Origin: Physcia stellaris
Taxonomy: Eukaryota; Ascomycota; Lecanoromycetes; Caliciales; Physciaceae
Direction of reading: 5' to 3'
NCBI GenBank assembly: GCA_018902385.1
Contig: JABSSW010000009.1
Coordinates: forward strand, 124,001-188,000
Length of the DNA stretch: 64,000 nucleotides
Shown here: positions 1-64,000 of the stretch, one piece after another
How positions within the stretch are numbered: the stretch's first letter is position 1
Layout: each line of letters opens with the position of its first letter
The notes under the pieces: generated by a model
Seen by the model: the letters and a program-made list of their open reading frames with translations, nothing else
Told to the model about the DNA's origin: nothing
The model's database searches: none
Program-made: the position numbers and the translations under genes

Positions 1-474
1 CGAATGAGCGATTCCGGCGCATTGGTCCATTATTTCGTTCCAAGCAGTGGCTTTTCGGCGCCAGTGTTCTAGACCAGCACTGAGCATGAGGCTGCTAAAA
101 TCTGACAGCCTTGGCCAAGCTAGCGGACTAATCAGCTACTCGCAGCCTGCAACGGTGTGCTGCTTTGCCATCAGCCACTCGCCGCCTTGCCCTCTCGCGG
201 AATGTTTGGCCTCGTGATCACAATTCTTATGATTTACAAGAGTATTAAGGGATTGTCAAACTCCTTCTGGGCTGTGGGTATCTTTCCTCATTCCCCCAAC
301 TATCTTTCTTCCATTCCTCCCATAGGTAGATTGTTTTCTCCACTCGGTATATATATCATATCCTGCCTTTGGTAAGTATTCTTGCTGCATCCTTTGTTCA
401 CCTGGTATCCTTTCCTCCACATTCTCGTGTTTTAATAAAGTCCATCACCCATCAAGGCTTTAGGAACGCGCAAT
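1..474. other. Leader spacer before the first gene
   Basis: No coding region is visible. A TATA-like run (TATATATAT) lies near 347-356, about 120 nt before the ATG of the oxidoreductase gene, and may be part of its promoter. The short open frames here have no coding character. Confidence 0.4.
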
Positions 475-2916
475 ATGTTAGATCTACCATCGGCATGGGA
501 CGCTTGCGTCGACGACCGCATACGCATCATCAGGGACAAACTAAGCGACATTGGCTTCGCGAAGGAAGTTCCAGGCCTCAAGGCCGTCCTTGATGACTAC
601 CTCAATCCCGAAATTGATACCACCAAAGTCGACTTTCACCGTGGCCTCCTCAAGGTATTCAAAGACTCCGAAACCGACTACACATACTCAACTCTCTTGA
701 ACAATTACTCGGAGGATGAAAAGTCAAGACTTCAGCGATTTGTCAACGGCGATGATCCTGGTAAGATCAGCAAGGGCTTCGTCATGGGCCCTAGCTTGGG
801 CGCCCGGGAAGAGATGAATATCATGCACGAGGCAGAAAGGGTCGCGATCTCTGCTGCTGGCATAGTCCATGTTGATGGCCTGAGCAGTGATGAATTAATG
901 GAGAAAGATTCACACTTTCACAAGTTCGTACATGCGTTGGCTGATTTCTTCCATATACACAAACACGAGGACGCTATCACGGTAAGTGCCCTGCACGAAA
1001 GTAGATAGACACTCTAAGATCCGACTAGGTTTACAAGGATGCTCATTTCCAGAATTGGGGTCTCAACATCCAGAACAAGCCCCTATACACTTGCATCCCA
1101 ACTACTGTCAAGAGTGTGGTGAGGATCGTAAAATTTGCAAAAGAAAACGATCTGAGCGTACGATGTGCTGGCTTCCGTGAGTGTTCCTACTGGAATGTCT
1201 GAAACTGCGCTCACGATTGCGCTACAGGTCACTCATGGTCGCCATTGTTTGGCAAAGACGGGCAAATTCTGATATCACTCCTCAATCTACACACCGCAAC
1301 TCATCTGCCCAACACCACTGCTTTACCTCTTCCGGAGTCAAAGCCTACAGAACTGGAAACCATCGACATAGCGCCAGGCACAGCACGTGTGAAAGGGAAC
1401 ACTCTTGTTAGAGTGGGTGCAGCTGTCACGAACGAGCGTCTTAGACGCTGGTGTGTGGAGAACAAGAAAGTCACGCTACCTATTAATGTCATCATGGTCG
1501 AGATTACCCTTGGCGGAAGCAATGCGCCCATATGTCATGGCTCCGGCCGCCGTCATCAAACACTCAGCGATCTTGTCCGTGCCATCGAATATGTAGACGC
1601 TAACGGCGTTCTCCGGACCGTCTCAAAGCCCGAGCATCTTCGTGCAGCAGCTGGTTGCTTCGGTCTCATGGGTGTCGTCACTCATCTCACTCTCGAGCTG
1701 TCACCTATGACCTACGCGAATATGGTTCCTGAAAAAATTCCAGTCATGAAAGCTGTACCCCCTCCACCAGGCATGCCTGACTCTGCAATCCCAAGAGCCC
1801 TCTTCATCGAGCGTACGCCGGAGGAGAAAGCTGCGGACCAAGCGCTTTTCGAAAAGCGAGCAAGTGACGACTTTTACAGCGAATGGTTCTGGTTTCCTTT
1901 CAGCGATTTCAGCTGGTGAGCACTTTGAGACGTCTACATCCCAATTGAGTAACGTTAATCCTGAAATTTGAATAGGGTGAACTGCTGGTCTGACACGCCC
2001 GACCCACACGACGCAAAACCCTTTCCGGACGACCTCCATATCTTCCTCGCTTTCGTGCAGACCTTCACCATGAACGTCCTGCAGATGACGCCCCTCCTCG
2101 ACGGCCTGATTCGTGCCACGCATCTCAACGAAGCCGCCGTAACCCTCATCTCCCGCGCCGCTATGTTCGCTCTCCCAGACAAACCAGTCAAGACTTTCCT
2201 CACCGATGCGCTTCACTTCCAACGGTCTATTCAGAATGTTCGGTAGGTCTTTTCGGAGCTCTTTCTGTCCTTCTAAGAGTGACACCTCTCAAGTCCCAAA
2301 TTGGTAATCCGTGAATGCGAATGCTGACCTCTACTCCAGCGTTCGAGACTTAGAGATCGAGATGCCCCTCCTCCCCAAAAAAGACCAGCCCAACCGCCCA
2401 GACTACACGCTCGTGCAAAAAGCCTGGTGGGACGCCATCCTGACGGTCTACAAGCACAGCAGCACCTGCCCCATGCGCATGCCCCTCGAGATGCGCATCA
2501 TGGGCGGCAGCGACATCATCATGGCGCCCCAGCGCGGCAACACGCTCGGCACCTGCGCCATCGAGATCTTAACCCTCTACTCGGCACGTGATCTGTGGCA
2601 TCCGTTCGCGCAGGAGGTTTTGGATGGGTGGATGAAGTTGCGCGAGGGCGTTGAGGGGGGATTGAACATTCGGCCGCATTGGGCGAAGGAGTGGAAGGGG
2701 TTCCAGGTGGATGGGAGGGAGTGGGGGGAGCTGTTGAGGGAGGTGGTGTATAAGCGCGAGATTGAGGAGTTTATGGCTGTGTTGGATGGGGTGGGGAGGG
2801 AGCATGGGTGGACGCGAGACGATTTGAAGGCGAGGTTTGGGAATGAGCTTCTTGATGGGTTGTTTTTTGGGGATGGGGGTAAGGGAGGGGCGCGCGGTAT
2901 GGATGGGAAGTCGTAG
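475..2916 (+). CDS. FAD-linked oxidoreductase, sugar-1,4-lactone oxidase (ALO/GULO) type
   Basis: Five exons (475-981, 1029-1176, 1228-1915, 1976-2242, 2340-2916) join without a frame error into 728 aa. All four introns have GT-AG borders. The joined product carries the FAD_binding_4 signature: GFRHSW at about residues 217-222, and a GGSNAPICHGSG segment at about 314-325 where this fold contacts the flavin pyrophosphate. The C-terminal half resembles the ALO domain (STCPMRMPLEMR), including an HWAK motif at about 650-653, as in D-arabinono-1,4-lactone and L-gulonolactone oxidases. Those enzymes oxidise aldonolactones with O2 and release H2O2. The first about 170 residues are an extension absent from classical ALO (about 530-590 aa), and I see no domain in it. 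No signal peptide is evident. The substrate is not determinable; a role in secondary metabolism is as possible as ascorbate-analogue synthesis. Fold assignment is firm, specificity is not. Confidence 0.85.
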
Positions 2917-4820
2917 ATAGGGTTGTCTGAGGATCAAAGGTCATAGGCCTGTAGGTGGAATGGGGTGGTTTGTAAGCCATCATGAGAGTGCCTTGTGGTA
3001 CTTACCTTAATTCATCCGTTTCCGCGTGGAGGGTTTTTGGGGCCTAATGACCGGGCACGCTAAGGTACTACAATGCATAGCTGGAATCTTCGAGCACGAC
3101 TGCTGTCTATCCCGTGCTGTGGCATGGCACCTTTGTCAGGAATTAGCACGAAACTGATTTCGGTTTACTCAAAGCTTTGAAGATTGTCACCCGCTTGGCC
3201 GGCTCCGAACTAGCACTTTTACCACGTCCCAAGGCCTCCAAGTACACAATTGATGAAAATCGCCACTGCTATTAACAGCGTGCTTGAGTACAAAAGAGAA
3301 GATCGAAAGATGCTCGAAAACGAATATCCTGTCGACCATCATGTGGTGTTTCCATCATAGCATTCGCAGTTCCCCGTTTTCAATGTCGATTATTTTATCC
3401 GTTTTTCGAAGTTTTACATTATTTATCATGATCAAGGGATTCAACCAGGTTGGCATCTCTAGACTATCAGGCGACCGCTCGATGGGGATTTTGATGGTTG
3501 AAGTGAAGCTGAGCTTACAGCCTGGTCATTGTTTTCGTTTTCATCTTTGGCTCTATTTTCGTCTTCGTCTTCGTCTTCATTGCCAATCTTCGACTTCATC
3601 TTCAATCTCCAATCTCCACCTACATCCCCATCCTCAGAGCAACATGAAACATTCCCGGCTCCGCGAGTATCTCGAACCGAATATCCACCACCACCAATCA
3701 TGGACACCCGCAGCTGGAGCTTAATCTATCAGTCGTGGGTCAGGGCTTTTGAGTGAGAGCCGCGTCACTTGTAAATCGTATTTTCCTCCCTGCGCCGAAC
3801 GCGAAGAAAAAGATTCAATATGCGAGAATGATGCTGACGTGAACATCATTCGACGATGCTCCAGACCCCACGAGCGGAAATGGGGTGGGGCTTAGCAACC
3901 CACTTTGCGCTGAAACTGGGCGCGAGCACATAGTAGACGATTCTCTGCAACCCATGTCGTTCACGTCTCTTGTTCCGAGATCATGTCGCCGTTTCCAGGT
4001 CACTCGAATTCTCTCACGTCGTTATACCCACCTAGTTTACTCCGAATTGATCCACCGTTCCAATCCGTGTAGCTCCCTCTCGAGCTCCTCAAGGAAGCCA
4101 GTCTCGTTTTCTTCAAGCGAATTCGAAGGACAGGTGTGGGGAAAATACAATCACCTTACGAGTAGAAAAGCGATCTGAAAGTAAGGACTACGGAGATTAC
4201 CCAGAGATGTATTTCTTTTTTTGGTGATGTGAGATAGATGGAGTAGATTGGAAAGGGATTGATGATGGCACATGCTCTTGTTGCGGACGGATTCACAGAT
4301 TGTACATAATCGGTCTTGATATGTCTATTCCTTGCTTTTGCGTCCGCCTCCCAGATTCGCAGCTTGATTTTGGTCGTGTGGCAGAGTAGATTCTAGGCTT
4401 GGATGATGGAGCGTTGTGAAAATCGTCCGTATTCGGAATCGAGACGCTGTATATCAATTATTCCGTACGCGGAGAATTCGAGACATTAGGCTTGATCGAT
4501 CCCGGTACTTCCAGGGATACTGTATGTCTGGAAGGTATCGTATGAGATATCGAGTAAAGAGAGGGGTCTTTTATACCGTGTTCTCCAAATCCTTAAAAAG
4601 TCTCGAGGAGTCCAGATGTGACTAGTGGATCCAATCAGCTCGGATGATCTCATCATAGGATGGTGGTCGATTTGATATACGCCGTTCCAGCATTGGAACC
4701 CCGACAAGAAGCATTCGCCTTTGCCCCGTACGATAGTCCACAGAACAGGTCACAAGAACAAAGCTGAAGCCTCACTCACCCGCTCAAAAATGTGACACCC
4801 TAAATGATGGCCCTCCTCCC
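2917..4820. other. Intergenic spacer, no supported gene
   Basis: It holds only short overlapping open frames in several phases, without coherent composition or splice sites. The stretch at about 3535-3620 is a CT/TC-rich low-complexity run (repeated TCTTCGTC-like units). It lies between the 3' ends of two convergent genes. Confidence 0.4.
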
Positions 4821-6002
4821 TCATCGAGGAGAACGCATCGTTGGCAACTCCTGCGGCCTACGCGGCTCCTGCATCGGAAGTTCGAACTGCGCACCTTCAT
4901 TATTCAACTCCGAAATCTTTTCCTTTCTGGTATTGTCCAGCTCACTGGGCTTCGGGGCATCCGGACCCTCCCTCGTGTTTTCGAGCTCACTGGGTGGAAA
5001 GCCATGGTTTTGGTGGGAAGGTTGCGAAGGCGACGCGGGGGCTTCAATGCGGTCTTTATCACCCGCGGATTTGGGATGAGATTGGCGTCTTCTCCACCAA
5101 AAGATCAGAGCGATAGCTCCCAATAGAGCAACACCACCGACGACGCCAACACCGATTCCGACCTTCATTGGCGTGTTGCTGGGTGCCGATGGTGGGGGAT
5201 ACTGCTTTCCGTGGCTGACGCTGACGCTCCAGTTGCAGAGCTCGAAGTACTCGTCGGAGTAGTGGAATGAGTCTGCAGGGAACTTGACCGGCTGCTAAGA
5301 AATGATGATGATGATGAAGATGAGACGCTCGTCCTTTGAGCAGACGACGAAGTCTGTGAAGCCGAGCGTTGCGATGAAATGCCTGACGATGAATCTACTA
5401 CCGGTGCGAAAGTGGCTGTCGTAGGTGCCGCTAAACCATAGGTAGTGCTCTTCCCAATGCTAATGGTTGTCTCTGCTGTTTGATTGCCGAACGAGAGTAT
5501 TTTCCCCTTATCTGGGAAGCATTTACCACCATCGGTGCATGGGTCTCCAAAGCAACAAAAGGACCCGTCCTGTGGCGAGCTCTTGTCGCATGGTATCATA
5601 ATGCGACCGTCTGGCATCATTAACAGACAATTCTTCCTCTCAGTGTCCACGAACAAGTGACTTACAAGAGCCGCCATTGGGAGTTTCTCCTATGCAGAAT
5701 TGAGGACAGTGGGAACTCTTCCATGACCTGTCGGTGCAACTGCCTCTTACAAAAGCAGGGTCTTGTTTCGTCAAGTCAGAGGTGTTTTGGGAAGAGCATA
5801 TCCCGCTGTCCAGACACACAAAGTACGGTCCGCAGCAGACTGAATGGGAAGCTGAAGGATCGCACGGAAAATCGCTATCCATCACTTTTCCATCGTAGTC
5901 GTAGCAGGTAGATTCTGCGGTGAGGCCATTGACGAGTGCTTTCCATTGCAGATTCGACAACAGTATACAAACGAAACCAAGAAGTCTGTTATTAGGAAAC
6001 AT
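4821..6002 (-). CDS. Cys-rich, Ser/Thr-rich single-pass surface protein (wall-sensor-like architecture), apparent frameshift
   Basis: It starts at the ATG at 6002-6000, with a hydrophobic N-terminus that looks like a signal peptide. One canonical intron (5665-5611, 55 nt) joins ...ETPNGGSY to GRIMIPCDK... The ectodomain has regularly spaced cysteines (CYDYDGK, SVCCGP, GICSSQ, SCTDRSW, FCCFGDPC). Then come a long Ser/Thr stalk, a membrane segment (VGIGVGVVGGVALLGAIALI), a basic stop-transfer WWRRR and a cytosolic tail of about 80 residues. This is the layout of Wsc/Mid2-like stress sensors and many uncharacterised ascomycete surface proteins; I do not recognise a named domain. The stalk and the membrane segment are in different frames. 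One extra base in the G5 run at 5194-5198 makes the frame continuous (375 aa). A second intron is less likely because no good donor is in phase. Confidence 0.7.
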
Positions 6003-7286
6003 CTCGCGACTACGTCCGACCGAATTACTACGAGCACTCCAACACCAGAAGTTGTTATAATGTTTCTAGCGCAAATGATAGTATTTTGCCGGCTTGGACC
6101 CCCTGGCGAAACCTTTGATCAATAATCAAGAAATGTGGTCTCGAGGGGTTGAGAGAAGCTTTATGTCGGGTAGTAGCGTGAGCGGCGATTCTGCCAGCTT
6201 GAATCGTCTCGTTTCAACTGCGTCTCATAACCGGGCAGCTAATGAAGTCTAGGCAATTATCTAGCGTACTTCGACCCGAAAGAACCATTGAGGAACGCGT
6301 TGTGCCGTAATGCGGCTACATACCACTGACCAGTAGTGACGGTGCTGTTAGTGAAGTTCAAACTCAGCCTTCGGCTCCTCACGTAACAAAGCTTGCTTGT
6401 TATCAACTGCCACGTTCTCGCTGGCTGGTTCGGCTGGGTAGTGGTAAAGCGTCCGGTTCATCAATCTAAATTGTCCGCCTCAAGCCTCGCGGGCTCAGCC
6501 ACCACGCGGCGTCTTGCTGTCCCGAAGATGGCGTATCGACAACATGGCACTCGATGACCATAACGATAACAGGTCAGCTTCTAGGCGCGGTGGGATTTCT
6601 GACAACTCATCTCCGTAGGGCGCTCAGGTGCTCAATGTATTGAATATCTAGACTTTCGTATCTTTGGCTCGCGATGTTGTCATTGAATGGTTGATATATC
6701 TCATATTTGTTAGACACTCGAACCAACCTCGTGTGGGGTCCGTTGTGCGGCTGTAAAGAGAAGCAAATGCGACGACAAGACGGACAGCGACGACGAGCCA
6801 GCGACTCGGTAGCTCGAATATTAATGATGGGGCTCAGCAAGTCGGAAATTGCACCCTCGGCTATTTCTGCCTTTCAGACGATCCGGACAAATTCCGGCCC
6901 GAAGATTCCTCATCACAATTCCCCTCTAACGCCTAGCGACTTTCGATTAGAACGGGACTCATCGCCATTGGTAGTATTCCTTAATAGCGAGTCGTTCGCT
7001 CCGGGTACGAAGAGCTCCCAATAGTTGTACCCGGAGTGGGGAACTCGCGATTACTCGATCCATGCAGAGGCTATGCCAACTAAAGTTCGAGATTACCTAC
7101 CAACTCATCTTTTCCGTCATGGTGCAATCACTGTAGACGAAGATATATAACTCCCACAAGAACGCTCACTCTTTCAGAGCATTCTGATCACTTCCTCTTT
7201 GCATCCTCCCAAACTTGCCATTTCCCGTATTCACCTTATTCAGATCTCCATCTATTTCCCCTTACCAACCACTAATTCCTCTCACC
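6003..7286. other. Divergent intergenic spacer
   Basis: This spacer separates the divergent surface-protein gene (-) and peroxiredoxin-like gene (+), so it should hold both promoters. A TATA-like GATATATAAC occurs near 7142-7151, about 140 nt before the downstream ATG. No coding region is supported. Confidence 0.4.
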
Positions 7287-7975
7287 ATGGACAAACTCCA
7301 AGAATACATGACCCTAAAATCCCAATCCGACTTCCTCTTCGTCGTTTGTCCGCATCTCCCCCTTCCCCCCCCCTCAAAACCCCCCATCCACTAACCCATC
7401 CCCTCCAGTCTACCGCGGCAACTGGTGTCCCTTCTGCATATCCTACCTCAAAAGCCTGCAATCCCTGACCCCCTCCATCACCGCCGCCGGCGGCACCCCA
7501 CTCACCATAAGCGCCGAGCCGGCCGCGAACGTGGAAAAGTCGCGCGCAGCGAGCGGCTACACCGGCGCCGCCATCTCGGACCCGGACAACTTCATCGCGG
7601 CCAAGATGCGCGAGCGCGGCTCCGTCGACGTCGCCGTCACGGCTAAGAACGGCTATCCGCACGGCTTGGCGCAGCCTGCCATCTTGATCATTCGCAAGGA
7701 TGGGGAGGTGCTGTATTCGTGGGCCATTGAGCCCAAAACGGTATGTATGGTGGCGAGCCCTGTTTTTGCGTGGTTTTCTGGAGTGAGTGAGTGAGTGGTT
7801 TCGCTGATTTGATGATGATGGGCAGATGAATCTGGGTGGTGCGACTGGTCGTCCGGTGTTGAGTGAGGTTTTTGAGAATACCATGGCTAAGCTGCAGGGC
7901 CAGCCGCAGAGTCAGGAGTTCAAGCCGCGGCAGACGTCCATTGGGGCCTTGCTCAAGGAAAAGATCTTCGGGTAG
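7287..7975 (+). CDS. Thioredoxin-fold AhpC/TSA (peroxiredoxin-like) protein
   Basis: Three exons (7287-7347, 7409-7740, 7826-7975) give 180 aa. The first splice rebuilds FVVFYRGNWCPFC, with the CPFC (CxxC) centre at residues 27-30 right after the first beta strand. This is the usual place for the active site of AhpC/TSA and redoxin-like proteins. Later segments fit the fold: LTISAEP, then PAILIIRKDGEVLYSWAIEP as the conserved strand-turn-strand. The first donor (GTCCGC) is unusual, but the joined sequence argues strongly for it. The third exon (MNLGGATGRP to the end) is short and ends in ALLKEKIFG. Length is typical for small fungal AhpC/TSA-like oxidoreductases. It probably reduces peroxides or disulfides in the cytosol. 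No targeting signal is seen. Whether it is a true peroxidase or a general disulfide reductase cannot be told. Confidence 0.8.
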
Positions 7976-8521
7976 AGACCTGTAGTGGAGTTCGAGGTGA
8001 GGACGCGGCACTTCTCGGGGGGCTCACGTGAATGGAGAATGATGTTGGCTGGTCATTTGGGGTTGAGATGATGGCATACACACAGGCTCTTGTAATGCTG
8101 TGTACATATGGTAAAATTGGTCTCTGAAAGGGCTTGGAACAGTCCTCGTTCTCGAGTCTTGGCCTCTACTTTCATCTCTCGGTCTCTGGGTTCCTTCTCA
8201 GACGCCTGTCTTCGGATTAGCAGGTCATATCATCTCAATGTTCAGGACTCTTCATTTGCTCGTCATAATAGAGATCGATTATCAGAATGCTTTGATCAGG
8301 GTGTTGGAGCGATTGCTGCATAGGAAAACTCTATTTTGCATACAGTGAGCAAAGAGCCGTTCTCCTTCTCTAGCTCTAGGATCCTTGCATTGTGTCACAG
8401 ACATGGATGAGGTCATAACACTTTTCGGTGTTACCCTACTTTTTCCGACTGCTAGCGTAACAGGGATCAATGTGTTGTTGTGTTATTGTGTTTTAGATGC
8501 TTGTCTTGTCATTCACGAATA

Positions 8522-8650
8522 CTTCATCTCTTAATCCGTCATCTCTTAATCCTTCATCTCGTAATCCTTCATCTCCTAATCCTTCGTTCACGAATCCTGC
8601 TTCTCTGAATCCTTCATCTCGTAACCCTCCATCTCTTAATCCATCTCTGC
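8522..8650 (+). repeat. Imperfect 15-bp tandem repeat before the oxalate decarboxylase
   Basis: About eight to nine units of a 15-bp motif resembling CTTCATCTCTTAATC follow one another with point differences. They lie 50-180 bp before the likely start ATG at 8701. In the frame of that gene they would encode SSLNPS/SSRNPS-type pentapeptide repeats, and an ATG at 8497 keeps that frame open. The repeat is therefore either 5' UTR/promoter or an odd N-terminal extension. Confidence 0.7.
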
Positions 8651-8700
8651 AGGCTTACCTCTCTCCCCTACGTCTCCGCTATACGCCCGTAATCGAAACC

Positions 8701-10316
8701 ATGAAATCGACCATACTGTTGCTGCTCTCGAGCATCCTAATTGTTAGCATCACCACGGCTACCAACATCAAATCTACAGAAGCCCCCAAGCACCTCCGCC
8801 CCATCCTATCACGACGCCAAAGCTTCTCCCAAGGCGACCCCATAAACAGCAAAGGCGCCGGCGCTCCCATCTCCGGTAAGCCTTCTCCCCCCTCCCCCAA
8901 AACAAAATCCCCCAAGATCTCATCCGAGCCCCAACACAGGCGGAACGAACCCGGCACTCGACCAGCAAAACCCGGACAACCTCGGCGCGCAGAGCACAGA
9001 CAGCGGGACGGTCCCGAATCTGAAATGGAGTTTCTCGGACTCGAGGACTAGACTGTTTGCGGGGGGTTGGGTGCGGGAGCAGGTGGTGACGGATTTGCCG
9101 GCGAGTAGGGATATTGCTGGTGCGCAGCTGCATCTTAGGAAGGGGCTTTGAGGGAGATGCATTGGCATCGCGTGGTAAGTGTATTTTTCTTCAAGTTGGA
9201 TTGATGAGGAAACTGATGATTAGCGGGGTAGGCGGAGTGGGGTTTTGTTTACAATGGTTCTGTGCGGATTGCGGTTGTGGATGATGGAGGGGAAAACCAG
9301 GTTGATGTCCTTGGTGTGGGCGATATCTGGTATATTCCAAAGGGGCAGGCGCACACGTTCCAAGGTTCGACAGTCCGGTCGCGGATCTTCGGAAGAGTTG
9401 CTGATCAGTTAGGTCTTGAGGATCAGAATGAGGTTCTTTTGGCCTTTGATGATGGTGAGTATCCTTCAAAGCCGAGAAATGCTCCCAGCACTGACAGATT
9501 CACAGGGGATTTCGATGCGACTGGGTACCTTACCCCCGAAAACTTTGATTCTACTGCTGACGAAATTAATAGAACCACATTCAATGTCGACGACTGGATA
9601 GCCCACACCCCCAAGTCGGTTCTGGCCAAGAACTTCGGCGTCAACGAATCAATCTTCGATACCGTCCCCACTCCAGATCCATACATCGTAAAAGCGAACG
9701 TGAGTCAAGAAAACGTAACAAGTCCGTACGGCAAGCTCGAAGGGAACAGCTCATACGTCTACCACCTGTCCAAAAAGCCCGTGTCCCGTGCGCCAGGCGG
9801 TGGCGGTACAGTGGCAATAGTCGATTCTCGCAATTTCCCCGTTGCAACCACAATCGCTGCTGCGGTAGTCACACTGGAGCCGCATGGACTCAGGGAGCTG
9901 CATTGGCATCCGAATGTATGCTTCTCGTCCTCCTCTATGATATGATATGCGTTCTAGCTGATACCACGTGCATTTAGGCAGAAGAATGGCTCTACTTCCA
10001 CAGAGGCGAGGCCCGCGCAACAGTTTTCCTGGGTGGTGCCACCGCGCGCACTTTCGACTTCAGGGCTGGTGATACGGCTGTGTTCCCGGATAACAGCGGT
10101 AAGCCTTGCTATTAGGAATCGGAATGTGTATGGTACTTACTGATGTGGACAGGCCACTACATCGAAAATACATCCGATACCGAGAAGCTGGTGTGGATAG
10201 AGCTTTACAAGAGCGATCGTGTGGTCGACGTTAGCTTGACGCAGTGGCTGGCGCTGACGCCTGCTGATATCGTGGCTTCGACGTTGAAGATCCCCTTTCG
10301 ATGGTTGTGCGGCTGA
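8701..10316 (+). CDS. Secreted bicupin oxalate decarboxylase, apparent frameshifts
   Basis: Exons are read as 8701-8875, 8940-9174, 9232-9364, 9413-9454, 9506-9915, 9978-10098 and 10153-10316. The N-terminus MKSTILLLLSSILIVSITTA is a clear signal peptide. Two cupin domains follow. The first has MHWHRVAEWGFVYNG plus a downstream HTFQG histidine; the second has LHWHPNAEEWLYFHRGEA. Together these are the Mn-binding His/His/Glu/His sets of OxdC enzymes, which split oxalate to formate and CO2 and can relieve oxalate or acid stress. Two frame breaks interrupt it. At the G run 9142-9145 the frame reaches TGA (9149-9151) just before MHWHRV; one more base restores it. Near 10292-10298 (CCCCTTT) one more base would carry the frame on to ...VVRLKKEKQVLIAAP and a stop at 10363. 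Intron 9365-9412 is in-frame and has a weak donor, but removing it gives the family-like HTFQGLED. Confidence 0.8.
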
Positions 10317-10674
10317 AGAAGGAGAAGCAGGTGTTGATTGCGGCGCCGGATATGAATCGGTGATTGCAGAGATGGTAAATTCCGCTGATCGGAATACGAT
10401 TTCCTCGAGATATGTCAACGATCTCATACGTCGCTGGAAAATAGCATTCAAATCATGGTAGTTGTGTGAGTCCTTGAATTACTAAACTTCTCTCGGCATC
10501 GGAAACATAATTAACATTCCCTCCTAGTCAGTGGTTTGCAGCTTTGCAGCAGATAGAATTGTTCGGAGAATGGCACGTCCATAGGACAACTTTGACCCAA
10601 TCTGGCGCATCATGTATAAAATTATAAGCCTAGTAGCGCCAACAGACAGTTGCCAAAATATGAAGACTAAAAAA

Positions 10675-10925
10675 TGCTCACATCCTGTATCCCATGGTCT
10701 GGTGTGATGCTATCTTGCCTCCCATGCATCGTAGTCGATGCATCCAATATGATAACACGCTTACCCGTGTTTGGCACAAAGCATATGAAGACGACATGAA
10801 GACAACATCATCTTGTGATTTCGCTTCAAGCCGGGTAATCGAAGATCTGTCGATGTATTCTAAATATCAGCATCACTTATTACCAGATCATAGGATAGTA
10901 GGTCCATCGTTTTTCAATTGAACAC
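10675..10925 (-). mobile_element. Small inverted-repeat element (MITE-like), copy 1
   Basis: One end reads TGCTCAC...ATCCCATGGTCTGGT (10675-10703). The other carries the inverse with two transitions (ACCAGATCATAGGAT, 10882-10896). The about 200-bp body matches, in reverse orientation, the element at 26.5-26.7 kb over most of its length, including GTGCCAAACACGGGT and GCATGGGAGGCAAGATAGCA. It has no coding capacity, so it would be non-autonomous. No convincing target-site duplication was found. Confidence 0.6.
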
Positions 10926-11211
10926 TCTTCGCTCAGACTTGGGGTTGTACAGACCAAGATATTGATGGGTTCATTGAACGGAAATTGCACGAAAGAAGCA
11001 GATCTAAACCGTGAAGATGATCATCAAACCCTGGCCCCACACAAAACCCTGCTATATGGTTAACTCCGTGCCTGAACCATGAGAGTTTGCTCGAATTAGA
11101 ATCTAGTCGAGCACTACTTTGCCTTCCAACACCTCCATCTTTTGAGCGTTTGGACCGGGACACGTAAGCAGACATCGAATATATAAAACCGCAGGTACGA
11201 ACTATAGGGGG

Positions 11212-12120
11212 TTTATTCTCTATCCGATTATTATCTGTCATTTACCTATCCGAGGTGATGGACTGCGCCACAGGCATCGGTATAATTGCGTGGACACGAA
11301 ATTGAGGCATTACCCGACCTCCACTGTCACAGACGCACATCTCGCGTCCTTTAGAACCGAGGATGGATCTGAGATTATACTCAAGTCCGGAGCCAATAAT
11401 CGAGAATGGCAGCTTGGGAATCTGAAGAGGGTTTTCGAGGGGCTTAACTCCTAGCCGAAGAGCGTGCCCAAGATCATGTCAATGAGGAGATGCTGCGCAG
11501 ACCATGTCAGGTGGTGCGATTGATTATTGTTTGTCAACGACGCCTACCTCCCTGATGGAAAAGTCAAATCAGAGGACTCATCGCTTCGATTCCATTGAAT
11601 TAAATTGCTCGCCATGCTCTTAACCGAAGACTGGTCCTTCCGATATTCCTGCCAAGATTGGGTAAGGTATTTTTGCAGCTTCCCAGCAATTTCCATTTTC
11701 CTACGTTCCACAATAATTTAGTGATCCTGATCTCATACGGGCTTTGAGAGGCTTTCAAAGCGCGCAGGGTGCTGTTTTTGTTCGGGAGAAGCCAGAGGAG
11801 CCAAGGTGTCCGACTGACCGCAGTTCTGAGGAGATCGCTGAAAACATGAGGAACTACTCTGTCATTGGCAGGACGAGTTCGAACTATCTGAGCGCCCAAG
11901 ACTCGACCTAGCAAGTGCCGTCGCAGTCGCTGAGCAGGCAAAGAAAGTCCAAAGATGTCGACGGATCAGTCATCTTCATAGCACTCTGCTTGGTAAGGGT
12001 CTGGTATTCCACCGCGAGTTCGGACACAGTAAGGATTGTGCTCTCCAAAAAATCGACCACTTTCGTCAGCTTAACCATGAGGAGAAGCTGCAAAGAGCGT
12101 TCGGTGATCAATCTCAATGA
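11212..12120 (+). pseudogene. Decayed protein-coding gene split over several frames
   Basis: Three long stop-poor stretches follow each other in different + frames and read like one protein. The first is open from 11212 to the TAG at 11450-11452 and includes HLASFRTEDGSEIILKSG and NNREWQLGNLKRVFEGL. The next, from 11451, has LAEERAQDHVNEEMLRRPCQ and is broken by TGA (11553) and TAA (11601) before continuing to LGKVFLQLPSNFHFPTFHNN. Further frames give DPDLIRALRGFQSAQGAVFV and then ELSERPRLDLASAVAVAEQA to a stop at 12118-12120. The composition (charged, few rare residues) is protein-like, and each switch is a one-base shift. I recognise no domain. At least three frameshifts and two nonsense codons make an intact product unlikely unless the assembly is poor here. 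Confidence 0.45.
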
Positions 12121-13095
12121 GCGGTTAGTCGTTGTACAACCCTAAGGACCAAGCCTGTCGGGCGGGTCTGCAGTAGAAAGAGGCATTGACAGGTCAGGTA
12201 GTGCGAAGCAATAGCTTTCAGGGACACCTCAATGATTGACTCGACTTGCATGCCGATGTCAAGCTAAGTCCGTCTGGCAAAATGAGGTCGTCACTCACCC
12301 CAGGGACAACGTCTGAAGAGCAATATATACCGGTATGTGATTTGGTACGGGAATCACAGAGAAAATACTTATCGAGCTATGACAGGTGAGAGCGTTCAAC
12401 CGACGATCACAAAGACTGCAAGACATTCCTAGGTCTGCGTGCAACTACGTTTTTGTTCTGTCCCCGTCCCCGAAACGTAGCCTTACACAGCTTCGTCGGA
12501 TGGCTGGTGCTTTTAGAATTTGTGATACCTGCTGGTCACCAGGCTGAAGTTGTATCTGGTAGCTGGCAGGAGAGGATGAAGCATAGACATCCGTTCTCGA
12601 CATCAAGCGCCTTGATCGCTCTCTTTACCGACTTCGGGACCGTTAAAGATGGTTTGGACGGGTGGGTATGGTGGATTGTTTTGTTTATTGTAATCTACCT
12701 TCAGGTCGTCCTTTTCGATTTCTAATCTCCAAGGTAAATTCTTGTATTTGTTGCGTGACCTGACATCACGATGCACTCAGTATAGGGTGGAAGGGCCGGT
12801 CTGCGAGCTGTAGGACTGATATGACACCTTCAGCTGGTGGAATAAGGGACTCGGCTCAGCTAGAATTTGACTGAGGGATCGAAACGAAGTGATCTGCAAG
12901 TCCCCTTTGGCGGACCTGAAGAGCGACGAGGCACTCTGAATACCAGCTGGTATGGAGGTTTCCAGCGTAACCTTATACCCGACACAGATAGCAATAGTAG
13001 GTTGAGGCTTGTGTTCGCCAAAGTAACACCATCACGAAAGGAAAGAGCTCTTGTCTTTATGTGTTGCCGACGACATCGACGCAACAAATCCACAA
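12121..13095. other. Spacer, nothing supported
   Basis: Only short conflicting open frames are seen. No splice-consistent gene, RNA gene or repeat was found. Confidence 0.35.
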
Positions 13096-13632
13096 TCACC
13101 TATCGTGCATGGCCTCCAGCATCTCGGGATATAACGGTGACTCGACAAAGGCCTCGGGGATGTCCTCATAGACAGCACCGTTCTCGTCATTTTCCCACAG
13201 CGGCAGCTTCGCAATGAAAGCATCCCCACAGAAGCCAGTCTGCTCGCTAATCGGCATGAGATCCAAGGCAAAGCTCTTCCACCCAACGTAAAACCCGTTG
13301 AGCTCTTCCACCGGCTGGTCTTTGAACGTTCGCCCTGCTATGTCCCGCCAAGAAAACCCCTCATGTTTGCCCCAGTAGAGTCGGAAGTCTGGTATGTGCA
13401 CGAGGAAGTTGTCGACGTTGCCTTCGGAAGCGATTTCTATTGTATGGAGTTCGACGACTTGGGGAGAGGATCCGTCGGGTGGGATTTTAAGGACTTGGAC
13501 GGTGGTGGTTCGAATCGCTGGTTCGGTGGGAGCGGTGATTCTGCTGATTAGCCGGTGGATTGGTCTGAGGAGTATTGAAGCTGGAACCTCCATGCTTTTA
13601 CGTGGAGACTCGATCGACGGAGTAGTTGACAA
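13096..13632 (-). CDS. Hypothetical protein, single exon
   Basis: An intact intronless frame of 178 aa starts with MSTTPSIESPRKSMEVP and ends ...EAMHDR. It has a basic, Pro/Ser-rich N-terminus of about 45 residues. A compact region follows with LVHIPDFRLYWGKHEGFSWR, FYVGWKSFALDL and GDAFIAKLPLW, and the tail is acidic. The W/Y/F-rich core recalls unnamed ascomycete proteins with 'IPD-x-R-x-YW' and 'GDxFxxK' patterns, but I cannot place it in a described family. There is no signal peptide or membrane segment. It faces the next minus-strand gene in tandem, about 1 kb apart. Coding status is supported by length and composition. Confidence 0.6.
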   Translation of the reverse strand: MSTTPSIESPRKSMEVPASILLRPIHRLISRITAPTEPAIRTTTVQVLKIPPDGSSPQVVELHTIEIASEGNVDNFLVHIPDFRLYWGKHEGFSWRDIAGRTFKDQPVEELNGFYVGWKSFALDLMPISEQTGFCGDAFIAKLPLWENDENGAVYEDIPEAFVESPLYPEMLEAMHDR

Positions 13633-14680
13633 GACTGCATCAAAGCCCGAGTCATGAGTCCACTGGGTCTGGTGGTTTGAGGTTACTGTAACGTACTTAC
13701 ATGTAGGTAGGTCGATGGGGGGTAATAAGGCTTATCTCCAGAGACTGACTCTTATCACCGGGCTTTAGGGCGGAATACGAGTACTGTGTAGGAGAATATC
13801 AAGGTTTGCATTGCAATGTGGCTGCAGCGTCTTCTTTACAGAAAGGGCTGACAGCTATTTGGACAAAGTTTCTGGGAGATTCGTGATGTAAAGTGTGTTC
13901 GGTCAACATGTGTAGCTAATGCTGGACTCGCCCAGACCATGGCTGGGCGCTCTGCGCGCTATGCCAATGACGTCTTAAGTCGCTATTGGTCGTGTTCATC
14001 GTTGCATCCAGCATCAATACGTCGCAGCTCCAATTCTACTCTCCCTTTGACTCTTTCATATCATGTAGCTCTCATCCGCATCTCCCCAGAGTGCTTGATG
14101 AGTGATTCCACTCCCCATCTCTTAAGTCTTGCTAGTCTAGAACCACTGTTGTTTGCTGTTAAGCACAACTATATGAGAAAGAAGCGCTGGAAGGTTCAGC
14201 GCTGGTGCTAGCTCTTATATGGGCGACTCGTCAGAACAAGGTTACCCGTCTTTGGTATCCAGAAACATCGAGCGATATGAATGGGGCTCCGAACTCAATT
14301 TTCCGCAAGTCGGGCTATTGTTTGTTCGTTCTCTTTTTGGCCACATTATGCGACGAGTCAAGCACTTGTGTGGGGATAATATCGGCCATTAACTTTGTCC
14401 GTGGCGAGTGTTGAGTTCCTCAGGTATTGAAGGAGAACTTGATCCCTCGCAGTATTTCAAAGTGTCGGTAGTGGAGATCTGATCTTCATTGGAAAAGTAA
14501 AGAACACTCGGTACAATTTCAAAGTAAATCAGCGATTATAAGGTAGTTGTATCGCGGATCCGACGCTTTGTGGTACTTCCTGTCTTTTTCCCATGGATTG
14601 GCGCAGCTCACACTCCCTTTTCTCCGGGCGCCAAGGCAAATTGAGCCAAACGTTGCCTGCCGACGAGAGATTGGATTGAT
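13633..14680. other. Spacer between two minus-strand genes
   Basis: This holds the 3' region of the transporter gene and the presumed promoter of the hypothetical gene at 13.1-13.6 kb. No further gene is supported. Confidence 0.35.
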
Positions 14681-16095
14681 TCACATGTGCTCAATGGGCT
14701 CTTCGGGAAGCAGCTCGCCATGTTTCTCCTTCCGAACACAAGTTTGGAGTGGTGCTCGGACGATGTCGTTAAAGACAAACGTCCCATAGACCAGCAGCAC
14801 AAATCCTAGGATCTGTAGCCATTTGAACGTTTCCCATCCCAACCCCAGTGAGACAACCCAGATAAATAACGTTCGACAAGTATCGATCGTCGATCTTGCC
14901 GTTGCGCTCACTGATCTGGTGACGGAGAGGCCGAAGAAGTTGAAACCGCCAATACTGATCATGATGAGAACCGAAGAGACAGCTACTGCCCGATATTGCA
15001 CCATCTCTCTCCAGCCTTCAACCATGTCGAAATATCCGTAGCGGCCTTTTTGGGTGCTACCGACTGCAAGGTGTAGTACAATCATGCCGAATACTGTAAC
15101 AAGGAAGCCGAAAACACCTTCCCAGCCCACCACTTTCAGAGGCTCGAGAGCGTAGTGTTCCAAAATCCATTCTTCCAATACGAATTGCGCAGCTGTAAAA
15201 ACTTGACCGCCGGCAATCATGAGAACCCCCAGGATAGTCTGCACAGCTTCCGGGGTCCTTGCTGCGACCTGGACTTGATCAGAAGCTGCTCGGATAAGTA
15301 AAAGGCCTGTTTCGATGGCTGATTTGGCCTCGGGCTGGGCTTGTGGATTGGGGGCTATGGCGCCCGCGAGGCCAACAATAGCTACACCGAGAACGACGAT
15401 GAAGAGTGCAAACCACTGGTAGAGATAGAGTTTACGGTGGAGGAAGAGAACACTGAATAGACCTACGAAGAGTACAAGAGCTCCACGGGTCATTTGGTAT
15501 ATGCTGGCCGCGACAAAGAGAAGTCCAACGTTCATGAGCGTTGTACCGGTAATGTCGCAGCATGCTGGTAATGCAAGTAAGAGGATCTTCACCCCTACGA
15601 GGGGCTGCCTGGAGTCGGTGTTTGGTACGAGAGCTTTCGCTGCTGGGTGGGCTGCTTCATCAGCAGAGAAGGAGTCATCGAGGTCGTGTCGCTCGTCGTC
15701 TGATAGTGTGCCATCCTCTTCGTTAACCTGCCGGTAGCCGCCTCGGAATAATGGTGCGTCTTTTGCAAAGTAGCGTCTGAAGAGCGCAAACCCGCCGACT
15801 ACCAGCCAGCATCCCATCTCGCCAATGAACATTTGAGCCCTGTACACCCTTAGTCACATGGAAACCTTGGAGGTAGATGGGCGTACGTTTGTAGGACTGG
15901 CTGAGAAAACCGTTGCCTGTCTTTCTCGTTCGGCGAGTCGCAATTACGAACGCATTGTAGGTCCTGAGTAGGGTCAGTCTTGCTGTACGAGACACCTGTT
16001 ACAGGTCGTACCTGATATTTGGACAGTAGGGTATTGCAAACTCCGGTGAGCAGCATCATAGCTACCAGGAACGGTATTACTGCTTTGTTGGCCAT
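14681..16095 (-). CDS. SLC35F6-like multi-pass transporter (drug/metabolite transporter superfamily)
   Basis: Exons 16095-16012, 15963-15887 and 15839-14681 join without error into 439 aa (introns of 48 and 47 nt). The start MANKAVIPFLVAMMLLTGVC opens the first membrane helix. It is followed by NTLLSKYQ | DLQCVRNCDSPNEK, a stretch typical of SLC35F6 (C2orf18-like) proteins. About ten hydrophobic helices follow in the DMT/EamA pattern, with a charged cytosolic loop after helix 2 (EEDGTLSDDERHDLDD). Conserved-looking helices include DITGTTLMNVGLLFVAASIY, MTRGALVLFVGLFSVLFLHR and the Ser/Thr-rich SATARSTIDTCRTLFIWVVS. Human SLC35F6 is lysosomal/mitochondria-associated, and its fungal relatives are putative nucleotide-sugar or metabolite carriers. 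The substrate here is unknown. An alternative acceptor nine bases upstream in intron 2 would add three residues (VYR). Confidence 0.85.
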
Positions 16096-16473
16096 TGTGC
16101 CGGAGCAACTGTGTAACGGACAGGCGTAGGAGAGGTAACGCCGCGGACGAGGTTATGATGTTACGAGGAAGAGCAGTACGGTCATGAGATCGGCTGATGT
16201 TTGGCGTGATGGAGCTGCTCTATGGTCATGAGGTAGGTACCTTATGATCTCGTCACTCATTGAAGCTGATTTCCGGGTGCTGAAAGACTCCGGGCCGACC
16301 TATCAGCGTCGCGCTAGTGGCAGACCCTGAATATTGCGAACCTCGGCTCCTCGGCTCTATTCACGAGTAAAATGTACTTAGATAAGATAGCGATAAGCGA
16401 GATCCTGGCCGTTTGAGATTTGCATGATGAGGGATGACTACGTATTCGGCCATGAAGACTTGTCTCTCCTCCA

Positions 16474-16509
16474 CCAGTGCCCTATACATGGCCAGTGCCC
16501 TATACATGG
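16474..16509 (+). repeat. Perfect 18-bp tandem duplication
   Basis: CCAGTGCCCTATACATGG occurs twice head to tail. On the minus strand it lies in an open frame (16629-16438) that begins just past the Whi5-like gene and would duplicate PCIGHW. Confidence 0.8.
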
Positions 16510-16645
16510 ACTCAGAAGTCTCCCAAAGACCTCATCGAAACGGCCTAAGCAGTCATGAAATTCACTGGCATACGCTTCTTCAGAAACACCTGCCAGCTCC
16601 CAATTGTCTATGGCATACAGATCAATCAATATTCTATGAACCCTG

Positions 16646-17654
16646 TCATCGGCTTTGCATAAGGCCTAAGAGGTCTCTGGCAGCATTGCCGCGAATGGTG
16701 CTGCTGGTCAAATCCCTATCTTGGTCCATTCCCTTTCCACCCATACGCTGCAAGTTGACAGGTGGAGTGCTTAGGTGACGATCTGTCATTGCTACTGGTT
16801 TGTGCCTAGGCAGTGCTGGTGTCTTGAATACTTCTTCTGGATCCTCGGTCTCCGCTTGTGTCTGCCCTGCCGGACTGGCGAAGGGCTTCGGCCGCGGAGA
16901 CGAGAGGGTTTGAGGTGGGTAGGTCATACGCACAGAGTATGCCGTAGGCTGCAATACCGGTGCTGGAAGGAGTTTCGGGGCTTCTGTGATGACTCTGGAC
17001 TGGGTTGTCGGTACCCGGTCTAGGAATCGAGCAGATTTTGGAGGAACGCATAGCGACATTGGAATATTCGTCTGACCTGTTCGTATCTTGAACATGGCGA
17101 CGCGTAATCGAAGACGGAGCAATTCAGCCTGCTTGGCAACATTTATAATGGAACACTTCTGTTTGTTGACTCATACTTACTAGGCTCGCCGTAGACCGGT
17201 CGACCTGCGAGATCTCCGTTGCTGCAGTCTGCTGCGAAGCCATTGTGTCCTCCATTGGATCAATTTCAGTCCCAGATAAGATGGAGTCTTTACAAGTGTC
17301 TTGGGAGTCACCCTCTTCCACATCATGCCTCGGTTGGATAGTCGGAGTGTTAGCCGTGACTGATACAGGAGGGGAGGTCTGTTTGATCATCAGTACGTTG
17401 AGTACACTCCAATTATCTGGGAAGGATCCGACCTTTTCTGTCATGATCGAGAGGTTTAGTAGACCTTTTTGCGGTGCAGTTTGATCTAGGCGAAAGCATG
17501 ATGAGCTGGGAGGGTATTCGGGGTTGTCAACGTCATGGATCTGTCGTTTTAGAGCCGTGTTCGTTATGGCTTCCGAACTCGGAGTACACGGAGCGGTCAA
17601 GGTGTTGACAGATCGATCATTCAGAGGCTGTCGGACTGAACTTGTCTGCATCAT
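16646..17654 (-). CDS. Whi5/Nrm1-like G1/S transcriptional repressor
   Basis: Two exons (17654-17181 and 17131-16646; intron 49 nt, with a second acceptor 3 nt on) give about 319 aa. The start is MMQTSSVRQPLNDRS. The first exon encodes a low-complexity Ser/Thr/Pro region with possible CDK sites (APCTPSSE). At the start of the second exon lies AELLRLRLRVAMFKIRTGQ. It fits the short Whi5/Nrm1/SRL3 (GTB) motif, in which R-L-x-L/V-A-x-x-K-x-x-T-x-Q binds the SBF/MBF transcription factors. The C-terminus has SSTIRGNAARDLLGLMQ, a conserved-looking tail element. In yeast such proteins hold G1/S genes off until cyclin-CDK phosphorylation, or close the wave as Nrm1. Assignment rests on this motif and on the disordered layout; which paralogue it is cannot be told. 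Confidence 0.65.
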
Positions 17655-20600
17655 GCTAAGATGAAATATCAAGGCAAACTGGCACAAATGTGGGGGACAG
17701 GTGGTTGAAGAAGAATACTTTCAAGAAGTCCGAGATTCTGTAGGCGTAACTGGAAATTTGGTAAGACGTGAAGGTTTGGAAAAGTTGGGCGAAGTAGTGG
17801 TCCAACGCTTCCTGTCTCCAATATGGCCTGAAATGTTTTCGCGTCGTCATAAACAATTAAGGCACTTAAATTCATGATGCGCGTTTGGGAGCTTAGGTTG
17901 TTGTGAGTCGCGGGTCAGGGATGCTGGAGAAAGCGGGCCGAGTTCCTCTCGCTTGGAGATGTCATTTGGACGAATCACAGAATTGTCCGCTGCAAAGTCG
18001 ATCAAGTCGATGATTAATTTGATCTTCTCCAATAACATGCTATGAGTATCATACGGTACACTACTGCTCTGCTTTCGATTCTTTCAACACCTCCAGGTAG
18101 TGATGGACTCTCTTCTCCACCTGAAGACCATCTTCATGACAAATTAGCTTCAGTATCAACCGAGATTCTGGTACAGACGACGCTTGCCCACTCGAACCAG
18201 CCATCGCGACCTGCAGTACCAGTACCTACACCACTTCCTTCCGAGAGAGCCATCGTCCTCAATTTCGTCCACACACTGTTTCATGTCAGGTATCGTCCTT
18301 CAAGGTGAGCCTGCTCTATTGTGTGACGTCTGAATTTGCCACCAAACTGGCTTGCCGATAGATCCTGCTGCTTTTGTGAAATCGAGAGACAAGAGAGAGT
18401 AGAGACACTCGAGATCGAGGGACGCAGCCACGACATGGCATGACCAAATCCGTGTCGCATTTCGTGCTTCCCTCGCCATAAAACCTCCCCGTTCAAAGTG
18501 GATAAAAACCCTTGGCGGAAGAGACCTCGTGCCCAGAGAGCCCTCACCACAGGGCTAACTCCAGATAAAAGAAGTGATCCGAGTGATCTCATGAAGGAGA
18601 TGAGATTGGGACTTTAGCTGGTGTGAACCCTTCAAGCGCCTGAGTGCGGCAACCCCTTGGCCCTATACACGTACATCATATGGGATGTCCAATTGTTGGG
18701 ACGAGTGTATCCGGTCGAAGGGCGGATGGTGAATATTCCGCAGGTTCACGAGATGTCCCTATTCAACTGTGGGGCCTTGTCGAAGATGGATATGTCTATC
18801 CTCCAGTCGCTGGAGAGTGCATTTCCTAGACCTGTTTCGTCATCTTGATAGCTCGCAATTGGAACCTAGTCTTGTGAGCCCTTGCCGCATCAGGACAACC
18901 GTCCACAAGCTCTCCGGAATTGATTTGACAGTAGATCCGGCTGGTCAGCAAGTCACGTTCCAGAGGCCCAGACTTTCCATTGGCCAAACGAACAATAGGA
19001 ACAGCCTACCACGGTGAGTTCGGTAGCGGTCCGTTAGAGTTTGGACTTCTTGCTGGTCAGAGGAGCTCAAAGGTCGTTCTCATCTAATACATGATGCTTC
19101 TCAGTGGTTGTTCGGAAGAGCCAGCACCTTGGTATGGCAAGGCGTGGTCACTGGTTGATTTCAATGGAGACTTTGATTTGACCTAAAGTATCTGTCAGAA
19201 AACGCTCAGCGCTACCAAGCACGACACAACCGCTCGGGATGACTGCTTGCATATCTACTGGCGACGGAGCACAATCTAGTCCAGATGAGGGCTTACGAAC
19301 ACACTGGAATTTCGAGCTGCTTCTTGACGGGCTCGGCTATCTTCGGGCCCCTCTGTCATTGGACAGATATCAAACAAGATGCTCGAACGTTGTTGTACTA
19401 CTGCCACCGCCATCTCACGCTAACCTCCGCAATTGATTGCACCATATTGCGGTAGCATGAGATCAGCGTAGGTATATCGGACATTCAATGACAGTTAACT
19501 GCTGTACGTACTGTACGTCTCGATGACATGCGCATGACAGCACATACCAGAACTACGAACCTGGTCTAATTCAGCTTCTACATCTATAACTAGCAGCCTT
19601 TGTGTCGCAACACTTGAGTTGCTGCCAGCATTTGACTGATCTCCAGCCCCTCAGGGCGTGCCGCAGGGATGAAAACAGCATAGCGGACCGCATGCGACGG
19701 ACGAAAACGAGACTCGGAACCACGACACCAGTAGTCGCGTCAATAGCAAAACCTGCACCACATGATCCTTCCACAATTGCTGGACAACTGCGAATACGGG
19801 ACGCGGACGCAGGAATACCAAGAGCCCCCAACAACTGGGTTTGTCATGTCCGACCATGTCCGATAAACTAATCGTGAACTAATCGTGTATGTCCGATGGA
19901 TGAGACACAAAAGCACCCGACCTGGTCACCGCGTTGGTTGTCGTGATCACCCAATATATAGGAGCATTGGTCCCACCTGGCGTGTTGTTGCCTGTGCTGG
20001 CTGATATAATGGCCTGATGGATTCGTGACAAGGCCGACATTGTCGAACGAACCGGCTCTGCCTTTGAGACCGTCTTGAGGGCCTAAAGAAATAAACAGGT
20101 CAGCGACAATACGAAAGCTTTACGTTGAGGCTGTTGAGGGTTACCTTGTGCAAGCGCAGTGAGTCAATTCTACCACAAGTCATCCGTCTTTCAGTCTCTT
20201 TGACCACTCATTTCATAATCAGGACAGCAAAGTAGCTCAGTGTACGTTTCCTGATTTTCTGCTTGCTCTTGTCCTTGCCCCTATGTCTGTCCCAGTACAT
20301 GGTTTCGCAGTATAACCTTCGGGTCGCTGTTGCTTTCGGCTGTATGTTGACGCAGATCTTGCAGGAGCATTAGAGGTGCGGTTTCCGTGTTGATGTCTTG
20401 ACGCAAAAAGGCAGAAAGGCCGTCACTGAGAAAAGTCGATGGGCTTTCGAGAGTCAACCTCACACTGTGTGGGGCTATTCCGAAGACATTAGCAAACATT
20501 GCGGGCTATCACCGCTACCTATGAACGGGGAATTCACTCGAAACTTCGTCATCAACACCCAGATGTCCATTAAGGCCGGCGAAATTTGGTGCTGCTCTCG

Positions 20601-23191
20601 CGGCACGATGGGTGACTGCTCACGTGTTGCTGATGGTTCAGACTCCGAGCACGTCCTTCTGGAGATATCGAAGTGGTTCTTCGCAGCCATGACTCGATAT
20701 TTGCTTCCGCAAAAAATGGTCTAGAGCAGCGTTTCCAGCGATGAGTACATATCATGGTCCCACTTCGCAATATCGCCGAAATGACCATCACCGAATCCGG
20801 GATCCTCCATTGACATCCAGTGAGGCACCCAAGGGAAGGTCGCGGCCAGTGCCCCTCGGTCCATCACCCACTGCCGGGAACAAGGGTCCACGATGCTATC
20901 CTGTCGAGATAATGTGCTGTCATCGCGCGCAGTGGGCGATGTGACGCTCCTGTAAGAATGACTCGATGCCAATGGTCAGGCGAACCAGGAGCAGGACAAG
21001 CCCACAAATCGTTGCTGCGGCGCGTCATTTCATTCGCATAAAGGGACCACTGGATTCATCTCCGGCGGGAAAAGGCAAGATGGATGGTCGAGCACGAAAA
21101 CGAATTCAGTGCTGATTGGGACGCCTCTAAGTCTTAGGGCGGCCGCCACTTCCCCGCAGCGTTATTTGCATCGGACGTCGGCAGCATCGACCAGGGACAA
21201 TCATCGACTGATTCATCCCCATGATTTGGTCTCTAAGCCCGATACGTCGAGCTATTACCAGATGGATCCTGTTGACGTCGATCCTCTGGGGGATTATCGC
21301 TAAATTGGGGCCGCCATTGGCCTCCGCCATGACAGCATGACGCTCATATGTACTAGATTATGTTACATCAAGCTGATCTAGCGGGCACCAGTTAAGCCAC
21401 AGGCTAAAGCTGCCGACTGCCAGTGTCCGGGGGCGTCCCGAGCCTCGTGGAGCTTGGACCCTCCAAGCGACACTAAGCAAACTCTGGAGAGGAACCCTCC
21501 TCTTCACCCTTCAACGGGCAGCGACCATGTGCAAAGCCGAATTTGTGCCCACACTCGGCAATCCAGCCTGAGAACAACTGGCTGAGAATTCTTCCCTACA
21601 CGGGCGACTGCATATTTGGAAGATCTCTTTGGGAAAGGCACACGCCTCCCAGACAGTACCCTCAGGCAATTAATCTGGAAGGGCCTCGAAGAGCTGAACC
21701 CAGGGGCTCGGAACCTGCAGAGAATTTCCCCAGCTTTGGCTGATCATACGCAAGTAAGAATATGACTTTTGGCTTGCCGTAGTGGCCTTTCTGGTCGGTT
21801 GTGACTAATCTCGGCGCCCAGCCGTAGGATTCCAACCGTCCTGTTTTCAAATTTTAGCACGCTCAAGCGTGGAAAACGCGCACACGATAGCCCTGCCACC
21901 TCAAGGCGGTGTCCCTAGTACTTCGTGATGCTGCATGACCACTGGTAGTGAGCTATCGGCTGTGGTTCATAGTCCATTCGGTATCACCAATGACGGCCCC
22001 AGTCTGAGACGATACTTTCATAATCCTTCACACCATAGGGTGCCACCGACGTCTCGCTGCGTCTCAAAAGTTGGAAGTTATGAAGTCAGGGGGCTCGTGT
22101 AAGAAGTTGATTTTGCGGCTACTCGTGACTTCGAAACAATGTGCACTGTCGCCACAACTCCAGGCCAAGCCGACGACTACCGGCATGGAACTTGCAGCAT
22201 GAATTGTTGCAGATACGACCACGCGTTCAACATTGGAACCGGTTTTCTTTGACTTTAATTTGCTGCGTCGGCAGTAGCTTGTAATTGACCGTAAGGGTTA
22301 TTCTCTCCTAGCTGTCAGGTTTTTTTTTGCCGCCTCGTTGCTGTTGTTGTGGTTTATGTTCTTCTTCAGAAAGACATGTAGATCATCACAACGTCGTAGA
22401 GTGTAGTTTGAGGTTTGGGCCACTCAACCTCAACTGTAAACAGCCCGATGCTGTCGTGTTGGGCGTACCGTATCACAAGCTGCAGGATTGAAACTCCGCT
22501 ATTTCGACCAGCTTAGCATCCATTGGACGCTCAATAATAATTGAGCTCGCTAATCCAATCAGTAGAATCTTGATTGGCGATCTTTGACAGACCATGGCAA
22601 ATAGATGCATCATCTTTCGTGCTGCGTTCCAGCCGGCGTGCGCGTGTAGCTTGACATTTGTGGACCGCCAGCTATCGGAGGTTGCTTGCAGCTTTCCCTA
22701 CGGCACTCAATTTCCCGCAACCTCAGGATTATCCACATGACAAGCTCCTCTCGGCACTTTGACGACGCACGAAGCAAGCTGAATAATGATACCACATACT
22801 CTCATTATTTTCAGCTCGCCTGTTTGTGGCTCAAATGGTATAGCGCCCTGGCAACAACTTCATCCACTAGTACATAATGCCAACCCCCTGCGTAAGAGCG
22901 TATCAGTCTTTGCCGCCATGGGCGGCAGATTTGTTGTTCACCACCACACCAAAATATCTCTTACCCGAAGCTGGCAGATTCATTGTCGATCGTCATGGAT
23001 AATCCTCAGGATTGGTAAAGCGGTCATCATCGTGGCTTGGGACGGTGACATCGGGGACGTACAGATGATGTCAAAAAAAATTGACGCACTCCATCTGCAC
23101 CAGCATGCGGATCAATTGCTCGGTTAAGATTGGATGTTGAATTTGATATGGTGACCTTATCAAAGCAGTCAAGCTTAATTGGAACAGAAGT
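17655..23191. other. Gene-poor stretch of 5.5 kb
   Basis: No intact gene is supported. Two places look like relics. On the + strand at about 18650-19020, protein-like pieces such as RVYPVEGRMVNIPQVHEMSL and GIDLTVDPAGQQVTFQRPRL lie in different frames. On the minus strand at 20972-20281, three consecutive open pieces in shifting frames include DPGFGDGHFGDIAKWDHDMY and LSDGLSAFLRQDINTETAPL. No family could be recognised. The remainder shows nothing beyond short chance frames. Confidence 0.3.
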
Positions 23192-23199
23192 CTATATAA
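23192..23199 (+). promoter_or_regulatory. TATA box of the hydrophobin gene
   Basis: CTATATAA lies 137 nt before the hydrophobin ATG. It is followed by a long CT/CA-rich leader (CCCTCTCAATCTCCATC), typical of strongly expressed filamentous-fungal genes. Confidence 0.55.
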
Positions 23200-23328
23200 T
23201 GGCTCTCCCTCTCCCTCTCAATCTCCATCAACAGCATCTCAAGCATCCAAAACAGCCTTCCAACTCCAACTACCACACTTTTTCCAAGACTCACCCTTCG
23301 ATCCATCAGATCCAAAGCCAAACTCAAC

Positions 23329-23762
23329 ATGCAATTCACCACCATCACCACCGCCCTTACCTTGGCGCTCATGGCGTCGGCCAGCCCTCTCGTTGAGCGG
23401 ACTGGGACTACCACTCCCGCCCAGGAGGTCCAGAACAAGTGTGGTGCAACATCAACCGCTTCCTGCTGCACCTCGACCCAGAAGTCCGTTATAGCGCTCA
23501 TTCCCGTGCTACTCTCTGTCCAATGCACTGCTCTTAACTGTAAGAATGACGTGAAGCGCTTGGCTTTCCTCCACTAATCTCGATAATAGTGATCAGCGTT
23601 GGTCCCGTTGCCCAACAATGCAGCGCTCAACAGCAAGTTGTCTGCTGCAACGGTGCTCAACAGGTAAGAATCAGACTTGCTAGGTTCTTGGTACAAGCTG
23701 ATTAACTGCTACAGACCGGTCTAATCAATGTTGGCACCGTCTGCCTCCCCGTCGCTGCATAG
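23329..23762 (+). CDS. Hydrophobin (class I-like spacing)
   Basis: Three exons (23329-23539, 23590-23663, 23715-23762; introns 50 and 51 nt) give 110 aa. MQFTTITTALTLALMASASP is a signal peptide, followed by a short propeptide-like PLVERTG. Eight cysteines appear in the hydrophobin order C, CC, C, C, CC, C: NKCGATSTASCC, SVQC, QQC, VVCC, GTVC. Spacing is C-X7-CC-X18-C-X14-C-X7-CC-X14-C. This is close to class I and unlike the fixed X11/X16 spacing of class II. The segments between cysteines are hydrophobic (SVIALIPVLLSV, TGLINVG). Hydrophobins are secreted and assemble at air-water interfaces, coating aerial hyphae and spores. Intron positions and the small size fit the family. Confidence 0.9.
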
Positions 23763-26470
23763 GGAAATTACCATACTTTGCTTAGGTCAACGCCCTGTGA
23801 CACTCCTTTCACGGGTATGGGTAGAGGATCCCAGCGGGTTGTCTACTCATTGGACTTGAGTGCATGTTTATGGGATTGTGTATCTTTCCTATCTTCAGCT
23901 TGAACTTGGCCAGTTCTGGGCTCCTCCGTCCTTACCGGATTACTCAATGCATTGTACCTGTTTGTTTGGTCGTTGAGCGAGCCCGAGAGTATGCATGGAC
24001 TTGTGGTGCTGGATGACTGTTCCCTTGGTCATTGGCAATTATTTACGCCATAGGGCGCTTGAATGCTCGAGTATATAGCTACAACTTTTAATATCATTTC
24101 TAAACAGTGGACTCTGCTATGTTCTCCGTATTTTCCATTCAATGATCTGAAACCTCCTTTCCAACATCTTACTCCGTAGCTTCATCAGAGTCAGCTTGGT
24201 TTTTGAAATCATCATTTAATCTACTAATCGGTCGGAAAGAGTCATTGTTCACCACACCCTACTCTGCCTTCCAGGATCTCTAGGTCATTAAATTGATACT
24301 CAACTGCCCCTTACATATTGCATGCCTCTACCCGAATAGCCGGATGCACTTCTTCCAATCCCGGCGCTCCAGGAATTTCGACGGTAGCCAACCACAATTC
24401 ACAAGTTCGCCACCTTTCCGCCTCCGTCATAGCGTCGAGTAACACGGACGTCGCCCGATCACTTGCGCTTCATCTCATTTCCAGCATCTTCCAACCTGGA
24501 TACGAACCTCGATTTACCTTAACATATTAGAGTGGGGGTTGCTTCGTCCTTATTCCACATCCCTCTTAACGCCTCCTGCGTTGTTTACAACATTGGGGAT
24601 TACCTTCGAGGCAAGGCTTACAACAAAGGAACAAAATAAATCAGGTCTTCGTTGTCTCGCGAGAAGTTGCCAATTGCCAGTTGACACAAAGAACTCCAGG
24701 ACGTTAGTCACAGAGGCTGATGAAACAAGAATACTGGTCAGACAGAACCGGAGGAAGTGTGGCTGGTCTGACATGTGGCCGTTGGAACTATTGGCTTTGA
24801 TGGGTTGATGGGAAACGCTCGGGCGGTACATGTGCGTGTCATACATCCCACGGTCACTATCGCTCTCTGAATAATGCTTCTGGCTGTGGCGTCGATTGTC
24901 ATTGCGCACATCTTGGTTCATTCGAATCCCGGCTTATATTTCCTGTTATGCATGTCCCAGGTCTCACGGTGCGTCGGGGTTGTTTCTTGTGCTCCCCCAG
25001 CTGCGGAGCATAACCGAACGACTTCTCGTCCTTCCTGCAGATATTGCTCACGATGTTCAGATATCATGACTTGGTATCAAGATCTATGATCGCATGTTAT
25101 ACCATATTTTGCTCCCAAGGTACCGCTGGATGTTATGGCAACACAACACCTTTTTCCCTGAGGTCAGCTGCCTTGCAAATAATGATCACATTGCTGTCCC
25201 GAGTTGCTCCAACACCACTCTCTCTGTCCAATACCTATGCTCCCAGGAAGCTAGGAGTTTCCTATCCTCAGCAGACCGCACATGAACCTTATAGCAGTTT
25301 TGCTATGCTTTGCTAAGTTAATGCCCGCCATGGCTCTGTCAGATCACTACGCTCTTTTGTAATTGGTGCCTGGGTCAACGTCCAGACTCCTGGAGACGGA
25401 GCGAAAGGCTTCGAGACAGTTCCCCCCACCAGGTGGGTAAGTCATGGATCGCGAGGAACGCTTGAGCAGGTGAAATATCAGACACCCATTGGCCTCGCAA
25501 CTGTTGTCTCTGCACGTCACAGTCCAAGACTGTAACTTTTATCAACAACTACTCTTTCCTTCGCTGATGATCTAAAATCAAGTATTGGTCTTCCATAATC
25601 CAGACTCCATCGAAGATTTTCACGCTAACACAAGAGCAGAGACCAAACCCACTTTCGCTTCCACAATTCTTCTCGCCTCTTCTCCTAGAAAGTGCTTCCC
25701 TTTACAGCATCTCGCGCTCATGGTGCGCCTTGATCGTCCTATCTCCATCCCTTGTGATTCGGTAGCGCAAACCCCAACGAGCTTTTTCCCAACTGGCACT
25801 GGAACCAGATTCGCAGACCTTACTGGCATCAACGTGACTGTCATGAGCATTGCAATGAGCACCGCGAAGCCTACCTTAGACTTCTAACCGACCCAACAAC
25901 ACGCTTGTTCAGCACCTCAGAAGCTTGCTGCAACAAGAAGGGTCATAAGTCCACAGGTACCAGACCTCTTCGACAGCAAGGATAGCTTCGAAGACTCTAC
26001 CTTCGGCATACCACCTCAAAACCTGTCTGGTAAGACCTATCGGACAAGACGAGGAACATCGCCAACGACAGCCCAAATCGGACCTGCAATAGCGCACAAT
26101 GCAGCCCGAGATAGCGGGATTGTTGGAATCTGCGTGTCCAAGATCCTTCGAAGGATGAACACAATCTAAGGGTCCAGCCATACACTCCGACAATCGATCT
26201 AGTTTTGGCGTTACCATACCCATCTCCATCTAGCTTTCCCTTGGAATCTTTGTCCGCGTCTATGATATCCTCGCTTAGCGATTATTCCTCTCGCCAAGGA
26301 AAGTATTTCCTAAATCTGGACTAGGTTTTGATTTTCGATTTGCCCATAATTCCACTTAGGCTAGAGCTAGCTGGGGTTTTTTTCAGCCTCACTAGCTATT
26401 AATGATGTCTTGGCGAGTTGCCGGCACAGTCATCATACCCAGTACGGAGTACGCAGCGCCGTTTTTGGGC
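23763..26470. other. Spacer after the hydrophobin gene
   Basis: No supported gene. An open frame of about 100 codons at 25585-25887 (+) lacks an ATG at its start and recognisable features. Nothing else stands out until the inverted-repeat element at 26.47 kb. Confidence 0.35.
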
Positions 26471-26740
26471 AATGCTCAAATCTAGCGCTTATCCCATGGT
26501 CTGGTAATAAGTGATGCTAATCTTTAGGATACACCGCCAGATCTACGATTACCCGACTTGGGCGGACTCAGAAGATGCTGCTGTCTTCATGTCATTTTCG
26601 TACCGTCTTTATGCTGTCTTCATACGTTTTGTGCCAAACACGGGTGAGGATGCTATCAATATTGAATGTATCGGTGGCGACGCATGGGAGGCAAGATAGC
26701 ACCACACCAGACCATGGGCTATGGGCAAAATTTGAGCACA
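26471..26740 (+). mobile_element. Small inverted-repeat element (MITE-like), copy 2
   Basis: Left end: TGCTCAAA...ATCCCATGGTCTGGT (26473-26505). Right end: ACCAGACCATGGG...TTTGAGCACA (26706-26739), the inverse of the left. The body is shared with copy 1 at 10.7 kb in the opposite orientation. It carries about 20 extra bases in the middle. Its ends are less mutated than those of copy 1. It is too small to encode a transposase. Confidence 0.65.
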
Positions 26741-27154
26741 TCGAAAAACGTCCGTGAGTACACAGACCCAGTTCCTAGCTCGACCAGGTCTATGGACTCG
26801 CGTCCGGGGTAGTGATCCTGCGCCCGCTCTACGATCCACTCTGATGTCCTCCGATCCTTCGGATATCTATTCAGCTGGCATGCCGTGAGATTGGAGCCAA
26901 GATTAGGGACAATGTCTTACGCAAGAATCTCACCAGCCTTTGCACCTCAACTATATGTAGAGCCTGCCTCTTGCTGGGAAATGTCCTTCATACTACCATA
27001 TCTCAACTGCACTTGCTCGGGTCTGCTATCGTTCTCCTTCTGTTCATTGCTATTTCTGCTCTTCTCTTCTCCACCTTCTATAACGTACACTCAAAGGCCC
27101 ACTCCACCCATCTACCTACCACGCTAAATCAACGGAAAGAAACACTCCCTAATA

Positions 27155-28124
27155 ATGCACGGCACAACCACCCTCGCCCTGATCATTTCCCCACTGCTGG
27201 CCTATGCGGCAACGCACTCCGTCGCCGTCGGCCAGAATGGTCTCTCCTACAGCCCGAACAACATCAAAGCGGCCGTAGGCGACAAAGTCGACTTCCACTT
27301 CTTCCCCAAGAACCACTCCGTCGTAGCCTCCTCGTTCGCGAAGCCATGCGTGCCGATCCAGCCGGATGGTGGGATCTTTTCTGGGTTCGTGCCTACCGCT
27401 GCTGAAAGCGTACGTATATCTATTACTTTCTTCCTCAAGTTTAGTCGATGGGAGAAAGGGGATCGTGGAGGAAAACAAAAGAGAGAAGGGCCAGGAGCTG
27501 ACCAGCTTGATAGCCTGACGTCTTCGAGGTGACGGTGAACGACACGAAGCCCATCTGGATCTACTGCGCTCAGGCCAAGCATTGCCAGAGCGGGATGTCG
27601 ATGGTTATCAATGAGCCGTGAGTGGCCCCTTCTTCCTCCTCCCTCTCCTCCAATCCTCCTCCTCCCAACCCCCACCCATGCTCGGTTCCCCAACCCAGCA
27701 AAAGAACTAATGTACCTCCGTACCACACACCTCCGAACCAAACTCCCTAGGCGCCTACCACGCCGCCGCCAAGTCCGTCCCTGACTCTCTCTCCCCACCC
27801 TCCATTAACGGCGGTATCTTCCTCCCCCCCACGAACGCGACCTCAAACGGCACTGGTAACGCGACTTCGGGCGGTATTTCGAATGGGGGCTACACCGCTT
27901 TTCCCCAGCCTGGCGAGGGCTACCAGGGCGCTGCGGCTGTTGTGAGAGCGGGATCGCTTGCTGGTGCTGCCGTGGGGATTTTGGTGGCTTTGTTCGTGTA
28001 TTTGTGTAACGGGATGGAGGGGGAAGGAGGGAAGAGGAGGGTTGCATCAGTATGGGGTTTTGGGGGGAGCTGCGGTCGTGCTAGGGGGTGGTGGAGGAGC
28101 TGGGGGATGTATGCGGAGGGGTAG
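27155..28124 (+). CDS. Secreted cupredoxin-like (extracellular serine-rich type) protein, splice/frame unresolved
   Basis: It starts with MHGTTTLALIISPLLAYAA, a signal peptide. Exon 1 (27155-27409) and exon 2 (27514-27617) join in frame. They encode a plastocyanin-like domain: THSVAVGQNGLSYSPNNIKA, VGDKVDFHFFPKNHSVVASS, then VNDTKPIWIYCAQAKHCQSG and MSMVIN. The NHSV histidine, YC cysteine, KHC histidine and following Met sit where blue-copper ligands would. A third segment (GAYHAAAKSVPDSL..., Asn/Ser/Gly-rich with NATSNGT sequons) ends in a hydrophobic stretch (VVRAGSLAGAAVGILVALFV) that could be a GPI-anchor signal. The only AG before that segment (27749-27750) puts it one base out of phase with exon 2, so either a small sequence error or an unseen splice is involved. 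Codons after about 28000 may also be out of frame. Confidence 0.65.
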
Positions 28125-28652
28125 AGTAAAGAGATTTTTTGGGTATTGAGATAGGATGGGGGCAGGTGGATAGGGGGATGGTTCGCGGAATTTGTGTAGA
28201 GGGGTGGGAGGAAGGTGCTTCGGCGTACGGAGCCATCGATGGGCGTCAGGGGGATGAAACCTAGTCCCATACAATCAGCCCTGTCTTTCCCCGGAACAAT
28301 AACCTGACTCTGGTGTCCACTCCTCACTTCCTCAATAAAGAAAGTTTGATCTGCATATTCTCCACTCCAGCGAGTGCGTCAAAACCCATATCTAAAAATG
28401 TCGGTATCAAGCAACCTTTCTTCGTGCATTTTGACCCCTTATGCTAATCGAGGAGTACCGAGGTCATGCCGAGTGAGTTGTTCGACTGCGAGGTCGGGTA
28501 TACGCGTCGCATAGATAGTAATCTATGATAACCCTATCCCTTTCGTATCTGCACGATAAGAAAGGGAAGAGTGGAGAGCGAGCTGCATTATCAGCTGGAT
28601 GCCGAGGTAGGTCGGGAAGGTTTATGGCTCTTGTATGTATGCTGTATGCTGT

Positions 28653-28844
28653 ATCCGTACGGAGACCTGAACCAAAAGTCCTGATGTACGCTAAAAGCAG
28701 GGGGTCATCAGAGGGTGTAGAAGTGAGCATCTAAAAATGCTGTAGGGGTATGCCTCAGGGCTGCTGGGGGTAGCTGCTACCTTTCTAACCCTAAATTTTT
28801 CGGTCTTCGCATATCAGGACTTTTGGTGCGGGTCTCCGTATGCT
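28653..28844. repeat. Imperfect inverted repeat (foldback, about 190 bp)
   Basis: The left arm 28653-28691 contains CGGAGACCTGAACCAAAAGT. The right arm 28809-28844 contains its near-inverse ACTTTTGGTGCGGGTCTCCG. About 26 of 31 positions pair. Both arms are bordered on the outside by direct copies of TGTATGCTGTAT. The loop holds no gene. Confidence 0.6.
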
Positions 28845-29082
28845 GTATGCTGTATGGTTTATGCCGGCTGTGTGCTGTATGCTTGTATGCTCGTGTATGC
28901 TGTATCCTGCACGTTATATCGCTGTACGCTGTATGCCGTATGCTGTATCCTGCATGTTATATCCTGAATGCCATGTGTTCTGCATGCTCGTATGCTGTTT
29001 CCTGTATTATGTATCCTGCATGTTGTATCCTGAATGCCGTATGCCGTATGCCGTATGCTGTATGCTGTATGCATGCATCCCG
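28839..29082 (+). repeat. Degenerate TGTATGC/TGTATCC microsatellite-like array
   Basis: About 30 imperfect copies of a 7-bp unit (TGTATGC, with TGTATCC, CGTATGC and TGAATGC variants) run for about 240 bp. A shorter block of the same unit lies at 28632-28654. No function is apparent. Confidence 0.75.
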
Positions 29083-31731
29083 TCCCTCCCGTTCCTTCCA
29101 CTAAGAGCTCAGGGACAACGAGGGCAGATAACACTCATTGGACTTAGGTAGCGCGATAAGTATGGAGAGGATTTGATTCTGATTGACTGCGTCCTCATGA
29201 TCTTGATTAACAATCGATGCTCCACGGAATGCTGTGGGTGGTTAGGGTCCCTCATGGCCATAATCACTGGAATAGATAGTAGAGAACAGTGATGCCGATA
29301 CGGAAGATAATTGACTGATCTGTAGCTAAGGTACATGTAGACTCGGTGTTCTACGTCAGATGGAGTGACGACAGCGATCGGCCCTGATTGGCTCGCTTAT
29401 AAAGCCTTGGCATTAAGCACATCACACATCTTCCTTTCTGCTTTTTCCCTTTCGTAATACTCCCCTGCGCATCTTTCCCATCTTCTCGCAACTCATTCTG
29501 TTAGCATTTACATGATACCAGTTCTTCACCTGTACGCTACTGTGTAGACGGTGAAAAAGTACCATCGTCGAGCCCTTCAGTTGATCAACCTTGTGCTCGT
29601 TTGCTGCTCGCTCTGGCGCCTACAGCAATATTGGGAGACCAATGATAAGCTGTTGAATATCTGGATTTACTTTACTCCGTACAGGTACCATGCTATTTGG
29701 AAACATACCTTTGTGCAGGTCGAGCTTCTCTAAGTTGACGGCCAAGTGGCGAGTTGAGGCTGCTCGTCGCTTGGGCTTTTTAAATACTTGGAGAGAGGCT
29801 GAGTAGGGCGTTGTATCGGCTTTCAGCATTTGTTATGGTTAAGGTGGGGATTCGTAGATGGTAGCTATCGTGGGTATGTCACGCGGAGGAAGTGGAATGT
29901 GGAAAGAGGAAAAAGGAGGCAAGTAATTTATAAAGTGAGTGGTACTATCTCCTACCTCTTAGAAATTGCAAAACGACCAAGACGAAAGCTTGCAAAATGA
30001 TGATATGCTCTTAGAGCTAAGGAAAGAGAAACAGAAATTCCTTTCCTAGAGCTGTCCTCGATGAATCCTGAATGGATATTAATTGTGGAATTGCTTACTC
30101 ATTCCGATTCCATCTCTTGATGGTACACAGTTGTGGCTGATTGTTGTTCTCATTGGTCTCGTCAAGTTTTTGTTGTTTATTTCCTGATCTCCACTTTGCA
30201 GCCGGGTTGAGTCAGATGGCGCTTTGAGCACCTACTGCGCCAGTAGCCCCAATCCCGGCAGTGGTGGTAATAATTCTTATTTACCCAACTATGTCGAATG
30301 AAAGAGACTCAGATGGTTAGAGGGAGCACATCATCTGGAACCCTTCTGTCGTGCTCGGTTATGCCGTCCTTGAAGTCAGTGACCGCATCGCACGCATTTG
30401 AATAAGTCTATCGAAAGAGGTTGCCTGTACTCTGGGACACTATTCCGGTTAGTAGACTCCGCTTACCTGCCAGCACCCCTGGAAAGGCTATCCAGATTTT
30501 TCTTTAAATCCCAAGGCTACTCTCAGAGGCACTTAGACTACATGTGTCATAGCCCAGATTGCTTGAAAAATACCGAGGCCAAAGGGTCCCTCTTTCTTGA
30601 GCCGATACGAGCATCCCTGCCGGAAGGCTTGATTGGCAACAGGAACTTGTTAATCCCCACAAAAGCGGTATGGATCTATGAATAGCGACAAGTTCTTCTC
30701 CGAGTACAATCTGAGTGTATGTGGTCCATCTGTTGAAAGGGAGATTAGGACGCTGGTGGTCTCAAGTTGGAAGTCTATGTTTCCTCCGTGGTCACTAGAT
30801 ACAGGTGAAAAGAGAGGAAACCTCGCAGACTACGCTAATAATCATGGAAGATCGTAAATTATTGAAACGAAAAATTCCGTTCAAGCTGTGGATCGCACTA
30901 TGGATCAATCGTTGTTGACTGTATTCTTCTGGGGTATGACCGGCTATTCAGCAGTCGGTCTTTGTCTCTGTGCCTTTCTCTCGGGCCCATGTTCGACCAA
31001 GATCGTTCTCGAAAAGCTAATGCGAATAGTTGAGAGACATGACATTCTTCTAGTCAATATTCTCGGTAACCTTTCCGAGACAGTAAGGCAAGAACAACCT
31101 ATGCTCATCAGAGCTTGACAGGATGTAGACTGAAAGAGTCGCCACGAGGTGTCGACATATTATTCGCACCTTTTCTCGTTTACATCATGGTTGAGACATA
31201 TGTTTCCGCTCTGTTGTTGGTTTTGCTTGTTGCTTCTACCTTTGCCCCCGTATCCCCATGGAGTACCTTCAAGCCACTCATGCGAGGATCGGGGATTGGT
31301 TGCATCTCTAAGATAAGTGGATCCTGAACAACTCAAAAGCATCTGGAAGCGCGTTTTGGTATGGAAATCCGGTTGAGTAGAGCGTGAATGACTCAAGCCC
31401 AACTCAACACGACAAATCGGGCCTGGTGGTATTTTTGATAGGAAAACACCCTGAGTGCTCAGATGTTAAAACCCCTTGTGTTCTCATCCCGACTCTCTCT
31501 TCTTTCATCACATGTTCGACACAGTTGATAGCAACATCTGTTAGACTCTGTTCCATCGCGTTCTCACTCTTACGATTTAATATCCACTATCATTCTACGC
31601 TGCGGTGACTAGTTTCCCTTTCCCAGCGCACGCAACAGCACCAAAGCAACTATCAACCACCCAGTATCCTTCATTTGCATTATCGTTCCATCAGCCTATC
31701 GTTCGACTCGATATCCTTAGATTCAGTGAAG
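29083..31731. other. Spacer, no supported gene
   Basis: Short open frames occur (for example 30398-30685 and 30888-31118 on +) but have no domain, no signal and no splice partners. A CT-rich leader (31480-31720) precedes the next gene. Confidence 0.35.
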
Positions 31732-33227
31732 ATGACCAAACTCAGACTTACAATGCCGAAGGCTCCTTCTGAAATCGAAACTGCCACCAAAAACCCTACT
31801 GCTACGGCCCCTCCGGGGACTGAGTCGATGCCGACCGAGAAAACAGAAATGGAGGTGAAGCCGCTTCGATGGAGACTTTCAATGCCGAAGGCTCCTTCCT
31901 CGGATATCGAGAATGAGAGGAAGCCGCGCAGATTGAAACTCACGATGCCGAAGGCTCCTTCTTCCGACAACAACACTACTACTGCAAACCCTGCTGCTGC
32001 GGCTAGTTTGGAGCCAAGGCCGATGCCTCTCACAGCGGTGTACAGCAGATACCCGGTCTTCGATGACGATCCCGTGCCCTTCTATCTTCCTGCCTCGAAT
32101 CGGACCAAGAAAGAGGCTACAGATGAGCCAACCCTACTGGAGCCGCAGAAGTCAGATTTTCGAGCGGCAAGCAACAAGGAAAACAAAGCGACATCTGCAT
32201 CTCCTGAGCCTACGGGAAAAGGAACGTCTACTGCTAAGAATGTTGTCAAAGGCAAGGCTCGCAATACCGACGCTGGCGCCATCGCCACCCCAACGACCGA
32301 AGAACAGAAGGACGAAGTAGACAAGTTGCTATCAATAGTCGAAGAACAGCAAGACGAAGTCGACATGTTGGTATCAATAGCCGAAACAATGCTCCATCTC
32401 TCGCGAGGCACCAAGCGAAAAGCTACCGTCGATGCCACCGACACATCAGCTTCCGCCTCAGCACCCAAGAAGCAGAAGGTAACCGTCGCTCCGCAGCCAA
32501 AATCATGGCGTCCAAGTACGTCAGAGCGGCATCGACACATACGCTCCTACGCACCCTCCCCGTCCCCAAACCTCCCTGACGAGAGCGACGGTTGGGAGGC
32601 CGCTAGCGTCATCAGAGCTATAGCGCTCGCTCCGTCTCCACGACCAGCCTCTTCGAACCACCCTCAGGGGAATGGGAGCGTAGCTCGACCGATGGCACCC
32701 TCGTCATCATCAGACTCCGTTGTCTCGAACTACTGGTTGCGCAACAGAAGCATCGGGGGAACACATCCCAGTCATCGTTGTCGGATCCGGACACTATCAC
32801 TTCGTCGCAGACGGAGACTGCATCGGCACAGACCACGATAGCCACCTCCGCCGGTGCTCGGTCGCAAGCTGGGGCCTCACATGGAATTTGCCGTCGACGG
32901 GTCCGTGAAGACGTCATGTCTCTCGAGTGGCCGACTCTCACCGCAGCAGACAATGAAGACGTGTACGCTTCGTCGCGTATGGAGACTGCATCGGCGCAGA
33001 CCGGGATGGCCACCTCTGCCGGTGCTCGGTCGCAAGCTGGGGCCTCTCATCAACCACCCTGTCGACCGGTCCGTGATGACGTCCTCATGTCTGTGGAACG
33101 GGCACCTATCACAGCAGGAGAGACCAGGGACATGAACGATGAGCAGCTGCGGGCGTATGGGTCCTCGGTAGCAGATTTCTGGGCTGCGCAGTTGGAGGCT
33201 ATGGACGGGGATGGGGATGCCGCGTAG
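31732..33227 (+). CDS. Disordered, repeat-containing protein with MPKAPS motifs, apparent frameshift
   Basis: It begins MTKLRLTMPKAPSEIE. A unit of the form (R/K)L-x-L-(T/S)-MPKAPS-(S)-(D/E) occurs three times in the first 85 residues. Next come a Lys/Ser/Pro-rich region and a duplicated EEQKDEVDKLLSIV / EEQQDEVDMLVSIA element that may form a short coiled coil. Then follow two basic clusters, GTKRKAT and PKKQKV, that look like nuclear localisation signals. The frame open from the start ends at 32841 in an Arg-rich tail that looks artificial. The next frame (to TAG at 33227) carries a 57-residue duplication (TASAQTTIATSAGARSQAG). One more base in the G5 run 32755-32759 joins both into 498 aa. 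No known domain is recognised. It is probably nuclear, function unknown. Confidence 0.5.
32801..33130 (+). repeat. Two-copy 170-bp tandem duplication inside a gene
   Basis: Units about 32801-32970 and 32971-33130 are related throughout. The stretches at 32812-32880 and 32982-33050 are nearly identical (GGTGCTCGGTCGCAAGCTGG is shared). The duplication keeps the frame of the 3' half of the MPKAPS gene. Confidence 0.75.
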
Positions 33228-34981
33228 AGGGGGGAATGGAGCACTGATGGGAAGAGGGATAGGGGGGGCGTATACTGGCTTTGGGAGTTTGGAGAGACGT
33301 GTACAGATTGGCATGCATGGAGAGTAAGGATACTATTTTCATGGGGTTTTCTGTTGGGGTAATGGGAGGAGGAAGTTCAGGGGACTTGGATGGGATGGGA
33401 TGAGATGGGAAAAGTGTTTTTTAAGCCAGCGATCCTTTTCAGAGTCCTTGAGATTAGAAACGCGATTCAGAGTACTTGGGATTAGAAATGCGAGTATTGA
33501 TTTTTTATACTTGGATTTCCCATCTTCCATCTCCCAGCATCGATCTCTATCTCTAACATCCTCAGCTAAATGCCTGTTGGGGCAGGGGAATGTCGAATAT
33601 GGCTCTTGATTTCAAACAGGCACTCCCACTCTCGGAACGGCGTGTACGTGTGAAAAGGGGAAGCTCTCAATCGAGACCTATGCCCGTAGAAACCTTGGAC
33701 TTGATCTCCATCACCACGTACAGCTTCCTCTTCTTTCACAAAAATTGATTGCACGTCTTCTCATGGGCTCTATCACCTGATACACTAGTTACAAATGATC
33801 ATTGAGCAGATAATTCGGGGGCAGGACCCAATACCCTGACTCTGAAATGCGTTGAACCAAACCGTATGTTGAGTCGAGCGAATGAGGACCCTGTACGCCA
33901 CGTAAAGCTAGATTCAAGGCTTTCGATTTTTGAGCGCTGACTCGATACCAGAGTCCCGAAACTTTCTAGGTTTGCTTGTAAGGCTATTCCGTATTCAGCC
34001 TCCTGAAATTGGAACTGGAGAGTTGAATACGGTGTGATAGCTTGGGTGATGGGTTGACGACTGTTTGGTTGAGATACGGGATCAAGGTTTTCTGGGTTCG
34101 GGCGTTGACACTAGATTAGAAGTTCTGCGGAGACGGGATGATGGGAGAAGATCAAGCTTTATTTCGCTTTCGGGGTTCTGGAGATGGAGGCTCAAAAACA
34201 TTACGCCTTTTACTACTCTGATACCCCGTTCCACTACTTTGGCACCCTTTTTCGTTCGATGTTGGTAATTGGTATACTTACAAGGAAAATTCCGGTAGCC
34301 GCGAGGCTTCCCGAACAGACCACCGTTTTGCACCAAAATTCGTCCAAAATGTAGGGAATCTTGGAACCTCCAGTTCGCAAAGGATCATGTAGTATGCAAT
34401 ACCGAAAAAATCATTGATTGTTGGTGTTGCGAGATCTCGAAGGCCTCAATTCTGAACAATAGAGCTTGAACCCTCTCATACAGCGATTGCAAAGATGCTC
34501 GCAAACGTATTCTCACCTGTAGGTCTATTTACCTTTGAAAGAATAAAGCCATGTGATCATCCCATCTCTGTCTCCACGTCTTTCGCGGCCTGCTGATCCT
34601 CCGCGGCCTTCTCGCCCTCGTTGGACCCGTGGAGGACTTTGACTTCCGAACGACGCTTGACTTAATGACTTTTCGGCACTTGAATAGAAGACGCCTACGA
34701 GACAGTGGCGCAAGCCTTCGGAACCACGTTCCGGGTCGGGATGTCAGGATAGAGGTTCTTTGGTGACTCTTGCCAACACGATCCGAAACCCTAGAACTAC
34801 GATCTATCACATCAAAGATCTGGCACATGTCCTCCCAACCTCAAAGTCTACGCCTTATCGCACTAGTCTTCCGCTCCGGACGGAGATGTCGAAAGGTGCA
34901 TTCACAGTATTTCGCGATGGAAGAGCAGCAGTGGTGTTTCCAGAAACTAGAAGTACAGTTGTACTATGTCAATTTGGAAAT
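33228..34981. other. Spacer, no supported gene
   Basis: An AT-rich stretch near 33310-33560 is followed by mixed sequence. Open frames are short and conflicting. No repeat or RNA gene was seen. Confidence 0.35.
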
Positions 34982-35515
34982 CTAACTAATCTGTACACTC
35001 CTATTGTACAAAAGGTGTGCTTCCATAGGCCGCCGCCTAGGTCTTTCTTGGCAAGGTAGTGATGGGGAGATGGTGATCATGCTCCTAGTCCATGATTGAA
35101 GATCTTGCATCTTGAGATACAGAGCAACAATTTCAGGCCACTTTCTATCAAATGCCTCGGGCTCGACTCCCGCGGCTTTTTTTTCTGCAGCCTTTATGAC
35201 CAAAACATCCCATTTATCGACCATGCCTAACATACTATGACGTTTGTACCACATACACAAATGTTTACCGGCCTCAACTAGGTTGTTAAGATCTTGTCTA
35301 GTGAGTTGTTCACCTGCATCCCAGGCCCGTCGCATAGATTCGATGTTCTGTCGGACAGTCGTTTGTGCAATGGTCAGGGCCGTTGGAAGGCAGCTAAGGT
35401 CTAAATTTCCAGTGTATGACATGTATCCACTCCGATAGAAGGGACTATCATGATACCTTGTAAAGTCGACATCCCCGAGTTGATCTTATAATTGCAAAAA
35501 GTAATCGTCGCCCAT
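34982..35515 (-). pseudogene. Hypothetical gene with an in-frame stop at codon 10
   Basis: From the ATG at 35515 the frame reads MGDDYFLQL, then TAA (35488-35486), then runs on unbroken: DQLGDVDFTRYHDSPFYRSG, YMSYTGNLDL..., QNIESMRRAWDAGEQLTRQD and HLCMWYKRHSMLGMVDKWDV, to a stop at 34982. The sequence before and after the stop reads like one charged, helical protein of about 177 residues. Translation could instead start at the internal Met (35422), giving 146 aa. No domain is recognised. The last about 30 residues (after LQSWTRS) change composition and may be intron or 3' UTR read-through. Confidence 0.4.
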
Positions 35516-35589
35516 AACAACGTCTTTACTTCCCAGCGCCTTTATGGTAGATCGTCAGCCAAGTTGCTTGGGTTCCGCAACAAGGTTCG

Positions 35590-35856
35590 ATGCAATTTTT
35601 CGGAACCGTGCGATCTTACGAGCTCATAGTCACGGAGGAATACACACAGTTAAGCCAACTTTCCGACATCCTCGCCTCCATCGATTCGCCATTTGCTCCG
35701 CAGATTCTTCTCTCGACATTTCGAGATGTATTACTGGATCGACTGCTTAGGGTATATGTTGACGGTGGAGAGAGCGGCGATTTTGCTGCTTCTGCTGCTG
35801 CTGTTGATTATGATGATAGAAATGCTTCTCAGCAGCCGATGATATCGAAGAGCTGA
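35590..35856 (+). CDS. Small hypothetical protein, weak
   Basis: An 88-codon frame begins MQFFGTVRSYELIVTEEYTQ and ends QQPMISKS. It is diverged from the preceding minus-strand gene by about 75 nt. The composition is plausible but no domain or signal is seen. An upstream exon cannot be excluded. Confidence 0.25.
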   Translation: MQFFGTVRSYELIVTEEYTQLSQLSDILASIDSPFAPQILLSTFRDVLLDRLLRVYVDGGESGDFAASAAAVDYDDRNASQQPMISKS

Positions 35857-36163
35857 GATGGGGAAGGAAGCTGAGATCGGGAAGGAAAACCACCGGAGTC
35901 CGCGCTTTGCAGAAGCTCGAAACCGGACCGTTATTGGATAGTGTGGAAGTTGGTGGAGTGGAAGACTATGGGCGCTTTGTGTGCTGAGCTATGCTTGCCA
36001 GAAGCGATTGATATGATTGTTGGAAATTGGGAGTGGAAGATAAGGTTTGTTCTGGCTGATGGAAGGGTGGGCTTTGATGGGTACTTATAGACCTCTGAGC
36101 CAGGGGAAATCGAGAGTATTGATGAAGCATGGTGTTGAATACGCTCATGAAGACTGGGAGGCT

Positions 36164-36525
36164 TCATGGGGGGAATGCGTGGTTCACGTTAGGATGTTCC
36201 AAGTATGAAGAGCTGGAGAAGGGCGTTTGATGATCTCTAGATTAACATTGTTTGCAGATCGCCAGGCTGAGAGCTCTGATTGGAGATTGACTTACTTCAT
36301 CCTTGATTTTGGAGCAGATGAAGAGGAGACAACGGGGAAATCAAGTACAAAGATGATAAAAAACAGCAGAGTCACGCCTCCAATCCATGCTGCTTCGTTG
36401 AGGCTTGAAGCTTGGGCGTTGAAGAAGCCGTCTATCATGTATGGATTAATATAACGTGAAGATCTGGTGTAATTTTGAATGGATATCTGCATTGTCGTCA
36501 GCTTCATCATTGGAGAGATGGTCAT
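36164..36525 (-). CDS. Small single-pass membrane protein, two exons
   Basis: Exon 1 (36525-36296) ends at a canonical GTAAGT donor. A 59-nt intron (36295-36237) and exon 2 (36236-36164) give exactly 100 codons. The product has a soluble N-terminus with NYTRSSRYINPYMIDGFFNA, one strong membrane segment (AAWIGGVTLLFFIIFVLDFP) and a Ser-rich tail ending NHAFPP. Start Met could also be residue 6, 7 or 12. No family is recognised. The agreement of the intron with the frame supports a real gene. Confidence 0.5.
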
Positions 36526-37116
36526 TCGTGACTGGTTCGCTTCATTCGAAAGGGATGTAGGATGTAGACAACAACTTCATATTCAGTACACAATACAATG
36601 ACGGGAGAGAATCATTGAAGACTTATGATAATTCTGTGAACTATGATGATTCCATTTCTCATTCTTCTGCAATTGTGTGTGGAGTTATGGGTTCGGGAAT
36701 AAATACTTGACCAACCATATAAAAAGAACTCCCATCCAGGCGATGAATATCCACGAGACTCTCCACATAATTGACACGCCAAGAGCAGTCGATCAGTCCT
36801 GCCACCATGTCTTGGACGATTCTAGTAGTCAGTGATCTACCGTGTGGCAACCTCTAAGGTTGCGCCTCGAGATGTAGTCCTCGATAAATCGCTCCCTTGC
36901 CTTTAGCGTTTTTGAGGATTGGGTGAGCAGCGCATATATATATCATATCCATTCGTCAATATCTGCCGGTCCAAGCTTTTGGAGCCTGCCGGATTGTCCA
37001 ATATTCAAGAGGAGCTAATTTTGTAACAATAATTGACAGCCTAGTCCGGGGATTCGTTTGGGGGTTTTGCACCAAGAAGGACCATAGCATTGAATAACCA
37101 TTTGATTGAGCTGATG
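36526..37116. other. Short spacer
   Basis: No gene is supported. The sequence is moderately AT-rich, with a TATATATA run near 36933-36943. Confidence 0.35.
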
Positions 37117-37945
37117 TCATTCTTCCATTTGCTTTCGCTTGTCTCGATCAGCTGTGCACATGGCCCCCTTAGTCATCCTTGAACAGCCTCTGGGACACTG
37201 ATACTTAGAATCGAACTGCCAAAAAAAGTACGGATCTGTTTCGGGGGTGAGAACCTCCGCAATAAGGCTCGTCCTACTTGGAAGCCCGAACGATTGCCTG
37301 AAAACTTCCTGGCTGGAGATGTTGATCTGACCCCAACCTTCAGAGAAGATTGATCAGCAGCGTGTCCGAAGACCTTACGTGAGGCGTGGACAACTTGCCA
37401 TGAACAGTCAGAGCCTTGATCGACGTGCCATAGATATACTCTCTGAATCCAGCCCAACGGATTGCAGAAGCACACATGGGGCAGCTTTCCGCATTGGTAT
37501 ACAGAGACAGGTCCTCAAACGCTGCCAGGGCTTGAGATGCATTCAGCCTGTATTTACCAGCCGGATCGGTTAGAATAGCCGTACAATTCGCAATGGCGGC
37601 CATCTCCCCTGTATTCACGGATTAGCACGCATGAATGGTTCCCAAGACACAGTAAATCAAGCTGCTCACCATGTAGAGTAGGGTTACCGGTTTTGGAGGA
37701 ATTGTTGATGCCGATGCAGACCAGCTCGCCCAGCCCACCCGAGGGCACGCTGTGTGATTCACAATGGCGGTTCCAAATGCTCCAAACGGACAGGGACCCG
37801 ACAGAAGAGAGAGTGCCTCATTGGCCTTGCGCATCCAATAAGCACGAGTGCTGTAGGCGATCCGGTCTGCCGTGATGTCTTTTGCGTTGGCGAGCGATGG
37901 CACGTAAGTCACCATGGCAGCGATGACAAAAACAGGCCAGCGCAT
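37117..37945 (-). CDS. Secreted nucleoside/cytidine-deaminase-like protein, GC-AG intron, apparent frameshift
   Basis: Exons 37945-37670, 37608-37399 and 37337-37117. The start MRWPVFVIAAMVTYVPSLANA is a signal peptide. The zinc site of the CMP/dCMP-deaminase fold is present: TLHGEMAAI (His and catalytic Glu) and ESCPMCASA (two Cys). These are followed by REYIYGTSIKAL, which in this family sits just after the metal site. Relatives deaminate cytosine, guanine or nucleosides; a secreted form is known in ascomycetes, but the substrate is open. Intron 2 (37398-37338) uses a GC donor (GCAAGT), which rebuilds ALTVHGWGQINISSQEVF. The frame from NHTA to GGLGELVCIG is out by one base. One more G near 37740 would give 235 aa. 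All else is coherent. Confidence 0.7.
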
Positions 37946-38721
37946 ACTTCAATTTGGCAAAATAAATCAAGTACCGGCACCTGATATTCAGTAGTCCAAG
38001 GAATTGGCTTTGGGTATTCTGTAATATTGGGAGGAGAATTGTGGCTGGGTTTCCCGGCCCGATAGACCGAGAGGGGTCACATTGGAGTCGCTAACGCTGC
38101 CCTGGGCCCACTACGTGTGTCATGGGAGCCACGCACAGGAGTCTTGTGCAGTCCTGCAAGCATGGCCCACATACGGAGTATTACCGAATAATCCACGAGT
38201 ACGCCGTGCCATAAATTTCAGCTGTGTAGCTTCTTGGGGACAAGACTTACACTAGAGAGGCGAAGGTGGCAGGGTGTTCTTCCAAGGCCCATAATTAATA
38301 GGAATCTATCCATGCACAGCTGCTCCTTCGATAATCGTACTACTACTACGTATCCGGGAGGTTATATGTTAGTGCGCCAAGCTTAACAGGGGTCTTCCGA
38401 AATTTCCAAATCGTCGATAATTTCACGAGACTCACTCGGAATTCAATCAAAAAACAAAGAAACATCGATATCAAAGTTAGAACATAGCTTGTTTCGTTGT
38501 ACAATCATATGCTCACAAATTGCGTGAGAGAGCAAGCATATTGCAAAGTGCCAAGCCTCTCGCTTAACGATCTGCACTAACATATAACCCCCGGGTACGT
38601 TGTATCTAAGCGGTGATGATCTGCATGAGATGTGTAACGCAATTCAGCTAACATCAAGTGAAACAGCAATAGGACTCTCTATTGGTTACCTTGGCGCTTG
38701 CCGCCTCCTTACCTTCTTTCC
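37946..38721. other. Divergent spacer
   Basis: It separates the deaminase gene (-) from the hydrolase gene (+) and should contain both promoters. No coding region or repeat is seen. Confidence 0.35.
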
Positions 38722-40101
38722 ATGATCAACCTGCATCGCGCAGCAACATTGTGTACAAAACTCATTCAGATCTGGAGACGCTCAACTACGTATCCGTTAT
38801 TTTCATCACGTTTACCAACGCTCACTCGTGAGATGGACCAACTACCTCCCCTGCTACAAGATACGATTCAGTTCGAGACAGAAAATTGGGCCAATGGATC
38901 GGTTATCGAAGACCCATTCTATAAAACGTCGCCTGACGACGCAAATATTGAACCTGGCAATGCGTTAAAGGTCGAACACGAAACCGATACCACACGGTAC
39001 CATCTACCCCCAGCCACAGCCATCTCTCGCTTTGTTTATCAGTCCGAGGATTATCGAGGTTCTCGGGTCCCAGTATCTGCTATGATGTTATGGCCCTACT
39101 CCCCAAAGACCCTAGAGGATGGCTATCCCATTGTTGCATGGGCGCATGGAACATCAGGCACTACTCCGGATAGTGCACCATCAAATCATAAGAGCGTTTG
39201 GCAACACTTTCTCGCTCCATATCAATTAGTTTCCAATGGTTACGTTGTGGTCGCAACAGATTATGCTGGGCTTGGTGTGCATCGGATGCCATCAGGTGAC
39301 TTTATAACTCATGAATATCTTGCCTCTCCGAGTCATGCCAACGATGTTGTCTACGCTGTGCAAGCGGCGCAGAGCATATTTTCTGAGCTTTCCAAGAGAT
39401 TCTTAGTGCTTGGTCACTCACAGGGTGGCGGTGCCGCATGGGCAACTGCGCATCGACAAGCGATCAAACCAGTGGCAGGTTACCTCGGAGCTGTTGCTGT
39501 CTCTCCGGTGACGACAATCGTTGACCAGCCAGAACCATTCCGGTCTATACTGGCATTAGCCACATGCCCAGGGCTAGCATCGATCAGCAACGAATTCATG
39601 ATCAATGACGTGCTCACCGAACTTGGCCTGCAGAGGCTTGAATTTATCGAGGCGACAGGCGTTGGCGTCGCGGCAGCTTTGTTTATGCTTAGGGACGAGA
39701 ATCTGCTAGATCCAGACTGGGATCAAGACATACATCTCCAAAAATTCCATGAAGAGATCTCCAACGGCGGTAAAGAGATTGCTGGCCCTCTTCTGGTCAT
39801 CCACGGAGAATCTGATGATAGGCTGAGCCCAGCAGCAACCGCTAGAGCAGTGGACAAGACTGCGGTGGACTTTCCATCTTCTCAGCTTGAATACGTCTCT
39901 GTACCCGATGTTACGCACGTACCGGCATTGCAAGCTTCCCAAAGACTGTGGATGGAGTGGATCGCCGATCGCTTTGCCGGGCGCGAGGCTAAACAGGGGG
40001 TTCAACGAACAGTGCTAGAAAGAGCTCGTGGAGCAGGAGCTTACCAGAAGGAGCAGAATTGGTATGTTGAGGCTGCAACGCAGTTCTATCATGCACCTTG
40101 A
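38722..40101 (+). CDS. Alpha/beta-hydrolase (secretory-lipase-like)
   Basis: An intronless, undamaged frame of 459 aa from the first ATG at 38722 (an ATG at 38833, MDQLPPLL, is the alternative start). The alpha/beta-hydrolase core is clear. The oxyanion region is IVAWAHGTSG, and GYVVVATDYAGLG is the strand before the nucleophile elbow. The elbow is LGHSQGGG with Ser233. The acid is in HGESDDRLSP (Asp365 or Asp366) and the His in DVTHVPALQ (His399). The order and the wording AHGT...TDYAG...GHSQGG are those of the fungal LIP (secretory lipase) family and related esterases. No convincing signal peptide is present; the basic N-terminus could be a weak mitochondrial or anchor signal. It likely hydrolyses lipid or other esters. 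Confidence 0.8.
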   Translation: MINLHRAATLCTKLIQIWRRSTTYPLFSSRLPTLTREMDQLPPLLQDTIQFETENWANGSVIEDPFYKTSPDDANIEPGNALKVEHETDTTRYHLPPATAISRFVYQSEDYRGSRVPVSAMMLWPYSPKTLEDGYPIVAWAHGTSGTTPDSAPSNHKSVWQHFLAPYQLVSNGYVVVATDYAGLGVHRMPSGDFITHEYLASPSHANDVVYAVQAAQSIFSELSKRFLVLGHSQGGGAAWATAHRQAIKPVAGYLGAVAVSPVTTIVDQPEPFRSILALATCPGLASISNEFMINDVLTELGLQRLEFIEATGVGVAAALFMLRDENLLDPDWDQDIHLQKFHEEISNGGKEIAGPLLVIHGESDDRLSPAATARAVDKTAVDFPSSQLEYVSVPDVTHVPALQASQRLWMEWIADRFAGREAKQGVQRTVLERARGAGAYQKEQNWYVEAATQFYHAP

Positions 40102-42149
40102 AAAGCTTTGAAGTTTCGTTGGCTTCGGTCTGGTGTTGCGGAGAGAGAGTACTGTAGGAAAGATCCTGAAGGTTGCTGCTATTCAATGGAGATACATCCA
40201 ACCAAATTTCTTACAGAGATAAGCCGTAGCGAACATTCATTATCTCCTGCAACTGTGTCAGTATCAGACTGATTGACGAATAGAATCAGGCTACATAGCA
40301 GGCCTTGACGTGGAGCACGAAGCGGCAAGTTCCGATATTGACCGGTTTCCATGGCCGAACCACAATTCAATCTCTTCTTAACGGTTAGAGTCTGTCTTCT
40401 CCGTGCAACAGCGGTTTGGTGAATCCATCAAAAGATTTGGTGTGTACCTTATGCCAATAGGGAAAGTGCTCAAGACACGTTTGAGACGGTTATTCTAGTA
40501 CATACGACAACGAACTATTCAAATCAATTTGAATTGATTTTGAAGCTGTTTTACACAAACCCAAAAATGGTCTTTGTTTGTATTATTGTTTTTCGAGTTT
40601 GTTTTTACGATTGACTACAACCCGTATAGATATCTAGAATCATGTTGATACTCTTCTCTCCTCATGTAAATGCCCAAGCTTCAAAAATCAAAGAGTCATG
40701 CAGGGCAGAGGAAGAGATGATCGTAATTACATGGCTCTTCTGGTATTACCGTGCAAGCCTGGGAGCACTTTGCCAGGATGATTCGCCAACGCCTTTGACG
40801 GCTGATTGGCAGCGAGATCTTGGAGATATGGGCTTGTTGAGATGGACGCCTCCATTAGTATTGTCATCTTTCGAGTCCTATTCAATGGCAGACCAACTTG
40901 TGGGCCATATGACCCACCACTATTCAGTGCCGCCCATCAGCTTACTGTAGTACAAGGCGGACCCTACCACTTGTAATGACCTTCCGGCTTACTGTGGTAC
41001 GAGAACCCGAAGACGTGCAAACAGATTCCGCAACGCGCCGCATAGATTTCCCGAGCTCCCCTGTCTCTTGAAGCCACCAACGTGTCAGGTCTGACTTAGC
41101 GGCGCAGTACACAGACTCGCTTTTGTTGGAGCAACAAGGGTCTGGGGCAATGCGTGGCCTGATCAAGTATCCGTATCCTAGGCGAGATATGGTGCAGCAC
41201 ACGTGGCTTGCCACTCTCACATCATGTTTTCTCGCCTCCTACAGACGGTAGTTGTTTCCAGTTATTGCGCTAGTGCATTCAACCATAACCACTGCTACCT
41301 TGATAGAACTGATCGCAATTTTCGATGTCGCGACTATGACGACTGGAATTCACGAGGCGCGCGCTACGTTTGGATAGAGATTCCTCAAAGGCGTGACTGG
41401 GAACGGGTCTGCGGTTTGTGAGCGACAGAGTTCCGCTTCCAGTTCCCCTGACTTTGCTCAGCACAGCCCCGCTCTCACATGCAAGGCGCTGGTGTCAGCC
41501 TCGTTCGCCCGATAACCAAGTACCGCGATCGTTAAATTAAGGATGCAAAAATTCCGTGTTTCAGATCTCACTTCGAGGCTCAGCTCGATATTTAACGGTT
41601 CTGCTTTGGCGTCGACGCAAACAATTCAGACAGCGAGCCTAATCGAAAAGCTCATTTACTATCCTTCTTCTCTGCCGTATTGTGTCTTTTCGTGAAAATC
41701 TCTAAAAATCGACGTGCGATGCTGTTGACTCGATTGAGTCTGTACTCCAGGCTTAAAAAAAGGATCAGGGATTCGGAGCTACAGGGGGCAAGGAGAAAGT
41801 AATCTCTTGGGCGCTGTGATATCGGCACGCAGCTGAGCGCCCAAAGGTGGAGCGTTCATCAAAATCGGGCTTCGGAAAATTACCATGTGCAACGTGGGGG
41901 CTGGATGGGCTGAGAAGCCTGGAATCGTCGGTGATCTAACTGAGCAGCTGCAAGGTAGATCCGAGACGCAATTTGTTCAGCATGGAGCTGAGAACTCTTG
42001 AGTATATAGAAACCGTTATACCTGCTCTCCCAAGACCAACCACGGAGAATCAATAGCATTCATCGCACCCCTTAGGCATCCCAAAGTCACACAATCTAGG
42101 ACTCTCAACTTTGAATCCCGCCTATTACAGTTCAGGATCTCGAGACATC
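40102..42149. other. Spacer with a possible small secreted ORF
   Basis: No firm gene. At 41224-41421 (+) a 65-codon frame (ATG at 41224) begins MFSRLLQTVVVSSYCASAF, which could be a signal peptide. A polar, Asp/Arg-rich mature part with three Cys follows (CYLDRTDRNFRCRDYDDWN). It may be a small secreted protein or chance. The TATA-like TATATAG at 42003-42009 belongs to the next gene. Confidence 0.35.
42003..42009 (+). promoter_or_regulatory. TATA-like element of the secreted-protein gene
   Basis: TATATAG lies about 147 nt before the ATG at 42150 and precedes a CA/CT-rich leader, the same layout as the hydrophobin promoter. Confidence 0.4.
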
Positions 42150-43214
42150 ATGCTCGTCACGTCCCTCAGTCTATTGGTAGTCCTTGCCCCAGCCCTGCCT
42201 CAGGCATCTCCATTCCCACCGAACATATTAATTCCTGGTATGGAGAAGCGTGGAAACATCGGACGTTTTGCCAATCATTTCCCGGATTGCTCTCAAGATC
42301 CCAGCTATGCCACCGGTCCTAGTCAGTATCAGGATGGAGATGGAGTTTATGTCAAGTCGTCCTGCGATAACGGATTGACGACTCTTGCCGTGAATCGATT
42401 TCACTGCTGGTAAGCAAACCTTTCGGCGTCTCAACTGTTATTAGTAGCTAATACCTCGGTCCTTTATAGGACAGATCTGTTCGTTGTGAATTCTCAGGCT
42501 GCCTACGCGGATTGGCATAATTCGGGTAAGGAGCATTTGTCCCTTTCAAACAGGCTATAAATTTAAAAATGCGATAGGCGACGTCATAGATTGTGCCACG
42601 ACACAAACGTGTTCCGAAATGAATGTCAATTTGAATCAGAGCTGTACCACGGACACTACAACCTGGGACAACGACTTCGGAGGATCGATTCAGGCCCAAA
42701 TACCTCTGTGGTTTAACGACAAGGCGAGCGCTACTGGATCTTTGAAGTACGATCACAATTTCGGTGGTGCGCAAAGCGTCCAAGTGTGCACCTCAAATTC
42801 TGTTTCCGGGTTCGTAGCAATGGCCAACTTAGACACCGGGAGAATTATGAATTGACGTCTCCCAGACAATGCACATGGAACGACAAGGGCTGCCATGCCA
42901 TCTGGGTTGCGCAGCGAAACATTCAACTGAACGGCTATCTTCGCAGATCCTGCAATACCCCTCGCGATGGTGAGTTTTTTCCTTCCTATCATTCTCCCTG
43001 TAATTCATGAACGTTGCTCACGTCTTTGCACCAAGGCACAAATATGGCGAATACTGCCCAGAGATCCGATGGTTACTACACGGTGGGCATGCAGGACTAC
43101 AGTTTTCAGGTACCGGATAATCGTATCGTAGGCTGTGCGGCCTCCTGTGGTGACCAGAACTACCCTGACCCAACTCCTGGAGCCGATCCGGTCACTCCTA
43201 TCACGGCTGCCTAG
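42150..43214 (+). CDS. Secreted cysteine-containing hypothetical protein, five exons
   Basis: Exons 42150-42409, 42470-42525, 42578-42809, 42866-42969 and 43036-43214 join without error into 276 aa. The start at 42150 gives the signal peptide MLVTSLSLLVVLAPALPQAS; an ATG 39 nt upstream would bury it. A KR pair (PGMEKRGNIG) near residue 32 could be a Kex2 site. The mature part has paired-looking cysteines (FPDCSQ, SSCDNG, FHCW, IDCATTQTC, NQSCTT, VQVCTS, QCTWNDKGC, RSCNTP, GCAASCGD) and an aromatic, Asn/Gln/Gly-rich middle. The end is proline-rich (YPDPTPGADPVTP). I recognise no domain. A beta-rich, disulfide-bonded extracellular protein is inferred. An effector or wall-associated role would be speculation. 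Confidence 0.75.
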
Positions 43215-44795
43215 TTTGACGACTGCGCTATCGGTCTTAGTGCTTTTAGGAGGGCGCGGAGGTGATGATACTTTTTGGGACCAGTCTGAGCATGGATGTC
43301 ATTGATTAATCACAACGTCCATATAATCTCGTGTTGGCTCCCGCGGTTTGGTATAGGTAGCATTTGAAAGGGGCTATTATTAAGGTCCATTAGCATCGGC
43401 CAGCCAATCTCTCGGTCGATTCTACAATAATGTGCCAGATTATTTCCGATCCTCTGCTTGACTTACTACTTCTTGAGTGTATCGTACATCGGGTATAACT
43501 CTAATAGTTTAATTTGCTCAGCATTAAGCTTCCCTGGCCCTTCCGGTTGCCCCTTCTTCTCGTTCGTGTCGGTAGAGCCTGTTGGCTGACTTTGTAGCTA
43601 GTCTAGTAACCTCCAGGCGACCAGATACGATTCAAGCGCCATCTGTAGACCGATTTGAAGCCAGTGAAGGTGCGAAGGGAAAAAGCTTGAAGGAGAGATG
43701 ATCAGGGTTTCAGGACAACTCGGGGGAAGAGGATGGCTCGCATGAAAGATTGATCACAGCATGATGGCAGCTAGGGGATGAGAGTGTATTCTCTCTGATG
43801 TGCAGAGGTGCTTATCTCTTCTATGAAGTGGGATGGATCTCAGGGGTAGAAGTGCTGAGCCAATGAAAGTGTTTCATCGGCATAGGATCAACTTGAAGCC
43901 GGCTTGGCAGCGTTCACTCTTTTTCCTGGCTCTTTGCCAACTGCCTTGTCATCGACTCCTCATCTGCATCTACCGTGTGCATCACCTCTACTTGCTGCCA
44001 TCCGTCTGTGCTGTGATGCATTGGCAAAATCTCCGATAACCTTACCAGCCGTGATATTTCCGGCAGGCTCTTTTACAGGAAGCGCTATCTCAACAAAGAC
44101 GTTGGGGGTCCCCGATCTCGTCGCAGGTTTTCTGGGCGCCTCAAAAACACAGTCATGGTCGAATCCCTAAAGATACGAATACCGTCTTCTGGAATTCCCC
44201 CTTTCCCTTCTAAATTGTGGGTAAGTTTGATATGGACACGGTGGTGTTGGGGAAGGTATTGCTGGCGATGGGTAAAGATTTGGGAGAAAGAAGGGCGAAG
44301 TGGCAATTATACGACTTGGAGCGGAAGCAGATCATGCTGTCTGCTCCGTGTCACATCATGCTCTGTGCTAAGGACGGATACGTGCCTTCTCACAATGTCT
44401 GTATCAGTGATGATGCACACGAAGCAACGTTGCACCATACCAGACCATGGGATACAAGATACGTGAAGATCCTGATGATGAATGATACTAGCTAACCCAA
44501 GATGTCAACAGCCGAAGGCATTTCGTCTATCCATCTGTCATCGTGCTTCCCTTTTTATGCCATGACCCGACAAGCCGCTCCTAGTAGGGAACGTTGGTAG
44601 CTAAGCACCAATCCCCTTATTTGGGATATATTACCCTTTCGGTCCCCAATAAGCCCAGAAGTAAAAGCTATTGCAGCTAAGCCTAAATGTCCAGGATCTC
44701 GGGATTACCCAAGCAGAGAGGAAACCTTTGTTGCCGACCTGTAGCGAGTATATAAAGTCTAGGCTCTGGTAGTGCTGTGCAGGCCCAGGGACTGT
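43215..44795. other. Spacer with a diverged repeat copy
   Basis: No supported gene. The open frame 44217-44495 overlaps the diverged third copy of the inverted-repeat element and is not taken as a gene. The remainder shows nothing. Confidence 0.35.
44330..44470 (+). repeat. Diverged third copy of the inverted-repeat element
   Basis: The right end ACCAGACCATGGGATACA (44439-44456) matches copies 1 and 2. Upstream, TGTGCTAAGGACGGATACGT and GTATCAGTGATGATGC resemble their bodies at lower identity. The left inverted end is not recognisable. Confidence 0.45.
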
Positions 44796-46747
44796 TCATT
44801 CTTCGCTGTCCGACTCGTTTGAGCTGAGACAACTCTCTGCACCCTCTTCTTCTTCTTCACCAGCGCTAACAACTCGTTCTTCTGGTAAACAAGCCTCTAG
44901 GTTGTCAAGATCAGAAATTTTCTTTGGAGAGATGCCCTTCACGGCAGTAATCTTCTAGTGCGTTAGGACCGAGCGTTTTGACCATTTTGCGGATACTCTT
45001 GAGGTACGGGGCCAATTTTTTCAATGCCAGCCGCTGATTATCTTTCAATTTCTTAGCGATCAGGTAAGCACCAATTCCTATCATTCAGAACACGTTAGCT
45101 TGAACAAACTTTGGCCGCACTCTACTGACCGGCAAGAATGAACACCATGATGACCCCTTGTCCTCCAAACCACTTCGCAACCTGATTCCACTTGCAACCC
45201 GAATGGTATTCCGCTTTGTAGCTCTTAATCTTAGCTTTTCGTTCGTCATCTGAAACGTTTCCAGCCTTGCGAGTTGCCAGAATCTCTAGATGCCAAGTAT
45301 AACTCTCGAGCTTCTTCCCGTCCTTGTCAGTCGCTATTTGCTTCTCAGCTTCCGTGTTGACAGTATCGAAGAGTCTCATCTGACCATAGGCACGATAAAT
45401 CTTGGCGACAGCCGTATGAGCGTGGGTTATTCGCAAGGCGTCATAGATATCGTCCGGATCCTTCAGGTCGCACGTTGATGGCATCCGATCGAGTTTCTGA
45501 GGATCTTCGATCTCGGCGAGGCGATTCTGGTGAAACCTCACGAGTGCTGATTGGACGCGGCCGAAATCCAACTTCTGGCACAGTTCGAATACAGAGGCTG
45601 ACTCGGGGTTCTGCATTATAGGGAAAGTTTCTCGGAACTTGGAGAGGATCTTTGCGTCTCCACGGATTAGGCCAACTTCGATCGAGTAGTTGAGCTCGGC
45701 TTTGCTGATCTGGGGCTCCATATGATCGGTTGATTGGCCCCTGTCTTTGGTGTTGTCGATTGCGCTAATCGATTGCTCATCGTTTTGGAGCGATGTTGTT
45801 TGATCTGGATTCTGCTCTAGTTGGGTGTTCGCTTGGACCTCCTCACTGAGCAGCTCGTGTGCCTCTCGATCCTTACACTCTGACTTTCTGTCATTGAGTA
45901 GCTTCAACCGAAGCGTACTTTCTGCTCCATCTTCCGACATGCCTGTTTGTTGATCGTGGGCCTGCAACTGACTTCCAGCTACAACGATGTCTCGTGATTC
46001 ATCAAAATCCATCTCAGCGGGATCGCTTTGATTATCCTCATCATCCTCATCTCTCTCTGCATCATTGCCTTCTTCTTCCAGCTGCTGCTGCTTATACTGA
46101 ACCATCGAATCTTCAAGCTCATGCTCAACGCCAGACTCTCGGACTGTCTTCTTCGCCTGACCCATTGCCCCTTCCACAGCCAACTCAACACCATCATCGC
46201 TTTCAGCATCTGAATTATCCACGGAAGATTTTGATGAATATGGTGGTGGCGGGCTATCATCAGCAGGATTGCAGACTGACCTCCTTGAACCCTTTTCGAT
46301 AACATCAGTCTTCGAACAGATCAATGAGCCACCAGAGAACTTTACCGACGTTCGAGCCGCCTCGAAAGCTCCTAAATTAGTCCCTTGCTTGGAACCTACT
46401 AGCTTCGCTTTCTTCGCGCTCCTCTCAGCTTGACCTTGCGTCTCTTCTTCACCGTCACAGTCATTACCCTCCTCTTCCGCAGCCTTTCTTTTCTCCTTCA
46501 TCTCGTTCTTCTCTTCCTTCCTCTTAGCCTCCAACGCCTGGACAGCCACCGCCGCTTTCTCCACCGCGAGCTTCAAGATCGAAGCCATCTTTTTCGGGTC
46601 ACGGTCGACCAGAAAGAGAAGGAATGACTTGAAAGAGTCATTATGGACGATCGCAGCTGCGGCATTCGCAGAGAGCTTGTGGATGCTTTCCTCCATGTAG
46701 AAGATTGTTTGGTCGCGCGTGTGGCGCTCGGATTGTTTCATGCCCAT
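44796..46747 (-). CDS. Nuclear-looking protein, paralogue A of a two-member family
   Basis: Exon 1 (46747-45130) and exon 2 (from 45077; intron 45129-45078, 52 nt) give 594 aa to the first stop at 44911. The N-terminal helix region includes SFKSFLLFLVDRDPKKMASI. Next come a Lys/Glu coiled-coil-like stretch and a basic RSAKKAKLV signal. A long acidic, Ser/Gln-rich middle follows (DERDEDDEDNQSDPAEMDFD-type). The folded C-terminal domain has DLKDPDDIYDALRITHAHTA and AEYHSGCKWNQVAKWFGGQG, ending VIMVFILAGIGAYLIAKKL. The same domain occurs in the gene at 57.8 kb with the intron at the same place, same phase and same length. The stop at 44911 follows an A4 run (44918-44921). With two more A (or one fewer) the frame goes on to ISDLDNLEACLPEE... 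and an acidic tail ending at 44796, matching the paralogue's tail. Function unknown. Confidence 0.65.
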
Positions 46748-48010
46748 GATGAGTCGGCCGATGGATTTATTTGGGATTGAGGGTGAGTAAGTACTCCTAT
46801 GTCGAAGGTAGTACTTAGTGTGATTGATTTGTGGGTGAGAGTCTGAGAGGAATAAGCCCGACGGCTGAGAAATGAGTCTAGGAACAGTGAGTCGGAAAGC
46901 TGGATAAAGTGAGTATTGATGAACGGCAACTGAACAAAGGGTGAGTGAAGTGCTTGCAGGATGAAACGACTAACCGAGGTTGATCAAGCTGAGACTATGG
47001 TGATCTGAGTCGGGAGAGCTTATAAACAACGCAGCAGGTGAGTGTATCAACCGCAAGCTGAAAGCTAGTGTTCGCGTGGAGCAACTAGGTTTTGAGAGAT
47101 AGTTGCTGGTACTAGTCAGTACTTTGTTTTAACAGGAAATCTGAGATAGGGAAGACTGCTTAGTGTCCAGGTTTCGAAATCACATTGTGCGATCTTTGAA
47201 CTCACCGCAGCCAATCTCTATAAATGCACAGCACAGCTTAGTCGCTTGGGATACTGTTACTGTAGAGCAACCAGAGTCGGACGAGACGATCAAGGAACCA
47301 CCAATGTGCAAAGATGTGATGTACTCGTGGGCGTATGAAAGGTCACGGAAGCTTTCGCTTAAAGGTGAATCGTTATTCACAGGTATGGTATCTATGTCTA
47401 CGTAGGTACTTCCCTAGGCTAACTTCGCGCTGAAATAGCGAAATTGTGACGGATTGCTAGCGAGCTGTTGAGATGGGAGGGACTCGATTGTTACTCACGC
47501 AGCTTGGTGAAGTAAGCCTGGCGTCATAGCATCCATGGGGTATCTGAGGTTGATGGACAGGCATAATGATGTAAATACTCCGGTCTCGAATTACTTGATG
47601 TTCGAGGCATGCGATCAGATCATACTCTGGTGAATATTTCTTCTAAGAGCTTTTGATCATCTTCCTTTTACGTATCGTGTCTTATGATTCAATCATGTTG
47701 TCTGTCTTCTTTATTCTCGCTTTCGCAAGACCTAAATCTCATCAATATAGATTTTACAACTCGTGTATAAAGCAAGAGCCTCTCCATATTATATCATCCA
47801 TAAATATATGGCTATACTAAGTCAACTCTTTTTCTCTCTCCTTTTATCTTCTCTCCATCACTTCTTTCACAAGATTTAATCATCCTCCAGTCCAAACCAG
47901 TGCTTTTTTTCTCTCAAGAAACCCAACCCCCACGTATATATCCCAAAATTTCAAGCTCATTCATCAGCTATATTTATGTCGCAATTTGACTCTCATCAAA
48001 CCAGAGATTG
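46748..48010. other. Promoter-side spacer running into the AT-rich island
   Basis: No gene is seen. Base composition falls gradually toward AT from about 47.6 kb, but AG/CT/CC/GG dinucleotides are still normal here, unlike inside the element that starts at 48011. Confidence 0.4.
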
Positions 48011-48140
48011 TTAATTCGTCCAGGCTAGACGTGAATGCTAATGCAGAAATGACGAAATGAAAGAAATTTGAAAGAATTGACCTTCTAGTTAAATAAAAAA
48101 TCAATGTCTCATTTTTTTCATTTTTCATCTTTTCTCTCTT
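48011..48140 (+). repeat. Split direct repeat A1 (left end)
   Basis: It begins TTAATTCGTCCAGGC and matches A2 at 52436-52566 along its length. It retains more C and G than A2. Confidence 0.8.
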
Positions 48141-49105
48141 TTTTTGCAAATATTTGCAAAAGTCAATTGTAGAAATTTTCACATCAATTTTTGATGTTGC
48201 ATATTTCAATTTTTCGATTTTCGCATATTTTTTGCTGTAATATTTCGCTCGACTTAATTAAAATTCGATTTCGTTGATTTTTTCGTCGTCGCAATAATGT
48301 TTGTCGATATCAAATTCATTTTCATTTCAAACAAAAGCAATGTTGTCGTCGTCAAAAAAAACAATGACAACGATGCATTCAAATTCAAATTCAACAAATT
48401 TGCAATTTTCAAACGAATCATTTTCGACGTAAAAAATCGTAATCGAATTGAAAAATTTGTTTCACGTTTTCGTTTCATTTCAACGCGTTCATTTAGAAAC
48501 ATTTCTCGTTTCGTTCGTTTTCGAATGTTTTTTTTTTTTCGTTTGATCATTTCGAAAATCAAATCGAAAACGTAAATGAAAACGATTTCAACGTCATAAA
48601 TTTTGATTTCATCGATTTCGACAACGACGACGACGACGCATTCGACGACGACGAATTTCAAATTCGACGATCACGCGCACGCGAAAAATTCTCAAATAAC
48701 GAAAATTTCGTTCAGAAAAAAAATCTTCGTCGTAAAATATTTTTTCAAAAAAATAAAAACGTATCAAAAGAAATTGAATGAATTCATTTTCATTCAACGT
48801 ACGTTGTTTTCGTTGTTTTTTTTTTCACATTTTTCAAGTTCGTATTTCGTTATCGCGTTCACGATTCAAACGATCGAAATTCGTACGAACTTTTTACACA
48901 TGATTCATGATTCGAAATATTTCAAAATGAAACGAATATTTGTTAACGTGTCGTTTCGATTTTTGCAAAACGTTTATCACGATCGTCTGAATGTCAAAAA
49001 TCTTTTCAAATTCATTTTTTTTTTAATTGCATTAAAAGTCGTTGTCGATACGCGTTCAGAATTTTTCAAAAATATTTTTTTTTTGTTGATGACGATGAAA
49101 ATGTA

Positions 49106-49544
49106 TTGCAACGTTGTTTTCGAATTCACTCATTCGAACATTCAACACAAATTGAATTTCGTCATGAATGCGTATCGCATTCGTATCATGAAAACGTATT
49201 TTTACAAAACGTGAACGTCGATCGTGACGTGACACGAAAAAAATTTGATTCGAATCATTCGCACAAATCAAAACGATTCGATCAATTGATTGATCAAAAT
49301 CGACTTCATCGAGTGAAAATTGAAAAATATCGTCGTCGTCGAATCAAACAAAAAGACGATTGAATATCAATTTTTCGTTTCACGCGAATTCAAAAATAAA
49401 CGTATTACAATTCGCAACGATGTTTGTGTTGCGTTCAACAACAATATTCGTTGCGACGAAAATTGCAAATACAAACATATCTGTACAAAATGTCAACAAA
49501 AAAATCACGACAAATTCGAATGTATCAACAAAATCATCAAATGA
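49106..49544 (+). pseudogene. Gag-like segment with CCCH/zinc-knuckle motif
   Basis: Two overlapping frames carry a polar, Arg/Lys-rich region (RFDQLIDQNRLHRVKIEKYR). A cysteine cluster follows with CDENCKYKHICTKCQQKNH and DKFEC at about 49450-49523 (C-x3-C-x5-C-x2-C-x5-H-x4-C). Knuckles of this type accompany the recombinase and reverse transcriptase in fungal YR retroelements. The upstream frame 48603-49214 may be more Gag. Frames are broken. Confidence 0.55.
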
Positions 49545-49770
49545 TTAATCGTTTTTTTTTTTTTCGTTCAATTTTTTTTTTTCATTTTTTCTCTTTTCGA
49601 ATTATTCATTTCGTATGATCATGTCGATTTCGATTGAGTGATCGTCAAAAAATTTTTTGTATGATGTCGTTCTCGAGAATACATTTGATTTCGAAATCAA
49701 AATGTCATTGAAAACGACAAAATGAAATTTTTATTTAAGAAATCATTTTGATCGAAATTTCGTTAACAAA

Positions 49771-50850
49771 TTGTTTGACATTATTAAGCGAAACGCGAAC
49801 ATCGAATATATCGATGATAAAAAATTTCGCATTTTCAACAATCACAATTCGATCAACGAAATTTTCGATTTATTCATTGTTGATTTCGTCAAACAAATGA
49901 AAATTCATCGATTGACTAAATTACGCGATAATTTTTTTTTTTTTACGTATGTTTTTCGCTAAATCTGATTTCAAAACACGACGACGATTGAAAACGTATT
50001 CATGATTTATCATTTTTCAAAAACGATTCGATCAATGAAAACATTATACTCGACGCAAAAATTTTGAAATACGTCACGTTCGATAAAATCATTGCAATAT
50101 TCATATATCAAAAACGAAATGTTGTAATGTTCAAAAAAAAAATTCGCAAACGCGTTCAAACACATTTTTGTGATCGTATGAAATCGTTGATTATTCGATT
50201 TTTGTTGAAACGACGAATTTTACATGAAATTATTTTTATTTTTCGATTTTCGAATCGCTTTTTTTTTTTTGATTTATTTGTTAAGACGTTGCATTAAATT
50301 CTCGTTAAAATAAATCATTTTCGCATCGTTTTTCATTATTTAAACGACTTTTTTTTCATCATGAAATCTGACATCGATTTTGAATTATACAAAATCATTT
50401 GACGAAATATTTGCAATAAATTCGATTTCGAAACAAACGCGAAAAAAAGAAATTTGACACAAAATTCGAATTTCTGAACATCGAACTCGATAGCGAAATC
50501 ATGAAAATTCGATTTTTTTCAATCAAATTGACGAGAACAATGAAATTTGTCAACGTGATTTTCATTCAAAATGTTTTCACATTTCGTCAAATCGATTTTT
50601 TCGTGAATTTTTTATTTTTTTGTGCAAAAGTCGTGATTTTTGAACGATTTTTTTTCATTTTTTTGTATCGAGTTCGCGATCACATTCGAAACGTCAATAA
50701 ATCATGCAAATTCAACGAAATCATGCGAACAAATTTACGTTGATGACAAATGTTTTTTTCACGATAAAACGATATCAAAGTTTTGCGAGAAATATTTTCA
50801 CGATCGTCAAATCATATTTGAACAAACGTTTCGAATAATTGAAACATAAA
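49771..50850 (+). pseudogene. Reverse transcriptase remains, DIRS type
   Basis: Motifs lie in series over several frames. At 49771-49962 NANIEYIDDKKFRIFNNHNS and MKIHRLTKL correspond to the N-terminal 'IGY...PNH...GRIHGP' block. At 49974-50110 KHDDD, a stop (TGA where Trp is expected, 49989-49991), RIHDLSFFKNDSINEN and LKYVTFD follow. At 50200-50297 there is FRFSNRFFFFDLFVKTLH. YLND, the mutated YLDD catalytic box, is at 50337-50348. Then come IMKSDIDFELYKII and, at 50501-50740, KIRFFSIKLTRTMKFVN, TFRQIDFFVNFLFFCAKVVI and YRVRDH. The order and spacing fit a DIRS-type reverse transcriptase. Several Trp codons read TGA or TAA and Gly codons read GAT/AAC. Confidence 0.7.
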
Positions 50851-50879
50851 CGATTTCTGATTTCGTGTTTTTGACGACG

Positions 50880-51240
50880 AATCACTCGAAAATTTCAATT
50901 GACGTTATTCAACGCGTTTTCGCAATCGACAATTGAATATTCAAATTAAAAAAATGCAAACGATGTTACACGCTTTGCGTCAATGATTATCTCATTTCGA
51001 AAACAACAAAATCGTCATTCATTGCGACAATTAAATCGTTTGTGTCGAATTCGACAAAAATACGATGCGTGATTCAACAATGATATTTTTCGTGACGTAA
51101 TCATGTTGTTCGTTTTTCATGATATTCTGATTGAAATGATGTGATTAAATTCGAAATTCAATCATTTCGTTGATTTACTTTCACGTGATGAACACGATAA
51201 AATCGCTGACGAATATTCGCAATTGCAAATTCATCATGAT
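50880..51240 (+). pseudogene. RNase H remains
   Basis: In the + strand LHALRQ, SHFENNKIVIHCDN (HCDN at 51021-51032) and further polar segments resemble the RNase H stretch that follows the reverse transcriptase in DIRS-order elements. Stops break it immediately after HCDN. Confidence 0.5.
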
Positions 51241-51464
51241 CAATTTTAAATTTCGATTTTTCGTTCATCGTTGACGCATCGAAATATTAATATGTTCAAA
51301 TGTCATTGAATAAAACGATCGTTCGATTTTTGTGATAAAATTTGATTTCAAACACGCGAAAAATTCACGATTCGATCGTCAATTCATACGTGAAATTTTG
51401 CGTTTTTGACAAATTTCAAACGTTTTCGCTCACGTGATTTTGCATTGTCGAATGAATAAATTCG

Positions 51465-52215
51465 TTGAAATTTCGAAAATTCAAATCGAAAACGATCAAA
51501 ACGTATATCATTGATTTACGTTTCGTTTGCGTCGATCGAAAATATTCTGATTTCATCGTTTTCAATGAGTTTTTGTTGCAACGCGAAATCAACGACATCA
51601 AACGTATGTATGACGAAAACGAAACACGTGAACGCAAAACGATTATTCGTGATATTTTGTTAAAAATTTTGCAATTTTTCGATATTCGCATCAAAAAAAA
51701 TGTTACATTGCACGTCGCATTTTGTTTGATTTTTGCAAACTTTTTGCGTATCGATGAATTTACATAATTTGATGTTGATCGCACGTTCAATTTCGACAAT
51801 TGATTTGTTATTCGTTTTTCGATGATTTTTTTGACGATTATTTCGTTTTAACGTTTTCTATTTCGAAAATCGACTCATTTCGCAAAGAGATTTCGATATT
51901 CATTGCAATCACGAATGATGTTGTTTGTGCAATAATCTCATTACGTCATTTGTTTTTGCATTTCTCGATTTCGAAGTACGCTTTTCTGTTTCAAATCGAG
52001 AAATCAAAAATTTTCAATGTTCAATTCGTCATCAAAATACTACGCAAAACGATCGAGAATCTGAAACACGATGACAATTATTCAAAGCATTTCTTTCGAC
52101 GTGATGCGACAATCGAAGCTCGCAATGCAAACGTTTCGAACGATTTGATTCAATTTCTAAAAAAATGAAAATCGAAAACGTTTTTGCTGTATATCGAAAT
52201 CAACAAAAAATACGT
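51465..52215 (+). pseudogene. Tyrosine recombinase remains with recognisable active-site residues
   Basis: At 51465-51767: KTIKTYIIDLRFVCVDRKYS, RERKTIIRDILLKILQFFDI and HVAFCLIFANFLRIDEFT. These match the 'tRe.itrdlL...AFclaFagFLRigEfT' core of YR-retroelement recombinases, with the first catalytic Arg in LRIDEF. After one or two shifts (51800-52168): KIDSFRKEISIFIAITND, ISLRHLFLHF, FVIKILRKTI and NYSKHFFRRDATIEARNANV. The last holds the HxxR pair (H-F-F-R). The nucleophile Tyr follows in LLYIEIN (Tyr codon 52190-52192) after a TGA (52166-52168) where Trp is expected. R...HxxR...Y is thus readable, though translation is broken. Confidence 0.75.
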
Positions 52216-52314
52216 TTTTCGAACATCGCGTCATCATCAAAACGATTGAATTGTTTTTTTTTTCGTTTTGTTTAAACGACGACGTCGTTTTTCGACGTGT
52301 TTTGAAATTGTGAA

Positions 52315-52440
52315 AAATAATCAAATTTTGAAAATTGTTTTGTTGAATTGTTTTCGCTCATGCAAAAAATTTACAAATCGATCAAACTCAAAACATCAAA
52401 ATTTTTGTACATAGCAATGAAAAAAATACGAAACATTAAT
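52315..52440 (+). repeat. Split direct repeat B1
   Basis: It matches B2 (52670-52794) over about 125 bp; for example ATTGTTTTGTTGAATTG versus ATTGTTTTGCTGAATTG. It abuts A2 with a shared TTAAT. Confidence 0.8.
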
Positions 52441-52566
52441 TCGTTCAAACTAAACGTGAATGTTAATGCAAAAATGACGAAATGAAAAAAATTTGAAAAA
52501 ATTGATTTTTTAGTTAAATAGAAAATCAATGTTTCATTTTTTTCATTTTTCATTTTTTCTCTTTTC
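52436..52566 (+). repeat. Split direct repeat A2
   Basis: Second copy of A1. Nearly every difference from A1 is C-to-T or G-to-A in A2, in CpC or CpT context. Confidence 0.8.
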
Positions 52567-52669
52567 TTTTGTTTCGTTCATTCATTTTTTGATTTTTTTC
52601 GACGTTTTTCATCTTTTTATGAAATTTTGTTTTTTTTTTCGCTTCAAAATCCAGTCGCAAAAACAAAAA

Positions 52670-52794
52670 AAATAATCAGATTTTGAAAATTGTTTTGCTG
52701 AATTGTTTTCGTTTATGCAGAAAATTTACAAATCGATCAAATTCAAAACATCAAAGTTTTTGTACATAACAATGAAAAAAGTACGAAACATTAA
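52670..52794 (+). repeat. Split direct repeat B2 (right end)
   Basis: Second copy of B1. It ends ACGAAACATTAA, after which the sequence leaves the repeat. Confidence 0.8.
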
Positions 52795-53059
52795 CGTAAA
52801 GCAGAAAGACTTTTCGTAGTCGAAATTCTTGTTTCAGAAAGTTTTTCTGTCACATATTATCTCATCATATGCAAAGAAACAAATCAGACTCAACGATTTT
52901 CGAAAAAAAAAATGTTCTTGAGAAAAATAATGAATGATTGAAATTCTTTTTCGATGATGAAAAGATGAAAATATCGTATCATCAAAAAAATATTGATAAC
53001 GATTTTCTAAATTGAAATTTTCATTTTGACGAAGAAAAATGTGTTCGTTCATACATCAA

Positions 53060-53170
53060 TAAATTTATTGATCAGTCAACGTACGTTCATTCGTCAATCA
53101 ACGCGTTCATTGTTCAATGAACAAACATGATCAATGAACGCGTTTATTGATCAATCAACGTTTTATTGAC
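53060..53170. repeat. Palindromic ATGAACG/CGTTCAT cluster, left block
   Basis: It contains GTTCATTGTTCAATGAAC (a near-palindrome) and TCAATGAACGCGTTTATTG, followed by TCAATCAACGTT. The last two recur at 53749-53780 in less mutated form (GGCCAA in place of GATCAA). Confidence 0.55.
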
Positions 53171-53744
53171 GAATGATTTAATGTATTGTCAAATGCACGA
53201 AAATGTTGCTGTTTCAACGCATGTTGCTTTTGTGATCTGACGTACTAACTGAAAATCGACTTTTTCGCAAATTTCTCGTCGACAATGTGCAGCGAAATTT
53301 TCTTTTTCTGCAGTCAAATTTCTATCATATTAATCTAATGCTTATACAATTGCACAACGCATGTTTCATCGCAAATGATTTCCGAAACATCAGAAAGTTT
53401 ACGGCGATCGAAAATAGACTTTACATCTGATTGTTTAGCTTTGAATGAGTTTGACAAGACTCTATTTTAACTCTATAGATGAACTGAATGATGATGAGAC
53501 GAGATATGAGAATTGTGATAAAATTTTTGATGTTTTGAAATGGGCAGACCTCAATGATCTGTCGAGAACTCGAAACGACTTCAAGCGTCACGGCTGCAGA
53601 ATTCGAAGCGACTTTCATTGCAGCTTGCAGATTGCAAAGCTCTTTGCCTTAGTCCGCATGCGAGATTCCTGCAAAATAAAAGCAGCAATGATAAATACGT
53701 TGATTTGACAATAAACGAGATGGTTTGCCAATGATCTGAATATT

Positions 53745-53830
53745 GCTCAATGAACGCGTTTATTGGCCAACAAACGTTGATTGATAAACGAACGACGTTG
53801 ATTGGCCAATGCTCGTCATTGGCCAATGAA
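53745..53830. repeat. Palindromic ATGAACG/ATTGGCCAAT cluster, right block
   Basis: TCAATGAACGCGTTTATTGG, several TTGGCCAAT palindromes and AACGTTGATTG units crowd into about 85 bp. It is related to the block at 53.1 kb. Confidence 0.55.
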
Positions 53831-56600
53831 CGGGCACAGAAGGCGATAAGTTGAGTATGAAAGAGAAAGGAAGAAAGACATTCATGGGTAGAGATATGAA
53901 ATAGCAATGCTCCGAGTCTGAATGAGGTAACTCCTTGAAACCTATTCCACGATCTGATCACTTATACTGCTGTGTGGGCTTGTATACCTGTATCCAACGG
54001 CCTGGCGGGTACAATCGCACCATTCTCGCAGCCACAGCACTTTGCTTTCAAACCAGAGACAGATACTAAATCATGATCTAAATCATCACTAGGACATCTC
54101 AACTTTCCTCCCACCCCACCAAACCAATCAATTCCATGGATGAAAGCTACAGCAAATCTCCGCAGCATCTGGGTTCACTTTGACCGCGCCTCAGCCATTG
54201 TTTCCACCCCTGCATCCCATCCTCCGTCGTCGAAGATACCGCGTACTAATCTCCCAGCTTTCCTCATCCCCCAGAAATCACGGATCAAGAGGGTTGATGA
54301 AGATTTGGGTTCGGCTGAAGAAGCATCATTATGGAGTCCCCAAGGCAGTGGAGATACCAGAATGCCAAGTAAATCGTAAATTGTACGTACTTCCGGTTTT
54401 ATCGAAAGATATACAATCGACTTTGCTCCTAAACAATGCTGAGCCATCTAGACGGAGTATCTCCACGGTCCCAATCCAACTCGGCCTGCAGGACAGGGAT
54501 GCTGATGCAGGGAAGGCACATGGAGGCCCAACCGCCAGGGGAAACCCTTGAAGCTTTTGCTCGTTATATTGCAGACGACCGCTCATTGTTTGCCCCTTTC
54601 TGTTCCTCATTCTTCAGAACCATTCGTCTCCGCCCACCCGCTTCTGAGGGATCGTCTTATGTACATATCAACTCCATAGCCTGGCCGCGTAGGTAGGGGA
54701 TGCTACTGCCCAGCAGAGCCCTTGTGGGTGTTTTCTTGCAGAGGGGGTGCTCGCTGGCGGGTCAATTCCTAAAGTCTCTTTATAGAAGCCTTCAGGGGCA
54801 TTAGCATTGATATTATTTACGATTCTCGCTATACAAGCCGTGGTTCCACGTTGATAGGACAGCTACATTCTTCCCCGAAAGCTCAAAAGGGAAATAACAG
54901 TTCATATAGAGCAAAAATCATCGAATCTTTAAACCCAACAGCATTAAAGCGCTTATGCTTTTTAGACGCCCGTAAACCAGTATCAAATCCCAAAAAAACT
55001 AACCCACTCTCCCCACCACCCTCCCCACCAATCCCCAAACACCCCTCACATTTTTCGATACGCACCCCTCGGCTCAGCACCTTCCTTCCCCATCCTATGC
55101 ATAACAACAACATCTCCACCCTCCACTTCCCAGCAGCGAGCCTATGTTTTGCTCAGGATTTCTTTTTGGCTGAGTTCTGAGGGTGGGTTCGTTCTCTTCA
55201 GAATCTTTTATAGTCTTTTTCTTTCTGACTCGTGAGCAGTGGAGTGTTCTGTATGAAGTTTTAAGTCCTGGATTCAGACTGGAGGTGGTTGAGGGCTGGG
55301 TGTGAGGGACGTGGCTTTTGGGGGGATCTAGGTAGGGCTTGGGCTTGAGGTAGGGGATGAGCGGAGGGAGGGGAGACATGGAGTAAACAGCATGATGGAA
55401 TTACACAAACCAGACCTGACAGCTAGTCACCGGTGCCGAGTAAAACTCCGAGTAATGAAGCCAGCGTGACACTTGAATCTAGAGTATCTTTAGCTTGCAA
55501 ATCTTCAGAAAAGCTAGTGGCAGTCTAGTCCACATCAGTGCCATCTCCTCGTCTTCCGTCTCAAAACCCCTATTCTGGTCTCCCCTTCTTCCCACTCGTC
55601 CGCTGTCTTCTCCTACCCAAACCCCCTTCCCCCGAAACCCACCAAAAACCTCCTGTCTACGCATTTTCTAATAACCTCATCTATTTTTCAACCCCTGATT
55701 CCCATTCAACAAGTCCTGAATCTATTCATTGCATCTGAATGACAACCAAGAGCGTGTCTCTTGCTTTCGAAAGAGTTTTCCTGGTTTATTTGACTTTTTC
55801 ATGAATTGGGAAGAGCATACAAGAAAAGAGAGAAAAGGACGTGGAAGGGGCGGGGAGGGGGATTGAAGATGAAAACAAAAAAAACGAGGAAAGGAGAGAG
55901 AAAGGGGAAAGGGATAGGGGCCATAACGGAACTAACCATGGAGATAAGAAACCTGCCAAAGGAGGCAGCTGAAGAAGGACAGCGAATCCTCATGGAGCTG
56001 GGGTAGATCGTCTCTCGTGTTCCCTTGAAACCTCCTCCATTTCCTCGCCCCTCATCCTCCTCTCCCTTCCCCAGCTTCTTTCATCCCCAATGTGGCCCAT
56101 GCCAGTCATCCCACAAAATGTCTTAGCGCTAGCAATAACTTCAAGGCTGTCTCTACTCCGTACAGGAATCGCCACGAGTACGGGGAATTTCATTAGCCAT
56201 AAATCGCCTTTGGATGCGTGATCCCCTGTATTTCTTGAAATGTGGGCCTCTGCTGCTGCTGTTATGAACCTATTTTGGAGGATGTTTGGGAAGTTTTCTG
56301 GGGAGATGATGTGTGGGACTAGGAATTGGTGGTTCTTGGGGGAGGTGTGATTCGCGTTTTTTCGAAAGGATATTTTCGCAGAAGTAGAGACGGCTGATTT
56401 GAACTTCCTGAAACCATTCTTCTCACCGTCGACTTCACACCGTCAACTCTCCTCACATGCTCCCGTTCTCGTCAATCCTAGGATTTGAACCCTCTCACTC
56501 TGCACACTACCTCTCTTCTACACAGTAACTTCATTCACTAATCCAGTGTGTTAACCTGCAGCTCCTTAAGCTTATTTGAGATTCGTCCGCACTTCACTCC
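53831..56600. other. Spacer, no firm gene
   Basis: Open frames on both strands at 53.96-54.7 kb overlap each other (for example AFLIPQKSRIKRVDEDLGSA on +) without splice partners or domains. 54.85-56.5 kb is A/C-rich then G/A-rich low-complexity sequence. Nothing could be assigned. Confidence 0.3.
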
Positions 56601-56610
56601 CCCACCTGAC

Positions 56611-57130
56611 AATCGGCATTTGCTGCTTTACTTCTCGCACTACTTCGCTACTGGACGTTTTCAGTTTCCGCACTACCTTCCCTATGCTCTAGTACCTACA
56701 TTCAAGGTTCAAGAATTCAAGGGTTCAAGGACTCAACGTTCAGCTGGATAACCTCTTCTGAGCTCCGCCTGCATTGAATGCCACCTTGTCACAAACACCG
56801 TCCGCCAGCTGTCAGCATCATCTGCTTTACTTCTTGCGCTACTTCGTTACTTGACCCTTGCAATCAACGCACTACCTTTCCTGCACCAACGACCTCATCC
56901 ACTGTTGCAAGAGTTCAACGTTCGGCTGAACAATCGCTTGTGAGCTTCATCCGCATTGAGCGACATCTTACCTGAATTCTCACTCTCCGCCCCTTGATCG
57001 ACATCAGCTGCTTTACTTCTCCAGCTACTTCCCTACCTACATTGATTCACAGCTTTTACCTTGACTCGCCATCTTTGCTTTACTTCTCGCGCTACGCCAC
57101 TACCTACGCTGGTCCACACCACTTACCTTC
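56611..57130 (+). repeat. Four imperfect copies of a CT-rich leader motif
   Basis: CTGCTTTACTTCTCGC-type units followed by (A/G)CTACTTCG(C/T)TAC recur at about 56623, 56829, 57008 and 57077, each with diverged flanks. They lie 0.7-1.2 kb before the start of paralogue B. Confidence 0.55.
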
Positions 57131-57840
57131 ACTCACCATCAACAGTTTGCTTCATTACGATCTTACTACACTCCAACTTGACGTCTCGAGTTAGGTAGCA
57201 GTTGCTTTGTGGGAGGTTAAATTCACTTACAATCGGCATTGTACGTATCTACCCAGCAACAGGTTCACACGTCCAAGCACTCTCTTTTCCTCTCAGCCTA
57301 ACATCCCCACCGCATTTGGTCTGATCGGTCTGCTGACTTCTCCTTCTCCATTAGTCCAGCTACTCGCTGTCCTTAGTTGAACTGCCGTTCATCTGCTCAT
57401 TCCATCCTGGTTTCAATCCAGCTACTTAGCTTGAGCGGAACCTCGCCATTGCAACCTCATCCAACCTCCGTCACAGACAATCGATCTGACAGCTTACGCC
57501 GCCAGAGTCGCCTAATCCCTAAGTTGGAGCTTCACCCTCCCTTTACCCCCGTTGTTCAATGAGCTTCTTCGGCTCTTTTACCTCCCCTGAGCGCAACCCA
57601 CTTTGAGGCAACGTACTCAAGAGCTTGAGCATTCTCTCTTCTTGGAACGAAGACCCAATTGCAGCAGACTGTGCTTTACGCCTTTTGAATCTCACTCAGA
57701 CTTCATTTCCGGAGCAGCCTTACAAACAAAGCGGATCAGCATCAGCTATCACTATTCCCGGGATTTTTTGAACGCAAAGCACCAAAACCCTCTCATAAGA
57801 ACCGATTCTATTCACCTATCAGATACGTCGTCCAGGAAAA

Positions 57841-59263
57841 ATGACGATCAAAACAGAAGACGCCCTCTACCGCAAGAGAATAGTGCAATGGACCACGGAT
57901 GCACCTCTGAAGCTGTCATACCAGTCATGCCAAACGCTCGCCAAAAAGGCGCCGTTCAAAAAATTCATCAGCTTCATGGCAGAGCAAGCGCCCGGTACCA
58001 TGGGGCCGTTCTTGAGGAGAGTTGTGAAGAAGATGCCGGTGGCCACAGCAGAAGACGAGTGCAACATCGGTTCGAAGAGGTCGGCCGCCGAGCGCGAGGA
58101 GACTCGCAACGCTAAGAAAGCCAAATTCGAAGTGACGAAGGATTACGGATGTGAAATCTTTGGTTCCAGTCGCGACTTTGAGACAGGCTTGCGTGATGAA
58201 GATGGATGTTTGGATCGAGACAAAGACGATCAGGCTAAGTTCGAGAAAACGAAAGGTTTCGGATGTGGAGTCTTTGGGTCCAGTTGCGACTTTGAGGCAG
58301 GGTCGGGTGATGAAGAGAGCCTCTTTCTGGACGCTGAATGTTTGGATCGAGACCAAGACGATAAGGAAAAGTCAACAAAGAAATGTCCCCGTCAGCTGGA
58401 TGACTATACAGCCTCTGAGATTGAGGACGGGCTCGTTGAAGCAGACCCGAAGATCTGGAAGCTGTTCATGATCGAATTTGCCAAGATAGCACGCAAGCCA
58501 CGCGATCGAAAAGACGGCTCACGGGTTTTGGAAGCTTGCAGGAAGCTGGGGTCCGAGAATGTTGTTACTGAAGTGTGTCGGGTCCTCCGCACTGCGTCCA
58601 AGAAGCCTCACTCTGTGCCTCAGGGCTATGACGTCAAAGATCCTCAAAAGATCCTACAGACTCTACACCAGATCGCTCGCGTTGGTCAAGAGTTGGGTAT
58701 TCACAATGCCTATGTGCAGATGATGTTGGCTACCGTGGTCAACTCTATGATCGACGACAAGCAGTTTCAAGACTACAAGGAGGCTATTAGTCACCTGGCA
58801 GACTGCTACGTCCGCTCTTCAGCAGGGCAAGGTCAGGAAATCCAGCAAGTAAAGAATAAGTATTGCGCGGACTACAACCGAGGGCAGAGATGGTTGGATA
58901 TCGCCAAATCTTTTGACGGGACAGGAATCGTATTGGCAATTGTCATGACAGGTAGGACAACAAGTCCAAATACCACGATTTGGAGTCCCACTAATGTGCC
59001 TAGGTATTGGAGCTACAACCGTCAGCGAGGCTTGGACGATATTTGAGAGAGCCTGTTTTGAGAAGGTGGCGAAGTATATGCCAGGCTTGAAAGAAATCGT
59101 CAAGATTCTTGGAGCCGACGCCTTGAAAGTTTATTGTGAGAATGGCTGTCTTGCTGCCGAAAAGATCGAGGAGCTCGAAGGATTGAATGACCCAGCTTCA
59201 GACGAGGATGATGAGGAGGCATCTCAAGACGACGACAGCGATGGCGAGGAATCAGACCACTGA
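57841..59263 (+). CDS. Nuclear-looking protein, paralogue B of a two-member family
   Basis: Exons 57841-58951 and 59004-59263 (intron 52 nt) give an undamaged 456-aa product. The N-terminal region (APFKKFISFMAEQAPGTMGP) corresponds to that of paralogue A and is followed by a basic RNAKKAKFEVTK signal. An internal two-copy repeat follows: KDYGCEIFGSSRDFETG and KGFGCGVFGSSCDFEAG, each ending CLDRDxDD. The C-terminal domain has YDVKDPQKILQTLHQIARVG, then KYCADYNRGQRWLDIAKSFD and GTGIVLAIVMTGIGATTVSE, with a helical YMPGLKEIVKILGADALKVY and an acidic tail (SDEDDEEASQDDDSDGEES). It lines up with paralogue A from end to end. The hydrophobic GIVLAIVMTG is too short and polar-flanked to call a membrane helix with confidence. 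No known family is recognised. Confidence 0.75.
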
Positions 59264-62248
59264 ATGTCGATTTTCCAACTGGCGCCTTATCGAGGTATGA
59301 GATTCAGCGATGGGATAGGGTATCAGATTCGGCGTGGGCTCTTCCAGAGGTCGATACCGTGATGCAATTCTCCTCAGGGCCATATTTTCGTTATCAACAT
59401 TTCTTTCCATGATGTTCCAGCTCTTCTCACCGCCCCAAGTGATACTGGCAGAAGGCTCTCTTCATCTTTCTTCTTCTTATTCACAAAAAAGTCGTTGGTT
59501 GCCTATCCGTTATAAGACCACGGTGTGGCTAGTGGAGCTTTAAGTGGGATAGCTGGACACCGACATTGGGAGGAGCAAACACGCTCGCTCATTATTGCAT
59601 TGACATCTCTTCATTAGCCTAGCATTATCAGCATTTCTTAGCACCGAGCATATATAGACAGACAGCAATGCAATGAAGTAACGTTTATTATCGTTGAAAC
59701 CGGTATATGGTGAAACGATTCCAACCCTACCAGCTCTGCGGAAAGTAAATTTTACCCCATACTTTGGATCGTTTAATCCTACAGGGAAACTACAGTATGA
59801 TGGGCAATGATTGATAGAGAGATCAGACTCGACCTGCCTCTTCTAGAAAGCGCAAAGGCAGAGAAGACCCGTCGAAACCCATGTCTGAGTCATGATCGTC
59901 GATCTACCACGATCAGTCAGGACATTCTAACCGATATTTCGGACCCTGAGTAAACATGCATTCAGTGAGACACGATGATAGCTGGGGTGAATACCCGCAA
60001 CCACTCAATGACATGCGTTCGAGCATGTGCCGAGGACATTGGTTTAGCGTCGAGATGCGATGTAACTCCCGAAGGTGTGGGGGTAGGTCTCCGTCATCGC
60101 TGGCTCAGACTTTGCACACAAAAAGCAATAATCCAAGTCGGTGATCTGAGGGTATGATCGGCGTGTCCTGGGTGCGACAACTATCTCGAGCACTCATGTC
60201 TTGAACGCAGATGATGTAAGTCCAGTAGGCAAGTCACTATCAGGATCTAGATTTCTTTGATCGCTCTTCATGACCTTTTCGCATGGTGCTTATTCTTCGG
60301 CGCCGTCCACATTGGCTAGATGCTTGTAGCCCTCCACGGGATGCTTGTAACCCTCCACGGGATTCATCGGAGCATGAAACAGGATGAATGGCGATTTCTT
60401 AGAAGTGGATGGTGTAATCTGAAGGCTGACGGAGATAAGCTTCGCTGGTGGATGTCACACCTCGCAGGCTTGGCCTTTGAAATGCTTGGACAAAAGAGCC
60501 TATTAAGACGTCCATTCGATTTTCTTCAGAATGCTCTACCAGTTCGTGCTTACCACCGTCGATATTGAAGTCACTGTTCCGGAAGAAAGCACTTATCATA
60601 AGACGGAAATATTGCAGAATTGGACCAGCGGGCCATAAATTAGAGAGTTCCGACCTTCCATCTGACCCCAAGTCACAGATGATCGTCGTGAGGATAGATT
60701 GGGATTGCTCAGCATCTTATCAGACACAAAAAGACGGAAGATCAGAAACTGACCCCATGACCAAGTGATGGGAAAATGTGGTCAGCGGTCTGCAGTGGAC
60801 TGGTGGTGTTCACTGCGGTGGTGATTTGCCAGTCCCTGCATATGATCCCTGAAGTGGTTCCTCAAGCTTAGGATCACGATCGAGAGTCAGGAAGAAATAG
60901 TAGGCCTGAGTGGTGGGAATATCAAGCGGCATACGTCGCTTGCTGCAATGGTCACACTTCGTATTCCATGTTTCTGGTACAGTCCCCACAGGCATTGTCA
61001 TCTACGGTGACAGCATGCCGTGGAACACAGAGCTTGGCGCTTGTTGCGCATGGGCTTCTGCTCGGGCTTCGGCATGATGCAGCACACACAAGCATCGAGT
61101 CTGCCCAGTGGATTCTCCCTCAAAACCGATGCCACTGAATATGTTTTTGGCTTGCGACCCTGCCTAGAGGATAGGGAAACGGAGGCGCGTCAGGAGCGTG
61201 GACATGTTCCCCAAGGTTCCCCATTCTTTGGCCAGCATGTAGGCGGAGTCAAGATAATGAGTACCTTGGCGGTGGGTCCTTTTTATGCAGTGCGCCGGGC
61301 TTGCGGTGAGAGCCAGCAGACATTGCCGCCCGGAGGATTGATGATTGGGGCGAAGCGCAGCTGCCAAGCGCCCAGTGCAGATTCCATGATGACGCCCAGA
61401 CTGCCCGAGTCGCACAATAGTGGATCGGAATGAAGTCAAAGATGACGAGAAGCAAGATAAGATGCAAGGGAGAAAGGATAAGGGCATTCGTCCACCTTCC
61501 AATCTTTAGCGCCCAGACGCTAATGCCGCCAGTACTCGTTGACGGCCCGGGGCCGTTGCAACCGCTCAAGCTTCTATGGACGCTATCAGAGGGCCAAGCA
61601 GTCAAGGGGTAAGATTGCTGCTGACCGACGGTAAGATGGCTTCCTTTTACGGACATTGTCAAGTCCGAGGTGACGTGGACTGTGGCTCGGGCTGCCGCTT
61701 GGTGTCGTTCATGGCGAGGAGGCCTTCTCCCCTGCGAGTATCTTCCCCGGATCGATGATCGACTGCCGCATCTCAAGATTCTTTCGATTGAAAGGTCCTC
61801 GAGAAGCTGCAGACCGCTCCATTGGGCTCTTCCGTACCTCCAACCGCCTAGACCAGAGATCCACAATATCTCGGCAGTCCTTGCTCCTTCTCCTTGGCTG
61901 CTCATTGCAGATACGTGCTCAAACATGCCGACCAGTGACACCATTGTCACATGGAGTTTCGGAGCATGGCAGTCCCCGAAAGGCTGGTCTTTGACCTTCC
62001 GGATAGGGCTGTGTCAGCCAAGGCTAGACAGATATCCTCGATAGATAAGCATTTCCCTTCCTCAGACCGCAATTCCTCGATCGTAAGATCTAGCTGTAAC
62101 CTTCGAAACTCGTCAACAAAGGCCGAGTTCAACAGCAGTCCTCTAAGGCACCGTCTTTGACAAGATCTCACTTAGACCCAGTGTCTACGTCCACGCCAGT
62201 CCCACCCTGAAGTGACTGGTATATGTGAGAGAAACCGTTTAGCCGATC
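59264..62248. other. Spacer of 3 kb, no firm gene
   Basis: Open frames at 61020-61433 (+), 61249-61950 (-) and 61947-62171 (-) overlap and contradict each other, without domains. The region near 61.0-62.2 kb is GC-richer and could hold a decayed gene. Nothing is claimed. Confidence 0.3.
60320..60361 (+). repeat. 21-bp tandem duplication
   Basis: ATGCTTGTAGCCCTCCACGG(G) is repeated once with a single G-to-A difference. Confidence 0.75.
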
Positions 62249-63325
62249 ATGGATATCCAGAACACCGCACATTATGACTTTGGACGTCCGGAGGATGATC
62301 TTCAAGCCCCAGACTCTTGTGAAGACACCAGAGTGCCCAATTCGCCGGTATTGGCGCCCGTCAAGTCATCTTGTACGGAACCTGTTAGCGGGAGCCCCGA
62401 CTCCAGTGTGGACCTAAACGCTCTTGAAAAAGGCAATGCACTGTCAAGCACACAATCAAAACCAAGCTCTCGCCTCCGTAGGCATCTCCAAGATGACGTG
62501 CAGACAGAATGGGCGGATATGCTGCTGCTGCTCTGCTGGTTCACGACTGGTTTCCTGGATAGTACGATCTTCAATGGTATGGCTTGAAAGTATCCTCTAA
62601 GTACCGACGCTGGACTGACAGTCCTTATAGCCTACGGTACTTTCGTCTCCATGCAAACAGGTATGTGCGGGTATTTGCATTTCCGTTTCATCATGCTAAC
62701 GCCAGTAACAGGAAACACGGTCCTCCTTGGCCTTGGTGCTTCCAATTCAAGGTCCAGCAAACATCCCTACCGCTGGGCCAAGTCGCTCGTGTCTCTTATC
62801 TCCTACACAACCGGTTGCATATTCTTTCCAGTGGTCACTCGCAAGCTAGGCTCACAACGACGAAGTACTCTCATAACCTCTTTCGTCTTTCAAGCTATGA
62901 TCATCATCGTCTCTGCTGCTGTGGTTCAAAAGGGAGTCGTGGAAGGCCGTCTTGACTATATCACCAATGACATCGAATGGCTGCAAGTGATTCCGATCAT
63001 CCTCCTCAGCTTTCAGGCTCCTGGCCAAGTCTGTGGCAGTCGTCAACTCGGCTACTTCGAAACACCAACGGTAGTCGTCACGACCATGATCTATGACTTC
63101 GGCTCGGATCCGCAACTGTTCCTCGGTTGGAATAAAAACCCAGTACGTAACCGAAGGTTTGCTGGTTTCCTCGCCATGCTGCTAGGAGCAGTCTCTGGAG
63201 GGTGGGTCACCATATCCATGGGCCAAATACACGTGACCTTATGGGTTGCAGCGGCGATCAAGACCTCGATTGCACTGGCGTGGATCGTCTGGCCGAGAAA
63301 GAAGGAGACAAAACAGTGGAACTGA
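62249..63325 (+). CDS. DUF1275 (YoaK-like) membrane protein
   Basis: Exons 62249-62576, 62631-62660 and 62712-63325 (introns 54 and 51 nt, the middle exon only 30 nt) join into 323 aa. A soluble N-terminus of about 85 residues (Ser/Pro-rich, SRLRRHLQDDVQTEW) precedes the first helix. The family signature is plain: LLLLCWFTTGFLDSTIFNAY, then GTFVSMQTGNTVLLGLGAS. Further helices follow (SLISYTTGCIFF, TSFVFQAMIIIVSAAVV, VIPIILLSFQAPGQV), then PTVVVTTMIYDFGSDPQLF and a final AAIKTSIALAWIVW. DUF1275 proteins are six-helix membrane proteins found in bacteria and fungi; their function is not established. Splicing is internally consistent and no damage is seen. Confidence 0.88.
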
Positions 63326-64000
63326 GGTTTCTCAACAGCTAAAAGGCAGTAGCAGAAGGACAACAGAACTCGACACAACATAGCTGGGCGTTAAGGGTAG
63401 CGGTCCGAGACTGGAGAGTCTTGTTGATCTGGGAGGTCTAATTGTGGGCAATGAAACCCGGGGAGCAATAGAGCGCCATGATTCCACGGAATGACTAGAT
63501 GATTAGACGATTAGATGACCGGCATTCATTTGCCCTTTCGGTTCATTTGCTATATCAGTAAATTGAATCTCTATCATGACTCACGAAACCAACATCCCTT
63601 CCTGGTCTCTGCCTGCCCCAAGAAGAGAATCATCTCGCAGATCAGATTGTTTCCATCCTCCTCATACGGAGAGCCAGTGAAAATGATTGGACAGACGACC
63701 CACGAACCAACCACGTGCACCTTGCAAGCGACTGTCCGATGTAGGATGTGCATTGGAAATCTGTTTGACTCTTGCGCTCTAGAGAATCCTTGATTGAAGA
63801 GACAGTGTGCCTACGTAGTGAGTCTACCGGTTCAGTTCGTCGATAGGACTGTCAACTCTGGTCATTGATCGCCACGCTGCGTTGAGCCCAAGTGGTCGCG
63901 TCCTGCTCAGACCAACATCTCCGGACCAGGTGGCGGATATGTTTCTAGCAAGACTGTGCAAAACAGCTGTACCACTGATCGAACATCATGAGCAGCTCAT
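63326..64000. other. Right-edge spacer
   Basis: No gene is supported up to the window edge. The frame at 63515-63793 has no recognisable features. Confidence 0.35.

Follow-up and report, generated by a model that had tools for sequence, protein, structure and literature searches.

RIP-like mutagenesis in repeats of Physcia stellaris with a sequence context nearly inverted relative to canonical RIP

Results

A CpC/CpT-poor repeated element

The window, that is, the whole stretch of 64 000 nucleotides of Physcia stellaris DNA that was analysed, contains a mutated repeated element of about 4.8 kb on the forward strand (48011..52794), which dinucleotide counts show to be AT-rich and poor in CpC and CpT on both strands. 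Its split direct repeats, all on the forward strand, follow the order A1-body-B1-A2-B2, with A1 at 48011..48146, B1 at 52313..52439, A2 (88% identical to A1) at 52436..52571 and B2 (93% identical to B1) at 52668..52794. This layout resembles that of the split direct repeats in PAT/Ngaro-type tyrosine-recombinase retroelements, which belong to the order DIRS. Three degenerate stretches were read by eye on the same strand: a zinc-knuckle-like stretch in one frame without Pfam support (CKYKHICTKCQQKNHDKFEC; 49459..49524), one resembling a DIRS-type reverse transcriptase (RIHDLS..SIN; 49980..50070) and one resembling a DIRS-type tyrosine recombinase (FLRIDEFT; 51700..51770). A Pfam search with the three motif-like pieces at E<=1 gave no match.

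The 4784 bases of the element contain 3 CC, 1 GG, 65 CT and 45 AG, together with 325 CA, 265 TG, 345 CG and 182 TA, giving observed/expected ratios of 0.02 for CC, 0.22 for CT, 1.19 for CA, 3.40 for CG and 0.30 for TA; TC was enriched (1.49). In 500 base shuffles CC+GG (4 observed) had a mean of 203 and a minimum of 168, and CT+AG (110 observed) a mean of 495 and a minimum of 446, while CA+TG (590) and CG were retained. An earlier note on this DNA, made by reading the letters, had described the first two classes as nearly absent and CA, TG and CG as frequent, which the counts bear out; its remark that TA was not inflated was right in that there is no excess, but understated the case, as TA is actually low. 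The least mutated portion of the element is A1, which carries three of the four surviving CC/GG (48020, 48023 and 48081). All 16 differences between A1 and A2 are C/T or G/A, three at CpC, 13 at CpT and none at CpA or CpG, and the nine between B1 and B2 comprise eight at CpT and one at CpA, the single exception that the earlier note had given.

The comparison with the flanks that the note had proposed gave observed/expected ratios of 0.81-1.12 for CC, CT, CA and CG in the 10 kb on either side. The left flank (47011..48010), which served as a control, holds 15-22 CC/GG per 250 bases until the element edge. On the right, depletion extends beyond 52794 as far as about 53500, owing to a second dispersed repeat that comes next. 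This repeat (53040..53700) is partly CpC/CpT-depleted, with at least 119 matches for 52800-53700. The linker between the two repeats (52795..53039) has no CC/GG (shuffle mean 8.2), a count reached in 1 of 5000 shuffles, and its bases 52800-53015 matched only themselves among the candidates scored. As regards confinement to repeated DNA, a criterion of RIP, the left flank and the coding flanks are normal, and the exception is this short linker.

The middle kilobase of the element has at least 41 matches in its own genome, and all 20 of the other genomic places of the element that were inspected displayed the same CpC/CpT depletion. Two of these copies, L025 and L027, had seemed less mutated (CC 0.64 and 0.77), but the hand-set spans had taken in flank; on BLAST-matched pieces the values were 0.01 and 0.03, as depleted as the other copies. 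An unfiltered alignment of the copies gave polymorphic columns in group 1 at 391/519 CpA, 424/792 CpG, 298/299 CpT and 18/18 CpC, and in group 2 at 353/504, 386/773, 410/410 and 135/135, respectively. The many polymorphic CpA and CpG columns run counter to the explanation that we favour below. As a rate estimate this alignment was rejected, since L013, L015, L017, L025 and L027 showed hundreds of transversions, these rows being poorly aligned or including flank, and rates were taken instead from close pairs after filtering and from families that include an unmutated yardstick copy. Among 16 locally filtered pairs the fraction of sites differing was 0.70-0.95 for CpT, 0.07-0.22 for CpA and 0.01-0.11 for CpG; few CpC sites were left, with 0 to 12 differences per pair.

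Mutation spectrum against unmutated copies

The best test was offered by a Ty3-like family separate from the window element, in which the unmutated copy L033 served as reference for 11 mutated copies. Changed sites amounted to 4325 of 4420 CpC, 4001 of 4611 CpT, 320 of 4393 CpA and 137 of 4052 CpG, that is, conversions of about 0.98, 0.87, 0.07 and 0.03. Relative to CpT, the rate of conversion was about 2-4 times higher at CpC, about 27-30 times lower at CpA and about 60-100 times lower at CpG. The preference for CpC and CpT claimed by the earlier note was thus borne out, although CpA was not left untouched, being weakly hit (3-15% per copy). The base 5' of the target had little effect, conversion being 0.99, 0.97, 0.97 and 0.98 for ACC, CCC, GCC and TCC, and 0.84, 0.89, 0.84 and 0.90 for ACT, CCT, GCT and TCT.

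The copy L050 differs from L033 by 917 substitutions, of which 916 are C>T or G>A, one is T>C or A>G and none is a transversion. On the reference strand there were 389 C>T and 527 G>A, so that more than half of the G:C pairs had changed (L033 has 1774 G+C), and none of 408 CpG sites was altered. The two strands were alike, with CpT surviving at 5 of 196 sites on the + strand and 6 of 266 on the - strand. Across nine copies, surviving CpT sites were common to copies mostly 1.5-2.5 times above chance, and some CpT sites may be resistant or the copies may have some history in common; clustering of these sites, as processivity would give, did not exceed that in shuffles.

In a second family, comparison of L034 with five copies (L063-L067) gave 0.77-0.96 for CpC, 0.45-0.78 for CpT, 0.02-0.06 for CpA and 0.01-0.02 for CpG, with 178-263 C:G to T:A changes among 194-277 substitutions. 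In the control comparison of L034 with L035, both unmutated, 176 substitutions included 42 transversions, and C>T stood at 0.02-0.04 in every context. These two Ty3-like copies are 95% alike and are present alongside mutated relatives, which tells against the explanation favoured below, since repeats are evidently not all being mutated at the same time. Two diverged pairs gave spectra that are blurred by age: 0.75 CpC, 0.61 CpT, 0.29 CpA and 0.27 CpG with 330 transversions for L035/L049, and 0.87, 0.65, 0.21 and 0.12 with 183 transversions for L047/L060. The pairs L068/L069, L070/L071 and L061/L033 barely aligned (13, 63 and 211 columns) and were uninformative.

Mutation of reverse transcriptase loci and rDNA

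Mutation was evident at 24 of the 30 reverse transcriptase loci examined. CA/TG depletion with TA excess, the pattern at odds with the earlier reading, was absent from the window and from all 24 of these loci. A dispersed rDNA copy, compared with the Rfam consensus, was changed at 29/34 CpC, 20/37 CpT, 1/30 CpA and 0/36 CpG; the same change and context extend across unrelated repeats as well as this rDNA copy. The sole 5.8S match found in the genome is itself mutated. Among 297 scored genome matches of three transposon domains, internal stops comprised 695 TGA, 137 TAA and 6 TAG, in keeping with the TGA over TAG bias noticed earlier in the window.

C5-methyltransferase genes

RID/DIM-2-type methyltransferase genes, which the earlier note had suggested looking for, are present: two of the Masc1/RID type (L029 and L031/L032) and one of the DIM-2 type (L030), making three C5-methyltransferase genes in the genome. 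Motif IV, with the catalytic PCQ, reads SPPCQSFS in L029 and SPPCQFFS in L031, and in motif VI MEET (EET) and LEQT (EQT), respectively, replace ENV. The Masc1/RID group is distinguished by having EQT or EET where other enzymes have ENV (PMC6709928), in line with the assignment of both genes to it. Pfam gave PF00145 above cut-off for L029 and L031/L032, and gave it alone, the main exons only having been searched and the exon ends being proposals. The closest solved relative of L030 is PDB 9bap/9baq (E 4e-180), presumably Neurospora DIM-2; Pfam reported no BAH domain in L030 at E<=0.001.

Discussion

The repeats of Physcia stellaris have undergone RIP-like mutagenesis in a context nearly inverted relative to canonical RIP. 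That the mutation is repeat-directed, as the earlier note had suggested, is well supported, though short of proof, by the distribution of mutated sequence, since the mutated DNA is repeated DNA and single-copy flanks are spared. Mutation of both strands, together with the near irrelevance of the 5' base, fits a mutator of the C5-methyltransferase type, as in RIP, better than it does UV damage or APOBEC-like deamination; CpN-reading methyltransferases likewise take their context from the 3' base, the 5' base counting for little. We therefore consider it probable that a mutator which recognises repeated DNA turns C into T, in either strand, where a pyrimidine follows, the catalyst most likely being one of the two Masc1/RID-type enzymes. 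Conversion of such targets is nearly complete, and in its reading of the 3' neighbour of the target C the enzyme would have to differ from Neurospora RID. A trigger by homology, a premeiotic timing and the identity of the enzyme are what we infer.

Alternatively, a DIM-2-type enzyme could methylate heterochromatic repeats at CpT and CpC, the 5-methylcytosines then being lost to T. The gene L030 is at hand, methylation by Neurospora DIM-2 is described as mostly non-CG with CpT preferred, and RIP of older heterochromatic repeats as requiring DIM-2 (PMC13297926); the depleted linker also recalls the DIM-2-dependent path on repeat-flanked single-copy DNA (PMC12543289). However, slow loss of methylcytosine would bring ordinary substitutions, whereas L050 combines its 916 directed changes with no transversion, and the fastest context is CpC, not CpT. 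We thus regard this route as unlikely. An AID/APOBEC-like cytidine deaminase editing replicating retroelements would also produce C>T in a dinucleotide context, and retroelements are among the victims here. Known enzymes of this class read the base 5' of the target C, which matters little here; both strands are alike, the rDNA copy is mutated too, and a six-frame search for one family, APOBEC_N, gave no match at E<=1, where introns may hide exons. Such editing is highly improbable. Equally improbable is an attack on all cytosines with CpA and CpG protected, for example by methylation: near-complete CpC/CpT conversion and near-complete CpG sparing would suit it, but it needs two systems instead of one, CpC and CpT rates are unequal, and methylated CpG, which normally mutates faster, should not mutate more slowly. 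Undirected causes (UV damage at dipyrimidines, AT drift or sequencing artefact) can be dismissed almost entirely, for although CpC and CpT are both dipyrimidines, UV would also strike the 3' C of TpC, which is enriched in the island, the comparison of two unmutated copies from one family is free of context bias, and an artefact would not respect the boundaries of elements or turn up again at 20 places.

Returning to a RID-type mutator, a survey of 1,239 genomes describes a CpA preference as common to RIP-like defences (PMC12543289, section 9), so that Physcia stellaris is either an exception or host to another machine. As a tentative extension, less likely true than false, one RID-type paralogue, most likely the EET-type L029, could have evolved a CpY-reading site, so that the RIP code became CpC-first instead of CpA-first and efficiency rose until nearly all CpC and CpT of repeats are converted within one or a few sexual cycles with CpG untouched. 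If so, RIP context would be an evolvable, enzyme-encoded trait that could be mapped by methyltransferase swaps.

As the context is nearly the reverse of that in the best-studied repeat-mutating system, the enzyme that chooses the target can now be sought. RID in purified form has not displayed methyltransferase activity (PMC13297926); the near-binary specificity found here, along with two RID-type paralogues, offers a handle on how RID chooses cytosines. On the practical side, the usual RIP indices, TpA/ApT and (CpA+TpG)/(ApC+GpT), score loss of CpA and gain of TpA (PMC3828140, PMC2621366). With CpA kept and TpA low in the island 48011-52794, screens based on them would be expected to overlook it.

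Comparison with known systems

CpT also figures among the frequent changes in RIPCAL studies of fungi capable of RIP (PMC2621366, PMC7882544), and the CpT half alone is therefore not new; in the portions of the literature examined, we found no report of CpC-first RIP with CpA spared. In Magnaporthe oryzae, Botrytis cinerea and Sclerotinia sclerotiorum, CpT is given as mutated together with CpA (PMC4352252, Table 2), and the EET triad seen in L029 also occurs in the RID of Botrytis cinerea (PMC6709928). These fungi have CpT as a main context and a RID-type gene in common with Physcia stellaris, where, however, CpC ranks first and CpA is almost spared. Repeats of basidiomycetes (Microbotryum) are mutated at CpG or TpCpG (PMC4352252), likewise context-specific C>T in repeats, whereas CpG is the best protected context here. 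Trichoderma reesei RIP shares C-to-T change in repeats, there in crosses, with CpA about equal to CpG and CpC last (PMC5496416); in Physcia stellaris CpG is spared and CpC comes first. RID-dependent RIP in Neurospora crassa has in common C:G to T:A change on both strands of repeats, sparing of single-copy flank and a genome with RID- and DIM-2-type genes. The CpA preference that is canonical, although not universal, for RIP is absent here (320/4393 CpA vs 4325/4420 CpC), and while the order in Neurospora crassa is CpA>CpT>CpG>CpC (PMC5496416), with CpC last, that in Physcia stellaris is CpC>CpT>>CpA>CpG.

Dinucleotide signature of the island and its copies

The island, a mutated repeated element at 48011-52794 of the window, has a G+C content of 29%. 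CC, GG, CT and AG had been described as nearly absent from it, and CA, TG and CG as frequent, and this was borne out by counts (CC 3, GG 1, CT 65, AG 45; CA 325, TG 265, CG 345) when set against base-shuffled islands (mean CC+GG 203, CT+AG 495) and the flanks, which were of normal dinucleotide composition. Surviving CC/GG lay at 48020, 48023, 48081 and 52651, three of the four inside direct repeat A1, close to the left edge. The claim that paired repeats differ by C/T or G/A, nearly all at CpC or CpT, held for all 16 positions differing between A1 and A2 (CpC 3, CpT 13) and all nine between B1 and B2 (CpT 8, CpA 1). UV damage as the cause of the mutation is disfavoured because TC is enriched in the island.

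The left flank carried 15-22 CC/GG per 250 b right up to the edge, and the 245-b linker to the right (52795-53039), reaching the next dispersed repeat, carried none. Its first 216 tested bases matched nothing but themselves among the candidates scored, and the linker seems to be single-copy; it is possible that mutation spreads into it between neighbouring repeats. An ORF without Pfam match flanks the island on each side, at 45122-46747 (-) and 57841-59046 (+); their C-terminal stretches look alike by eye, and the pair may represent a small gene family.

In the own genome, which spans 44 Mb in 147 contigs, the island's middle kilobase had at least 41 matches among those listed. Twenty of these places were fetched, one (L018) as a split copy, and counted on BLAST-matched pieces; all 20 were depleted (CC 0.00-0.09, CT 0.05-0.43 of expectation), with CA at 1.08-1.23 and CG at 2.85-4.77. 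The repeat order, A1-body-B1-A2-B2, together with protein remnants read by eye, suggests a PAT/Ngaro-type retroelement, an identity for which Pfam gave no support.

The signature extends past this repeat family. Among 30 reverse transcriptase loci (the best 30 of 150 scored matches, central 1200 b counted), 24 were depleted (CC 0.00-0.42, CT 0.00-0.85; CA 0.95-1.37, CG 1.97-4.21, TA 0.33-0.55) and six were not (CC 0.86-1.00). Internal stops in 297 scored matches of three transposon domains comprised 695 TGA, 137 TAA and 6 TAG. As TGG reads CCA on the opposite strand, TGA arises when the cytosine of CpC is lost and TAG when that of CpA is lost; the TGA excess is thus what CpC-first mutation predicts, as the earlier note had argued.

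Direction and rate of mutation

An unmutated Ty3-like copy, L033 (51% G+C), was compared with 11 fetched mutated relatives, retaining columns with a local match of at least 80%, C>T and G>A being scored as matches. Changed sites amounted to 4325/4420 at CpC, 4001/4611 at CpT, 320/4393 at CpA and 137/4052 at CpG (per copy 0.96-1.00, 0.76-0.98, 0.03-0.15 and 0.00-0.08). The cleanest copy, L050, showed 917 substitutions, 916 of them C>T/G>A and one T>C/A>G, with no transversions (CpC 440/442, CpT 450/461, CpA 26/443, CpG 0/408), and because so many directed changes occurred without background we infer a fast burst rather than slow decay. In a second Ty3-like family, L063-L067 formed a dose series against unmutated L034 (CpC 0.77-0.96, CpT 0.45-0.78, CpA 0.02-0.06, CpG 0.01-0.02). 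Between L034 and L035, the unmutated control pair, 176 substitutions were counted; 42 were transversions, and the C>T fraction stayed at 0.02-0.04 whatever the context. L033, L034 and L035 (51-53% G+C) occur alongside relatives that are heavily mutated, and no trace of the mutation is seen in either L034 or L035, which are 95% identical.

The 5' base had hardly any influence in the L033 family (ACC 0.99, CCC 0.97, GCC 0.97, TCC 0.98; NCT 0.84-0.90), and the second 3' base had little at CpC and CpT. Change at CpA, a weak target, was commoner before a pyrimidine in the L033-L062 family (CAC 0.15, CAT 0.09, CAA 0.05, CAG 0.03).

A yardstick independent of transposons is provided by an AT-rich, mutated rDNA copy (L072:1-3154; own-genome contig C41), which holds the only 5.8S match in the assembly (around 45899-46052). 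Changes from the Rfam consensus, scored at columns whose neighbour is conserved in six blocks of LSU, both of 5.8S and one of SSU, came to CpC 24/26, CpT 16/32, CpA 0/24 and CpG 0/28, and 206/209 conserved A/U columns were unchanged; the remaining printed blocks, partly ill-aligned, gave CpC 5/8, CpT 4/5, CpA 1/6 and CpG 0/8. Relative to CpT, the CpC rate was 3.7 here and 1.9-2.6 in the two Ty3-like families, where CpA stood at 0.03-0.04 and CpG at 0.01-0.02. The proposed preference for CpC/CpT and not CpA is therefore upheld, the L033-family, L034-family and rDNA comparisons agreeing. Barcode searches on this assembly would run into the damaged rDNA copy.

Candidate enzymes and comparison with known RIP

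The earlier note's suggested search for RID/DIM-2-type methyltransferases, run with PF00145, found three genes: one DIM-2-type (L030) and two Masc1/RID-type (L029 and L031/L032). The latter carry PCQ in motif IV and EET (L029) or EQT (L031) in motif VI, either of which is a criterion for the Masc1/RID group in the available text of PMC6709928. Both are of ordinary base composition, and their reading frames run on past one plausible intron to a KQIGNAVPP end, read from DNA by eye in L029. Compared with each other, the two are 39% identical across 195 residues and 34% identical across 149; a single genome carries both an EET and an EQT version of the RID-type gene, diverged from one another. A six-frame genome search for APOBEC_N gave no match at E<=1.

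No report of CpC-first mutation with CpA spared was found in the portions of the literature examined, and PMC5602860 may bear on the point. As far as the available parts of these sources go, the order is CpA>CpT>CpG>CpC in Neurospora and CpA and CpG > CpT > CpC in Trichoderma reesei (PMC5496416), CpT is mutated alongside CpA in Magnaporthe, Botrytis and Sclerotinia (PMC4352252) and is reported elsewhere in RIPCAL work (PMC2621366, PMC7882544), RIP is known to strike rDNA that lies outside the array, mainly at CpA (PMC5555474), and CpA preference is, by the conclusion of a 1,239-genome survey, common to RIP-like defences (PMC12543289). The CpA preference that serves as the criterion of canonical RIP was absent here; the possible leakage into the linker between repeats would fit RIP as the available text of PMC12543289 describes it for Neurospora. 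On these sequence comparisons we would file the process as RIP-like, a probable variant differing from canonical RIP in context.
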